Source: Cytophagales bacterium (GTDB taxonomy: Bacteria > Bacteroidota > Bacteroidia > Cytophagales > CCMP332). Taken from it: a stretch of 50,561 nt of DNA. Below, piece by piece: positions 1 through 50,561 of this stretch. A model generated the notes under the pieces. The model saw only the letters and a list, made by a program, of their open reading frames with translations. It did not search any database and was not told the DNA's origin. Position numbers and translations under genes: made by a program. The number at the start of each line of letters is the position of its first letter. Within the stretch, counting starts at the first letter, position 1. The DNA is taken from assembly GCA_028279065.1 (NCBI GenBank), contig JANQSY010000054.1, positions 1-50,561 of the forward strand, in the 5' to 3' direction.

Positions 1-2108
1 GCAAATGTCCCTCGGTACGCCGCACTTCCATTGTGATTATCAACTGAAATATAGAACGTATCCCCTGGGGTCAGGCTCACCGCGTTCATTACAATATCGC
101 TGTACTGTGAAGTGTATCTCTCACAAGCAATCTGTGAACTCAAATCGGAATTCCATAGTGCTGCATAGCCATATCTTAATGTCCCCTCTAACCCTCCTGT
201 TCTTATTTCGATCCTTGCCTGGGTAGTTGTTGCTACAAAGCCGAACCAGCGATTGCTCCCACCAGTGGTATTCCAACAGGAACCAGGACTTTGGTCCGAG
301 GTGGCTTGTGAGGTAGTATAAACCGCATTTGGTGAGCATGTGTTTCTAAGGGAATCCACAAAAATGGCACCCTCGAAAAAATCATAATCTACCTCATCCG
401 AAAGACATAATGCGAAAGTTCCCCTGTAAGCTGTACTACCGTTATGATTATCAACCTGGATGTAGAAAGTGTCACCCACCGTAAGACCAACTGCATTCAT
501 TGAGAGATCAGAGTATTGACCTGTATACTGTTGACAAGCAAGCTCTGAACTTAAATCAGAATTATACAAGGCCACATAGGCATATCGGATCGTTCCCTGT
601 AACCCCCCTGTAAGGACTTCAATTTTTATCTGTGAACTTGTAGCCACAAAAGCAAACCAGCGGTTGCTTCCACCGGCGGTATTCCAGCAGGTCCCAGGGG
701 TTTCATCGGCGGTCGCCTGAGAAGTAGTATATGATGCGTCCGGTGAGCAGGTATTAATCAATGAATCAACAAATATGGCGGATTCGTAGAAATCATAATC
801 TGAAGTGCTTGAAAGGCACAAAGCAAATGATCCTCGGTAGGCAGCGCTACCATTGTGGTTGTCGACCTGAATGTAAAATGTATCTCCCACTGTTAGCCCA
901 ACTGCACTCATTGTAAGGTCGGAATACTGACCTGTGTAAGTTTCACAAGCTAATTCAGTACTCAGATCGGAATTATACAATGCTGTATAGGCATATCTCA
1001 GTGTTCCTTGAGATCCTCCCGTTAAAACCTCTATTGTCACTGATGTGGATGTGGCGACGAAAGCAAACCAACGATTGCTACCCCCAGCAGTATTCCAGCA
1101 ACTGCCCGGTGTCTGGTCTCCAGTTGCCTGGGAAGTGGTATAAGAGGCATCAGGTGAGCAATTATCCATGAGGGAATCCACAAATATTGCCGATTCATAA
1201 AAGTCATAATCGGACGTACTTGAGAGGCAAAGAGCAAAACTTCCTCTATATGCTGTACTTCCGTTGTGGTTGTCAACCTGGATGTAAAATGTATCTCCGA
1301 CCGTAAGTCCTACGGCACTCATAGAAAGATCTGAGTACTGGCCGGTATATGTTTCGCAAGCTATCTGTGTGCTAAGGTCGGAGTTATAGAGGGCTGTATA
1401 AGCATACCTAAGGGTACCTTGAGCCCCGCCCGTCAAAATATCAACGGTTACGGAAGATGAGGTGGCAACAAAAGCGAACCATCTATTGCTCCCCCCCGTG
1501 GTATTCCAACAGGTTCCATTTGATTGATCGGAGGAAGCGTATTCCGTTGAAAAAATCCCGTTTTGGGAGCAGGCATCCATCAGGGAGTCAACGAAGATTG
1601 CCCCTTCTAAATAATCATAAGAAGCGGAGCTATCCAGACAGATCTGGAATGTTCCGCGATAGGCCGTGCTTCCATTATGATTATCTACGGAAATAAAGTA
1701 CCTGTTTCCTGGAGTAAGACCTACATAACTCATCTCAAGATCGGAAAACTGACCTGTATATCGCTCACAGGCCAATTGTGAAACAGTATCAGTGTCCCAA
1801 AGAGCTACATAGGAGTATCTTAAAGTCCCCTGTGATCCACCTGTATTTATTGTGACTGTTACCTCTGATGTGGGAGCAGTAAACCAAAACCATACATTGC
1901 TCCCGCCAGCTGTGTTCCAGCAGGATCCAGAATTTTTGTCAGAAGTTGCAGCAACTGTAGTATAAGCCGCATTTGCCGAGCAACCAGGGCTGTTAACAAG
2001 AGCCGTTACGTCAATGGCATTTACTGCATTGTCGTTGACGGGCTGGGCATATATAATTCCAGTACAAGCCAGGAAAGCCAAAACGGTTGAAAGGAAATAT
2101 TTTGACAT
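1..2108 (-). CDS. Secreted protein of five 137-residue tandem modules (3' end cut by window edge)
   Basis: The frame opens at the ATG at 2108 with a clear signal peptide (MSKYFLSTVLAFLACTGIIYAQ) and stays open to base 1, giving about 702 visible residues. The rest consists of five tandem modules marked by CWNT[AT]GGSN[RV]W near residues 65, 202, 339, 476 and 613. Each module also has a DNHNGS element followed by a Y-R-G segment, and four conserved cysteines (before CWNT, in CWNT, in the L/I-A-C-E/Q segment, and in the I/L-C-L segment). The pattern suggests an all-beta, PPC-like extracellular domain, possibly disulfide-linked; that is inference. A T9SS sorting domain would be expected beyond the window. 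Function is unknown; adhesion or carbohydrate binding is only a guess. Confidence 0.85.
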   Translation of the reverse strand, partial: MSKYFLSTVLAFLACTGIIYAQPVNDNAVNAIDVTALVNSPGCSANAAYTTVAATSDKNSGSCWNTAGGSNVWFWFTAPTSEVTVTINTGGSQGTLRYSYVALWDTDTVSQLACERYTGQFSDLEMSYVGLTPGNRYFISVDNHNGSTAYRGTFQICLDSSASYDYLEGAIFVDSLMDACSQNGIFSTEYASSDQSNGTCWNTTGGSNRWFAFVATSSSVTVDILTGGAQGTLRYAYTALYNSDLSTQIACETYTGQYSDLSMSAVGLTVGDTFYIQVDNHNGSTAYRGSFALCLSSTSDYDFYESAIFVDSLMDNCSPDASYTTSQATGDQTPGSCWNTAGGSNRWFAFVATSTSVTIEVLTGGSQGTLRYAYTALYNSDLSTELACETYTGQYSDLTMSAVGLTVGDTFYIQVDNHNGSAAYRGSFALCLSSTSDYDFYESAIFVDSLINTCSPDASYTTSQATADETPGTCWNTAGGSNRWFAFVATSSQIKIEVLTGGLQGTIRYAYVALYNSDLSSELACQQYTGQYSDLSMNAVGLTVGDTFYIQVDNHNGSTAYRGTFALCLSDEVDYDFFEGAIFVDSLRNTCSPNAVYTTSQATSDQSPGSCWNTTGGSNRWFGFVATTTQARIEIRTGGLEGTLRYGYAALWNSDLSSQIACERYTSQYSDIVMNAVSLTPGDTFYISVDNHNGSAAYRGTF

Positions 2109-2362
2109 CTTGTAAAGTATTATTCCGGGTATTTGACTATTTCAGCTAAATATACCACTAGTTGGAGGTTTATCTCCTTGATTTCTAGGGTATTTATCCC
2201 CATTTATATACGGTATTAGGTCAAAAAGGTTAGCAGAAAGCCAAAAAACAGCTATAAATTGAATCTTGCTGCAAAATTAGTCCATTAGTAAGACATCTTC
2301 TAAAGACCCCCTGCCAAATCTTATCATCCTTTACCTAACATGAAATGCTTATTGAAACCGCT
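2109..2362. other. Intergenic stretch between two minus-strand genes
   Basis: This 254-bp AT-rich stretch holds no convincing ORF. A minus-strand TAATTTTG at 2272-2279 fits the Bacteroidota -7 box but would give a leader of about 160 nt for the repeat protein, and no TTG is correctly spaced. Nothing else is recognised. Confidence 0.5.
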
Positions 2363-2710
2363 TCAGGCTTTCTTTTTCTTGCTTGATCTGGCCTTAGGGT
2401 TAAACTCCAGACATTGATCTATCCATCTTTCAAGGTCCTCTTCTTGGTCAATTCCTTCAGGTTCAACCAAAATATAACCCTTCATTGGCCTGCCTGTAAA
2501 GTCCATTTGTCTGGCTCCGGGTTGGTTTAGGGCTTTTTCATATTGCTGGGGGTCTATCCTGGCCATCAAAGAATCCTTTATCACACCCACACACATTTTG
2601 TCATCCACCATATAACAAAGGCCGCCCATCATCTTTTTGGCCTCAAAAGGAACCTTTTTATTCTCAAGTATCCTTGAAATTCTTTCTTCAAGGTATTCAT
2701 CATAAGGCAT
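2363..2710 (-). CDS. TfoX N-terminal domain family protein
   Basis: A small cytosolic protein of about 115 residues. The segment with KKMMGGLCYMVDDKMCVGV and the following LMARIDP is the TfoX N-terminal (Sxy-like) signature, a domain often found alone in Bacteroidota with no proven role. The tail is lysine-rich (SSKKKKA). I chose the ATG at 2710 over the TTG at 2716 because a -7 box (TAGATTTG, 2721 to 2714 on this strand) ends three bases before that ATG, so the mRNA may be leaderless. It diverges from the peroxidase gene. Family is fairly sure; function is not. Confidence 0.8.
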   Translation of the reverse strand: MPYDEYLEERISRILENKKVPFEAKKMMGGLCYMVDDKMCVGVIKDSLMARIDPQQYEKALNQPGARQMDFTGRPMKGYILVEPEGIDQEEDLERWIDQCLEFNPKARSSKKKKA

Positions 2711-2713
2711 AAT

Positions 2714-2721
2714 CAAATCTA
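2714..2721 (-). promoter_or_regulatory. -7 promoter box of the TfoX-like gene
   Basis: On the minus strand the sequence is TAGATTTG, matching TAnnTTTG. A TTG at 2747-2745 lies 23 bp upstream, at the upper limit of the usual 17-23 bp spacing. The box ends 3 nt before the ATG at 2710, so transcription would begin about at the start codon. Confidence 0.5.
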
Positions 2722-2754
2722 ATCATTTAGAAATTCGAAAAACTCAAAGAGGCA

Positions 2755-2762
2755 TAGATTTG
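2755..2762 (+). promoter_or_regulatory. -7 promoter box of the cytochrome-c peroxidase gene
   Basis: TAGATTTG matches TAnnTTTG and lies 23 bp before the ATG at 2786. No TTG lies at the proper distance upstream (TTC is present). The same box sequence serves the divergent TfoX-like gene. Confidence 0.45.
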
Positions 2763-2785
2763 TTATCACTTAAACACTCTGCACG

Positions 2786-3865
2786 ATGACCAAGACCTTT
2801 CAATTCAGCCTCCTGATTTTCATATTTATTTTTTCCTGCTCTGATAAGCAACCAAATAAGGCTCAGCAACAAGCCAAGGAGTATGCGGAAGCCTATGAGA
2901 TCGATGAACGGATCTATGAGCAAGTTACAAGGACATTTTCTTCCATTTCCGAACCGAAACCGATTGCAAATGATCCCAGGATATCAGAGAAGGTGAAGCT
3001 GGGAAAGATCCTTTACTATGATACCAGGCTTTCCAAAGAGGGAAACATCAGTTGTAATTCTTGTCATGATCTCTCAACATTTGGAGTGGATAACCTGCCC
3101 ACCTCTCCAGGTGATGCCGGAGAACATGGGGACAGGAATTCACCTACAGTCCTAAATGCTGCACTCCATACCAGTCAGTTCTGGGATGGAAGAGCCAAGG
3201 ATGTAGAAGAGCAGGCAGGAATGCCTATCCTGAATCCGGCGGAAATGGCGATTCCTTCTGAAGAATTTTTGATCGATAGATTAAATGGGATCGAGCTCTA
3301 TCAAAGCCTTTTTTCTTCGGCATTTCCAAATTCTTCTGATGCAATCTCTTACGAAAATCTTAAGACCGCTATCGGGGCTTTTGAACGGACCCTTATCACC
3401 CCTTCGGCTTTTGATGAGTATCTAAATGGAAAGAAAGGAGCGCTGACTCTGCAGCAAAAGAAGGGATTGTCAACCTTTATAGAGGTAGGTTGCATCACAT
3501 GCCACACAGGCCCCATGGTTGGAGGTAATCTGTTTCAAAAATTTGGTGTCCACTATGATTACTGGGAGTTCACTCAAAGCGACAATATTGATGAGGGAAA
3601 ATTCAAAATAACGGGTAATGAAGCGGACCGCTATGTATTCAAAGTTCCAACCCTCAGAAACGTTACCAAAACCGCTCCATACTTTCATGACGGCAGTGTT
3701 GATAACCTTTTTGAAGCGATCAAGATCATGGCCAGGGTTAACCTGAACAAGGATCTGCAACCCAGTGAAATCGAAAACATTATATCCTTCATGGAATCTC
3801 TTGAGGGAATGCCAAAAAGCGACTGGGCAACTTTTCCTGAAGAACTTGCTCAAAGCCAAGGATAA
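2786..3865 (+). CDS. Di-heme cytochrome c peroxidase (CcpA/MauG family) lipoprotein
   Basis: A periplasmic peroxidase-like protein of 359 residues, expected to reduce H2O2 with electrons from small cytochromes or quinol. A lipoprotein signal ends at Cys18 (IFSC-SD), so it is membrane-anchored. Two heme-attachment motifs are visible: CNSCH at residues 90-94 and CITCH at 236-240, the layout of bacterial di-heme peroxidases. Other family segments include FWDGRA (132-137), LNPAEM (149-154), and VPTLRNV followed by APYFHDGS (287-304). The length is normal for the family. It is monocistronic or pairs with the DUF4136 gene 38 bp downstream, which has its own possible promoter. Confidence 0.93.
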   Translation: MTKTFQFSLLIFIFIFSCSDKQPNKAQQQAKEYAEAYEIDERIYEQVTRTFSSISEPKPIANDPRISEKVKLGKILYYDTRLSKEGNISCNSCHDLSTFGVDNLPTSPGDAGEHGDRNSPTVLNAALHTSQFWDGRAKDVEEQAGMPILNPAEMAIPSEEFLIDRLNGIELYQSLFSSAFPNSSDAISYENLKTAIGAFERTLITPSAFDEYLNGKKGALTLQQKKGLSTFIEVGCITCHTGPMVGGNLFQKFGVHYDYWEFTQSDNIDEGKFKITGNEADRYVFKVPTLRNVTKTAPYFHDGSVDNLFEAIKIMARVNLNKDLQPSEIENIISFMESLEGMPKSDWATFPEELAQSQG

Positions 3866-3881
3866 ATATTGAAGGTTCTTC

Positions 3882-3889
3882 TAAATTTG
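3882..3889 (+). promoter_or_regulatory. Possible -7 promoter box of the DUF4136 gene
   Basis: TAAATTTG matches TAnnTTTG and lies 14 bp before the ATG at 3904. No correctly spaced TTG is visible, so this is tentative. Confidence 0.35.
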
Positions 3890-3903
3890 TAAAAAACAGC
3901 CCC

Positions 3904-4422
3904 ATGAGAAAATCACTCTTAAGCCTCCTTATTGTTCTATTTCTTTTTTCATGTGAGTCGATCAAGATCACTACTGACTATGATAAAACTGCTGACTTCA
4001 GCAAGTACAAAACCTATCAATTTGATCATAGGGTGAATGAGCTTCCGCTGAATGATCTTAACAAGAACAGATTATTGACCGCTATCGAGAATCAGTTAAA
4101 TGAGAAAGGACTGACAAAGGCCGATAATCCGGACCTATTTGTTGACGTGGTGTTAACTGCAAAGCAGGAGCAAAATACCTATGCCTCAACCAATTACTAT
4201 GGCGGTGGGTATAGATATGGATATGGAGGAATGAGTACTACAGATATTAACACGGTCACCTATGTGGTAGGCACATTGTTCATAGATCTCATAGATGCTG
4301 AGAAGAAGCAGCTTGTTTGGCAGGGAAGGGGTGAAGGGACCATTGATGAGGACACCAATGACAGAGAGAAAAACATCAATGATGCAGTAAGAAAGATCTT
4401 CTACTATTACCCGCCAAAATAA
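3904..4422 (+). CDS. DUF4136 lipoprotein
   Basis: A 172-residue lipoprotein with its signal ending at Cys17 (FLFSC-ES). The segment from ITTDYDKTADFSKYKTYQFD is the typical opening of DUF4136, a family of envelope lipoproteins in Proteobacteria and Bacteroidota. A glycine/tyrosine-rich loop (YYGGGYRYGYGG) precedes the final strands that end in LVWQGRGEG. Function is unknown. It is convergent with lysA, four bases apart. Confidence 0.88.
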   Translation: MRKSLLSLLIVLFLFSCESIKITTDYDKTADFSKYKTYQFDHRVNELPLNDLNKNRLLTAIENQLNEKGLTKADNPDLFVDVVLTAKQEQNTYASTNYYGGGYRYGYGGMSTTDINTVTYVVGTLFIDLIDAEKKQLVWQGRGEGTIDEDTNDREKNINDAVRKIFYYYPPK

Positions 4423-4426
4423 GAGC

Positions 4427-5626
4427 CTAGCTAGTCAACTCCATTTGAGTTGCCAAAAGGTCCTCAAGGCTTTCTCTTCGTCTGATTAGTTGCGCCTTTC
4501 CATCCTTTACCAATACCTCTGCAGGCTTTAGCCTTGAGTTATAGTTGGAGGCCATTGAAAAACAATAGGCGCCTGCATTCTTAAAGCATAAGAGATCTCC
4601 TTTTCTTACTTCGGTTATAAATCTATCCTGGGCAAAGGTGTCTGTTTCACATATGTATCCCACCACGGTATAGACCTTTTTTTCGCCTTCAGGATTCGAA
4701 AGATTCTCAATCTGATGATATGCATCATAGAACATAGGTCGAATAAAGTGATTGAATCCTGAATCAATTCCCACAAAAACGCAAGATGTGGTTTGCTTAA
4801 CAAGGTTGACTTTTGAAACAAAGCTTCCCGAGTTGCTGACCAGGAATTTTCCTGGTTCAAAACAAAGCTGGTAATCCTTATCCTGCTCCTTGCAGAATTC
4901 AAGAAAGACTTTCGAGAATTTTCTTCCAAAAACCTCCAGATTGGTTTCAGCATCTCCTTCCTTGTATCTGACCTTAAAGCCACTGCCAAAATCAATGAAT
5001 TTTACAGTTTCAAACTCTTTGACCACATCAAAGATCAACTCCGCAGCTCGGATGAAAATATCCGGATCGATTATATCAGAGCCGGTGTGTGTATGAATTC
5101 CTTCTACATTAATTCCAAGTTTTTGGATCAACCTTTTAAGAAGAGGGAGTTGGTGAATTGATATACCGAACTTTGAGTCAATATGGCCCACTGAAATATT
5201 CCTGTTTCCACCGGCCATGAGGTGTGGATTTATCCTTACCCAAAGTGAAATTCCAGGATATTTCATTCCCAGGTATTCCAATGTAGGCAGGTTGTCAACG
5301 TTTATGATCACTCCGAGATCAATGGCTTCCTCATATTCTGATTCAGAAATACAATTCGGGGTAAAAAGGATGTCCCTTGGATCAAAACCTGCTTTTAACC
5401 CAAGTTTTACCTCTTGTATCGAAACACAATCCAATGAGGCCCCATACGAATTGAATAGTTTGAGAATAGAGATATTGCTTAGTGCTTTGCAGGCATAAAA
5501 GACCTTTACAGCAAGATCCGGAAACGAATCCTTAAACCCGTAGTAGTTTTCCTTTATGACCTTCTCATCATATACATACAAGGGAGAGCCAAATGATTCG
5601 GCAATTTCTTTTAAATCTGAGTGCAT
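4427..5626 (-). CDS. lysA: Diaminopimelate decarboxylase
   Basis: A PLP enzyme that decarboxylates meso-diaminopimelate to L-lysine, the last step of lysine synthesis. The fold-III decarboxylase signatures are in order: FYACKA with the PLP lysine (K47 from the chosen start), HTHTGSD at 178-184, a glycine-rich FGSGF, FEPGK at 256-260 and CETDTFAQDR from 326, which supplies the active-site Cys. The length of 399 residues is normal. I prefer the ATG at 5626; the open frame also allows a TTG eight codons upstream. It is divergent from a histidine kinase, and the region between them holds inverted repeats. Confidence 0.93.
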   Translation of the reverse strand: MHSDLKEIAESFGSPLYVYDEKVIKENYYGFKDSFPDLAVKVFYACKALSNISILKLFNSYGASLDCVSIQEVKLGLKAGFDPRDILFTPNCISESEYEEAIDLGVIINVDNLPTLEYLGMKYPGISLWVRINPHLMAGGNRNISVGHIDSKFGISIHQLPLLKRLIQKLGINVEGIHTHTGSDIIDPDIFIRAAELIFDVVKEFETVKFIDFGSGFKVRYKEGDAETNLEVFGRKFSKVFLEFCKEQDKDYQLCFEPGKFLVSNSGSFVSKVNLVKQTTSCVFVGIDSGFNHFIRPMFYDAYHQIENLSNPEGEKKVYTVVGYICETDTFAQDRFITEVRKGDLLCFKNAGAYCFSMASNYNSRLKPAEVLVKDGKAQLIRRRESLEDLLATQMELTS

Positions 5627-5670
5627 TGATTCAATATGAAAAAAATGCAAATACTTTCAAATATTTCAGA

Positions 5671-5777
5671 ACATGGGAAGGTGAAATACTCTAGGTATTC
5701 CATGTGCCTTTTTATACTATTCAGCACTTTTTCGGCATTTTAGCAACAACACCTTTTTCTAAATTGCATAGTATAAA
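5671..5777. promoter_or_regulatory. Inverted repeats in the lysA / histidine-kinase divergent region
   Basis: Two dyads are visible. ACATGG (5671-5676) pairs with CCATGT (5700-5705), enclosing AATAC/GTATT (5685-5689, 5695-5699). TTTATACTAT (5711-5720) is perfectly inverted as ATAGTATAAA (5768-5777). They could be regulator sites or RNA hairpins. No canonical TAnnTTTG is seen for either gene. Confidence 0.4.
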
Positions 5778-5798
5778 TTTTGCCTTAGGGAAACTACT

Positions 5799-7148
5799 AT
5801 GGATTGGGCTCATAGGATAAAGAAATACTTTCTAAGGGATAATTATCCTGACCCTACGGAGAACCGTAAGATCACCCTTACCTTCTATCTCCTGATTTTC
5901 GGGGGTTTGGCAACTCTCATATTGCCTTTCATTTATGTTGCAATTGGATTTAATGAAGGTTTGGTTTTTTCAACCGCTGCTACCGCTATGGCCGTAGCGA
6001 TGCTCTATGGAATTAGACGTGGGGTGAATTACATCACCATGGGAAACTTCTGTGCTTTCTCTGTTATCCTTGATCTTGGGGCCCTGGTGGTTTTTACTGG
6101 AGGGATCCATTCTCCAGCCTTGATCTGGCTTCTGTTTGCCCCGATAACCGGCTACCTTCTCACCAATAACTTTTCCGGAAGGCTATGGTCCGTGGTTACT
6201 TTTCTTTTGGTTTTGACCCTGGCCCTTTTCCCCTTTTTTGGAATTGAGCTTCCCAATTTTATTTCTCCTCATTATTGGTCGGTAGTGATGCTTGCAAATT
6301 TCGTATTCAGTATTGGAACCTTGCTTTTCATTGTATTTTCTTATGAAAGCCAACAGGAAAAGGCGGTTCTCAAAATGGAGGAATTGAATAGGGAACTCCG
6401 CAAAAAATCCCGGGAAGCAGAAGATTTGAACAGAAACTTGGAACATAAGGTGGAAATTCGAACAAAGGAACTACGAAAGATGAATGAGGAACTGGACCAC
6501 TTCTCGTACAGCATTTCTCATAATCTAAGAGCTCCACTAACCTCTATTTTGGGTTTGGTTGACCTTATAGAAAAGGATCCCGAGAGTTCAAGGGAGTATC
6601 TTGATCTGATCAGGACCTCCACAACTAAATTGGATGAGACAATCCATACGATAAACACCTACCTAAAAGGCAACAGGTCCAATGGAGAACAAGCTCAAGT
6701 AGATATTGAAAAAGAGGTTAGGGGAATTATTGAAAGTCTTTCCTACAGTGAGAATGCAAAAAGCCTGGAATTTCTGATTGATGTTGAGCCTAGATTGGTT
6801 ATTTCAATCGATCAGGGAAAATTCCGAACTATTCTGTCCAACATCATCAATAATGCCATTAAGTACTCCGACCAGGACAAGGATGAGAGTTTTGTGAAAG
6901 TGGTTGCGGAGAAAAATGGGAGTGGAGTGTTAATATCTGTAAAGGACAATGGAATTGGTATCGAATCTGAGAAGAGAGAAAAGGTCTTTGAGATGTTTTA
7001 CAGGGGAACAGAGCTATCCAAAGGGGATGGCCTTGGATTATATATTGTTAAAGAGGCCATAGAGAGGTTAGGTGGATCAGTAGGGCTGGAATCGGAAAAG
7101 AGCCTGGGATCTACTTTTACCTTGAAATTTCCCGATCAAGGTTCCTGA
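5799..7148 (+). CDS. Membrane-bound sensor histidine kinase
   Basis: 449 residues. The first 185 hold about six hydrophobic segments (for example 28-50 and 130-148), a membrane sensor without a periplasmic domain. A charged coiled coil follows (185-232), then the HisKA dimerisation helix with SISHNLRAPL, phospho-acceptor H241. The ATPase domain shows N-box NIINNAIKYS, G1 box DNGIGI and G2 box GDGLGLYIVKEA. The signal is unknown. No response regulator lies next to it, so it is an orphan kinase here. Its end overlaps the convergent dioxygenase-like gene by 13 bp. Confidence 0.93.
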   Translation: MDWAHRIKKYFLRDNYPDPTENRKITLTFYLLIFGGLATLILPFIYVAIGFNEGLVFSTAATAMAVAMLYGIRRGVNYITMGNFCAFSVILDLGALVVFTGGIHSPALIWLLFAPITGYLLTNNFSGRLWSVVTFLLVLTLALFPFFGIELPNFISPHYWSVVMLANFVFSIGTLLFIVFSYESQQEKAVLKMEELNRELRKKSREAEDLNRNLEHKVEIRTKELRKMNEELDHFSYSISHNLRAPLTSILGLVDLIEKDPESSREYLDLIRTSTTKLDETIHTINTYLKGNRSNGEQAQVDIEKEVRGIIESLSYSENAKSLEFLIDVEPRLVISIDQGKFRTILSNIINNAIKYSDQDKDESFVKVVAEKNGSGVLISVKDNGIGIESEKREKVFEMFYRGTELSKGDGLGLYIVKEAIERLGGSVGLESEKSLGSTFTLKFPDQGS

Positions 7149-7798
7149 TAATCCGGAATATTCAGCCCCAGAATTATTTTTGGTCTTGTAACAAACCCTG
7201 AATCAGTTGTGTCCAGCTCTAAGATCCCAAGTCCTCCTCTTGCTGTTCTTGCATTTCTTGATCCAGGATCCAAAAAGGGATCACCCATGAATTCCCAGGC
7301 ATCGATATAATATTCACTAAACCCTTCCTCCTTCACTACCACATGGACATGAGACGGAATGCTAGAATTTGGATAGGCAGCTGGAAAAGAAGTATATATC
7401 TGGAATTTTCCGTTTTTGTCAGTCATGACCCAGCCCCTAAGTTTACCATGTCTTCTTCCTTGTGTCTGATCTGTTGCCTTTGAATAGATACCAAGGCTAT
7501 CCGTATGCCAGTAGTATATAATTACGCCAGAAACTGGATTGCCATTTTCCTGACTTTCAACCGACCCGTTTATAGTAAGTTTTTTTGAAGCTGTGTACCA
7601 ATCAAGGCTTGTGTCGATGGAATTGATCTGTTGGGGCATCCCTTCATAGATCAATTCGCAACCATCGCAAGGGCCGCCCACCCTTACTTCCTCCTCTATG
7701 GTTTCATTTTTTTGGACCCCATCCTCTCCACAGGAACCAAAAATAAGGATCCCTAAAAGCTGAGACAGGTGGACCCAAGGCCTTACTCGCTTACCCAT
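7136..7798 (-). CDS. Intradiol ring-cleavage dioxygenase-like lipoprotein
   Basis: 220 residues with a lipoprotein-type signal ending at Cys23 (IFGSC-GE). The C-terminal 140 residues match the protocatechuate/catechol intradiol dioxygenase fold: VSGVIIYYWHTDSLG with the first Tyr ligand, RGWVMTDKNGKF, then a Tyr in AAYPNS and the IPSHVHV pair of histidines. These would be the Tyr2His2 ligands of non-heme Fe(III). Cell-surface intradiol-like proteins are common in Bacteroidota and their substrates are unknown; a biopolymer-derived aromatic or a structural role are both possible. It overlaps the upstream sulfotransferase gene by 16 bp. Confidence 0.82.
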   Translation of the reverse strand: MGKRVRPWVHLSQLLGILIFGSCGEDGVQKNETIEEEVRVGGPCDGCELIYEGMPQQINSIDTSLDWYTASKKLTINGSVESQENGNPVSGVIIYYWHTDSLGIYSKATDQTQGRRHGKLRGWVMTDKNGKFQIYTSFPAAYPNSSIPSHVHVVVKEEGFSEYYIDAWEFMGDPFLDPGSRNARTARGGLGILELDTTDSGFVTRPKIILGLNIPDYQEP

Positions 7799-8613
7799 AA
7801 ATTATCTTTTTCATATTGCAGGGCTGTAAGGAGATTCGGGAATTCGCTATTAAAATGAGCTCTTAGGCTGGGCGTTAGGACGATTTTCCAATCCCCGCTT
7901 ACACCCTTGCGATAATGGGAGTTTTGATCTTCTTGCCCTTTCTTTCTTCCTTTAGAAAAACTTTGAAATGAAAACTCATCGTTAAGATTTCCCAATCTTG
8001 AACTTGTTATTCCTTTTCTGGGAAATCGAATCATCTTGTATGTTCCCAATGAGTGGCTTCCTCGGTTAAGAAATGTCCAAAAAGGTTCAAACCTAGAATA
8101 ATGGCTTAGTTCCAATTCCATGAAGCGAATAATCTCATTTATCCAAGTTCCGGGTTCTTTAATAAAATCCTCATATCGGATCTCAAGGATTTGATCATTT
8201 CCAAATTCCCAATTTTCCATGTGCTCGAAGAACTTTTTGTTGAATCTTAAGGTCTCCACCATGCCCTCCTCGAAATCTTTTTCCAGGATACTTTTTCTGA
8301 TCAAAGCAAGATCTTTCCAACCATCAATTGCATGTGTTTTTTTGTAGGAGAAATACGAGGATACCCAAATATCCCTGGGGTCTCTGATAACGTGGAAGGC
8401 CTTAAACTTTCGGTCAAGGCTTTTTACAGATGAAATTGAGGAATTTTGACTTATTATGAAATTGGGGTTTTCCCGATTAATAAGTTCTACCTTTCCCTTC
8501 ATAGAAATTTGACCATAGAAGTAGGTCTTTCCCATTTCAATTGCAATTCGACTTAGCAATCCTCCAAAAAATGTTGAAGCGGATTTAGGATGACCGAAAA
8601 AGCAATAGTGCAT
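7783..8613 (-). CDS. Sulfotransferase-family protein
   Basis: 276 residues, a PAPS-dependent sulfotransferase by sequence. FFGHPKSASTFFGGLL near the N-terminus is the 5'-phosphosulfate loop, and HVIRDPRDIWVSSYFSYKK around residue 75-93 is the 3'-phosphate region with the conserved Arg and Ser. DQILEIRYEDF and the late KGVSGDW segment (phosphate-binding) are also typical. No signal peptide is seen, so it is cytosolic. The acceptor is unknown. It forms a two-gene unit with the overlapping dioxygenase-like lipoprotein. Confidence 0.88.
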   Translation of the reverse strand: MHYCFFGHPKSASTFFGGLLSRIAIEMGKTYFYGQISMKGKVELINRENPNFIISQNSSISSVKSLDRKFKAFHVIRDPRDIWVSSYFSYKKTHAIDGWKDLALIRKSILEKDFEEGMVETLRFNKKFFEHMENWEFGNDQILEIRYEDFIKEPGTWINEIIRFMELELSHYSRFEPFWTFLNRGSHSLGTYKMIRFPRKGITSSRLGNLNDEFSFQSFSKGRKKGQEDQNSHYRKGVSGDWKIVLTPSLRAHFNSEFPNLLTALQYEKDNLWVSE

Positions 8614-8655
8614 TTTTGAACTTATTTATTGTATAGTGCAAATCGAAATGCTTTC

Positions 8656-9084
8656 TCATTTTTCTCCTTCTCCCATGAACTTTTTTAGCAATCTGGTAAG
8701 CTCAATGGATTCCTTTTTACTTAAGTTCTGTCTCAGAGATTCATCGATCATCTTTAGAGTACCTTCAAGGCGTTTGATTTTTCTTTTTCCTTCTGGGGTA
8801 AGGGAAATATCAACCTCTCTTCGGTTTTTAGGATTTTGTTCCCGGCTCACCATACCTTTCGTCCGTAACTTTTCCACCAGCCTGGTGGTGTTCGGAGTTT
8901 GGTTGAGTAGCTGATCCTGGACCTGTTTGAGGTTTAGAGCCTTGGGATAGTTCATTTCAAGAATCTTTAGGACATTGAACTGCTCATATGATAATCCATG
9001 GGGGGCCATTGCACGGTCAAAGGATCTCTGGTGCTGAAATCCGGCTTTAAGAACTGTTACCGATGCTAAAACATGAGAATCCAT
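8656..9084 (-). CDS. MarR-family transcriptional regulator
   Basis: 142 residues from the ATG at 9084. The winged helix is clear: LKQVQDQLLNQTPNTTRLVEKLRTKGMVSRE (recognition helix) followed by the wing with NRREVDISLTPEGKRKI. The N-terminal and C-terminal helices for dimerisation are present. It probably represses itself and the divergent NmrA-type reductase through the palindrome at 9103-9116, releasing DNA on binding a phenolic or oxidant, as MarR proteins do; the ligand is unknown. An open TTG start exists at 9090, but a -7 box overlaps that position. Confidence 0.92.
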   Translation of the reverse strand: MDSHVLASVTVLKAGFQHQRSFDRAMAPHGLSYEQFNVLKILEMNYPKALNLKQVQDQLLNQTPNTTRLVEKLRTKGMVSREQNPKNRREVDISLTPEGKRKIKRLEGTLKMIDESLRQNLSKKESIELTRLLKKFMGEGEK

Positions 9085-9087
9085 ATA

Positions 9088-9095
9088 CAAATCTA
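9088..9095 (-). promoter_or_regulatory. -7 promoter box of the marR-type gene
   Basis: TAGATTTG on the minus strand matches TAnnTTTG; a TTG within the palindrome lies 17 bp upstream. The box ends three bases before the ATG at 9084, so the transcript is predicted to be leaderless. Confidence 0.55.
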
Positions 9096-9100
9096 TAAAA

Positions 9101-9139
9101 TTGTTGAGTACTCAACTTTTTATATATTTGCCTACTCAA
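9101..9139 (+). promoter_or_regulatory. MarR operator and promoter of the NmrA-type gene
   Basis: GTTGAGTACTCAAC (9103-9116) is a perfect 14-bp palindrome. TACTCAA recurs 24 bp downstream (9109-9115, 9133-9139); the second copy lies in an imperfect dyad TTGCCTACTCAA. Between them is TATATTTG (9123-9130), a perfect -7 box, with TTG at 9101-9103 spaced 19 bp. A dimer on the palindrome would cover the -33 element of this promoter and that of the divergent marR gene. Confidence 0.7.
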
Positions 9140-9160
9140 AATTTGTTAAAACAAATAAAA

Positions 9161-10030
9161 ATGAAAAAGAAAATACTCATTACAGGGGCCACCGGCAGCA
9201 TAGCGAGCCTTGTTATACCCCAATTATTGAAAGAAGGGCAATATGTGAGAGCCTTGGTCCGTCAAAAAAGTAAAGGTGAAGCTTTGGAAAAAATGGGTGT
9301 GGAATTGGCAGAAGGAGAGTTTTCCGATCAAGATGCTTTGGACAGAGCGGCAGATGGAGTGGATGCCATCCTGGCAATCACACCGCCAAATCCGGATGCG
9401 GTTCAACAAGGTAGAAATATCCTGAATGCGGCAAGAAAATCAGGATCTCCATTTTATCTGAGGATATCAGCTTTGAAAGCTGCGGAAGATGCTCCTCAGA
9501 ACAACGGAAGACTCCACTTCCAGAGTGATGTGGATTTGATTGATTCAGGGCTTCCCCACACAATTTTAAGACCGCATTATTTTATGCAGAATCTTCTAAT
9601 GTCAGGAGATACTATTAAGTCTGAAAACCAATTGTATTGGGGAATGGGAGAAGGAAAACTTGGGATGATAGATGTCCGGGATATTGCGGATTGTGCTGCC
9701 CAAATCCTGATCAGATCTGAATCTCATCTTGGAAAGATCTATACCTTAACAGGACCCGATGTTATCGGTGTCGATGATATTACGAGAACATTATCCGAGA
9801 AAATAGGTCGCAGGATAAATTCAATCAGAATTGGACTTGATGATGTATATAATTCAATTATAGATTCAGGCTGGGGAGAATGGGGGGCAGAGGTCATGAA
9901 AGGATATTCCAAGGCATACAGTGAGGGCTGGGGTGATTTTACAACCCAGGACGTAAAAAACATTCTCAAAAAAGATGCTCGTGGTATTGATGTCTTTGTT
10001 GAGGAAATTTTGACTAAAGCAATAGAATAA
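9161..10030 (+). CDS. NmrA-family NAD(P)-binding oxidoreductase
   Basis: 289 residues from the ATG at 9161, which directly precedes the Rossmann start KKKILITGATGSIASLV (GxxGxxG-type loop). The rest matches NmrA/HSCARG and azoreductase-like atypical SDR proteins: LAITPPNPD, HFQSDVDLIDSGLPHTILRPHYFMQN, and MIDVRDIADCAAQIL. These use NAD(P)H as cofactor or redox sensor. The frame can be extended 20 codons upstream, but that would overlap the promoter. The divergent MarR gene suggests induction by a small molecule or redox stress, typical for detoxifying reductases. Confidence 0.87.
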   Translation: MKKKILITGATGSIASLVIPQLLKEGQYVRALVRQKSKGEALEKMGVELAEGEFSDQDALDRAADGVDAILAITPPNPDAVQQGRNILNAARKSGSPFYLRISALKAAEDAPQNNGRLHFQSDVDLIDSGLPHTILRPHYFMQNLLMSGDTIKSENQLYWGMGEGKLGMIDVRDIADCAAQILIRSESHLGKIYTLTGPDVIGVDDITRTLSEKIGRRINSIRIGLDDVYNSIIDSGWGEWGAEVMKGYSKAYSEGWGDFTTQDVKNILKKDARGIDVFVEEILTKAIE

Positions 10031-10037
10031 ATCCTGG

Positions 10038-10343
10038 CTATTTGGTATTTAAATGTTCACGGACCAGTTGGAGTAGGTCTTGATGATCTGAAACTGAATA
10101 ATAGGGCATTCTGGAATGTTGGACGGATCCCTGTTTGATCATTTTTTCCTTTAACTGACTGTCAGCTTTAAGGAAAAAATTTCCTTTGCTATCAAGGATC
10201 CCGAACATCCCCTTCTCCGTAAAAAAGCCATAGCCTCCAAACATTTTTTTATTGTATATCCCTTCGAGTTCTTCAAGGCTTAGAAGAATTTCTCTGGCCA
10301 CCTCATCTACATGACCGCCGGATCTTGCTCCCTTCTCTCCCAT
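10038..10343 (-). CDS. TfoX N-terminal domain family protein
   Basis: 101 residues starting at the ATG at 10343, whose first base is shared with the TAA of the upstream DUF2834 gene (TAATG), so translation is probably coupled. KKMFGGYGFFTEKGMFGIL and the following GNFFLKAD are the TfoX-N signature. A longer frame back to 10439 overlaps DUF2834 and is unlikely. It is the last gene of a tightly packed operon. A second such protein lies at 2363-2710 and a more distant one at 28267-28611. Function unknown. Confidence 0.82.
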   Translation of the reverse strand: MGEKGARSGGHVDEVAREILLSLEELEGIYNKKMFGGYGFFTEKGMFGILDSKGNFFLKADSQLKEKMIKQGSVQHSRMPYYSVSDHQDLLQLVREHLNTK

Positions 10344-10675
10344 TATTCCTGGTTTTCCATTCTTGATTGCCTTTGGTAAAGGAACAAAGGAAAGGTGCCT
10401 GCCAATCCGAAAAGCATGGTCAATATCCATATCAACCAAGGTGTTTTCATATTATATTTTCTTGCTTCATGGTAGGACCAAATGAAGAAAACCAACACCA
10501 CAAATAGAAGATCTACTATAAAGGCGGTAGAAATTTTGTTACCAAACATTCCATTCATGGTTTCCATGGGTTTTAACCAAAAAAGTACGTTGCCAGTCTC
10601 TATTGAGACCATTGCAACCCAAATATTTGGTGCAATGAACCCAAGGATTGTTAAGGTTAAGTATAGATTTTTCAT
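10343..10675 (-). CDS. DUF2834 small membrane protein
   Basis: 110 residues with three hydrophobic segments (about 4-22, 50-68 and 82-98). The central LKPMETMNGMFGNKISTAFIVDLLF and the ending FPLFLYQRQ match DUF2834, an inner-membrane family of unknown role. It follows the epimerase gene by 6 bp and overlaps the TfoX-like gene by one base. Confidence 0.78.
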   Translation of the reverse strand: MKNLYLTLTILGFIAPNIWVAMVSIETGNVLFWLKPMETMNGMFGNKISTAFIVDLLFVVLVFFIWSYHEARKYNMKTPWLIWILTMLFGLAGTFPLFLYQRQSRMENQE

Positions 10676-10681
10676 GTTATT

Positions 10682-11608
10682 TTATTGATTTTCGTAAAAT
10701 TCAATGCTTTGCCTCATTCCCTCCTTATACGTTGTGGGCTTGAAATTAAATTCCTGTTCAAACTTGCTGCTATCAAACAAGTAGTCAGAATCCATTTGAT
10801 AAAGCATTTCCTGGTTTTCTTTTATTGCATTTATAAACAACCCGAGCATTGAGAGGAACCATCTTTGCAAGACCATGATCTTGGGTTTTTTATCCATAAT
10901 TCTTGCACAAAGATCAATATATTGCTGCCCGCTCATTGCATTTTTGTCAGTTGGCAAATGCCAGACCTTATCATATGCTTCTTCTTTGTTTCCCAGTATT
11001 GCGCAAGCTCTCCCTGCATCAGGTGTGTAGGTTAATGAATGCTTTTTGTTAGGATCAAGCATCCATTGAGCTGGTTTTCCTTTCAGGAGATTTTGAATCA
11101 CCATTATATTGAAAAAGCTCAGTGGGGTATCAGGCCCATAAAAATCCGCTGATCTTGCAATAATTGCTTTCAGGTTTCCTCCTTTAATTTCCTGCTTTAT
11201 CATCTGGTCCAGTTCCGCCCTAACCGCCCCTTTTTTGCTGCTTGGTTTTACCTGGGTCTCTTCTGTCATCCAACCCTCAACCTTTCCGTAGCAATACACA
11301 TTGTCAAAGAATACGAGCTTGCATGCTTCGGATTTGCATGATTCAATGACGTTTTTCATTATCATTGGCCACTCTTTTTGCCAAATCCTGATCTTGTATT
11401 CCAAACCTACTGTTAGGTAAGCCACCTCACAACCCTTCACTGCTTTTTTTACTTGGGATAGATCTTTAAGATCCGTTGGGAAGAGCTCGTCCTGTTCGTT
11501 TAGCCTCTTCGGATTTCTACTTGCCAGTCGAACCGGAATGCCCATTTCATGGAGCTCTTTTGCAACCTCTTTGCCTATGACTCCATTTGATCCAAGGATT
11601 ACCTGCAT
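10682..11608 (-). CDS. NAD-dependent epimerase/dehydratase-family (extended SDR) protein
   Basis: 308 residues with an N-terminal Rossmann motif GSNGVIGKEVAKEL (GxxGxxG) and VRLASRNPKRL, the segment that often prefers NADP. FFDNVYCYGKVEGWMTEE has a YxxxV instead of the usual YxxxK, so catalysis may be altered. RSADFYGPDTPLSFF is typical of epimerase/dehydratase-like SDRs. The start ATG lies one base after the NTF2-like stop. Substrate unknown. Confidence 0.83.
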   Translation of the reverse strand: MQVILGSNGVIGKEVAKELHEMGIPVRLASRNPKRLNEQDELFPTDLKDLSQVKKAVKGCEVAYLTVGLEYKIRIWQKEWPMIMKNVIESCKSEACKLVFFDNVYCYGKVEGWMTEETQVKPSSKKGAVRAELDQMIKQEIKGGNLKAIIARSADFYGPDTPLSFFNIMVIQNLLKGKPAQWMLDPNKKHSLTYTPDAGRACAILGNKEEAYDKVWHLPTDKNAMSGQQYIDLCARIMDKKPKIMVLQRWFLSMLGLFINAIKENQEMLYQMDSDYLFDSSKFEQEFNFKPTTYKEGMRQSIEFYENQ

Positions 11609-11609
11609 T

Positions 11610-12083
11610 TTATTCCCTTTTGGTTTCTTGAAATTTTGCTAACATTTTATTTGTCTTCCCCTGAAGGTTTTTTCTGAAGAATTGGGTCCAGCCGATCAAA
11701 AATCCTGTTAGCCCCAGGGCCTGTCTTGACCATGTATAAAGATTAAATTCATCCCTATGGTTTGAGATCTTTTGCTCCCGAACTTCTATTGTAGACCTTA
11801 CCTTATTATGGACCCTTCTTCCTGTACTTCCAAAGGTGTAGGTCGCCTTCCAATTTGTGATCACGGTATTTCCATCGCTACTCTCTATTCCAAATTCCAC
11901 CTTAAGATCCCTTGATCTCTTGATCAGCATTCTCCACATATCCTGTGCCTGCGTACCATTTAGGCTTCCAAATGCAGGATCGTGGAAACTTGAATCTTGC
12001 AGATAGTAGGATGCCATTTTTTCGGCATCCAGATGTTCAAAGGCCTGATAAAAGCCTGCTACAATAGCTTCCGGATCATTCAT
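11610..12083 (-). CDS. NTF2-like / SnoaL-type protein
   Basis: 157 residues. VAGFYQAFEHLDAEKMASYYLQDSSFHDPAFGSLNGTQAQDMWRML is the typical opening of the SnoaL/NTF2-like cone fold, a pocket domain used by isomerases, cyclases and small-subunit dioxygenase partners. The C-terminal third (ALGLTGFLIGWTQFFRKNLQGKT) is also common in Bacteroidota members. It overlaps the MmcQ gene by 4 bp. A link with the Rieske oxygenase of the same operon is possible but not shown. Confidence 0.82.
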   Translation of the reverse strand: MNDPEAIVAGFYQAFEHLDAEKMASYYLQDSSFHDPAFGSLNGTQAQDMWRMLIKRSRDLKVEFGIESSDGNTVITNWKATYTFGSTGRRVHNKVRSTIEVREQKISNHRDEFNLYTWSRQALGLTGFLIGWTQFFRKNLQGKTNKMLAKFQETKRE

Positions 12084-12433
12084 TTTAACCCGATCTCTTT
12101 TTTGATTTTCCTCGGTAATTTTTCAGCTATCAGTTGAAAGGATCGATTGATGAATAACACCCACTCTTCCTTTGAAAGCAATGCAATATCATCCACGAAA
12201 ACCCATTTATACCTCGCCAGGTAGGAAGCAGGTTCAAAGCGATCATTTTCGATCATGGATTCAAACTCTTGCTCGGAGACCTTAAATGATGCCGAAGGCG
12301 GCACTTTGTCAGGAGAGGTGATCAGGAACATTTTTCCTCCGATATTGAAGCATAAATGGTCTTCCCATTTTATGTCCTCTGTCACCCCGGGCAGATCCAT
12401 ACAGATCTCTCGAATGTCTTCAATCCTGATCAT
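12080..12433 (-). CDS. MmcQ/YjbR-family protein
   Basis: 117 residues from the ATG at 12433. IREICMDLPGVTEDIKWEDHLCFNIGGKMF and the later SFKVSEQEFESMIENDRFEPASYLARYKWVFVDD are the YjbR (CyaY-like fold) signature. The family is thought to bind DNA, but its role is unsettled. The gene overlaps the end of the DinB-like gene by 14 bp in another frame; a longer start at 12478 would deepen that overlap. Confidence 0.88.
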   Translation of the reverse strand: MIRIEDIREICMDLPGVTEDIKWEDHLCFNIGGKMFLITSPDKVPPSASFKVSEQEFESMIENDRFEPASYLARYKWVFVDDIALLSKEEWVLFINRSFQLIAEKLPRKIKKEIGLK

Positions 12434-13088
12434 AATGACTTGAGATTGGAAAGCCTCGTTGATTTTTAATTCCTTCAATCTGCTTGGTATGCCTTACTGT
12501 ATGGGCAAGCCCTGTCAATACCAGTTGGTGAAGATCTCTTACATCTCCTGGTTTCAAATCTTCTAAAACCGGATTTCCCCTTGGATCACTGAAAACAAAA
12601 TGAACTCTCAAATTGGATTCTGTTTCCTCAAGGAAGTCAGAATAATGATCTCTTACCCTGACCAGAGCATTAAAAGCTGCATCAAGATCACTGAATCTTC
12701 CGATGGGGTCCATATACCATCCGGATTTGCCTTTCTTTGGATTGCTCGAGTACCCGGCGTAGATGCTATCTCTTCCGGCACACAGTGGAGCATATTCATG
12801 TAATTCAGGACCTCGGGATTGAGAGCTGACCTCCCTGTAATGAAGCTCGTTTTGGACCTCCAGGTGCTCAACAATTTCTAAAATAGACCAGTCTTCCTCC
12901 GATGCCTTGTAATTGGCTTGTTGCTCATCAAGGTCCCGGATGACTACCCAAAGCAGTTTAGTTGTCCGCTCCATTTCCTCGATCAGGAACTGGCGATCCT
13001 CGTCTGTCCATTTGGGTGCTTGCTCTCTTTTTTCTGAGCATCCGATGAAAAGTATAATGCAGCTAAAAAGGGCTCCTTTCACCATCAA
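12420..13088 (-). CDS. DinB-fold lipoprotein
   Basis: 222 residues. A lipoprotein signal ends at Cys17 (LFIGC-SE). The mature part follows the DinB/YfiT four-helix bundle: DWSILEIVEHLEVQNELHYR early and GLAHTVRHTKQIEGIK late, giving the His triad expected to bind a divalent metal. DinB-fold enzymes include thiol transferases that use bacillithiol or mycothiol; most are cytosolic, so a membrane-anchored exported one is unusual. It overlaps the Rieske gene by 4 bp. Confidence 0.82.
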   Translation of the reverse strand: MMVKGALFSCIILFIGCSEKREQAPKWTDEDRQFLIEEMERTTKLLWVVIRDLDEQQANYKASEEDWSILEIVEHLEVQNELHYREVSSQSRGPELHEYAPLCAGRDSIYAGYSSNPKKGKSGWYMDPIGRFSDLDAAFNALVRVRDHYSDFLEETESNLRVHFVFSDPRGNPVLEDLKPGDVRDLHQLVLTGLAHTVRHTKQIEGIKNQRGFPISSHYDQD

Positions 13089-14215
13089 TCCATATTTAGA
13101 AACTTTGAGATCAACAGGTGAAACTGATGAACGCCCTGCTCTTTGGTTGGAGAGAATCTACCCGAAATATAAGAGCGCGAACGGATCCCTTTTTGCACGG
13201 AAAGCACCACCTCCTCATCCTCCAATTCTACGCGGTTCAGATCATTTCCAGCTCCGGATCTCACTCTTTCCTGATCGCCTACAAAGGTCAAGAATCTTAT
13301 TCTGGTTTTCGCAATATCTACCGGCTCAACCACATTCAGGGAAAGTCCCCATGGATAGAAATTCAGCATTAGATTCGGAAAGATCCAGAAATAGTAAGCT
13401 GCAACATTTTTCCCATGATCAATATGGCCCTCCGGCAGGGAAAAGCAATCTTTTTGATCCTTTGATATCCCGACCTGCACATTATGAAATTGACCTAACT
13501 CAATGGAATAGTTTGGATAATCTAGCACCTGATTCAAGCCCTTATGTACAAAGGGGATATGAAACCCTTCAAGGAAGTTGTCACAATAAAGTGCCCAGTT
13601 TGCATCAAGGTGATAGTCGACTGATCTTTCCTTGTCAAACTTGAATTTATCAGGATTTAAGAATCCTATCCGGTTTTCAACCTGCTTGAAAACCTCTTGA
13701 ATATCAAAGGCCGGTTCAAGGCTGGAAAAAAAAAGGTCACCCCACATCTCCAGCTTATGCTTTTCCAGGTTTTCATTTTTTCGAGGGAATCCTTGGGCAA
13801 CTTCGAATTCGGGCATATGCTCGAATCTACCTTCAAGGTCGAATCTTCTCCCATGATATCCACATACCAGTTTCTGGCACTCCTTTTCAGATTCTAACAG
13901 CAAGTTCCCTCTGTGGGTACATACATTGGAGATACAATTGAGATTTCCCCGGGAATCTTTGGTAACTAAAATAGGTTCATCCAGGTATTGGGATAAAAGG
14001 AAAAAAGGTTTGGCCGAGCCATTCTTCATAGATCCCGGTCCTTCGAGAAAATGCCAGGACCTTGAAAATACCCTGTCCTTCAGTTGTTCAAAAACTTCCC
14101 TGTCTGAATAGAAACTTCCCGGTAGGGTTTCGGCCTTGGATATATCAGGATCAATCTTGAATTGCACGGGCTCAAATTGAGGATTATGTGGGCATAATCC
14201 AATCCCGTTTTTCAA
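13085..14215 (-). CDS. Rieske non-heme iron oxygenase, large subunit
   Basis: 376 residues. The Rieske [2Fe-2S] ligands are C99, H101, C118 and H121 (CTH ... CGYH). The catalytic domain shows DNFLEGFHIPFVH with Fe ligands H219 and H224. The N-terminal FKIDPDISKAETLPGSFY is characteristic of choline-monooxygenase/ring-hydroxylating alpha subunits. The only start that keeps the full length is a TTG at 14215, three bases after the PagL-like stop and preceded by an in-frame stop, so coupled translation is likely. No ferredoxin or reductase partner is visible nearby. Substrate unknown. Confidence 0.9.
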   Translation of the reverse strand: MKNGIGLCPHNPQFEPVQFKIDPDISKAETLPGSFYSDREVFEQLKDRVFSRSWHFLEGPGSMKNGSAKPFFLLSQYLDEPILVTKDSRGNLNCISNVCTHRGNLLLESEKECQKLVCGYHGRRFDLEGRFEHMPEFEVAQGFPRKNENLEKHKLEMWGDLFFSSLEPAFDIQEVFKQVENRIGFLNPDKFKFDKERSVDYHLDANWALYCDNFLEGFHIPFVHKGLNQVLDYPNYSIELGQFHNVQVGISKDQKDCFSLPEGHIDHGKNVAAYYFWIFPNLMLNFYPWGLSLNVVEPVDIAKTRIRFLTFVGDQERVRSGAGNDLNRVELEDEEVVLSVQKGIRSRSYISGRFSPTKEQGVHQFHLLISKFLNMD

Positions 14216-14218
14216 ATC

Positions 14219-15319
14219 TTAGAATAGGACACCAAGTCTTAGGTCAATGATCTCGGCTACAGCTCCGTGGGCTTTAAGGGTCAATCCGATCTCGATTGGT
14301 CCCAGGATGTTGTAATACAGTCCATAACGCTGATAGATCTGGTCGGTGGTAAAGGGAAAGGACTTATATAGATAAAAGCCTATCTCCTGACTAAATATGA
14401 CCTTTCCTAATGTGAAATTATGTCCTCCTATGGCAGAAACCACATAGGGATCAAAATCTTCGTTGAATCGACGATTTTTTTCTTCAAAGGACCCATCCCT
14501 GGCAAACTCCATTCCGAGGCTGAGCGCATTGATCTTTGAAATTGGTTTTAGCACACCAGGGTTTATTCCGATGGTCAATTTTTTGACATCGGGATTGTAC
14601 TCATCCGCATCTACGGTTTTTACGGTACCATAGAGCCGTACATATTTACGCAGCCTTTTATCGAGTTCCTTGCTTTTCATTCTCTTTGGTAATGGGGCTT
14701 TTGTAGGGTTTATGATGTAATCCACTCCAAGCGCTACCGTAGGAAAATTTATTCCCTTGTTGGGCATTTTTATTCCCCCGTTAGAAATATGGTTGTAAAA
14801 ACCGCTTAGGTTAACTATCCAATTCGGGTTTATCCTATAGTTAAGACCAAGGTTCATCAAAAGCATAAAGCTTAATTGAGAACTGTAGAAAATGTTTTGG
14901 GGGTTTTCGCTTTCATGGTAAACCCTGTCAAGATATGCCAGACCCGCCCCAGCCCTATAGCTGAAAAAGAAATCCTTATTGAATCCGAATTGGGGCTCGA
15001 TAAAGAAGATCAGGTTATATGAATTTCCCAATACTTCAGGATTCATGTAATTGAAGTAAGTGAATGAAAACCCTGCTTTGGAATAGCAATTACATTTATC
15101 CCAGGCCTTTTGGCTAATGAAGAATTTGCTTGCATCCAATTGTATCCCCCAAGGATTGGATTCCGAAATTGGCTTCAGGTCTTTCCTATGAGGAATAATA
15201 AACCCATAATGTCCCTTGACCCCAAGGACCGTCGGATTCTCCAGATTTTCCTCAGTTTGACTGAGAGCTGGAGTCTGAACGCATATTTGGATTAAAAAAA
15301 GGACGGCGAAGATCCGCAT
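14219..15319 (-). CDS. PagL-like acyloxyacyl hydrolase, outer-membrane beta-barrel
   Basis: 366 residues with a signal peptide ending near ALSQ. Alternating beta-strand segments with aromatic girdles fill the rest and the protein ends in F. FYNHISNGGI near residue 177 carries the His-x-Ser pair of lipid A 3-O-deacylase PagL (HxSN), suggesting removal of a lipid A acyl chain. It is about twice the length of classical PagL, as in other Bacteroidota acyloxyacyl hydrolases. It is the first gene of the packed run to 10038. Confidence 0.75.
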   Translation of the reverse strand: MRIFAVLFLIQICVQTPALSQTEENLENPTVLGVKGHYGFIIPHRKDLKPISESNPWGIQLDASKFFISQKAWDKCNCYSKAGFSFTYFNYMNPEVLGNSYNLIFFIEPQFGFNKDFFFSYRAGAGLAYLDRVYHESENPQNIFYSSQLSFMLLMNLGLNYRINPNWIVNLSGFYNHISNGGIKMPNKGINFPTVALGVDYIINPTKAPLPKRMKSKELDKRLRKYVRLYGTVKTVDADEYNPDVKKLTIGINPGVLKPISKINALSLGMEFARDGSFEEKNRRFNEDFDPYVVSAIGGHNFTLGKVIFSQEIGFYLYKSFPFTTDQIYQRYGLYYNILGPIEIGLTLKAHGAVAEIIDLRLGVLF

Positions 15320-15359
15320 GAATGAAAATTCGCAATTATTGATCTGTATTCAAATCAGA

Positions 15360-16319
15360 TCAGTTTACAAGGTCTGGGTTTCCCATTTTCCCGGATTGAT
15401 AATCCCTAAAGCATTGCTCGATCTGTTCCCTTGTATTCATAACAAAGGGTCCGTAAGAATAAACAGGTTCGTTCAAGGGCTTGCCACCTAAAAGAAGGAA
15501 TGCTGATCTCTCCGGGGAATAAACCTCTATATCGCTTTCCCCTCTTTCAAATAAAGCGATCTGGTTTTCCTTAAGGGTTTTCCTTGATTCCAGTTCGATC
15601 GATCCGGAAATACTATAAAGGAAGGCGTTGTGTGTCGGATCCGTGGGAATACTCAGCCGACACCCCTTTTGCATATTAAAATGTATATAGAAGGCAGGGG
15701 AGAGGGTTTCAATTTTTGATTTCACCCCCATGAATTCCCCCAAAACAACCTTGGCTGTATAATCCGGCTTCACCAGAATCCCCATTTGAGGTTCGGCATG
15801 GACATCGGTTTGAGGGTCCATGTATTTGAATTTTGCAGGAGAGTTCAACCAGATCTGAAATCCATGATATGAGCCTCCTTTTTCGTACAGCCCCTGACCG
15901 GATTCTTCCATATGAATGGCTCCTCGGCCGGCATTGAACATCATAAAATCCCCCTTCTTGATCTGGAAATCATAGTTCAGGCTGTCCTTATGATGTCCGT
16001 TGCCATCAAGAAAATAGGTAGTCGGAGTAAAACCGGCATGAGGATGCGCATTAACCCGCAATGGCGCTGACCCGGCCTCCATCCTTTCGGGACCAAACTC
16101 ATCAAACAGCACGTAGGGTGAAACATGGTCAAGGTGATTCCCTGCAAATGCTCTCAGAACAGGCAAGGTTCCAACCTTTACCTTATGGGCATTAAGGATG
16201 CGATGGATCTTTCTTGAATTCCCCGAAAGGAGCATGCCAGAAGCAGAAGTAACTATTCCCGGGACGGCAATGCTTGCCCCTATTATTGCGGATCCCCTTA
16301 TGAATTCTCTCCTAATCAC
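15360..16319 (-). CDS. Pirin-family protein with a Tat-like signal
   Basis: 319 residues. The start is GTG at 16319. The N-terminus MIRREFIRGSAIIGASIAVPGIV has the RRxF core and a hydrophobic stretch of a twin-arginine signal. The mature part is pirin: NAHPHAGFTPTTYF, GNGHHKDS, and GDFMMFNAGRGAIHMEES, providing the bicupin iron ligands. Pirins bind Fe and some act as quercetinases; most are cytosolic. Tat export would fit folding with the metal before transport. It lies 40 bp upstream of the PagL-like gene and could belong to the same operon. Confidence 0.85.
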   Translation of the reverse strand: MIRREFIRGSAIIGASIAVPGIVTSASGMLLSGNSRKIHRILNAHKVKVGTLPVLRAFAGNHLDHVSPYVLFDEFGPERMEAGSAPLRVNAHPHAGFTPTTYFLDGNGHHKDSLNYDFQIKKGDFMMFNAGRGAIHMEESGQGLYEKGGSYHGFQIWLNSPAKFKYMDPQTDVHAEPQMGILVKPDYTAKVVLGEFMGVKSKIETLSPAFYIHFNMQKGCRLSIPTDPTHNAFLYSISGSIELESRKTLKENQIALFERGESDIEVYSPERSAFLLLGGKPLNEPVYSYGPFVMNTREQIEQCFRDYQSGKMGNPDLVN

Positions 16320-16357
16320 GATGGTCTGAATTCAACACCTGTATCGCTTTAAAGGTT

Positions 16358-17884
16358 TCACTTTTTGCGGATCAGAACTTTCTGGATCCTGGTTTTTCCT
16401 GAGGAATTCAATTTTATCAAATACATTCCGTCCAGTAGACTCGGAGGTAATTGCACAGGTGTTTCTTCTTGAGTCTGCCCGGACAAAATGATCCTTCCGC
16501 TTAGATCACGGATCTCAAAACCCAAGACCCCATTTTCTGTGGAGAGAATTTTGAAATCTCCACTCATGGGATTGGGGAATATCCTGGCATCCAGCGGTTC
16601 AGATCCGGATTCTTCCAGGAAAACGATGGCTGAAACGCACCTTGAGGTGTCGGTGCAATTATTCTCTGTTACGACGACCCTATATGCGCCAGTGGCTGGA
16701 GGAGTGAAAAATCTCATTGTATCCAGAACCATCCCGGAACTACAGTCAATCCATTGATACGAGGCATTTAAAGCATTTGAGATCAGAGTATTACCGCTGA
16801 TTGTGATCGAAGTATCCACATCATTGATAGTCAGATTTACTGAGATTATGCTATCGCATCCTGCGCCGTTTGGTATGGTATCGGAATAGTTTCCACTACT
16901 GGTCCAGATATGATTTCCACTTGGGCTAACGTACTGAAAACATTCTGTAATACTGATCGATGAGCTGGTGTTGGTATTGATCGTTAGGTTGATCGTAATA
17001 ATGCTATCGCAACCTGCCAGGTTGGGAATCACATCGATGTAAGACCCTGAAGTATTCCATGTTTGCGTTCCACTTGGCCCCGTATAAGAATTACAGGCAA
17101 CAGGCGAGATGGTATCGTACGAATCGAAACTAATGATCTGAGCTCCGTTGACCCAGTTGGACACAGGTCCCGAGAGGGCAAATCCTGTCAAATTTCCGTT
17201 ATTGGAATTCCCGGATTTATCTACCAGGATTGTTTCTGTCAGGTTGTTGCCTGAGGCGACGCCCTGGTTGAATTTGTAGTAGGCTGCTAAACCCGGAATA
17301 GAACCGCACATTTCCTCTCCCATTTGGTTGTTTATCTCGGCTCTTGTTCTTGCCTTGTCCCATATCCTGACTTCATCGATAATTCCGTCAAAATTTCGAT
17401 TGAAGCCTGTGTAATCACCGATGATCAGATTGTTGATTGAGTTCCCAATTGAAATAGAGACGTTGATGGAATCGACAGGGGCACCATCGATATAGATTTT
17501 CATCTCTGAACTGTCATAGGTTGCGGCAATATGGTACCAGGTATTAAGTGAAAGTAGGGTGTCGGTTGTTAATTCATTCCAGGATCCATTCCCGAGGTTG
17601 AAGTTTATTTTACCACCATCTCCTACCCTCAGCATATACCCGAAGTCTGATCCAAATCCGTTTTGTTCCTTATTGATTACACATCCCTGCCAAACATTGG
17701 ATTTCCAGGAATGGGCATAGATCATTGCCTCAAGCGTGATCTGACCGCCGGTGATTTGGGCTGTTAGAGAATTTCCGCAGTCCACGCGATCATCAATGCC
17801 GTCAAAGTGGAGTCCATTTTGGGCCCACAGGATGTATGGTAATTGGAAAAGAAAAAGGTAGTATATCAAGGCATATTTTCTCAT
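16358..17884 (-). CDS. LamG-domain protein with T9SS type A sorting domain
   Basis: 508 residues with a signal peptide (ending near ILWAQ). Residues about 22-210 are a concanavalin A-like LamG domain (LHFDGIDDRVDCGNS, TWYHIAATYDSSEMKIYIDG, DGIIDEVRIWDKART). Two near-repeats follow, each with AGCDSII and NLTIN, common linkers in Bacteroidota surface proteins. The last 75 residues are a type A sorting domain (IFPNPMSGDFKI, LDGMYLIKL, RIQKVLIRKK). It should be secreted through T9SS to the surface, possibly binding glycans. Confidence 0.9.
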   Translation of the reverse strand: MRKYALIYYLFLFQLPYILWAQNGLHFDGIDDRVDCGNSLTAQITGGQITLEAMIYAHSWKSNVWQGCVINKEQNGFGSDFGYMLRVGDGGKINFNLGNGSWNELTTDTLLSLNTWYHIAATYDSSEMKIYIDGAPVDSINVSISIGNSINNLIIGDYTGFNRNFDGIIDEVRIWDKARTRAEINNQMGEEMCGSIPGLAAYYKFNQGVASGNNLTETILVDKSGNSNNGNLTGFALSGPVSNWVNGAQIISFDSYDTISPVACNSYTGPSGTQTWNTSGSYIDVIPNLAGCDSIITINLTINTNTSSSISITECFQYVSPSGNHIWTSSGNYSDTIPNGAGCDSIISVNLTINDVDTSITISGNTLISNALNASYQWIDCSSGMVLDTMRFFTPPATGAYRVVVTENNCTDTSRCVSAIVFLEESGSEPLDARIFPNPMSGDFKILSTENGVLGFEIRDLSGRIILSGQTQEETPVQLPPSLLDGMYLIKLNSSGKTRIQKVLIRKK

Positions 17885-18043
17885 TGTTAATCAGTTTCGG
17901 GATGTTGAATTTAGCCATTTATTGTCTTCTGATTGCTTGCGGAACATTTCTTTGTCGATTCAGTCCATCGAAATGTAGCTCCAGCGGAATTTGATTTTAC
18001 AAGCCTTGAGCCCAACTGAGATTTGAAACACAATCATAATCTC
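17885..18043. other. Divergent intergenic region
   Basis: Lies between the LamG gene (minus) and the TonB receptor (plus). It must contain promoters for both, but no clean TTG/TAnnTTTG pair could be assigned on either strand. Confidence 0.4.
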
Positions 18044-20419
18044 ATGAAAAATCTACTTGTTCTTTTGGCTATAATCCTGACTCCATATTGGGCCCTTTCT
18101 CAAACATTGAAACAAAATGTGAAAGGCCAGGTGAAGGATGAACAATCCGGAATGGCCTTGCCTGGTTCAACCGTTATGGTCGCAGATACGGATCCAATCA
18201 TAGGTACCATTACCGATCCCGATGGCTACTTCATACTGAAAGATGTTCCTGTTGGAAGGCAGACCATAGTTGTCACTATGATCGGTTATGCCCCTGCTAC
18301 ACTTAGCAATATTCAGGTTACCAGTGGAAAGGAAACCTACCTTGAGGTCGACCTTTTGGAATCGGTCACCAAATTGGATGAAGTGGTCATTTCCAGTGAA
18401 AAGGATAACTCCGAAGCGCTGAATGAATTCGCCGCAGTTAGCGCCCGGCAGTTTAGTTTGGATGAAGCAACTCGTTATGCAGGAGCCTTCAATGATGTAG
18501 CCCGAATGGTGACCAACTATGCCGGAGTTTCAACCTCTGGCGATGTAAGAAATGACATCGTGGTAAGGGGCAATTCTCCCGCTTTTGTTTTGTATAGAAT
18601 GGAAGGGGTTCCGGTTCCAAACCCAAACCACTTCGGAACCTTTGGAGGTGCAGGAGGTGCGATCTCCATGATCAGTCAAAATACCCTTGCGAACTCGGAT
18701 TTCCTTACTTCAGCTTTTCCTGCGGAATATGGAAATGTTTTGGCGGGGGTATTCGATATCAATTTGAGAAGGGGTAATGGCCAAAACAGGGAACATGTTG
18801 TTCAGGTCGGAATGAGGGGCTTGGAGCTGAGTACCGAGGGGCCATTTTCTAAAAACAGCAATGCCTCCTATCTGGTGAACTACCGGTACTCTACCTTGGA
18901 GGTATTTGATGCTCTTGGCCTGGACATAGGGGTACCAGCCGTGCCGGAATATCAGGACCTCTCATTTAAGGTAGATATCCCCACCAAAAGCAAATGGGGC
19001 AGGTTCTCAGCATTTGGCCTTGGAGGGCTTGCTTCGATCAATCTTAATGATAGCGAGGTGGAAGATCCGGAGGAATACTTCAACCAGGACCGTCCGGGAG
19101 ATATTTACAATCAGACCAGGATGGGTGTTTTCGGGATAAACAATGACCACTTCTATTCCAAAAAAACATCTGCAAGGGTTTCCCTTATCTTTTCAAATTC
19201 CAGGGATACCTATACCTATGATACCTTATCAAGTCCTGACTTTACGACAACCTCAAGGCTTAGCGATGGAAGGTTTGAAGAATACCGAACAAGCATTTGG
19301 TATAAACTGACTCATAAATTCTCGGCCAAGGATGTTCTGCAGGGAGGATTCCTTTTGGACTTTGTCAATGCCAATTTCAATGAAAATGCAGTTGTTGATG
19401 GGACCTATATGCCCATTAATGATTTTGAAGGCAATTATCAAATGTACCAGGGCTTTCTAACCTGGCAGCACCGGTTTTCTGACAGATTGAAATTCGATGC
19501 AGGATACCATTTACAATACCACGAGCTTACAGAATCGCAGTCCCATGAACCAAGATTGGGTCTGAGTTGGGATTTTGCCGAACGTCAAACCCTGAGTTTC
19601 GGAAGTGGTCTTCATTCCCAGACCCTTCCTTCGTATGCGTACTTTATCTCTGAGACAGATGAGAATGGCGAAACAGTACTGAAAAACCGGGACCTGGGTT
19701 TTATGCGGACAGCACACCTGGTCCTTGGCTACCAAAATCGTTTTGCACCAAACTGGAGATTCAAGATCGAGACCTATTACCAGTATTTATATGATATCCC
19801 GGTGGAGAGCAATCCTTCATACTTCAGCGCTATCAATACCGGTGCGGATTTCAATGGCTTCCCTGATGATCTGGATCCCTTGGTCAATGACGGTGATGGA
19901 AGGAACCTGGGTATAGAACTAACCCTGGAGAAGTTCTTTTCCAATAATTATTATGCCCTTTTAACCGCCTCGATCTTCGATTCAAAGTATGAGGGGAGTG
20001 ATAAGATAGAGAGAAATACAGCCTTCAACAGGAATTATGTTTTCAACCTCCTGGGAGGAAAGGAATTCAGGGTAGGGAGGTCAGGGAACAAGACCTTTGG
20101 ACTGAACGGAAGAGTGAATTGGTCAGGTGGCGCTCCCTATATTCCGATCGACCAGGAAGCAAGCCAGGCGGAAGGTCAACAGGTTTATGACTATGACCGG
20201 GCTTATGAAGACAGATACTCAGATTATTTTCGTCTTGATGTCAAGTTTTCTTATACGTTGAATAAGGCTAAAGTCACCCATCAGGTCTCCCTCGATATTC
20301 AGAATTTGACCAATCATGAAAACCTGTTCAGGGAAAACTATAATGTGGAAACTGATTCCTTCACCCAGGAATATCAAACCGGTCTTCTACCTGAATTCCA
20401 GTATCGCATAATGTTTTAA
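18044..20419 (+). CDS. TonB-dependent receptor with carboxypeptidase-regulatory-like domain
   Basis: 791 residues from the ATG at 18044, which directly precedes a signal peptide ending at ALSQ. Residues about 22-105 are the CarboxypepD_reg-like domain (VKGQVKDEQSGMALPGSTVMVADTD, GYFILKDVPVG). The plug follows (NDVARMVTNYAGVSTSGDVRNDIVVRGNSP), then a barrel ending in EFQYRIMF with a terminal Phe. It imports an unknown ligand. No SusD partner is present; instead a LytS/LytTR pair follows 16 bp downstream. Confidence 0.93.
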   Translation: MKNLLVLLAIILTPYWALSQTLKQNVKGQVKDEQSGMALPGSTVMVADTDPIIGTITDPDGYFILKDVPVGRQTIVVTMIGYAPATLSNIQVTSGKETYLEVDLLESVTKLDEVVISSEKDNSEALNEFAAVSARQFSLDEATRYAGAFNDVARMVTNYAGVSTSGDVRNDIVVRGNSPAFVLYRMEGVPVPNPNHFGTFGGAGGAISMISQNTLANSDFLTSAFPAEYGNVLAGVFDINLRRGNGQNREHVVQVGMRGLELSTEGPFSKNSNASYLVNYRYSTLEVFDALGLDIGVPAVPEYQDLSFKVDIPTKSKWGRFSAFGLGGLASINLNDSEVEDPEEYFNQDRPGDIYNQTRMGVFGINNDHFYSKKTSARVSLIFSNSRDTYTYDTLSSPDFTTTSRLSDGRFEEYRTSIWYKLTHKFSAKDVLQGGFLLDFVNANFNENAVVDGTYMPINDFEGNYQMYQGFLTWQHRFSDRLKFDAGYHLQYHELTESQSHEPRLGLSWDFAERQTLSFGSGLHSQTLPSYAYFISETDENGETVLKNRDLGFMRTAHLVLGYQNRFAPNWRFKIETYYQYLYDIPVESNPSYFSAINTGADFNGFPDDLDPLVNDGDGRNLGIELTLEKFFSNNYYALLTASIFDSKYEGSDKIERNTAFNRNYVFNLLGGKEFRVGRSGNKTFGLNGRVNWSGGAPYIPIDQEASQAEGQQVYDYDRAYEDRYSDYFRLDVKFSYTLNKAKVTHQVSLDIQNLTNHENLFRENYNVETDSFTQEYQTGLLPEFQYRIMF

Positions 20420-20435
20420 TTTCGGATAGGAATAG

Positions 20436-21485
20436 ATGAAGTACATAAAAAAATATGGATACAGGGTACTGGTAGCAGTCCTGGTCCACGTATTCTTTAA
20501 GGTGACAACTGCACCCGATTTCGAGGAGATGGTGACCTTTGACTCTACTTTTTGGGCCTATTTCACATATACTCTAACGGTTGTTTTGGTGGCCTGGGAG
20601 ATAGGGGATAGGTTCTATGGATTTTTTTCAAAAAAGTATCATGGTATTTTCATGACAGCCCGCCCGCTGATCCTTTTTTCAGCAAGTGCTTTTATCGTAG
20701 TAGGGATTTTTCTTGCCATAGCAACTTATGGCCTTGTCTTCTTTTTAGAACCAGCTTTGAATTGTCCACAGCCAGATGATCTGAATGCTCATTATACAGC
20801 AAAGCTGATCTCGTCCCAGATGATCACTCTGTTGTTTATTGCTGGGTTCATTATCGGTCATTTTTGGAGATACAAACAGCAGAGTCAGTTGTTGCACGAG
20901 CGCATCATAAAGGAAAACGTGATGTATAAATACGAGAGCCTGAAAAACCAGTTGAACCCCCACTTCCTTTTCAACAGCTTCTCTGTTCTAACTTCTCTTG
21001 TCCATAAGAACCCTGATCTTGCATCTGATTTCATTTCACAGCTTTCCAAGATCTATCGTTACGTTTTAGAGAACAAGGACAAGGAATTAGTACCTGTTGA
21101 AGAAGAACTTAAATTTTTAGAATCCTACCTTTTCCTTTTGAAGATCCGGCATGATGAAGGAATTGAAATCGAATATGACGTAAAGCTCCCTGATAACAGC
21201 TCAAGCATTCCCGCTCTTTCACTTCAGCTATTGGCCGAAAATGCTGCAAAGCATAACAGTTTTTCAGTGGATTCCCCTTTAAAACTCAAGGTCTATACCG
21301 AGGGGAATGAATTCCTGGTGATAAGGAATACCCTTAGGCGTCGTAGATCAGCAGCATCCGGGACCAGAATTGGCTTGAAGAATATCGATGAAAGGTATAG
21401 GATCATTTCGGAATCATTGCCGGTGGTGGAGGAGGATGAGAGCTTCTTTACCGTTAAACTCCCTCTGATACAAAAGGCAGGCTGA
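20436..21485 (+). CDS. LytS-type sensor histidine kinase
   Basis: 349 residues: four hydrophobic segments in the first 145, then the His_kinase (PF06580) motif NQLNPHFLFNS with H176, and an ATPase domain with LAENAAKHN (N box) and GIRTG-like RIGLKNIDERY. It is the kinase partner of the LytTR regulator whose ATG shares its last base with this stop (TGATG). Confidence 0.93.
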   Translation: MKYIKKYGYRVLVAVLVHVFFKVTTAPDFEEMVTFDSTFWAYFTYTLTVVLVAWEIGDRFYGFFSKKYHGIFMTARPLILFSASAFIVVGIFLAIATYGLVFFLEPALNCPQPDDLNAHYTAKLISSQMITLLFIAGFIIGHFWRYKQQSQLLHERIIKENVMYKYESLKNQLNPHFLFNSFSVLTSLVHKNPDLASDFISQLSKIYRYVLENKDKELVPVEEELKFLESYLFLLKIRHDEGIEIEYDVKLPDNSSSIPALSLQLLAENAAKHNSFSVDSPLKLKVYTEGNEFLVIRNTLRRRRSAASGTRIGLKNIDERYRIISESLPVVEEDESFFTVKLPLIQKAG

Positions 21486-22234
21486 TGGGTTTCCTAATCG
21501 TTGAGGATGAAAAGCTTTCCGCCGAAAGGCTTGTGGATCTCCTGACAGCCCTTGATGAGGTTGACCAACAGATCGACATTGCAAATTCAATGGAGGCAGC
21601 AAAGAAGTGGTTAAGTGATAATCCGGAACCCGAACTGATCTTCCTCGATATTGAGCTTGGAGATGGAACCGCCTTTGATCTGCTTGGCGAGACCAAGCTC
21701 AATGCCCCTGTAATATTTACCACGGCATATGATCAGCATGCCATTAAGGCTTTTAAGTTCAATTCCATTGACTACCTCCTGAAACCGATTGACCCTTCAG
21801 AATTGAAGTCTTCTTTGGAAAAGTGGATGTTGTCAAAAGATCCCAACAACTCTGCACCGGATTGGAAGGAATTGAAGAACATGATAGATGGGAATTATAA
21901 AAAAAGGTTCCTTGTAAAATCCGGTGACCAATTCCACACTATTCCCATTGAAGAGATCTCTTATTTTTTCTCTGAAGACAGCTATACCTTCCTCCTATCC
22001 AAGGAGCATAAGAAATGGATCATCGACTATTCACTTGAAGACCTTGAAGAGGTACTGGATCCTCAGAGGTTTTTCAGATTGAACAGAAAACTCATAGCCC
22101 CTGTCGAGGCTATCAAAAATGTTTCAAGCTATTTCAATGGGAGGCTTGTGGTTAAACTTTCTCCCGATTTTCAGGAACAGATTGTCATCAGCCGGGAAAA
22201 GGTAAAACCCTTCAAGAGTTGGCTTGATGGTTGA
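21485..22234 (+). CDS. LytTR-family response regulator
   Basis: 249 residues: receiver domain with acidic pocket E7-D8-E9, phospho-acceptor D55 in FLDIELGDG, T of FTTAYDQHA and K of YLLKPI. LytTR DNA-binding domain from about 130 (KRFLVKSGDQFHTIPIEEISYFFSED ... FFRLNRKLI). Coupled to the upstream kinase. Probably controls the TonB receptor operon or an unlinked target. Confidence 0.94.
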   Translation: MGFLIVEDEKLSAERLVDLLTALDEVDQQIDIANSMEAAKKWLSDNPEPELIFLDIELGDGTAFDLLGETKLNAPVIFTTAYDQHAIKAFKFNSIDYLLKPIDPSELKSSLEKWMLSKDPNNSAPDWKELKNMIDGNYKKRFLVKSGDQFHTIPIEEISYFFSEDSYTFLLSKEHKKWIIDYSLEDLEEVLDPQRFFRLNRKLIAPVEAIKNVSSYFNGRLVVKLSPDFQEQIVISREKVKPFKSWLDG

Positions 22235-22636
22235 TCATTGGGGCGAAAAATACTCCGACATCGGGTTGAGGTAAAAGTCCCACCAACCTTGTTCATAGTT
22301 CGGCTGGCCGGGTGGGATGTTTTTGTGAGTTAAGATGAACTCGGTTCCCTCAGGGATTTCCTTAAGTGATATTTCGATCTCGGAATCTGCATCTTCTTCC
22401 TTGAATTCTGAAGTTCTCCAGCTTTGGCGGATAAATTCCGGCTCTTTGAGTTCCAGGTTTTTACCCTGAATGTAGCCTTCCCAAGCTGTAAAACTTTCTC
22501 CCTCAACCCTTGAGGTTTCGGCTCCTCCACCGGTCATTTCGCCATGGCCATTGCTGTCCAACCAAAGGTCAAATATCCTTTCTGGTTTTACCGGAAAACT
22601 GGTTTTTATTGTAAAATCTGTCTTATTCGCTGTCAT
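22235..22636 (-). CDS. SRPBCC / AHSA1-type START-like protein
   Basis: 133 residues. FPVKPERIFDLWLDSNGHGEMTGGGAETSRVEGESFTAWEGYIQGKNLELKEPEFIRQSWRTSEF is the activator-of-Hsp90 (AHSA1) START-like fold, a hydrophobic-pocket domain used for ligand binding or stress roles. It lies 3 bp after the cupin gene and is convergent with the LytTR gene, whose stop abuts its stop. Confidence 0.88.
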   Translation of the reverse strand: MTANKTDFTIKTSFPVKPERIFDLWLDSNGHGEMTGGGAETSRVEGESFTAWEGYIQGKNLELKEPEFIRQSWRTSEFKEEDADSEIEISLKEIPEGTEFILTHKNIPPGQPNYEQGWWDFYLNPMSEYFSPQ

Positions 22637-22639
22637 ATT

Positions 22640-23008
22640 TCAGATCCTTTCAAGGTCTTTTTTGGTAAGTGTAGTATCCGCGCTGTCACCGGTATTCAAG
22701 GTGGATATTGGCTCGAAGACCATCATGCTGACTTCCTCCAGAGCAATCGGTCTGTGTTCAACCCCCCTGGGGATCATGATCATTTCACCTGGATTGATCT
22801 CAATGGTTTTGTCCCTCAGTTCCATTGCAAGTTTGCCGGATATCACAAAGAACAGTTCATCCTCTTCATCATGCTTATGCCAGACAAACTCTCCTTTTGA
22901 TTTGACCAACTTGACATGTTGGCCATTCAGTTCAGAAATTATCCTTGGATGCCAATGATCATTGATCAGGGATAACTTTTCCTGAAGGTTGACCTTTTCG
23001 ATTTTCAT
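22640..23008 (-). CDS. Small cupin-domain protein
   Basis: 122 residues. FVWHKHDEEDELFFVISGKLAMEL is cupin motif 1 (H, H, E) and GEMIMIPRGVEHRP is motif 2 (H), a complete metal site. Single-domain cupins have varied roles; no substrate can be named. Operon with the SRPBCC gene. A perfect inverted repeat (23021-23041) lies 13 bp upstream. Confidence 0.88.
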   Translation of the reverse strand: MKIEKVNLQEKLSLINDHWHPRIISELNGQHVKLVKSKGEFVWHKHDEEDELFFVISGKLAMELRDKTIEINPGEMIMIPRGVEHRPIALEEVSMMVFEPISTLNTGDSADTTLTKKDLERI

Positions 23009-23020
23009 AGCCGGACAAAT

Positions 23021-23041
23021 ATTAGGGAAATTCTCCCTAAT
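23021..23041. promoter_or_regulatory. Inverted repeat TTAGGGA upstream of the cupin gene
   Basis: ATTAGGGA (23021-23028) and TCCCTAAT (23034-23041) are perfect 8-bp arms with a 5-base spacer. On the minus strand it precedes an imperfect -7 box. It could be an operator for the cupin operon or a hairpin ending the upstream lipoprotein transcript; no T-run follows, which favours an operator. Confidence 0.5.
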
Positions 23042-23050
23042 TCGAAATAA

Positions 23051-23857
23051 CTATTGCTTTTCGTAGATCATTACCCAGTTCTCGAAGAAACCCGTATTAA
23101 ACCGGCGATAAACCCGAGCTCCATTTCGAACTTCAATGGTTTCTCTGCTCGTGGCGATGACCCCGTAAATGTTGTCCCCGGATTGATGGGCAATATCGTT
23201 TTTTCCAATATCTCCACAATCCAGATTGGAGATGACCAATTCTTCCTGTTTTACCGCAGCGGTTGGATTACAAAGTGAACTGGTGCCCTTTTGACTTAGA
23301 AATACGGTCATATCCTTGTTAAAATGGATATAGTTTGAATCATTTTGGCAGGAATCAGGGTAGGCATCGACCGTTGGGAACATACCAGTAGTATCAATGA
23401 TGAAAGCATCTTTCAATACATATTTTCCCCAAACCGAATCCCTTCCATAATGTAATTGAGTGGTGACTTCGATTGGAGTACTGTTATTTCTATTCCATAC
23501 AAAGGTCGTATTTGGGCTATTCCCCTTAGCTGGATTGGCAAACCAGTTTGATTCCCCTTTATATTCCAGATCGTAGTAAAAAGTCCCATCCGAAAGAACT
23601 CCAAGATTGATCACTCCATTAGCATTTGGATTTCCTTCAAAGATTGCGTTGGTCTCATTATTCCAGTCGTCAATGTTCCTGTATACGCTTACGTTGGCAA
23701 TACTTTCATCAGGGTCAGCCTCGCCTGAATAATTACAGCTAGTGCTGTTGTCAACAATGAACTTTACCGAAACCGTAGGCTCAGCCTGGTCATCATCATT
23801 ACAAGAGATTGCAAAAAACAATGATGTCGCAATAAGGGTACTTAAGATTTTCTTCAT
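23051..23857 (-). CDS. Lipoprotein of unknown function
   Basis: 268 residues with a lipoprotein signal ending at Cys19 (FAISC-NDDDQAE; the acidic residues just after the Cys resemble the Bacteroidota surface-export signal). The mature chain is beta-rich with five further cysteines. No family recognised. Two direct AAAATCCCTAA repeats lie upstream. Confidence 0.8.
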   Translation of the reverse strand: MKKILSTLIATSLFFAISCNDDDQAEPTVSVKFIVDNSTSCNYSGEADPDESIANVSVYRNIDDWNNETNAIFEGNPNANGVINLGVLSDGTFYYDLEYKGESNWFANPAKGNSPNTTFVWNRNNSTPIEVTTQLHYGRDSVWGKYVLKDAFIIDTTGMFPTVDAYPDSCQNDSNYIHFNKDMTVFLSQKGTSSLCNPTAAVKQEELVISNLDCGDIGKNDIAHQSGDNIYGVIATSRETIEVRNGARVYRRFNTGFFENWVMIYEKQ

Positions 23858-23883
23858 TTCTCAGATCTTAGAATCAGCCTGCA

Positions 23884-23914
23884 AAAATCCCTAAAAGATT
23901 GATAAAATCCCTAA
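23884..23914. repeat. Direct repeats AAAATCCCTAA upstream of the lipoprotein gene
   Basis: Two identical 11-bp copies (23884-23894 and 23904-23914) with a 20-bp period, about two helical turns, 27-57 bp before the start codon. They share CCCTAA with the palindrome at 23021-23041, so one regulator may bind both. Confidence 0.5.
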
Positions 23915-23975
23915 TCCGATAGAGAAAAGCATTTCTGGTGTAGGATAATGGCCTCTTTTTTACCTTTCAGAGGGT

Positions 23976-24596
23976 CTACAGAAGAAATGCGATCACAGAG
24001 TAGGATACCATATTTCCCGACCCATGAGCGATCCAGCCAGGAATTATGCTTCCATTTCCATAGCGCTCCTTAATGAAAACGATAAGATAGGCTGCGATCC
24101 CACTGAACAGGAAAATAAAAACCAGGAAGAAGAATGAAGCTTTTGTAATGAAGTAGAACAATACCACGTGGACCAAGGCGAAGATCAAGGCCTGTACGAT
24201 ATTGCCATTAGAGTATCCCATGACGGAAATCAATCTTTTTGCAACAAATCCCCTGAATAGGATCTCCTCTGAAAGGGAGGTTTTGACCCATGCTATGGTC
24301 AAAAGAATAGCCACCGATTCGGTTGAAAACCCCATTGATCTGATCCTTCCACTTACACTGTTTGGATCGAAAAGGATGACCCTGATCTCCTCGCTGAATA
24401 TTGCAAGACTTATCCCGCTAATTATAAAAAGACCTGATGTGGCTAAAGCAAGAAGGTTGGCCCTAATAGTGGCTTTTTTAAACCCTATCCAGTCAAAAAA
24501 ACCATTTACTCTTTTAAACCTGAGCAGGTAAACAAGAAAGGGTATCAGAGAAAATACTATTACTTGTAGTACGCTGGAAATCAGTTCATTAAACAC
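23976..24596 (-). CDS. CPBP-family intramembrane metalloprotease
   Basis: 206 residues with about six membrane segments. SLSEEILFRG supplies the EExxxR motif (E110, E111, R115), FALVH (H143) the second metal site and IAHGSGN the third. Members cleave prenylated or other membrane peptides, or confer immunity to bacteriocins. Operon with the BASS transporter 4 bp upstream. Confidence 0.9.
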   Translation of the reverse strand: MFNELISSVLQVIVFSLIPFLVYLLRFKRVNGFFDWIGFKKATIRANLLALATSGLFIISGISLAIFSEEIRVILFDPNSVSGRIRSMGFSTESVAILLTIAWVKTSLSEEILFRGFVAKRLISVMGYSNGNIVQALIFALVHVVLFYFITKASFFFLVFIFLFSGIAAYLIVFIKERYGNGSIIPGWIAHGSGNMVSYSVIAFLL

Positions 24597-24600
24597 AGTA

Positions 24601-25470
24601 CTAGCTTGAAAATGTTGGATTCAGGAATTTGGCTCCGTAATAGATCATAAATCCACCGCTGAAGAACATAATAAGCGAGTAGACCGCCGGTGCAATGGCA
24701 TATGTGGTATTTCCCAAAAGACCCACCGCCACAGCTAATGCAAGGGTCCCATTTTGAATTCCAGACTCAATGGAAATACTTGTTGCCTGAGGATTACTCA
24801 GCTTGAACAACCTGGCTGAGTAAAACCCCACCATCATCGAGATAAGATTCAGGGCCAAAGCTATCAGGCCTGCCTCGGCGAAATAGCTTACAATATTGCT
24901 TTTTTCTTTTACGATTATTCCTATGATGATCAGCCCCAGAATGACCACTGAGGCGATCCTCACCGGTTTTCCCATTCTATGAGAAAAGCCAGGGGCAAAT
25001 CTTCTTACCACCATTCCGATAATGACCGGGATAATGACGACCATGAAGATGTTTCTGATCGATTCGAGTACATTTAATTCCACAATTGTACCCTCCTCAA
25101 TAAGTGAAATCATCGCAAAGTTCACTACAAATGGAATGGTGATGACTGAGATGAAACTGCTGAAAGCGGTCAGAGTCACTGATAAGGCCGTGTCTCCCTT
25201 GGCCAGATGTGTTATAAGGTTAGAGGTGGCACCGCCAGGGCAGGCAGCAAGGATCATTACTCCTACAGCGATCTCAGGATTAACCGGAAAGATCTTTACC
25301 AGGGAAAATCCAATTATCGGAAGGAGGATAAGCTGGTTGACCAATCCAACCAAGGCTGCCTTTGGGAATTGAAAGACCCTTTTAAAATCCTTGATGGTCA
25401 GGGAAAGCCCCATTCCCCACATGATGATCATAAGGGATATCCCTAAAATGAGCGTGGATAGATTGTCCAT
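24601..25470 (-). CDS. Bile acid:sodium symporter (BASS) family transporter
   Basis: 289 residues, about nine to ten hydrophobic segments. LAACPGGATSNLITHLAKGDTALSVTLTAFSS is the BASS crossover motif and SIESGIQNGTLALAVA the second. It probably imports an organic anion with Na+. Substrate unknown. Followed closely by the CPBP protease. Confidence 0.92.
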   Translation of the reverse strand: MDNLSTLILGISLMIIMWGMGLSLTIKDFKRVFQFPKAALVGLVNQLILLPIIGFSLVKIFPVNPEIAVGVMILAACPGGATSNLITHLAKGDTALSVTLTAFSSFISVITIPFVVNFAMISLIEEGTIVELNVLESIRNIFMVVIIPVIIGMVVRRFAPGFSHRMGKPVRIASVVILGLIIIGIIVKEKSNIVSYFAEAGLIALALNLISMMVGFYSARLFKLSNPQATSISIESGIQNGTLALAVAVGLLGNTTYAIAPAVYSLIMFFSGGFMIYYGAKFLNPTFSS

Positions 25471-25562
25471 AGCCTGGATTTAGATCACCAATATAATCAA
25501 GGTGTGATAAACCGAGTGAGGGGGTCAACCACCAATACCTTTTCAGTATCTCCGTTATAGGG

Positions 25563-25865
25563 TCAGGCAAACCAGAAAAGGATCATGACCAATGAAAATC
25601 CAGTAGGAATCCCTATTGCCAGGGAGATAATTAAATTTTTTAGGGCGGGTCTTCTTCGATTAAGGTAGATCAAGAGAGACAGGCTGATCAGAAATGCCGG
25701 GAGAAAATAGATCAGGACTATCGGAAGCGATTGAAGGTTGAGGAATTGAAAAATAGAATCGGTCTCATGGTCAAGGTAAAACAAAGCGAGAACCGATGCA
25801 TAAATAATGATGATCATGGTGAGCAACTCCACCCATGATCTGAGGATCAGTTTTTGGAGGGTCAT
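25563..25865 (-). CDS. Small three-TM membrane protein
   Basis: 100 residues with three hydrophobic helices (about 14-30, 45-66 and 76-98) and a basic loop with NRRRPALKN. No family recognised. It follows the PAP2 gene after a hairpin-containing 39-bp gap. Confidence 0.6.
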   Translation of the reverse strand: MTLQKLILRSWVELLTMIIIIYASVLALFYLDHETDSIFQFLNLQSLPIVLIYFLPAFLISLSLLIYLNRRRPALKNLIISLAIGIPTGFSLVMILFWFA

Positions 25866-25870
25866 AGCTT

Positions 25871-25892
25871 TCTCGTTTAATAAAGAACGAGA
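25871..25892. promoter_or_regulatory. Hairpin between PAP2 and the small membrane protein genes
   Basis: TCTCGTT (25871-25877) and AACGAGA (25886-25892) form a 7-bp stem with an 8-base loop, just 5 bp before the start codon at 25865. No T-run follows on the minus strand, so it looks more like an mRNA processing or translation-control element than a terminator. Confidence 0.4.
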
Positions 25893-25904
25893 GGCTCCCG
25901 GTTT

Positions 25905-26771
25905 TTATTTTGAAGCAAATCTGTAGGTAAGGTTAACCCCAGATCCACCCCCGGCAGGGATCATTGGAGAGATAGCCAGATTATGAAAGAATTTAGACTT
26001 ATGAATTTGTGGGACACCAATTCCAACCAGCGCACCGATCACATACCCCGTAATCAGATCTGTAGGAAAGTGCTTTCCAGCCCTCAATCGGAAATATGCG
26101 GTATAAATGGCTGGCAGGGTAGCTGCACCATAGAGCAAGGCCCATTTTTTCCTTAATCCGGGATGGTAATCACTAAGGACTTTTACAATGAAGAAGGTAC
26201 TAACAGTCACTGTAGACACATGACCACTGAAAAATGAATCGGTTGATTTTACTCCTTCCTTTCTTTCTGTGGTTTCATCAGGGTTATAAACGAATGGCCT
26301 TTTCCTCCTGATAGGAATTGCCGCCGCCAGGTATAGGGCCGCATTTATCCCTTGAGTTTCAATGTACATAATGGTCAGATTGAGGAAGTTCTTTCGCAGA
26401 GTCCTGTCTGCTGCCATAAATACCAATGGGATAGCTGGGCCTATTCTTAAACCATAATCCGATAGTTCATGCGCCTCGTCTGCAAATGCAGGGTCCTGCC
26501 TTGCCGCTATTCTGTCAAATGGAATTACGTCTTCGGGTGTCAGATCCTTGTAATCTTCGTATTCAAGGGTAGGAAGATTGAAAAGGTAGTCCTGCCCCCA
26601 TATATTAAAAGCGTGTGTGGCTGCGGCTACAGGAATATCGATCCAATAATTTAAAGCATAAACGGAATCCTTTCGCTTGGATTGAGCTTCTGTTTCAAAA
26701 CCCAGTCCCAAAATGAAGGTCACTACAAGGATTAATTTTGACAGTGGTAATTTTTTGCTCTTCCTTCCCAA
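25905..26771 (-). CDS. PAP2-superfamily phosphatase
   Basis: 288 residues with a signal peptide or first TM (to EAQ) and several membrane helices. The acid-phosphatase signature is visible in order: RRKRP (155-159), SFFSGH (179-184) and RLRAGKHFPTD (228-238). It would hydrolyse a lipid phosphate such as undecaprenyl diphosphate or phosphatidate on the periplasmic side. It stands alone upstream of the small membrane protein. Confidence 0.9.
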   Translation of the reverse strand: MGRKSKKLPLSKLILVVTFILGLGFETEAQSKRKDSVYALNYWIDIPVAAATHAFNIWGQDYLFNLPTLEYEDYKDLTPEDVIPFDRIAARQDPAFADEAHELSDYGLRIGPAIPLVFMAADRTLRKNFLNLTIMYIETQGINAALYLAAAIPIRRKRPFVYNPDETTERKEGVKSTDSFFSGHVSTVTVSTFFIVKVLSDYHPGLRKKWALLYGAATLPAIYTAYFRLRAGKHFPTDLITGYVIGALVGIGVPQIHKSKFFHNLAISPMIPAGGGSGVNLTYRFASK

Positions 26772-26828
26772 TGTTCTAAAAAAACAGCAATATATGGCGG
26801 AAGTTTTTGTAGGGAAAAGAATAGAGGA

Positions 26829-28259
26829 TCAAAGGAGTTTATTTAAAGCCTCCGAGATCATTTCGAGAGCTTTATTAATTGTGGAGATTTTTGTCCTAAA
26901 TGAAAGGATCGCTATGCGTATCAAAAACCTTTCATTTAGTATGGTTGAGCTTAAAAACACCCTTCCATCCAGGTGTATCAATTCCATAAGCTTCTGATTG
27001 AATTCATTTTCATTTCCATTTGGAAAGGGGTAATAAAAGTAGCTTACGGAAAGGTCCGGTTCTGGCCCAATGATAAAACCCATATCCTGGAGTTTTTCTC
27101 TGAAATACTGTGTGAGAAGAAGTTTTTCTTCCAAGCATGCCTTGAACGGCTTGATCCCATGAAATTGTAGGGGCAACCAGATCCTCATTCCTCTGAAATG
27201 CTTAGTTAATTCTGGTGAGACATCGGCAGGATTATCAAAATCATTCTCCTTTATAGCATCCTGCATGTAGTTGGCTGTATAATGATGACTTTTTATTACC
27301 GCCGATCTGTTTTTTACCAAAACAGCACCTGAGCCATAAGGAATGAATAACCCCTTGTGCGGATCCACGACCAAAGAATCCGCCATTTCGATGCCATCCA
27401 ATATGGCCTTCTTGGAATCTACCAGTGTGAAAAATCCACCATAAGCCGCATCCACATGAAACCAGAGTCCGTGACTATTGCAGATCTGACTAATCTCCCT
27501 TAGAGGATCGACCGCGCCTGTGTCGGTGCTTCCCGCTGCAGAAATGACCAGACAGGGTCGGAGGCCCTGCCCCTCATCAGTTCTGATCAGATGAGCAAGG
27601 TTCTGGGCATCCATTCTGTAATTCTCATCAAGGCTGACCTCCCTGAGGTGAACCCCCCATAAACCAATGATCCTGAGGGCTTTTAGGATGCTATGATGGG
27701 CTTGTTGGCTGACATAAACAACACAGTTCTTTATTTCCGATCCCAATATTCCATGGTGATCCCGGGCGGCTATCAGGCCGATGAGATTTGCAACAGAACC
27801 CCCTGAAGTCAGGTTTCCGACCGAGTCTTTTGGAAAACCGAAAATCTCTTTCAACCAGACCAGAACGGCTTCCTCGATATTGGCAGCGCCTGGAGAGGCA
27901 AATTGTATACCTGCATATTCGTTGGTGATATCGGCCAGAAAATCCCCGAGCGAGGACATAAAAAGACCTCCTCCGGGAATGTAGCCAAGGTGCCCTCCCG
28001 AAGCGCCGTTTATGCCAATTGAGGCTACCTGATCCTCATAAAGATTTATGATTTCCTCAAACGACAGCTTTTGGCCGCTAACCCTTACCTTATCAAGGTC
28101 GGCTTCTCCCTTAACATAGGTCCTGGAGTCGTCGAGGTTTCCATAAAACCTGTCGGCGAATTCTTTTACTTGCTTAATAAAGGACTCACGCTGCACGGGA
28201 TCAGGTTCCAATGACGCTGAGACCTTTTCCAGTTCCTCGATCTTTGAAATCAGGTTCAA
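26829..28259 (-). CDS. Group II PLP-dependent amino-acid decarboxylase
   Basis: 476 residues. TSGGSVANL (151-159) binds the phosphate, HVDAAYGG (268-275) holds the Asp that pairs with the pyridine N, and DPHK (K302) is the Schiff-base lysine. The family covers aromatic-amino-acid, glutamate, DABA and cysteine-sulfinate decarboxylases; the substrate cannot be fixed from the sequence. No Ca- or amine-transporter gene is adjacent. It is the last gene of an operon starting at 30716. Confidence 0.93.
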   Translation of the reverse strand: MNLISKIEELEKVSASLEPDPVQRESFIKQVKEFADRFYGNLDDSRTYVKGEADLDKVRVSGQKLSFEEIINLYEDQVASIGINGASGGHLGYIPGGGLFMSSLGDFLADITNEYAGIQFASPGAANIEEAVLVWLKEIFGFPKDSVGNLTSGGSVANLIGLIAARDHHGILGSEIKNCVVYVSQQAHHSILKALRIIGLWGVHLREVSLDENYRMDAQNLAHLIRTDEGQGLRPCLVISAAGSTDTGAVDPLREISQICNSHGLWFHVDAAYGGFFTLVDSKKAILDGIEMADSLVVDPHKGLFIPYGSGAVLVKNRSAVIKSHHYTANYMQDAIKENDFDNPADVSPELTKHFRGMRIWLPLQFHGIKPFKACLEEKLLLTQYFREKLQDMGFIIGPEPDLSVSYFYYPFPNGNENEFNQKLMELIHLDGRVFLSSTILNERFLIRIAILSFRTKISTINKALEMISEALNKLL

Positions 28260-28266
28260 TTCTTCA

Positions 28267-28611
28267 CTATTTGGGTTTGAGGGTCTTTACGTAAGCAAGG
28301 CTAAGCTCAAAGAATCTTTTTAGCCTTGGGAGGTCTTTCTGGAGGTCCGAAGGGACGCGGGCGTATTCCTTCATCACGCTTCCATGCTGGACATCCAATT
28401 CCGTGTTGAAATCGATCAGGAACTTCTCTCGGTTTTGTTTGTCAAGCCTCAAGGCCAGGGTTCCATCCAGTCCCAGGTAGCTGAACATATGTCCATTCAG
28501 GGAGGTGTAGGGAACCTTTTTTCCCTTTCTTTTTATTTCTGGGAACATGGAAACCAACTCATCATAAAGCTCTATTTGTTCCTTGGGTGGGGTTTCAGCA
28601 CTCATGGGCAT
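28267..28611 (-). CDS. TfoX/YgaC-like small protein
   Basis: 114 residues. KKVPYTSLNGHMFSYLGLDGTLALRLDKQ followed by GSVMKEYARVPSDLQ matches a Bacteroidota protein group whose fold is TfoX-N/YgaC-like. The ATG shares its A... with the TAA of DUF1697 (TAATG), so translation is coupled. Function unknown. The homology is by remembered pattern and needs a profile search. Confidence 0.72.
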   Translation of the reverse strand: MPMSAETPPKEQIELYDELVSMFPEIKRKGKKVPYTSLNGHMFSYLGLDGTLALRLDKQNREKFLIDFNTELDVQHGSVMKEYARVPSDLQKDLPRLKRFFELSLAYVKTLKPK

Positions 28612-29150
28612 TAATTTTTAGCTAGATCTAACATTTTATTCATGGTGTTCAAATTTCTTGTCGTGGCGTTTACCTTGAGTTTAGCCTCAAAGAAATTGTT
28701 GCTCAGTTTGGACTTGGCTGCCCCATTGGCAGCAAATAAGTAGATCCTATCCTCTTTGATCAAGAACTCCTCGGGGTGGTATGCGCTGGGATCAATGGCT
28801 AGAACCCTCTCTTTTTCAGGGATTTCATAGAGCATTATGAAAAAGATCTTCTTTGGATCTCTGGATTCAGGGTCATAGGGGCTTTCAGAAAGGATATCCT
28901 CTATTTCATCTCTTGTTTTTACCAGGCAGGGAACATCGTACCCAAATTTCTCTTTGATCACGGCTTTGACTCCTTCCGAAATTTTATCTCTATCTGAGTC
29001 TTCAGACTTTAGAACCAGGTTCCCACTTTGAACATAGGTCTGAACCCCTTCAAAGCCAGCTTGCTCAAGGGCGGATCTTAGATCGGCCATCTTCATCAGT
29101 TTTTGTCCGCTGATGTTAATTCCTCTCAGAAAAACCACGAAGCAATTCAT
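28611..29150 (-). CDS. DUF1697 protein
   Basis: 179 residues. FVVFLRGINISGQKLMKMADLRSALEQAGFEGVQTYVQSGN is the unmistakable opening of DUF1697, a widespread family of unknown function. Normal length. Coupled to the downstream YgaC-like gene. Confidence 0.93.
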   Translation of the reverse strand: MNCFVVFLRGINISGQKLMKMADLRSALEQAGFEGVQTYVQSGNLVLKSEDSDRDKISEGVKAVIKEKFGYDVPCLVKTRDEIEDILSESPYDPESRDPKKIFFIMLYEIPEKERVLAIDPSAYHPEEFLIKEDRIYLFAANGAAKSKLSNNFFEAKLKVNATTRNLNTMNKMLDLAKN

Positions 29151-29187
29151 CCTTCTAAACTCGGTATTTAGGATTAAAGAACAGGGT

Positions 29188-29853
29188 TTAATTACCTTCT
29201 GGCTTTGGGTATTTCAATTTAATGCCCAGACTAAATGGAGTCCAAAGACAGGCCGGTTTACCAATATATTTCAATCCTTCATTGACCCAGGTATTGCAGG
29301 TATAAAAACCCGTAAAAGAACCTTTGGCAGCATAGAAATCATCCCTTTTGCCATAACTCATTTCAGGAAAGTGGATCTTCTTACCGTCTGGGTCTTCGTC
29401 AAATTTTTTCAGGATATATTCATTTAGGAATTTCAGCTGCTTATCGCAAAGTAGGAGGGGGTACCAGTACTCCTCGCTTTTTTCCAAACGGATGATATGC
29501 ATGGCTGATTCAGTTGGAAGGCACATTGCGATAAAAATGCTGCTGGCTTTCAGATCATCCCAGGTAGGGGTTTGTTCGAAGAAATTCTTATCTCCAAAGC
29601 CAAAGGCAATGAATTTGGTTTCAGGCTGAATGATCAGATTCTCCTTGAGCTCAGGGCTGATCAACTCAATTGGAAGTATGAAGTCTGAATGAATGGCTGA
29701 AGAGGGGGCAAAGTAAACCTTATGTCTTTGCTCGCAATCCGTTTCCTTTTGGGATACGGGGATCAAGCTTATTAATAGAGCAAGAAGCAGATAGCTGAAA
29801 GGAAGGGCCAAAAAGAACAAAAGGATCCGCAGTGGCCATTTGAGGTATTTCAT
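29188..29853 (-). CDS. DUF2459 protein
   Basis: 221 residues with one N-terminal membrane helix (about 9-31). AFGFGDKNFFEQTPTW and YTCNTWVNEGLKYIGKPACLWTPFSLG match DUF2459, a family first noted near urease genes; the Cys-Asn-Thr-Trp segment suggests an NlpC/P60-like or papain-like fold by analogy. Its start overlaps the upstream membrane protein by 4 bp (ATGA). Confidence 0.88.
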   Translation of the reverse strand: MKYLKWPLRILLFFLALPFSYLLLALLISLIPVSQKETDCEQRHKVYFAPSSAIHSDFILPIELISPELKENLIIQPETKFIAFGFGDKNFFEQTPTWDDLKASSIFIAMCLPTESAMHIIRLEKSEEYWYPLLLCDKQLKFLNEYILKKFDEDPDGKKIHFPEMSYGKRDDFYAAKGSFTGFYTCNTWVNEGLKYIGKPACLWTPFSLGIKLKYPKPEGN

Positions 29854-30716
29854 CCAGGTTGTTTACGTCCTGAAAAATAATGCTCGCGGACATAAACCCC
29901 AATAAAGAAAACCAGAAGCCCAAAGATTATGCTTACCTCTAAGCCATGTTCAAACGGGTGGACCCAGATCTCCTTGAACAGGTTCCAGCGCCCCAGGACC
30001 TCAACAAAATTCCAGAAGATGATGACGGTAGGAATGGCGTATCTGATAGCATAATCAAAGGTCTTGATCCGAATGAGATTAAGGAACAAATAAATAGACC
30101 AAAACAGGGAACCGAATGCTACCAGGTAGGTGAGAGGGTGTCGATCCCCCGCAATATCCTTATCATAAACCAGGAGCAAGACTAGGTAAAAGAACCATAG
30201 CACCATTATGGTCTCGATGAAGGTGATCACAGCAACCGGCTTATTGGGTCCACTGCTTTGAGGTTTGATATGCTTGTGGATCTTGAACAGCCTTTGGAAC
30301 CAGTTAAAGAATTGACATCTGGTTTGAGTGAAAAGGAAAACAAGTAGCATACAACCCAGCAAACCAAGTGAAGAAATCATCACCAGGTACTCTGGCTTTG
30401 TGGCTATCTCACCATCTTCAATTAACGGTTGGACTCCTTGTTTTTCTGCTACCCATACAAATGAGAATTCCACCCACCCCGTCCACACTAAAACCCCTGA
30501 AAGCAGACCAAGGATTGTAGCCATTGATCTCTTGGTGTTGTTTCGTATTCCAATTGCAAGTAATAAGACCCCTAGGGCCCCGATCAGGAATGCGTTTGTA
30601 AATTTTTGCGCTGGCCAAAGCTCCTCGGTAAGGATCATCAAAGTATGGCCTAAGGGCATAAGAAGCAGGACGATAAGAAAAGAAAACAGGCCAAAACGCA
30701 TTGATTTGAGATTCAT
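29850..30716 (-). CDS. Multi-pass membrane protein of unknown function
   Basis: About 288 residues from the ATG at 30716 (earlier open start at 30737 falls in the promoter). Seven to eight hydrophobic segments. No family recognised. It opens the operon to 26829 and lies under the palindrome at 30740-30762. Confidence 0.7.
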   Translation of the reverse strand: MNLKSMRFGLFSFLIVLLLMPLGHTLMILTEELWPAQKFTNAFLIGALGVLLLAIGIRNNTKRSMATILGLLSGVLVWTGWVEFSFVWVAEKQGVQPLIEDGEIATKPEYLVMISSLGLLGCMLLVFLFTQTRCQFFNWFQRLFKIHKHIKPQSSGPNKPVAVITFIETIMVLWFFYLVLLLVYDKDIAGDRHPLTYLVAFGSLFWSIYLFLNLIRIKTFDYAIRYAIPTVIIFWNFVEVLGRWNLFKEIWVHPFEHGLEVSIIFGLLVFFIGVYVREHYFSGRKQPG

Positions 30717-30734
30717 TTGATAGAATTTCTGCCA

Positions 30735-30762
30735 CAAAATTATTTAGAATAATTCTAAATAA
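30735..30762 (-). promoter_or_regulatory. Promoter with a Fur/DtxR-like operator
   Basis: TTATTTAGAAT (30740-30750) and ATTCTAAATAA (30752-30762) form a perfect 23-bp dyad around one central A; its core is a 7-1-7 dyad as in Fur/PerR boxes. On the minus strand TAATTTTG (30742 to 30735), a perfect -7 box, overlaps the dyad. A repressor there would block initiation; the predicted leader is about 15 nt. Confidence 0.7.
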
Positions 30763-30846
30763 GTCGATTCCAATGTTAACTTTCTCTTTTTTTTTTGCCC
30801 CGCTGCTCAAGATCAATACTTTAGGGATCTTCAAAAACCTTAAATC

Positions 30847-31461
30847 ATGAGAAATTCAATCTTGGTCATTTTTTCTTTTCTTTTTTCATTATCCGTAGAA
30901 GCCCAAAAGGGGGAATGGATTACCGGTGGGAATATAAGTTTCTCCATCTTGAACCAGGATTTTGATAATAATGTGGTTCAATTTAATAGCGGCACCAGGG
31001 GCATATACTTTGGAATTGCACCAGAAATTGCTTGGTCATTTGCAAAAACATGGCAGTTAGGACTAGGAATACCTTATGGTTATTCCCACACCAAGCGAAA
31101 ACTTAATAACGGCACCTATTCATATGAATCCCATAGCCTTGGAGCCGAGATAATTTTGCGGAAATTCTTCCCTGTTACCAATTTTTTTAGCCCCTTTCTT
31201 GACTTGAATGGATTTTACCGAGGAAACTGGGGAGATGGAACATTTGTGGGAGAATCTACAATTTATGGAACTAATCTTGCTTTAGGAGCTTCTTTTGGAA
31301 TTGCTAGCAGGTTTAAGTTCTTTTTTTCCTATGACATGTTATTCTATAATTTCCAGGATAATGATGGGGATAGTTTTTGGACCACTTATGGATTTAGCGC
31401 ATTTCCCAGTGGTGGCTTGAATTTTGGGCTCTATTATGTTATTCGTCCCAGTCCAAATTAG
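30847..31461 (+). CDS. Outer-membrane beta-barrel protein
   Basis: 204 residues with a signal peptide ending near VEAQK. Alternating amphipathic strands (WITGGNISFSI, WQLGLGIPYGYS, GLNFGLYYVIR) indicate an eight-stranded-type barrel as in OmpW/OmpX-like proteins. No enzyme motif. It diverges from the metal-operator promoter, which lies 85 bp upstream and could affect it too. Its 3' end overlaps the convergent radical SAM gene by 23 bp. Confidence 0.8.
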   Translation: MRNSILVIFSFLFSLSVEAQKGEWITGGNISFSILNQDFDNNVVQFNSGTRGIYFGIAPEIAWSFAKTWQLGLGIPYGYSHTKRKLNNGTYSYESHSLGAEIILRKFFPVTNFFSPFLDLNGFYRGNWGDGTFVGESTIYGTNLALGASFGIASRFKFFFSYDMLFYNFQDNDGDSFWTTYGFSAFPSGGLNFGLYYVIRPSPN

Positions 31462-32365
31462 TTTGGGCATTCTGAAGAATCGAATTTGGGATGCCATACT
31501 TTTTTGAGAGCTCCGCCATCTTTTTGTAAAAAGCCTCTTTGTAAAAATCCGGCATTTCATCTGAATTATTGAACCAATTTTCATACTTGCACAACAGGTC
31601 CGGAAAATGCTTTTTGATCGCACCAAGAACCAGGACCTTACAGTCTGCTTTTTCACTTCCATAAAGTCCTAGTGTGGCCGGGAGGACATAGTCCAGATCT
31701 AATTTTTTGAAGGTGGAAAACAATAATTCCAGGCTCTCTCCGGTATCTGAAATGAAGGGGAGCAGAGGCATAAGGCTGATCCCGGTTTTGAAACCCGCCT
31801 TTTTCATTTTTTCAACAGCAAGTAATCTTTTGCTTGGAGGGGTTGCTCCGGGTTCAAAGATCTTGGCAACATGGTCCTCAAGAGTTGAAAATGAAAAGGA
31901 AATGATAGTTCCTACCCTCAATTTTTCCTGAAGATCTTCCGGAAGTATGGCTTTTCGATCTATCTCCTTCAATAGATCAATATCTCTGACGATAAGGTCT
32001 GACCTCGTGATCATATGAACCGGGAACCTATGTTTTAGAATGACCTCGAGTAATCTCCTTGTCAGCTTGATCTCCTTCTCGATCTTGACATAAGGGTCTG
32101 TTGCCGAAGCCACAACTATGATACCGTATTGTCCCTTTTTAGCCCTGTTTCCTAGTTGTTTGTCCAGTAACTCAGGAGCATTGACCTTAATGGTCATGGC
32201 GCTGTCCATGTGCTCTCCGTACTTGCTTCCACGGATATAGCAGAAAAGGCAATTGAATGAACATGCATAGAAGGGGTTAATGGTATAATCATCGAGGAAC
32301 CAGGGATCCTTCCTTTTGGTCTTATTTAGGATGCTCTTGGCTTCAACCTCCTTTGGCATATGCAT
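31439..32365 (-). CDS. Spore-photolyase-like radical SAM protein
   Basis: 308 residues. NPFYACSFNCLFCYIRG carries the Cx3Cx2C cluster motif (C35, C39, C42), and VVASATDPYVKIEKEIKLTRRLLEVILKH and TRSDLIVRDIDLL match the Rv2578c/SplB-like group. It should bind [4Fe-4S] and SAM. The true substrate is unknown; DNA repair is suggested by similarity and by overlap (23 bp) with the AlkD-like gene upstream. Confidence 0.88.
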   Translation of the reverse strand: MHMPKEVEAKSILNKTKRKDPWFLDDYTINPFYACSFNCLFCYIRGSKYGEHMDSAMTIKVNAPELLDKQLGNRAKKGQYGIIVVASATDPYVKIEKEIKLTRRLLEVILKHRFPVHMITRSDLIVRDIDLLKEIDRKAILPEDLQEKLRVGTIISFSFSTLEDHVAKIFEPGATPPSKRLLAVEKMKKAGFKTGISLMPLLPFISDTGESLELLFSTFKKLDLDYVLPATLGLYGSEKADCKVLVLGAIKKHFPDLLCKYENWFNNSDEMPDFYKEAFYKKMAELSKKYGIPNSILQNAQTNLDWDE

Positions 32366-33068
32366 TTCTTTCCAAACCGATCCTAACCTTCCTTATAAAC
32401 CAGGCTCCGGTTCCCTTGTCTTCAAAAATGATCTCAGCATTCTCTTTGATTATATCAGGGTGGAATTTTGCGACGGTTTTAGCGGCCCAGCCAATTCCTG
32501 ATTTGACCATGGGTTGCTTTGAAGATCTCAACTCCAAAAGAAGTTTGAAAGCCCTTTTTACTTTTCCCTTTTCCAAGCCTTTTTTGGTGGCATAATGAAC
32601 TCCTGGACCTATTGCCCTCACAACCCATGGATCTTCATGATCCTTAAGTATTTCCAATTCCCTTAGGGCACTTTCAAATCCCTGCAGAAGCCCAACCCCA
32701 AAGACCCGTTCTCCGATTATATCGCTGACATACCACTGACCTCCCTTTGAAATAATTTTTGAAGCATGGTCAAAGGATTCTTCAAGGTCTGTTGTCATCC
32801 TCTTTTGAAGCACAATCCCGATAATAACATTTCCTCCTATGCTCCCTTCTTTAGAGATCTTATGACAAAGGCTTAATTGTTCCTTGGGTCTCATTGCATC
32901 AAATAGAAGTTCTGCCGTGAATTCCAATAAAGGGAATCTGACTTTGGCGTTGAGAATTGTCTTTTGGAGCTCAAGAGATAAAGCCTCAATTCCTCCCTGT
33001 TCGTATTGTTCTATTATTTGCTGTACATGAGCTTTGATCTCGCCTTTTCCGGTGATGGATTCAATCAC
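32343..33068 (-). CDS. AlkD-like HEAT-repeat (DNA alkylation repair) protein
   Basis: 241 residues of helical pairs. DPWVVRAIGPGVHYATKKGLEKGKVKRAFKLL and PMVKSGIGWAAKTVAKFHPD resemble the DNA alkylation repair (AlkC/AlkD) repeats. A HEAT-repeat glycosylase would remove 3-methyladenine or 7-methylguanine. The start is a GTG at 33068, 6 bp after the AlaDH/PNT-like stop. Confidence 0.78.
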   Translation of the reverse strand: MIESITGKGEIKAHVQQIIEQYEQGGIEALSLELQKTILNAKVRFPLLEFTAELLFDAMRPKEQLSLCHKISKEGSIGGNVIIGIVLQKRMTTDLEESFDHASKIISKGGQWYVSDIIGERVFGVGLLQGFESALRELEILKDHEDPWVVRAIGPGVHYATKKGLEKGKVKRAFKLLLELRSSKQPMVKSGIGWAAKTVAKFHPDIIKENAEIIFEDKGTGAWFIRKVRIGLERNAYAKGG

Positions 33069-33074
33069 AATAAT

Positions 33075-34247
33075 TCAAGCCCTTTCCAATGGATTGATTG
33101 CACCATAAAGTGCGTCATTCATGCTGGAAGTCTTTAGTTCTTCCGGCTCTCGGATCCCCTCATAGCCATTTTGTGCGAGGAATTCCAGGATAGGCCTAAC
33201 CTGCCTTGAATAGATCTCCACATTGGCCAGCCTATCCTTGTTGGTCCCATAAGATGGCCAGGAGTAGGAACTGACCACGGTCCTTCTTTGATTTGGGTTC
33301 AACTGGTATTGGTCTGGTACATAATCCGTGTCGGTGAATTCCGGGCTGTCCTTTTTGAACCTTGGAAGTTTATAGTCCTTATCCTTTCCGGTTGGTACCC
33401 CTTCTATACCCTTTACCACAGGCACTTCTCCTGTGAGATCATATTTGTCAGCTGTGATATCCACGATGACCGAATCCTCTTTCATCAATTCGAGTTGGGT
33501 TTGGTCAATAATGTGGTTTTGATTTACGCCTTCTGGACGGTAGCTGGCGTCTACCAAGAGGTCTGCGTGAGGCATAACCTGCCGGTTTATGAATTCCTTG
33601 TCAGGAGTTTCATACATTCCAAGAACCTCCACAATGATCTTGGGATTCCCACGATCTATCAGTTCCTGCCGCAATCCGGTGTATTGAAAATTCGAAAGGG
33701 CATCTATCGCATTCCTTCCAACCATACCGGTTCCCATCACAAAGGCTTTGATCTCATCCCTGTCCTTTGAGAACCATTTTTCATCACCCCAGCTCTCCCT
33801 CAAGGCGATCAAACCTGCCTTGATTGCATTAAAACTTGTAGCCTTCAGATCTTCCACCATCCTTCTGCCGGTTGAAGGTTCCTTGGCCTCATCCAGAGAA
33901 ATGGTTTTAACGCCTTTTTCGAAAAATTGCCTGTTCCTTGATTCGTGGGTGTTATAATGCAAGAAGGCCAAAAGGCATTGCCCGGGTTGCAGCATTTCGA
34001 TCTCCCTGGCCGATAAGGTGGTGATAGCAACAATATAATCGGATTCCGAAAAAAGATCAGCCTTGTTAAGGACCTCCACATTATCCACCAGATAATCCTT
34101 TTCCGAAAAGCCTATATCTTCCCCATAACCTTCTTCAATAATGATTCTGGTATCAGGATATTTAGCAATGGCGTGAATAAGGTCAGGTGGATATCCCCGC
34201 CTTACACCTTTCACCAGATCCATATCTGGGAATCCGAATGTCCTCAT
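33075..34247 (-). CDS. Alanine dehydrogenase / PNT-family protein
   Basis: 390 residues. The N-terminal part resembles AlaDH/PNT substrate-binding domain (RRGYPPDLIHAIAKYPDTRIIIEEGYGEDIGF and CLLAFLHYNTHESRNRQFFEKGVKTISLDEA), and VMGTGMVGRNAIDAL is a GxGxxG NAD loop. The segment VDASYRPEGVNQNHIIDQTQLELMKEDSVIVDIT matches the family. The exact reaction is uncertain: alanine, saccharopine-like or other amino-acid dehydrogenation. Confidence 0.83.
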   Translation of the reverse strand: MRTFGFPDMDLVKGVRRGYPPDLIHAIAKYPDTRIIIEEGYGEDIGFSEKDYLVDNVEVLNKADLFSESDYIVAITTLSAREIEMLQPGQCLLAFLHYNTHESRNRQFFEKGVKTISLDEAKEPSTGRRMVEDLKATSFNAIKAGLIALRESWGDEKWFSKDRDEIKAFVMGTGMVGRNAIDALSNFQYTGLRQELIDRGNPKIIVEVLGMYETPDKEFINRQVMPHADLLVDASYRPEGVNQNHIIDQTQLELMKEDSVIVDITADKYDLTGEVPVVKGIEGVPTGKDKDYKLPRFKKDSPEFTDTDYVPDQYQLNPNQRRTVVSSYSWPSYGTNKDRLANVEIYSRQVRPILEFLAQNGYEGIREPEELKTSSMNDALYGAINPLERA

Positions 34248-34254
34248 AGAAGTG

Positions 34255-34641
34255 TTATTTTTTGATGTACGAAAGTATCTCTTCTTTTTTCATAATGGCT
34301 ATGATCAGGCAGGAAATAAATACTCCCATGGCCAACATAAATAATGCCCCTCCATCATTATTGAAAACAATTCCCAAAATGAAAATGTGCGAAAATATCG
34401 CACCCGAAATAATGCCCAGTCCAAGAACGGATCCTATGGCTGTGGTCCTTGGATAAAGGAGCAGAATTGCGGTGATCAACTCAACAATTCCAAGCCCTAT
34501 CCTTCCCCAGGGTTCAACTCCAAGGGTAGAGAACAATAGGACCGAATCCGGATGAGCCGTGAACTTGAAGAATAGGGTTTGTAAAAGGATGACCGCAGCG
34601 ATGATCGAAAGGACGCGGATCACAATTTTTTGATTTTTCAT
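34255..34641 (-). CDS. DoxX-family membrane protein
   Basis: 128 residues from the ATG at 34641, with four hydrophobic segments: AAVILLQTLFFKFTAHPDSV, GRIGLGIVELITAILLLYPR, and two more. This is the DoxX/SURF4-like four-helix fold, often tied to redox or sulfur stress. A longer frame to 34767 covers the terminator of the upstream gene and is rejected. It leads the operon to 31439. Confidence 0.8.
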   Translation of the reverse strand: MKNQKIVIRVLSIIAAVILLQTLFFKFTAHPDSVLLFSTLGVEPWGRIGLGIVELITAILLLYPRTTAIGSVLGLGIISGAIFSHIFILGIVFNNDGGALFMLAMGVFISCLIIAIMKKEEILSYIKK

Positions 34642-34685
34642 TGCTTTTAATTTCTGTGGCAAGAAACAAACCGAGTACCAAAAAT

Positions 34686-34714
34686 TGAAAAAATCCCCTT
34701 GCAATAGGGGATTT
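34686..34714 (-). terminator. Rho-independent terminator after the DUF4199 gene
   Basis: AAATCCCCT (34691-34699) and AGGGGATTT (34706-34714) form a 9-bp perfect stem with a 6-base loop. On the minus strand the stem is followed by a T-run and more T-rich sequence. It lies 54 bp after the DUF4199 stop. Confidence 0.82.
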
Positions 34715-34767
34715 GTCGTGGGTGTAACATTTACCTCTAAAGGAGAATTCTGACATCTCCAATCCAA

Positions 34768-35316
34768 TCAGGTTGCGTGTGGCTCTCCTGGTTCTCCCTT
34801 TTTTGCCAGAAAGAAACTAGATACCACGGTGATAATAATACCGATCAAATAAACTGTAAAAAACATGAGGGCGGTTTGTAACGGAATGTTTGCAAAGAAT
34901 TCCCTTTGTCCAGCCATTTCGGTTTCGATCTCGGCATGCTTTTCCAGCGGGGCTCCTGCTTTGGCATTCTCAAGGCTGTACTCGTAATATTTCTCTGGAA
35001 ACTCAGGATCCATCCACTTCACATAAGCGATATTGTATAACGCAAAGGCCATAGATGGAAACAGAAGGATCAAAGCCCCCACCTTAATGCTTTGTCCAAA
35101 GCTGATCAATCCCCCTCGTTCATCATCCCGGTATTTTTTTATTCCAAAGACAACTATAAGGCAGGCAAGGATGATGGTTGAGTACCCGATGACCTCGCCC
35201 ATCCCATAGCTGTCGGGTCCTGCTTCAGCCCCTCCCAGGCTATAAAAAATAATGATCCCGGGAATGATCAATCCTGCTGTGGAGTAAAGGCCGTAACGAT
35301 AAATGATATTTTTCAT
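34768..35316 (-). CDS. DUF4199 membrane protein
   Basis: 182 residues with four TM segments: AGLIIPGIIIFYSLGG, GEVIGYSTIILACLIVVFGIKKYRD, SIKVGALILLFPSMAFALYNIAYVKW and LMFFTVYLIGIIITVVSSFFLAKK. The helix-2 ending GIKKYRDDERGGLISFGQSIKVG is the family signature. Function unknown. It follows the membrane-anchored LuxR gene by a 100-bp gap with direct repeats. Confidence 0.88.
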   Translation of the reverse strand: MKNIIYRYGLYSTAGLIIPGIIIFYSLGGAEAGPDSYGMGEVIGYSTIILACLIVVFGIKKYRDDERGGLISFGQSIKVGALILLFPSMAFALYNIAYVKWMDPEFPEKYYEYSLENAKAGAPLEKHAEIETEMAGQREFFANIPLQTALMFFTVYLIGIIITVVSSFFLAKKGEPGEPHAT

Positions 35317-35366
35317 GACTTTGTTTTTTGTTTCCCCAAATCAGGCATCATCCTGGCATTTCCAGG

Positions 35367-35416
35367 TCACCCAAAAGTATGATTTGCATGGTTTCGATAG
35401 TATTCACCCGAAAGTA
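35367..35416 (-). promoter_or_regulatory. Direct repeats and -7 box upstream of the DUF4199 gene
   Basis: Plus strand TCACCCAAAAGTA (35367-35379) and TCACCCGAAAGTA (35404-35416) match 12 of 13 bases, 37 bp apart. The minus-strand TACTTTTG (35379 to 35372) inside the first copy is a TAnnTTTG -7 box. The second copy abuts the stop codon of the LuxR gene. A CCTGG/CCAGG hairpin (35352-35366) falls in the predicted leader. Confidence 0.55.
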
Positions 35417-35839
35417 CTAGGGGATCAGGCCCTTTTCTTTTGCCTTTTTGATTGCTTCTGTTCTCCTTTTTGCCTCAATCTTTAAAAAGAGATTGGAAAT
35501 ATGGGTTTTGATGGTGTTTTCGGACACGAATAAAGCATCTGCGATCTCACGATTCGAATTTCCTTCCGCCATCATTTGAAGGACCTCAAGCTCCCTTTCG
35601 CTGATTCCGGTTCTTTTCAGTTCCTTTTGGTTGATGGAAAAATCCTGATCCGGTATGGCTTGTTCATTTTTCTTCCAATTTCGACTGGCATAGACCCCAA
35701 TTCCGATAAATGCAACTGCCATTATCAGGATCATGAGCTCGGTATTCAGTTGGTACCTTAACCAGGTATACTTTGACAATTGCATGAGCAGCACCATGGC
35801 AACAGCTAATAGTCCGAATCTGATGATGATCCGAGTCAT
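35417..35839 (-). CDS. Membrane-anchored LuxR-type transcriptional regulator
   Basis: 140 residues: two TM helices (residues about 5-22 and 35-52) and a C-terminal LuxR HTH (SERELEVLQMMAEGNSNREIADALFVSENTIKTHISNLFLKIEAKRRTEAIKKAKEKG). There is no receiver domain. The tight link with the DUF4199 gene suggests direct control of it. Confidence 0.88.
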   Translation of the reverse strand: MTRIIIRFGLLAVAMVLLMQLSKYTWLRYQLNTELMILIMAVAFIGIGVYASRNWKKNEQAIPDQDFSINQKELKRTGISERELEVLQMMAEGNSNREIADALFVSENTIKTHISNLFLKIEAKRRTEAIKKAKEKGLIP

Positions 35840-35902
35840 GGAACAAAGAAAAATTATCCTGATTTAAATCCCTATTTTGCCCCTGTTCCTGACTTTTTTA
35901 GA

Positions 35903-37435
35903 TCAGAATCTATGGTCGATCAAAAGGTGGAACCCAAGGGTAAAAACCAATACCATCAATAAAAGAAGGAAACCCAGATTTTTTTCCTTGGCCTCAAGAA
36001 TTTCCAGGGATTTCCCTGCAAGGATCAAAAGAAAAGGGGTGAAGATGACCCAAATCCTTTCGACTTCCAGAAAGAACAATCCGGAGAAGGCAAAGATCAG
36101 GAGAGAAGAGCTGATGGTAGCAAAGAGATAGAGGAGCTTGGGGTTTTCCTTTAGCGTGATTTTTCCCGGATAAATGACCCCGATTATAGGTGGTCCGATC
36201 AAGGCAAAGAATGCAATAAGGTTTCCGGTAGAAAAAATTAAATGCAATTGCCAGTAAGGCAAACCCCTATGATTCATTTGCCTGGAATTGTTGATCCTTG
36301 ATCCAAGGAAACATTCCAATAGGTCAAAACCCCAAATTAGATTTATGAGAAAGTAAATGACACCAACCATAATGAAAGCTGTACCATAAAAAACTACCAA
36401 CCGAGTGATATCTTCTTTTTTGTTCCATATGGATAAGAGGGAATAGAGTCCACAAAACGCAATAAATGGAATTGCAATAAAGTTGAAGAAAATCATAAAG
36501 GAAATGACCAAACCGAAATAAACTCCATTGATCATCGATGCCTTCCGAATTCCTTTATCAACAAAGATGAAGCCCATCAATGCAGGTGCGATCAGGAATG
36601 GATCCGTAGCTGGTTGGGGAAAGTATATTATGGCAGCACTTGAGCCGAATAAGAGGATCGCAAAATTGCCTATTGTTTTTTTTGAAAACCTTTGACTAAG
36701 AATTCCTATCAAAGGAATAGCTAACAGGGTCATCAAAAGAACAGAAACTTTGAAAACCGGAAAATGAGTGTATTTGTCCAGCCAGGCCAGGCTTAGAAAA
36801 CCCGGGGGATAATGATTATTGTGGACACCGAATTGAGTTTGTTTTTCATTCCATTGTTCCAGTATGGTTTTTTGAATATCCAATTTTGACAGGTCCCGTG
36901 AAATGATCCCATAATGGTGATAATCAGTTAGAAATGTATTGGCTGGAATTTGGTCAAAAAAGAATCCTACTATTAGAATACAAGATATCAATATTGCGAC
37001 ACGCTGTTTGGGATCGATCAAGATTTTCTCTCTCCATCTATAGATAATAAAAAGTGCCAACAGGGTGGCGATTATTTGAAATGTGAAATGCTCAAGAAAG
37101 AATTCCTTTCGGATGTGACAATAAAGAGGAGATTGCAAGTCGGACCAAACATTTGCTCGTAGGTATCCTCTGATCAGATCCTCCTTTCTATTGATTTGGT
37201 TTACAATTGACCAGGAGTTGTATAAAATGCTCACTAAAAATGTTGCGACAAAGATCTCTTTCCAAGGGCGCTCCTGCAGTTTTAGCTTTTTTGAAAAGAT
37301 CAGAATCAAACCGGATAAAGAAATACCCGACAGGATATAGAGCATTCCATCAGTCTTAATGTAGCGTTGGAGGAACCAAAAGAGGGCCAGAAAGAGAGCG
37401 GGAACTAGGTTTCTTGGTTTAAAGGCTCCTGTCAA
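35903..37435 (-). CDS. GT-C-like multi-pass membrane protein
   Basis: 510 residues with about eleven hydrophobic segments. A loop after the third or fourth TM holds DYHHYGIISRDL and HNNHYPPGFLSLAW; acidic/histidine residues of this kind are usual in GT-C glycosyltransferases, which transfer sugars from polyprenyl phosphates. Start is TTG at 37435. Family assignment is an inference; other polytopic proteins remain possible. Confidence 0.62.
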   Translation of the reverse strand: MTGAFKPRNLVPALFLALFWFLQRYIKTDGMLYILSGISLSGLILIFSKKLKLQERPWKEIFVATFLVSILYNSWSIVNQINRKEDLIRGYLRANVWSDLQSPLYCHIRKEFFLEHFTFQIIATLLALFIIYRWREKILIDPKQRVAILISCILIVGFFFDQIPANTFLTDYHHYGIISRDLSKLDIQKTILEQWNEKQTQFGVHNNHYPPGFLSLAWLDKYTHFPVFKVSVLLMTLLAIPLIGILSQRFSKKTIGNFAILLFGSSAAIIYFPQPATDPFLIAPALMGFIFVDKGIRKASMINGVYFGLVISFMIFFNFIAIPFIAFCGLYSLLSIWNKKEDITRLVVFYGTAFIMVGVIYFLINLIWGFDLLECFLGSRINNSRQMNHRGLPYWQLHLIFSTGNLIAFFALIGPPIIGVIYPGKITLKENPKLLYLFATISSSLLIFAFSGLFFLEVERIWVIFTPFLLILAGKSLEILEAKEKNLGFLLLLMVLVFTLGFHLLIDHRF

Positions 37436-37444
37436 AATCGAGAC

Positions 37445-37828
37445 TTAGGGTTTATTTTGATGAATTTGAATGAGGTTTCCACATTTATCGTCAAAAATAG
37501 CCGTTTTGCCGTACTCGTTTTCAATGGGTTCTTGCCTGAAAGAGATGCCGTTTTCCTTCAGGTTTTCAAAGTCTTTGTCCAGATTTTCAGAGGAAAGGAC
37601 CAAAGCGGGAAGGCCAGATTCATACATCCCTGATTGGAAGGGTCGGGCTATGGGATGATCATTTGGTTCTAACAATAAAGTTGTGCCAGTTGAGTCTTCT
37701 GCCGAGGTAACCATTGCAAGCGACATTTCCGGTTGAAACATGACTTCTTTGAATCCAAGGATCTCAGTATAGATCCTAAAAGCAGCTGAGACATCATTTA
37801 CGAATATGCTCGTCAATCCGATCTTCAT
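37445..37828 (-). CDS. VOC-superfamily (glyoxalase-like) protein
   Basis: 127 residues, two beta-alpha-beta-beta-beta halves: IGLTSIFVNDVSAAFRIYTEILGFKEVMFQPE and the second PALVLSSENLDKDFENLKENGISFRQEPI, ending in FDDKCGNLIQIHQ. The metal ligands are only partly present, so antibiotic-binding or non-enzymatic roles are possible. Follows the MATE gene after a repeat-containing gap. Confidence 0.86.
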   Translation of the reverse strand: MKIGLTSIFVNDVSAAFRIYTEILGFKEVMFQPEMSLAMVTSAEDSTGTTLLLEPNDHPIARPFQSGMYESGLPALVLSSENLDKDFENLKENGISFRQEPIENEYGKTAIFDDKCGNLIQIHQNKP

Positions 37829-37879
37829 GGCAAGAAAGATTTATGCCTTAAATCTACCTTTTCCCATCAAATACTGCTC

Positions 37880-37919
37880 AACTCAGAACTCTGCAATCTT
37901 CACTCAGCACTTATAACTT
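37880..37919. repeat. Intergenic low-complexity repeat, copy 1
   Basis: A CTCTGCAATCTTCACT-type string after the MATE stop codon. It resembles the string at 43321-43344 (CTCTGCATTCTGCACTTTT), including the following CACTTnTAACT. Such actct/gcac strings are seen in intergenic spaces of many Bacteroidota; unknown nature. Confidence 0.35.
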
Positions 37920-39326
37920 CTTCTCCTTCCACTTTCCTCTTCTAAACCAAATGATCCCGATTATTCCTATCAAGGATTCGGAAACCATCACAGACCAATA
38001 TACCCCTTCCTGTTTTAGATCCAGGTTAAAGGCAAGAAAGTAGGCCAGGGGAATTTCACAAAGCCAGAAGGCAACGAAATTGATTTTAGTTGGTGTTATG
38101 GTGTCACCAGCCCCGTTGAATGCCTGAGGCATGACCATTCCCCATGCATATAGCAAGTAGCCATAGGCTATTATTCGCAGGCAGTCGGCACCTGTCGCAA
38201 TGACCTCCTGTTCCTGGGAAAATATTCTGATCAACTCCTCATCGAACAGGACATAACATATGGATACCAGGAACATAAAACCCATGGTGGCAAATCCGGT
38301 GATCCAGGTAGATCTTTCCGCTCGATCGGGTTTGCCTGCACCGAGATTTTGTCCGACGAGTGTTGCGGCTGCATTGGACATACCCCATGCCGGCTCGATC
38401 GTAAAAATGAATATCCTAACCGCGATGGTATATCCTGCCAGAGCGATGCTACCGAACTCGGAAACGATTCTTACCAAAAAGATCCAGGAGGATGTTGCGA
38501 TGATGAACTGACCAATTCCTCCCAGAGAAGTGGTGATCAAGGTCTTCATTGTTTCCACATGGATCCCTATCTGGGACCTCAAGATCTTGATATGCTTAGC
38601 TCCCCGGAATAGTATAAAAAGCTGGAATATCACTCCAGTTGCTCGTCCGATGTTGGTTGCAATAGCTGCTCCTTCGACACCCATCGCCGGAAACGGACCC
38701 AGACCCAGGATGAGCGCAGGATCGAGGAAAATATTTATTCCGTTGGAAATGATCAGAACCCTCATGGCGATAGCTGCATCTCCTGCCCCTCTAAAGATGG
38801 CATTGATGACAAACAATAGCATGATAACTGCATTTCCACCCAGCATCCATTGGGTATAGCGATAACCCTGAGTGACTACCCAGTCATCACCTCCCATAAG
38901 AATCAGGACATCCTTGGCAAAGAATAGTCCTACGATTGCGAAGGGTAGGGAAGCAATTATGGCTATCCAGATAGATTGAACCCCTGCAATTCCAGCCTCC
39001 TGCTTTTTCTTTTCTCCGATTCTCCTTGAGACTACGGCAGTTGTTCCCATGGCCAGGCCAATGGCCACAGCATACATCAGGGTCAATAGGGATTCTGTAA
39101 GCCCAACTGTAGCTACTGCCGAAGAACCGAGCTTGGACACGAAGAATACATCTACTACCGCAAATGTGGATTCCATGGCCATCTCCAGTATCATAGGCAC
39201 GGATAGTAGGAGCACAGCTCTCCCGATGCTACCCTCTGTGTAGTCCATTTCCGTACCCCTGATGGCATCTCTCAGGTCTGTGAACAGAGTCTTTGCGCGA
39301 TATTTTGATCTGACCTCCGGATTCAT
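37911..39326 (-). CDS. MATE-family efflux transporter
   Basis: 471 residues, 12 TM helices. YTEGSIGRAVLLLSVPMILEMAMESTFAVVDVFFVSKLGSSAVATVGLTESLLTL and the mirrored second half are typical of Na+/H+-driven drug exporters. A minus-strand -7 box (TACCTTTG, 39356 to 39349) sits 23 bp before the start. Confidence 0.93.
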   Translation of the reverse strand: MNPEVRSKYRAKTLFTDLRDAIRGTEMDYTEGSIGRAVLLLSVPMILEMAMESTFAVVDVFFVSKLGSSAVATVGLTESLLTLMYAVAIGLAMGTTAVVSRRIGEKKKQEAGIAGVQSIWIAIIASLPFAIVGLFFAKDVLILMGGDDWVVTQGYRYTQWMLGGNAVIMLLFVINAIFRGAGDAAIAMRVLIISNGINIFLDPALILGLGPFPAMGVEGAAIATNIGRATGVIFQLFILFRGAKHIKILRSQIGIHVETMKTLITTSLGGIGQFIIATSSWIFLVRIVSEFGSIALAGYTIAVRIFIFTIEPAWGMSNAAATLVGQNLGAGKPDRAERSTWITGFATMGFMFLVSICYVLFDEELIRIFSQEQEVIATGADCLRIIAYGYLLYAWGMVMPQAFNGAGDTITPTKINFVAFWLCEIPLAYFLAFNLDLKQEGVYWSVMVSESLIGIIGIIWFRRGKWKEKKL

Positions 39327-39348
39327 TTTTCAAAAATGAAAAGGGGCG

Positions 39349-39356
39349 CAAAGGTA
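39349..39356 (-). promoter_or_regulatory. -7 promoter box of the MATE gene
   Basis: TACCTTTG on the minus strand matches TAnnTTTG and lies 22 bp before the ATG at 39326. No correctly spaced TTG was assigned. Confidence 0.4.
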
Positions 39357-39404
39357 AAATATGAAGATGTATTGGGTGCTATCGAATTCCCCTTGATTTT
39401 AAAT

Positions 39405-39579
39405 CAAATTGGGTGATATTACTTTGACCCATGTCTCTGGCATGAAAACCCATCAAATAGAAGAATTCAATGCTGAAAAATTTCCTAATTGGTCTGCTGC
39501 AATGCAAATAGGATGTGGATTGCAGATGAATCTTCATGAAAGATTATTCTTTCGCTTTGACTATAAATCTTCCTTGTAG
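39405..39579 (+). pseudogene. Possible remnant of an outer-membrane barrel protein C-terminus
   Basis: In frame from about 39405 the translation includes LGDITLTHVSGMKTHQIEEF and, to the TAG at 39577-39579, GCGLQMNLHERLFFRFDYK, which looks like the last two beta-strands of a barrel protein. An ATG at 39442 would give 45 residues. The last 36 bp overlap the 3' end of the FG-GAP gene on the other strand, so it may be chance. Confidence 0.3.
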
Positions 39580-41319
39580 GGATCCGTTCACTGATTGAAA
39601 TATCAAAAAATAAATACCGGCATTTAGATTTATCTCCTCAGGCAATAGAATTGTTTTTTCTCCCTCGTGCTTTTTTTCGAGCACCACCCTCCCCATTCGG
39701 TCATATATAATGATAGTTCCTTTGGCCCAGGCTGGAATATCCAAATTGATCCTATCATGGGCGGGGTTTGGAAATACATTAACGTGGTTTTCCCGCAGCC
39801 CCTGCCTGCCTGCCGGCCAGGCACTCTCGGATCTCATTCCTATTATTATTCCGGCTCCCTCTAGCACGACATAGTTCGAATCCACCGCAAGATTAGTCAG
39901 TACTTCCTGGCTTCCTGCCGGCCAATCGATCACCAACGAGTCGATGGCGCTCGCATCACCAAGCCCAAAATGTGCAGGTAGCATGTTCTGTCCGCAATAT
40001 CCTGTATGCGCAGAGATCTGCCGTATCTGCCATCTTGAGTTTCCATCTATGGTTGCCTTAATCCTCACCAGGGCTCCAATTGCGCTGACATTCGAGACCT
40101 GTCCCTTGAGCCGGATCGTGACCCAATGTTTTGGGTTTTGACCTTGAGATTCCATATTTCGGTATAATACATTCTTTTGTCCTCCATTGAAATTATTGGC
40201 ACACATCAGATCCATATCGCCGTCCAGATCGTAATCCCCAAATGCAGCTCCAAAGGTCCATCCAAGGTCATTGACGACTGCTCCAGTATCGATCTTGGTG
40301 AAACTTCCATCTCCATTGTTGAGGTACAGAAAGTTTCTCAGGGCTGGTCCCGTGGAGTATGCATTGCAAACGAACACATCCTCATCTCCATCGTTGTCTA
40401 TATCCGCAATATTGCTTCCAAATGATGAACCACCATCATTGCTGACTACATTATTGAGATCGGCAATAAATGAATCAGGACTCTGATTCAGATAAAGTCT
40501 GTTGTCTTGAGAGAAGTTGGTAACGAAAACGTCAAAATCTCCATCCAGGTCAAAATCAGCCCAAGAAGAACTTTGGGTGTTCCCCAGATCGGTGTTAAAA
40601 CCAATGATCGACATTTTAGAAAAGACTGAATCATCATTCCTGTAGAGATCATTAGCCTGATCGAATTCATTGGCAACAAATAGATCTACATCGCCATCGA
40701 GGTCAAAATCGATCCAATTCACCGACCGGGAAGCACCCTGATCGTTCACCAACTCACCGGAGTCTATTTTGGTGAAGGTGCCATTTCCGTTGTTATGGTA
40801 CAGGAAGTTTTTCTTGTCCCCGTCACTATTGGTCACATAGAGATCCACGAAACCATCATTATCATAATCTCCCCATGTTCCTGTTTCCGAATGCCCTCCA
40901 TCATTCCCTATTGGGCCCGATGTGACGGCTGAGAATGGCAACTGTCCTCCATTCTGGAAAAGGAGATTATCCTGGCCATACCAATTGGCGATAAAGGCAT
41001 CTACATATCCGTTGTTATCATAATCCGCCCAACTGGTTCCGTCTGAAGGATCCCCATCTGTGACCAGTGGATCTCCGATGATCTGGGTGAACTGTCCCCA
41101 ACCATCATTTCTGTATAGCAGATTATGCTGACCAAATGAAGGCCCATTGGTTATAAAGATATCCTGCAGCCCATCTTGATTATAGTCGATCCATGCCACT
41201 GCCCTCGAATCGTTATTGATATTGTTCCATGGAGCTCCACTGACCTTCTGGAAATGCTGAGCGGAAACAATGGAAGTACATATTGATGAAAGGAAGATGG
41301 ATAAAATTTGGGTCTTCAT
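39544..41319 (-). CDS. FG-GAP/VCBS repeat protein with ASPIC/UnbV and T9SS sorting domains
   Basis: 591 residues from the ATG at 41319, which is followed by a signal peptide ending at VSAQ. Seven FG-GAP/VCBS motifs such as DYNQDGLQDIF, DYDNDGFVDLY, DFDLDGDVDLF and DIDNDGDEDVF form a beta-propeller with Ca-binding DxDxDG loops. ASPIC/UnbV (IRQISAHTGYCGQNMLPAHFGLGDASAIDSLVIDWP) follows, then a type A sorting domain (VFPNPAHDRINLDI, AGIYFLIFQSV). It is secreted to the surface and may bind ligand or surfaces. The linker before the sorting domain holds an inserted palindromic repeat. Confidence 0.92.
   Translation of the reverse strand: MKTQILSIFLSSICTSIVSAQHFQKVSGAPWNNINNDSRAVAWIDYNQDGLQDIFITNGPSFGQHNLLYRNDGWGQFTQIIGDPLVTDGDPSDGTSWADYDNNGYVDAFIANWYGQDNLLFQNGGQLPFSAVTSGPIGNDGGHSETGTWGDYDNDGFVDLYVTNSDGDKKNFLYHNNGNGTFTKIDSGELVNDQGASRSVNWIDFDLDGDVDLFVANEFDQANDLYRNDDSVFSKMSIIGFNTDLGNTQSSSWADFDLDGDFDVFVTNFSQDNRLYLNQSPDSFIADLNNVVSNDGGSSFGSNIADIDNDGDEDVFVCNAYSTGPALRNFLYLNNGDGSFTKIDTGAVVNDLGWTFGAAFGDYDLDGDMDLMCANNFNGGQKNVLYRNMESQGQNPKHWVTIRLKGQVSNVSAIGALVRIKATIDGNSRWQIRQISAHTGYCGQNMLPAHFGLGDASAIDSLVIDWPAGSQEVLTNLAVDSNYVVLEGAGIIIGMRSESAWPAGRQGLRENHVNVFPNPAHDRINLDIPAWAKGTIIIYDRMGRVVLEKKHEGEKTILLPEEINLNAGIYFLIFQSVNGSLQGRFIVKAKE
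39800..39822. repeat. Short palindromic (REP-like) repeat inserted inside the T9SS gene
   Basis: The GC-rich CCTGCCTGCC / GGCCAGGC stretch is an imperfect palindrome in otherwise AT-rich DNA; it is read in frame as PAGRQG. This hexapeptide is, from memory, a known mark of an extragenic palindromic repeat family in Bacteroidota. Confidence 0.6.
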
Positions 41320-41499
41320 TAGGCTTTTTTGCCCAAAATATGACTGTACCTGGCCAAGAACTTGATCGGTTAAACAGATAATAAGGAAGTATGATGGAAA
41401 GCCTGAATTAGCTATGAAAGGCTTTTGACTCTGATTCATGTTGCTCGTTGCATAAATCTGCTATTGGTTGATCATCATGTGAAAAGGCCACTTTAGAAT

Positions 41500-41507
41500 T
41501 AGTTTTG
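41500..41507 (+). promoter_or_regulatory. Possible -7 promoter box of the second LytS gene
   Basis: TAGTTTTG fits TAnnTTTG and ends four bases before the GTG start. No TTG lies at the proper distance, so this is weak. Confidence 0.35.
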
Positions 41508-41511
41508 GGTC

Positions 41512-42558
41512 GTGACCGAGCTGAAAAACGGAATCAACATAACATGGAAGCAGCATTTGCTGGTCTGGACCAGTTATTGGGTCTTGGTAAGCGGTAGCGC
41601 AGCACTATATGATTTGGACTTTTTCCCGGTTTTTATGGGATTCTTGACCAAAATGCCTCTTACCATGTTGGCTGCCTATTTGATCTTTTATTGGGTATTG
41701 CCGCAGTTTTGGAATAAGTCATCATGGCCCCTTGCAGTGCTGATGGTCTTTGGCTTGGATCTTGGATTCGTACTTATCAACAGGATCATCACCTGGCAAT
41801 TTGTTTATCCCTGGTTATTTCATGGGGAATACACATTTACATTTTGGAATTGGTACCGAATATCGCAGTTAATGGTCTATATGTTGATGGCTCAGGCTTT
41901 TTTTGGCGCATATAAGTATTATTTCGACTTGACTGAAACTTTGAAGAAAGAAAGGGAACTCAGAAAGCAGAAGCAAGAGGCAGAACTTGCTTTTCTGAGA
42001 GCCCAGGTCCATCCTCATTTTCTTTTCAATTCGCTGAATGCCCTGTACAATGAGATTCTCCAGAAGAAGGAAAGTGCCGGCAGTACATTATTAAGGCTGA
42101 CGAATCTCTATCGGTTCATTTTGGAAGAATGTACCCAGGAAAGTATCGCTTTGGGTAAGGAGCTGAATTTGATCGAGGATTTCGTCGACCTCGAGAAACT
42201 GAGATATGGAACCAGACTGGAGATTCAATTCTTAAAGAGTTCGAATCTTGATCTCAATGCGATGATCCCACCGATGATCTTATTTTCATTTATCGAGAAC
42301 TCATTCAAGCATGGGATTTCTGATCAACAGGGTGAAAGCCTAGTGAAGATCAATATCTCTGATAAAGAAGGGGTTCTTGTATTTGAGGTCAGTAATCCAG
42401 TTTCAGGGAATGATGACAATCTCAATGGGTTTAGATCAGGGATAGGTTTGGAGAACACAAAAAAGCAACTGGAACTGCTCTTTGGAGGAAAGCATACCCT
42501 TGAACAAAAGATAGAACAAGGTCAGTTTCATACACTTCTAAAAATGCCCTTGAGCTGA
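41512..42558 (+). CDS. LytS-type sensor histidine kinase (second)
   Basis: 348 residues starting with GTG. Four TM segments (about 20-35, 44-62, 74-98, 120-135), a basic linker KKERELRKQKQEAE and His_kinase motif QVHPHFLFNS (H169), N-box SFIENSFKHG and G box SGIGLENTKKQLELL. It is followed after one base by its LytTR regulator and diverges from the T9SS FG-GAP gene, which it may control. Confidence 0.92.
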   Translation: MTELKNGINITWKQHLLVWTSYWVLVSGSAALYDLDFFPVFMGFLTKMPLTMLAAYLIFYWVLPQFWNKSSWPLAVLMVFGLDLGFVLINRIITWQFVYPWLFHGEYTFTFWNWYRISQLMVYMLMAQAFFGAYKYYFDLTETLKKERELRKQKQEAELAFLRAQVHPHFLFNSLNALYNEILQKKESAGSTLLRLTNLYRFILEECTQESIALGKELNLIEDFVDLEKLRYGTRLEIQFLKSSNLDLNAMIPPMILFSFIENSFKHGISDQQGESLVKINISDKEGVLVFEVSNPVSGNDDNLNGFRSGIGLENTKKQLELLFGGKHTLEQKIEQGQFHTLLKMPLS

Positions 42559-42559
42559 T

Positions 42560-43255
42560 ATGAAGAGAAAGATAAAATGCCTGGTGGTAGAGGATGAGGC
42601 TCCCGCTGTTCAGATTTTGCGTTCCTACTTGGACCATTTTCGGGACCTGGAATTATCGGAGCATTTCACGAATGGTTTTGATGCTCAGGATTATTTATTA
42701 AAGAATAGGATAGATCTGTTGTTTTTGGATATTCAACTGCCTGGGATAAGCGGATTGGAATTTTTAAGAACCCTAAAGGATCCTCCACTGATCATAATCA
42801 CCTCTGCCTATTCTGAACATGGAGTAGAAGCCTACGATCTGGAAGTGTTTGATTATTTGCTCAAGCCTTATTCTTTGGAGAGGTTTTCCAAAGCAATAAT
42901 CAGAGTAAAGGAAAAGATGGCCGGAGCGGAAAGGCCTGATGTGTCTCAAGAATTTCTTATTAAGGTAGGTCGCACCGAACGCAAGATCGATTTAGAGGAC
43001 CTGGTATATGTAGAGAGTCAAAAGGAGTATGTGATATTGCATATGAAAGAGGAGGAGATGAAGACGCGGATCGGGATATCAGAATTGGTTGATCAGCTTC
43101 CCAATAATTTCCTCCGTATCCACAGATCCTTTTTGATCAATGCTGATTTCATCAGGTCCTTTGGTTCAAATAGTGTTGAAATCGGGTCAATCAAACTTCC
43201 TTTGGGACGTCTTTATAAAAATGAAGCCCATATTAAATGGAAAAAGCTTGATTAG
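42560..43255 (+). CDS. LytTR-family response regulator (second)
   Basis: 231 residues: acidic E11-D12-E13, phospho-acceptor D57 (LFLDIQLPG), T/S of ITSAYSEHG and K of YLLKPYS. LytTR domain from about 135 (FLIKVGRTERKIDLEDLVYVESQKEYVILHM ... NNFLRIHRSFLIN). Partner of the kinase one base upstream. Confidence 0.94.
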   Translation: MKRKIKCLVVEDEAPAVQILRSYLDHFRDLELSEHFTNGFDAQDYLLKNRIDLLFLDIQLPGISGLEFLRTLKDPPLIIITSAYSEHGVEAYDLEVFDYLLKPYSLERFSKAIIRVKEKMAGAERPDVSQEFLIKVGRTERKIDLEDLVYVESQKEYVILHMKEEEMKTRIGISELVDQLPNNFLRIHRSFLINADFIRSFGSNSVEIGSIKLPLGRLYKNEAHIKWKKLD

Positions 43256-43320
43256 GGATTTATGATTATTGATTAGTTATTGAATTCTTCATCCTAGGGC
43301 TTCAAATTCACAACTTTTAG

Positions 43321-43344
43321 CTCTGCATTCTGCACTTTTAACTA
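43321..43344. repeat. Intergenic low-complexity repeat, copy 2
   Basis: CTCTGCATTCTGCAC followed by TTTTAACTA, matching the string at 37880-37919 with few changes. Confidence 0.35.
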
Positions 43345-43380
43345 TCCACCTTTCACTGTCCACCTTCGGAAAAACTGCTT

Positions 43381-43492
43381 CTCTGAGGGATTTTGGCGAA
43401 TGCCATATGACCGAAGAGCCTAGCTTCGACACTCCTCCTTTGCAATGTAGCTCGCGAGAGACTCTTCGTTTTCCTAACGGACAAACTCAGAG
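43381..43492. repeat. Nested inverted-repeat element
   Basis: Outer arms CTCTGAG (43381-43387) and CTCAGAG (43486-43492) enclose inner arms CGAAGAG (43412-43418) and CTCTTCG (43462-43468). Additional short hairpins (GGCGAATGCC; CGAAG/CTTCG around AGCCTAG) lie inside. No ORF of note is present. A non-autonomous mobile element or structured RNA are both possible. Confidence 0.5.
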
Positions 43493-43529
43493 ATTTTCGC
43501 AGTTTTTTGTTAACAACTCTAAACCTTTT

Positions 43530-44216
43530 TCAATCATTAAACACGAAGAATCCAAATCCTCCCGGATCACGGATTATTACATTATCCACTTCACCATTTG
43601 GGTTAAAATGCGTGATCTCCTCTGTGATAGGGATTCCCGCCTCCCGGATCTTCGGAATGATCACATCGTTTTTTCCTCCATTAAAATATGTAAGGGAAGG
43701 GTTGAAGAACAGGTGTGGGCAAGTATTGGGTTTCATCAGACTTATGCTAAATCCACTATTATGGGTAAGCACAATCCATCCAGAGTCCACTGTGCCCTGA
43801 GCTAACTTGAACCCCAGACCTTCATAAAAATTGCATGAATTGGCCATTGAAACACATTCAAGGCTGAGTCCCATCGAGTTTCCGAAAAGACATGAGGTGT
43901 TTTCGTCAGCTGAATAGGAGGGAGGGGCTGAAGTTTCGATTAGGTACACCCAAACGCCACCTGGATCAGAGAGCAAGTATCCATCCTCAATTTTGCAAAA
44001 AGAATAATGCTGTGCCAGTTCGTTTGCTTCTTTTTCCCAACTCTCTGCATACATCTTTAAGCCGGCCCTTGCATATCGATCGGGATTGATCTCCATCACT
44101 GCCTTGCCATCCGAAACTATGGTCGGGTGACTTTCAGACAGAACCTGAAAACCAGCTTTTTTATAAAAATCAATACTATTTAGCAGGTTGGGTGTTGGCG
44201 TTTGGAAAATGATCAT
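43530..44216 (-). CDS. Two-domain VOC-superfamily protein
   Basis: 228 residues holding two VOC halves: FQTPTPNLLNSIDFYKKAGFQVLSES and, after about 115 residues, MGLSLECVSMANSCNFYEGLGFKLAQG, with the endings WVYLIETS and NVIIRDPGGFGFFVFND. Metal ligands are not fully conserved, so enzymatic action is uncertain. It stands alone between two structured repeat regions. Confidence 0.85.
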   Translation of the reverse strand: MIIFQTPTPNLLNSIDFYKKAGFQVLSESHPTIVSDGKAVMEINPDRYARAGLKMYAESWEKEANELAQHYSFCKIEDGYLLSDPGGVWVYLIETSAPPSYSADENTSCLFGNSMGLSLECVSMANSCNFYEGLGFKLAQGTVDSGWIVLTHNSGFSISLMKPNTCPHLFFNPSLTYFNGGKNDVIIPKIREAGIPITEEITHFNPNGEVDNVIIRDPGGFGFFVFND

Positions 44217-44261
44217 AGCTATATGCAGTTTTGAGATTGGAAAAGTAAAAAAAGAACGTCA

Positions 44262-44320
44262 TTCCCCGGATGCTTTCGCCATCGGCCATAGCCTTTGGCG
44301 AAGGCCTAGCAGGCCGGGAA
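44262..44320. repeat. REP-like hairpin element
   Basis: TTCCCCGG (44262-44269) faces CCGGGAA (44314-44320), and GCTTTCGCC (44272-44280) faces GGCGAAGGC (44297-44305) with one mismatch. The whole can fold into a long hairpin of about 59 bases, preceded by CGTCA, like the common CGTCATTCCC-type extragenic palindromes. Confidence 0.55.
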
Positions 44321-44387
44321 ATTTCGATTCCTTAGTTCATGAAATTTTTGGTGTTAGATAATCAAGGACCTGAGAAGAATCCCAGTT

Positions 44388-44428
44388 TCTGAGGTCTCAT
44401 CGCCCTTCTTCAGGGGTAATCCCTCAGA
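44388..44428 (-). terminator. Possible terminator after the phosphodiester-glycosidase-like gene
   Basis: TCTGAGG (44388-44394) and CCTCAGA (44422-44428) form a 7-bp stem with a 27-base loop, a few bases beyond the stop at 44432. No T-run follows, so it is weak. AATCCCTCAGA here is also the inverse of TCTGAGGGATT at 43382-43392. Confidence 0.3.
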
Positions 44429-44431
44429 TTT

Positions 44432-45184
44432 CTATTTTTCTTCTATAACAAAGAACCACGGAACGGAAACCAAGGGATTACAATCCTTCTCTTCATACAC
44501 CCCTTCTTCAAAACAGGTTTGAATAACGGTGTATGGCCCCTCTTTCGATTTAATTCTCAATGCCAGTTGCGATTCCGGACCTTTTTCAAGTAAGGCTGCA
44601 TTGTTAAAACCCATGTTCTTAAGTAGGGTCCCAAATTCCTCCCCCGACCTTCCCTTGGAACCGGAGATAAAATAAACATACCCTGGGTTTCCTTCTCTTG
44701 TTGCCATAACGATTGAGCCAAACACCTTGTCATTTCCCTTCAGAGCAACATCTCCATTTTTTATTAGCGCAATATTCTGGACCACGGTGTGGTACTTGAG
44801 AATAGAATCTTGATCATAAAAGAATCCCGGCTTGTCGCCCACCAATGGATCCATGCAAAAGAAAGAGCTGTAATCGTTCATGGGTGAAAGATTCCACCCT
44901 TTGATCTTGAACATTCCAACATGCTTCCCTTCCTCGGTAAAGATCCCGGCATTGACGGCCAACAGGACCTTCTCATCCTCATCCAGGATATGTGTGGCAG
45001 TTGAGGTATGTCCCCAATCTCCGATCTTGCTTTGTTCCAGTCGTAAGCTTGAAATGGGTGTTTTGAAGATCCGTATATCAGGGATCCCCGTTTTTTCCTC
45101 CTTAATCAATTGATTCTGAGCTCCAAGCATCATGGGGATCAACAGAACCGCTGGGACCAGGAATAGAATTCTTGGTATGGTCAT
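44432..45184 (-). CDS. Phosphodiester glycosidase-like (NAGPA/DUF2233) protein
   Basis: 250 residues with a signal peptide ending near LGAQ. VLLAVNAGIFTEEGKHVGMFKIKGWNLSPMNDYSSFFCMDP is the DUF2233/NAGPA opening, and SGSKGRSGEEFGTLLKNMGFNNAALLEKGPESQLAL matches the family end with its Asn-Ala-Ala-Leu. It would act outside the cytoplasm on a sugar phosphodiester such as a polymer linkage. Monocistronic. Confidence 0.8.
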   Translation of the reverse strand: MTIPRILFLVPAVLLIPMMLGAQNQLIKEEKTGIPDIRIFKTPISSLRLEQSKIGDWGHTSTATHILDEDEKVLLAVNAGIFTEEGKHVGMFKIKGWNLSPMNDYSSFFCMDPLVGDKPGFFYDQDSILKYHTVVQNIALIKNGDVALKGNDKVFGSIVMATREGNPGYVYFISGSKGRSGEEFGTLLKNMGFNNAALLEKGPESQLALRIKSKEGPYTVIQTCFEEGVYEEKDCNPLVSVPWFFVIEEK

Positions 45185-45202
45185 GTGGTTTTAGTGCGTT
45201 AG

Positions 45203-45636
45203 TTGGTTCCAAAATATACAACCATGGCCATTCCGTCATTCTCCCGGCGACCTTTTTTGGCATTTTTAGAGCTAAAAAAGTGGATCCAGAAATCCTCTCT
45301 CAACAGTGGCATGGATGCTTTATCGGGAACCAAAAAGGAAATAATCAATATGCATTCCCTAGCCCAGTCATTATCGGAGCATTGATCAAACCCATCACCA
45401 GTTTCCTGAGGGCCATTGTGATCACAAAAAAGACCATCAGCCGTAATGTGACCAAAAGTGAACTAGAAGTCCTGAAAATGATCGTGAACGGTTATTCCAC
45501 AAATGAGATCGCCGACTTATTATTCATTAGCGAGCACACTGCTATCACTGACAGAAAGAGGCCCATCGAGAAGTTCAAGGCACGAAATAGAGCCCAGATG
45601 GTCAAAAGTGCCTGTCAAGTCTACGCCTTCGACTAA
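45203..45636 (+). pseudogene. Decayed NarL/LuxR-type response regulator
   Basis: Two frames carry parts of one protein. In one frame (to the TGA at about 45387) the end SGMDALSGTKKEIINMHSLA resembles the last helix of a receiver domain. In the other frame, NVTKSELEVLKMIVNGYSTNEIADLLFISEHT is a LuxR HTH that runs to 45636. A frameshift near 45380 would split the gene. The rest of the receiver, including the phospho-Asp, is absent. The frame at 45172 begins inside the start of the opposite gene, so it is not real. Confidence 0.55.
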
Positions 45637-45713
45637 ATATCCCCAAAAATGGGGATTGATTTCGGGCGTGATTTGATGCTTGTTTCAGTTTGATTTGATT
45701 AAACCCATTTCAA

Positions 45714-46106
45714 TTGGACTATAAAACAATAGAAATCTTTCTTATTGTCTTCGCGCTCCTCTACGTGGTGTTTGAGGTGGTTTTAAATGTGATAGGAAAC
45801 GATGAGGATACCACCAACGTATTCCTGAACAAATGGTCCAGGGGAGAGTTTTTGTTTATCCCTTTCGCATTGGGAGCCATTTGTGGGCACTTATTTCTAG
45901 GGGTTTATAAAAATCCTTTTCCTAATGACATTTTTTCCTGGATATCCAACGAGATGCTTGCTGTAGCGCTTCTTGCGCTGGTCTCTATTCTTCTATGGTT
46001 GCTGGGAAAGTTCTCCAGTTTTCAAAGAACCAATACTATCATTTCTATAATTCTTTTGTCTGGCCTTGCGTACGGACATTTTTTTTGGTCAATGAGACAT
46101 CCCTAG
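45714..46106 (+). CDS. Small membrane protein, first gene of the DUF2589/amidase cluster
   Basis: About 130 residues, with four hydrophobic segments (about 6-25, 47-65, 80-97, 105-122). No family recognised. The start is a TTG at 45714; there is no ATG in frame near it. The next gene begins 9 bp after its stop. Confidence 0.6.
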   Translation: MDYKTIEIFLIVFALLYVVFEVVLNVIGNDEDTTNVFLNKWSRGEFLFIPFALGAICGHLFLGVYKNPFPNDIFSWISNEMLAVALLALVSILLWLLGKFSSFQRTNTIISIILLSGLAYGHFFWSMRHP

Positions 46107-46115
46107 AGCTGAACT

Positions 46116-46490
46116 ATGAAATACCTAAAGGCAGTAAGAACGATCATAATTGTTGTTTTCAGCGCATTGGTGTTGATCGATCTTTACCTGGTGTTTTCTG
46201 AGGACTACCCCACCTTTAGCAAGGTTTTCCATGTATATCGGAAAGGACTGGTTTGGATGTCCTTCGTATTTGGAGGCTTGATCTTCAAGATCTTCTTTAA
46301 CCGCCCAGCCAATAGCTGGAAAAGTGAGCTCTATGGTTTCGGTGTTTTTCTTGCCTGTGCCATTCTGATATTCTTCTTGGCAAGATTCATAGAGTTTACT
46401 CCAACCAATCTTTTGGAGTTTTCTCTGATGGCAGTAGGAGGAATACTAGCCAGAATTTTTTGGCCTCAGTATAAATTACCTACAGCTTAA
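46116..46490 (+). CDS. Small membrane protein, second gene of the cluster
   Basis: 124 residues, four hydrophobic segments (about 7-28, 45-58, 72-90, 95-112). Similar in size and topology to the preceding protein, perhaps a partner or diverged paralog. No family recognised. DUF2589 gene begins 14 bp later. Confidence 0.65.
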   Translation: MKYLKAVRTIIIVVFSALVLIDLYLVFSEDYPTFSKVFHVYRKGLVWMSFVFGGLIFKIFFNRPANSWKSELYGFGVFLACAILIFFLARFIEFTPTNLLEFSLMAVGGILARIFWPQYKLPTA

Positions 46491-46504
46491 AGATCCAAAA
46501 CGAA

Positions 46505-47281
46505 ATGGCAAATCAAGAAAATACTCCCCAAAACAGCCCTGATGAGAACATGCCTGAAATTACCCTTTCTTCTGCTTTGCTTGCACCGCTTGGATCAATA
46601 TTTGAGGCTCAGATCCATTCCGCAAGATCCTTTTTGAATTTCTTACTTCAGATGGGATTTCGCCACCAATACACAGAAGAAGAGAAAGAGGACCTGGAGG
46701 AAAATAATCCGGAAGAATACAGCACAATCATAGAGGGGGAAGAGGGAAGAAAGGAAATACAGGAAATCCTGAAGAAGAAAAGGGACTTGGAGGCAGACAA
46801 TCAAACCCTTCCCAGATCCGATGTTCAAAGACTCAAAGAACTGAATGCCAAGCATGGCAATTTGTTTTCACAGATCATTGAATATTACGATGATGCCGGA
46901 AACGAAATGATGCTAAATATCCCTAACCTGGCATTGCTTCCTGTTAAACCCTTGTCAATAAATGAAGCGGAATTCTCCTATGAATTTGAAGTTTCGAAGA
47001 CAAAGGAATGGACCAATCGTCAAGGAGAAAATTGGGTTAAGGAGGATAAGAAAGGCAGCTCAAGACCATGGTACCTGATCAAAGAACCGAAATCCTTACG
47101 TGGGCGTATTGGCGCAAAAAAGGTTAAATCCAAGGAAGAGACAGAGTCCTCATCGGCCATATCGATAAGAATGAAGATAGGAACCACGGAAATGCCCTAT
47201 GGGCTGGAAAAATTAATGGTTCACCTTACAAATTCATCGGAGGTGATCGAAACCAAAGACAGTAATAATTCAGAAGAGTAA
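46505..47281 (+). CDS. DUF2589-family protein (long form)
   Basis: 258 residues, no signal peptide. The core resembles DUF2589: an amphipathic helix (ITLSSALLAPLGSIFEAQIHSARSFLNFLLQMGF), a central charged insertion with coiled-coil character (residues about 57-115), then strands NIPNLALLPVKPLSINEAEFSYEFEV and SAISIRMKIGTTEMPYGLEKLMVHL. The order matches the shorter DUF2589 protein that follows. Function unknown. Confidence 0.75.
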   Translation: MANQENTPQNSPDENMPEITLSSALLAPLGSIFEAQIHSARSFLNFLLQMGFRHQYTEEEKEDLEENNPEEYSTIIEGEEGRKEIQEILKKKRDLEADNQTLPRSDVQRLKELNAKHGNLFSQIIEYYDDAGNEMMLNIPNLALLPVKPLSINEAEFSYEFEVSKTKEWTNRQGENWVKEDKKGSSRPWYLIKEPKSLRGRIGAKKVKSKEETESSSAISIRMKIGTTEMPYGLEKLMVHLTNSSEVIETKDSNNSEE

Positions 47282-47299
47282 AACCTAAATTTTATTAAA

Positions 47300-47902
47300 A
47301 TGGCAGAAAAGAAAAGCGACAAACAATCTGATTCAGAGGACGATGCAGATACAAATCCTATGGTAGCGTCCCCATCGGAGTTTTCTAAAATTCCCTTGGA
47401 TTTTATTATTGCCTCTCCCTTATTGACTACAATTGAAGCTCATAAGTTGGCCGCAATGACGACGCTTGATTTCGTCAATTCCCTAAAGGATGCTGGCAAT
47501 GTTGAGTTTGAAGTAGTTGCACAGAAAAAGGATGCTACAGGAGCTACTGAGGCAAGCAAAAAGGTGAATGTTCCGATCCTGGCGTTGACCAAGGTCCCAA
47601 GTTTAAATTTTGACTCCTTAAGCGTCAACTTTAACTATAATATTTCTCAAATAGTTAAGGAAACCAATGAGAAGAAATCCAAACTTTCAGCGAAAATTGG
47701 GACCACAGGAATTCTGTCGAAATTCGTTTCGGCAAGCATTAACGGTTCGATTGAAAATACCTCCAATAGGGAGAACACTGTAAATCGAGGCGGAACCCTG
47801 GATGTTAAACTCCATGTGAGTGAATCAGCATTACCGGCAGGCCTGGAAAAGGTAATTAACGCAATAGTTGAGAACATCGAGATCCCAGAAGGGGGAAAGT
47901 AA
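47300..47902 (+). CDS. DUF2589-family protein (short form)
   Basis: 200 residues, no signal peptide, acidic N-terminus. IPLDFIIASPLLTTIEAHKLAAMTTLDFVNSL and VNVPILALTKVPSLNFDSLSVNFNYNI are typical of DUF2589, and TLDVKLHVSESALPAGLEKVINAI closes it. It parallels the preceding protein segment by segment, so the two are paralogs. Function unknown. Confidence 0.8.
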   Translation: MAEKKSDKQSDSEDDADTNPMVASPSEFSKIPLDFIIASPLLTTIEAHKLAAMTTLDFVNSLKDAGNVEFEVVAQKKDATGATEASKKVNVPILALTKVPSLNFDSLSVNFNYNISQIVKETNEKKSKLSAKIGTTGILSKFVSASINGSIENTSNRENTVNRGGTLDVKLHVSESALPAGLEKVINAIVENIEIPEGGK

Positions 47903-48023
47903 GGATAGCCAGTTGGCCGAAGGTAGCCTGGACAAACAAATTTGGGTTACTCAACTGGTTCAAGATCCGAAGGGTGAGATTTTCTCCCGAAGGAGTTTTT
48001 AGGAAGCTTAATTTTTCATTCGG
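47903..48023 (+). other. Short gap with a possible small ORF
   Basis: A frame from TTG at 47913 to TAG at 48002 reads a 29-residue peptide (with LDKQIWVTQLVQDPKGEIF inside). It could be a real small protein or chance; there is no ATG. Confidence 0.25.
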
Positions 48024-48449
48024 ATGGAGAACAAAGTTCCCGGCTTGGCCCAGGAGCTGGTGGAAGAAGCTATAAGGGCCGATATCACCATGCATGAAAT
48101 GCAAATGGAGGAGTGGCTTAGGATTGCCAGCCATCCACCCAAGGGAGAGCATATACCCAAGGACCTATTGGTTGGATTTGGGGGTGATCAATACCTTGCT
48201 TTGAAGGAATTGAAATTAGATCTCAAGCTTAAACCGGTTCCGGTCAAGGGCTTTTTCAATCGCCTTAAGGCATCAACCAAGGTCCTGTTTGGACGTCATT
48301 TTCTTCGAGAAGGGCAAACGGTTTTTTTCGAAGTATGCAAGGAGGGTGAACAAGGTGGTCATTCATTTCAAATAATAGTTAGAAGAGGACCCGACGGAGA
48401 GTTTGAATCGAGTGTTGAGGACTCCGGTAAAATCAACGAAAGTAAATAG
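48024..48449 (+). CDS. Small DUF2589-like protein of the cluster
   Basis: 141 residues. Its order mirrors the two DUF2589 proteins: a first helix (GLAQELVEEAIRADITMHEMQMEEWLRIAS), strands in DQYLALKELKLDLKLKPVPV, and a final strand HSFQIIVRRGPDGEFESSVED. No signal peptide. A distant homolog is inferred; no profile was run. The amidase gene begins 1 bp after its stop. Confidence 0.6.
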   Translation: MENKVPGLAQELVEEAIRADITMHEMQMEEWLRIASHPPKGEHIPKDLLVGFGGDQYLALKELKLDLKLKPVPVKGFFNRLKASTKVLFGRHFLREGQTVFFEVCKEGEQGGHSFQIIVRRGPDGEFESSVEDSGKINESK

Positions 48450-48450
48450 T

Positions 48451-49791
48451 ATGGATTTTATTCCCGGAACGCTGGATTACAGAGATAGACTCCTTAGACA
48501 TGCGATTCGAAAGTATTCCTCGAGACCCCTTGCTTCTGTCACTCATGTTGCAGTGCATCATAGTCTTACCAAGACGGGTAGCGCTGAATCATTCGCCAGA
48601 TATCATGTTCGGACAAACGAATGGCCGGGAATAGGCTACCACTTCGTGATCGAGAAGAACGGAACGGTTAAATGGTGCAACGATCTTGAGGTGAAATCAT
48701 ATCATGTCGGGAAAAGCAACTCTTTCTCTGTTGGCATTTGTATGGTAGGGGACTTTAGGGTTCAGAGTCTTGAAGAGGTACAGCTGAGACCACTGATCAA
48801 ATTGCTGAAGTTTCTGAAGAGGGAACTTGCAATTTCCAATGAGAACATTTGGGGGCATAATGAATTCCAGGATTATGATTGGAAAGAATGCCCCTGCGTT
48901 GACATGTCCATGATAAGGTCCAGGGCTTCAGGCAAACGTAAGGTTCTGATGCGAAGAGATCTTGTAAAAGGGAGGAAATTTGACTTCAATTCCTTCGATC
49001 TGGGACCAGAAGCCATACTCGATCCAAATTTCCTTTTCAACAAACCCGGAGAAAGTGTAATAACAGCAGCAAATCGCATGAAGGCGAGGGATTTGGGCGA
49101 GGTAAAAAAGCGGAACCGCTTGGTGGATGTAAAGAAAAGAAGCAAGGTCCCGAGAAAGGTTAAGATCAAGGGCCCCATTGAATCACTCCCACCAAGGTTG
49201 GAATCATTGATCAGAGCTATGGACGGTAAAGGCTTCCGCTATTTTTCCGATGATTCAAAGCCGTTTAACCTTAATATCGTGGGTCTTAGATCCCAGACCG
49301 ATCAGCCTAATAGATTTGATGATGAAATATGGGTTTTCTGGAAGTATGACAATACCTGGACTCTAAAAACCTATAAGGCCACCGCCGATCCCGGACTCAC
49401 CTATTTAAATGATCCCATCAATGATTCAGGCACCGCAATACTTAAGGAGGGACAATATTTGTCCTCGTACAGATTGGGAAAACATAGAAATAGGTATGAG
49501 GCTCTGGTTCAGGCTAAACCGGTCACGGTCATTCGCGATTTCGATCGGGATAGTGTATTGGATTATGACTCCGGAAAGGAACAAACAGGTTTTTTCGGAA
49601 TCAATATTCACAGGGCAACGGCAAAAGGTGAATCACAATATGTAAATAAGTGGTCAGCAGGGTGCCAGGTTTTTGCCAGGAGTTGGGAGTTCAAGGAGTT
49701 TATACAAACCTGCAATAAATCCAGAAGCATCTGGGGAAATAGTTTTACTTACACCTTGTTATCCAGATCTGAACTCAGCTTAAGCGTTTGA
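48451..49791 (+). CDS. Two-domain peptidoglycan enzyme: amidase_2 plus L,D-transpeptidase-like
   Basis: 446 residues from the ATG at 48451. Residues about 1-160 are N-acetylmuramoyl-L-alanine amidase (amidase_2/PGRP): VAVHH with H36 or H37, GIGYHFVI with Y63, WGHNE with H136, and KECPC with K145 and C147, matching the T7 lysozyme Zn ligands and catalytic Tyr/Lys. A lysine-rich linker follows. Residues about 250-440 have NIHRA (H387) and WSAGC (S402-C405), like the HX14-17[S/T]HGC core of L,D-transpeptidases but with Ala for the second His. No signal peptide is seen, so it may leave the cell through the neighbours or act after lysis. Confidence 0.85.
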   Translation: MDFIPGTLDYRDRLLRHAIRKYSSRPLASVTHVAVHHSLTKTGSAESFARYHVRTNEWPGIGYHFVIEKNGTVKWCNDLEVKSYHVGKSNSFSVGICMVGDFRVQSLEEVQLRPLIKLLKFLKRELAISNENIWGHNEFQDYDWKECPCVDMSMIRSRASGKRKVLMRRDLVKGRKFDFNSFDLGPEAILDPNFLFNKPGESVITAANRMKARDLGEVKKRNRLVDVKKRSKVPRKVKIKGPIESLPPRLESLIRAMDGKGFRYFSDDSKPFNLNIVGLRSQTDQPNRFDDEIWVFWKYDNTWTLKTYKATADPGLTYLNDPINDSGTAILKEGQYLSSYRLGKHRNRYEALVQAKPVTVIRDFDRDSVLDYDSGKEQTGFFGINIHRATAKGESQYVNKWSAGCQVFARSWEFKEFIQTCNKSRSIWGNSFTYTLLSRSELSLSV

Positions 49792-49812
49792 AATCAGATC
49801 GAAGGAGCCCGC

Positions 49813-50561
49813 TCAGGGTTTGAAGTATTGCTCGAAAATGTTCTTGCTAAAGAAGTTTCCAAATGTTGCAATGGCCTTTAGCCCTTCGGTATTCGAATTC
49901 ACATTCAAGGCTTTCATCGTTGTCATTTGCTTCATAAAATCCTTAAGTTCGATTTTTAACTTTCCCCTCCCAACAACTGGCTGGTCGGCATCGGGTCCAT
50001 CATAAACGGTGATGAATAAAGTACTGGTATCTGACCAAACATCAAATCCCTTGTCATCCTTTACATCCTTGAAGCCTTCAAAATAGTATGTCTTGCCTTC
50101 CTCGGACAGGAGTTGACAACTGTATAGCATTTTTTTGCCCTCTCCTTCATCCGGATTATCAACAAACAAGTTAAAGGTTCCATTTATTGCGCTTAAGGCG
50201 GAATCAGAAAGAGCCTTCGCCCTCATAACGCCATTTAATTTTGCCTGGTGGGATTTGTTTTGGACAAAGGTCTTAACATCATCCGATTGTATGGTTAATA
50301 TGAAATCAAACTCGGAATTTTCGGCCTTGCCGGTTTCAAAACCTTTTTCATAATCAACGTTAGCATCTTTTGTGAAATAGCCGGTCATCCTTTCGGTAAA
50401 CTGAACCCCTGGCACTACCGACGATCCATTTTTATTTGGAACTAAATCGGGATTAAAATCATAGGGAATATTCCAGCCTTTTTCTTCGGCAATTTTTTCA
50501 CAGTTGCGTTCCGATATTCCGCTTATTGTCAACAATGGATTCGTCCCTACCGGCCTTGGGA
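49813..50561 (-). CDS. C-terminal part of a GMC/cholesterol-oxidase-type flavoprotein (5' end outside window)
   Basis: The frame stays open to the right edge, so the protein is truncated at its N-terminus. PVGTNPLLTISGISERNCEKIAEE resembles the C-terminal substrate/FAD-binding end of GMC-type oxidoreductases. The following domain of about 200 residues (GVQFTERMTGYF, KMLYSCQLLSEEGKTYYFEGFKDVKD, DVWSDTSTLFITVYDG) resembles the extension found after such flavoproteins, from memory. The TTG at 50535 is not the real start. Substrate unknown. Confidence 0.65.
   Translation of the reverse strand, partial: PRPVGTNPLLTISGISERNCEKIAEEKGWNIPYDFNPDLVPNKNGSSVVPGVQFTERMTGYFTKDANVDYEKGFETGKAENSEFDFILTIQSDDVKTFVQNKSHQAKLNGVMRAKALSDSALSAINGTFNLFVDNPDEGEGKKMLYSCQLLSEEGKTYYFEGFKDVKDDKGFDVWSDTSTLFITVYDGPDADQPVVGRGKLKIELKDFMKQMTTMKALNVNSNTEGLKAIATFGNFFSKNIFEQYFKP

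Follow-up and report, generated by a model that had tools for sequence, protein, structure and literature searches.

A DUF2589 gene row with a leaderless bimodular peptidoglycan enzyme in a Cytophagales bacterium and its possible likeness to type 10 secretion

We analysed a stretch of 50,561 nucleotides from a Cytophagales bacterium (contig JANQSY010000054.1; hereafter the window), in which six genes, TM1, TM2, A, B, C and the gene of a wall enzyme, lie in a row on the plus strand. The intergenic gaps are 9, 14, 18, 121 and 1 bp, and both the coordinates (Table 1) and the short spacing agree with the initial annotation of this DNA. A short open frame upstream of TM1 carries a LuxR-type (GerE) HTH and is possibly a regulator or a remnant; regulators adjoin other DUF2589 loci too. 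On the opposite side, the view 3' of the enzyme stops at the contig end (position 50,561).

Table 1. Position and assignment of the genes and domains of the row and of the frame preceding it
Feature	Position	Strand	Description
LuxR-type (GerE) HTH short open frame	45172..45636	+	GerE 3.1e-12 at aa 94-146; upstream of TM1
TM1	45714..46106	+	small membrane protein, TTG start, four hydrophobic segments
TM2	46116..46490	+	small membrane protein; hydrophobic segments: three clear, a fourth weak; TM1 paralog
A	46505..47281	+	DUF2589, PF11655 9.6e-12; charged region inserted
B	47300..47902	+	DUF2589, PF11655 1.8e-19
C	48024..48449	+	third protein; possible remote DUF2589 paralog
enzyme	48451..49791	+	bimodular peptidoglycan enzyme; no signal peptide
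Amidase_2 domain	48535..48894	+	enzyme aa 29-148; PF01510 1.9e-17
PHROG_3000 domain	49288..49770	+	enzyme aa 280-440; 9.4e-36; L,D-transpeptidase/carboxypeptidase fold predicted

The last gene had been read as an enzyme with two peptidoglycan-active domains and no signal peptide, and this reading is borne out. The Amidase_2 domain scores 64.3 bits against a cut-off of 26 and keeps the zinc-ligand pattern of T7-lysozyme-type amidases, with H36, H136, K145 and C147 assigned by eye on an alignment with solved amidases and T7 lysozyme; judged by its sequence, the N-terminal part of the enzyme qualifies as an N-acetylmuramoyl-L-alanine amidase. Hydropathy gave no hydrophobic segment fit for a signal peptide or a TM helix in the enzyme, nor in A, B or C. 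The C-terminal domain has no match in Pfam and belongs to PHROG_3000, a family listed as of unknown function with at least 599 relatives confirmed in IMG/VR viral contigs. Both domains of the enzyme match phage lysis families, and the PHROG_3000 domain occurs mainly as a phage protein.

An AF2 model of the C-terminal domain (49183-49788) reached a pLDDT of 93.9 and a pTM of 0.90. In Foldseek the top ranks were taken by DpaA (E 0.0057) and Pgp2 (E 0.075), no match passing 0.001, while a second look with VIA gave Z scores of 9.4 for Pgp2, 9.1 for Csd6, 9.1 for Bd1075 and 8.1 for DpaA, with further L,D-transpeptidases coming next among the matches listed. These four closest folds are L,D-carboxypeptidases or related wall enzymes, share 15-18% identity with the PHROG_3000 domain and are exported enzymes. 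When the domain was aligned with 49 PHROG_3000 relatives from viral contigs, its histidine H143 (aa 387) was invariant and its cysteine C161 (aa 405) nearly so. We confidently predict from the model an L,D-transpeptidase/carboxypeptidase-like (YkuD-like) fold, which, together with the Amidase_2 match, makes the enzyme bimodular and leads us to propose an L,D-transpeptidase/carboxypeptidase-like function for PHROG_3000. Among phage proteins, crAss002 gp5 and gp35 of Pseudoalteromonas phage ACA1 show about 41-44% identity over the C-terminal domain and share with it the conserved H and the SAGC motif; in the phage contigs read, PHROG_3000 proteins are stand-alone and about 200 aa long, whereas here the domain is fused to an amidase. 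Comparison of the DUF5675 and PHROG_3000 profiles gave a P of 0.025, an IH...GC pattern being seen by eye in both, and neither the DUF2589 nor the PHROG_3000 profile found a relative among PDB sequences.

The row begins with two proteins that had been described as four-TM proteins, which holds for TM1, while the fourth segment of TM2 is weaker than its other three. TM1 and TM2 are paralogous (blastp E 0.002; Smith-Waterman z 7.6, with 0 of 2000 shuffles reaching the score). They are holin-like in size and topology only: neither matched a holin family, and TM2 found no match in phages. Relatives of the pair were found neither at any other DUF2589 locus examined nor in 394 other Bacteroidota genomes, where matches stayed at chance level. 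The pair, which the initial annotation had made a component of the unit, therefore lies outside its conserved core.

A and B score 45.9 and 71.0 bits with PF11655, for which the gathering cut-off is 23, and are thus both members of DUF2589, as had been claimed; multi-paralog arrays like this one are typical of the family, which is without known function. For all three proteins of the trio the same order of segments had been proposed. This is plausible, but the homology of C to DUF2589 is only suggested and is unproven: C has no family match in any library, the PF11655 profile included, and its hhalign comparison with DUF2589 gave a P of 0.017, in register over the helix and then the strand pair. 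Comparison of C with c1, a third, DUF2589-like family, gave 0.0086, against 0.44 for an unrelated helical family used as control; c1 comes from a related operon type, DUF2589-c1-c3, and its profile matches DUF2589 at a P of 4e-5. An AF2 model of B built with 14 sequences was poor (pLDDT 51.7), and the SecB-like and hot-dog fold matches obtained with it were rejected (best Z 4.9 on second look).

A genome scan with A found orthologs in Cytophagales (L061), Chlorobiaceae (L059, L060, L062) and Bacteroidia (L063). B orthologs adjoin A in L059, L060, L061, L063 and L105, the last of which, in another genome, also has the whole trio, and C orthologs follow 3' of B in L061 (E 1.7e-14), L063, L105 and the remaining loci of the series L059-L062. 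The A-B-C order is conserved across Cytophagales, Chlorobiaceae and Bacteroidia beyond chance. The four trio loci L059-L062 have no enzyme; where there is one, it comes directly after C (3 of 3 loci: the window, L063 and L105), at a gap of 1 bp in the window and overlapping by 20 bp in L063 and by 23 bp in L105. The catalytic domains in this position are unrelated, Amidase_2 in the window versus SLT-like in the two others. This conservation bears on the view that the enzyme is left over from the decaying lysis cassette of a prophage and that its neighbours have no connection with it. The phage lysis affinity of both its domains would fit such an origin, but A-B-C is kept at chromosomal loci of several lineages, the GC content of the row equals the mean of the whole window, the open frames at 30-45 kb of the window have an ordinary chromosomal look by eye, and among the open frames read around the row no phage structural gene was recognisable. 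We therefore disfavour the prophage view and give it very little weight.

The association of DUF2589 with wall enzymes extends well beyond the trio. By hand count, a gene of wall-hydrolase type lies within about 5 kb at 12 of 40 distinct intact DUF2589 loci, a lower bound since the annotation of neighbours was sampled and not exhaustive, and a partly dependent set in that some loci come from related species; at the other 28 no wall hydrolase was recognised nearby. The hydrolase is encoded on the same strand as the DUF2589 genes in 10 of the 12 cases, six of the arrangements are tight operons (the window, L063, L105, L066, L107 and L108), and by inspection signal peptides are absent from nearly all the enzymes. 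At least seven unrelated families are represented. The enzymes of L063 and L105 are SLT-like, the first with weak Pfam support (0.014) and the second assigned by homology and bimodular as well through an added C-terminal DUF5675; PF11860 muramidases are found in L037 and L108, GH108 in L066, M15 together with patatin in L067 and L043, CHAP in L046, a GH25 enzyme with an N-terminal TM anchor in L107, PHROG_3000 alone in L047 and DUF5675 alone in L110. No relative of the Amidase_2 domain was present at any other DUF2589 locus examined. The pairing of DUF2589 specifically with an amidase, put forward in the initial annotation, is accordingly confined to the window, unrelated families filling the slot elsewhere. 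That annotation had itself named DUF2589 genes occurring without an amidase in most genomes as grounds for rejecting its proposal, and on this count the proposal fails in its narrow form.

We also searched 32 DUF2589-positive genomes for four hydrolase families and obtained 9 members of DUF5675, 5 of PHROG_3000, 6 of PF11860 and 11 of M15_4, with 2, 2, 1 and 1 of them, respectively, at 5 kb or less from DUF2589. These 6 of 31 members compare with 0.087 expected (P 6e-10), and without the window 5 are left (P 4e-8), both P values being too small because the families had been picked after being seen beside DUF2589. Under a conservative bound, with one match per family dropped, there remain 2 against 0.087 expected (P 0.004). 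The linkage of DUF2589 to hydrolases is thus well supported. The unit had been proposed to deliver a wall hydrolase, and the recurrent linkage of multi-paralog DUF2589 operons to leaderless hydrolases makes a role in wall opening a fair reading, although at most loci no such enzyme was recognised nearby.

Members of DUF2589 are broadly scattered, and hardly anything has been published on them. In Archaeoglobus fulgidus, a DUF2589-related region (AF0414-AF0417) is reported to be up-regulated on lactate (PMC3949148). Separate scans found the family in 19 of 296, 8 of 241 and 13 of 395 genomes, a patchy distribution, and viral scans gave few contigs, which by eye are phage-like (L064) or carry DUF2589 by inovirus-like (L066) or tail-like genes (L067). 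Since DUF2589 occurs in an archaeon, and since to our knowledge peptidoglycan is absent from A. fulgidus and from archaea generally, the core function of the family must be something other than cutting the wall; DUF2589 occurs also without hydrolases, so that the enzyme is an exchangeable part. The archaeal genes, the many loci without a recognised hydrolase and the chiefly phage nature of PHROG_3000 would suit an independent, intracellular role of DUF2589 (storage, stress or structural assembly), next to which a domesticated phage endolysin has settled. We hold this to be quite unlikely, given the repeated association with unrelated hydrolase families, far above chance and with several tight operons.

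Wall enzymes are not the only candidate effectors beside DUF2589 operons. Further hydrolytic or toxin-like neighbours are patatin (L067, L043), subtilase S8 (L040, with a homolog in L048), a trypsin-like protein (L041), a TcB-like protein (L053), and a deaminase-domain protein and pYEATS (L063), and hydropathy gave no signal peptide in those checked, a set that excluded L048 and the deaminase of L063. DUF2589 proteins might then be carriers, chaperones or targeting factors for various leaderless effectors, of which the wall enzyme would be one, reaching other cells or envelopes along a path that is encoded elsewhere. Same-strand non-wall hydrolases and toxin-like genes without evident signal peptides speak for this explanation; their annotation was sampled and their frequency stands without a background rate, and the SecB-like Foldseek matches that could point to a chaperone are weak and come from the poor model of B. 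We regard it as rather unlikely. As to routes, the PF04717 spike profile found no match in the bacterium's own 97%-complete genome and did match two controls, which speaks against delivery through a T6SS or an injector resembling a phage tail; the RebB profile PF11747 (R-body) found no match in this genome either, its control being likewise silent.

A leaderless toxic enzyme next to membrane proteins, in a family of patchy distribution, also recalls suicide (abortive) defence, in which infection would trigger the membrane pair and the endolysin to kill the host cell. However, a PADLOC search gave no match below E 0.01, the row contains no sensor or nucleotide-signal gene, and we know of no described defence system that includes DUF2589. 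We consider abortive defence very unlikely.

The reading we prefer, with a probability of roughly one in three, is that a DUF2589-based assembly is released through an envelope opened by the membrane pair together with the enzyme, in a manner resembling type 10 secretion (T10SS). A, B and C, all leaderless, would probably form one hetero-oligomeric cytoplasmic assembly, to which a cassette like those of phage lysis is attached, the paralogous TM1 and TM2 acting as holin-type pores alongside the leaderless bimodular enzyme. Upon induction the pores would pass the enzyme to the wall, where the amidase would remove stem peptides and the L,D-transpeptidase-like domain would trim or edit them; through the opened wall the DUF2589 assembly, or a protein that it carries, could then exit the cell. 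We infer here co-transcription of the row, holin action of the pair, complex formation and the part of DUF2589 as released or carrying component. Points that weigh against T10SS-like release are the 121-bp gap that separates B from C, a TM pair unique to the window locus and without holin family match, the trio loci L059-L062 with no enzyme, the majority of DUF2589 loci, at which no wall hydrolase was recognised nearby, the DUF2589-related region of A. fulgidus, and the fact that no cargo has been identified.

On a wider scale, it is possible, if somewhat doubtful, that an assembly or export machine, undescribed but widespread in bacteria and archaea, has DUF2589 arrays as its constant core. 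Such a machine would have an exchangeable slot for leaderless effectors, filled in bacteria by many unrelated wall-hydrolase families so as to get through the cell wall or to attack the walls of other cells. A testable first clue to the role of DUF2589 comes from its recurrent linkage, in operons, to leaderless wall hydrolases that belong to at least seven unrelated families.

For comparison we considered three T10SSs, namely chiWXYZ of Serratia, the holin, TtsA and YcbB of typhoidal Salmonella, and HolA, PepB, Rz and Rz1 of Yersinia entomophaga. At its core a T10SS has a holin together with a peptidoglycan hydrolase that carries no signal sequence, whereas spanins are optional and the Salmonella system has none; one T10SS uses an L,D-transpeptidase (PMC13284979; T10SS also PMC10847048). 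In the window, small membrane proteins likewise adjoin a phage-type wall hydrolase without signal sequence, so that the second core component has its counterpart, and an L,D-transpeptidase-like domain is predicted where one T10SS has the activity. GH108 and M15 hydrolases, which we take to be the enzyme types of TtsA and ChiX, are also found beside DUF2589. The row differs in having no recognised holin and, by eye, no spanin, and in its fusion of Amidase_2 to an L,D-transpeptidase-like domain. Altogether, it is plausible by analogy that the gene row works like a T10SS, while its identity as one is not established. The constant core here is DUF2589, absent from the described T10SSs, and the preferred reading, if true, would add, for Bacteroidota, a release system that resembles a holin and endolysin and is built around a defined protein assembly.

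In the window, B and C, the second DUF2589 protein and its possible remote paralog, are separated by a 121-bp gap in which one reading frame is stop-free throughout and a second is open for about 32 codons; it is possible that a coding piece was lost from this gap or is additional there. Small proteins occur at other DUF2589 loci. A zinc-ribbon-like protein of about 70 aa is encoded in many of them (L050, L100, L101, L104, L107, L108 and L110), adjoining DUF2589 paralogs or lying between two of them, and its Zn_ribbon_4 match in L101 is under the cut-off. The c8 protein (about 91–94 aa), for which there was no Pfam match, follows DUF2589 on two Vibrio plasmids and one Deltaproteobacteria plasmid (L035, L036, L037), plus L066.

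Subtilase-type and toxin-like genes neighbour several further loci (Table). The subtilase-type gene of L040 is followed by a small gene, as is its homolog in L048.

Table. Coordinates of the B–C gap and of genes at other DUF2589 loci (local to each locus)
Feature	Locus	Position	Context
B–C gap	window	47903-48023	
Subtilase-type gene, signal peptide not evident	L040	6076-7332	after c3 (of the DUF2589-c1-c3 operon type)
Homolog of the L040 gene	L048	10381-11643	equivalent position
Membrane protein, pYEATS protein, XOO_2897-type deaminase-domain protein	L063	9552-11841; 12389-13978	after A-B-C and SLT-like enzyme
TcB-like protein (SpvB, TcdB-mid)	L053	2622-6818	232 bp after DUF2589-c1-c3 operon
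DUF5675	L105	7138-7542	
DUF5675	L110	12118-12513	

Finally, DUF5675 may belong to one superfamily with PHROG_3000, the C-terminal domain of the window enzyme; its pattern, IRIHxGNTxxDTxGCIL, resembles the His/Cys motif of L,D-transpeptidases.
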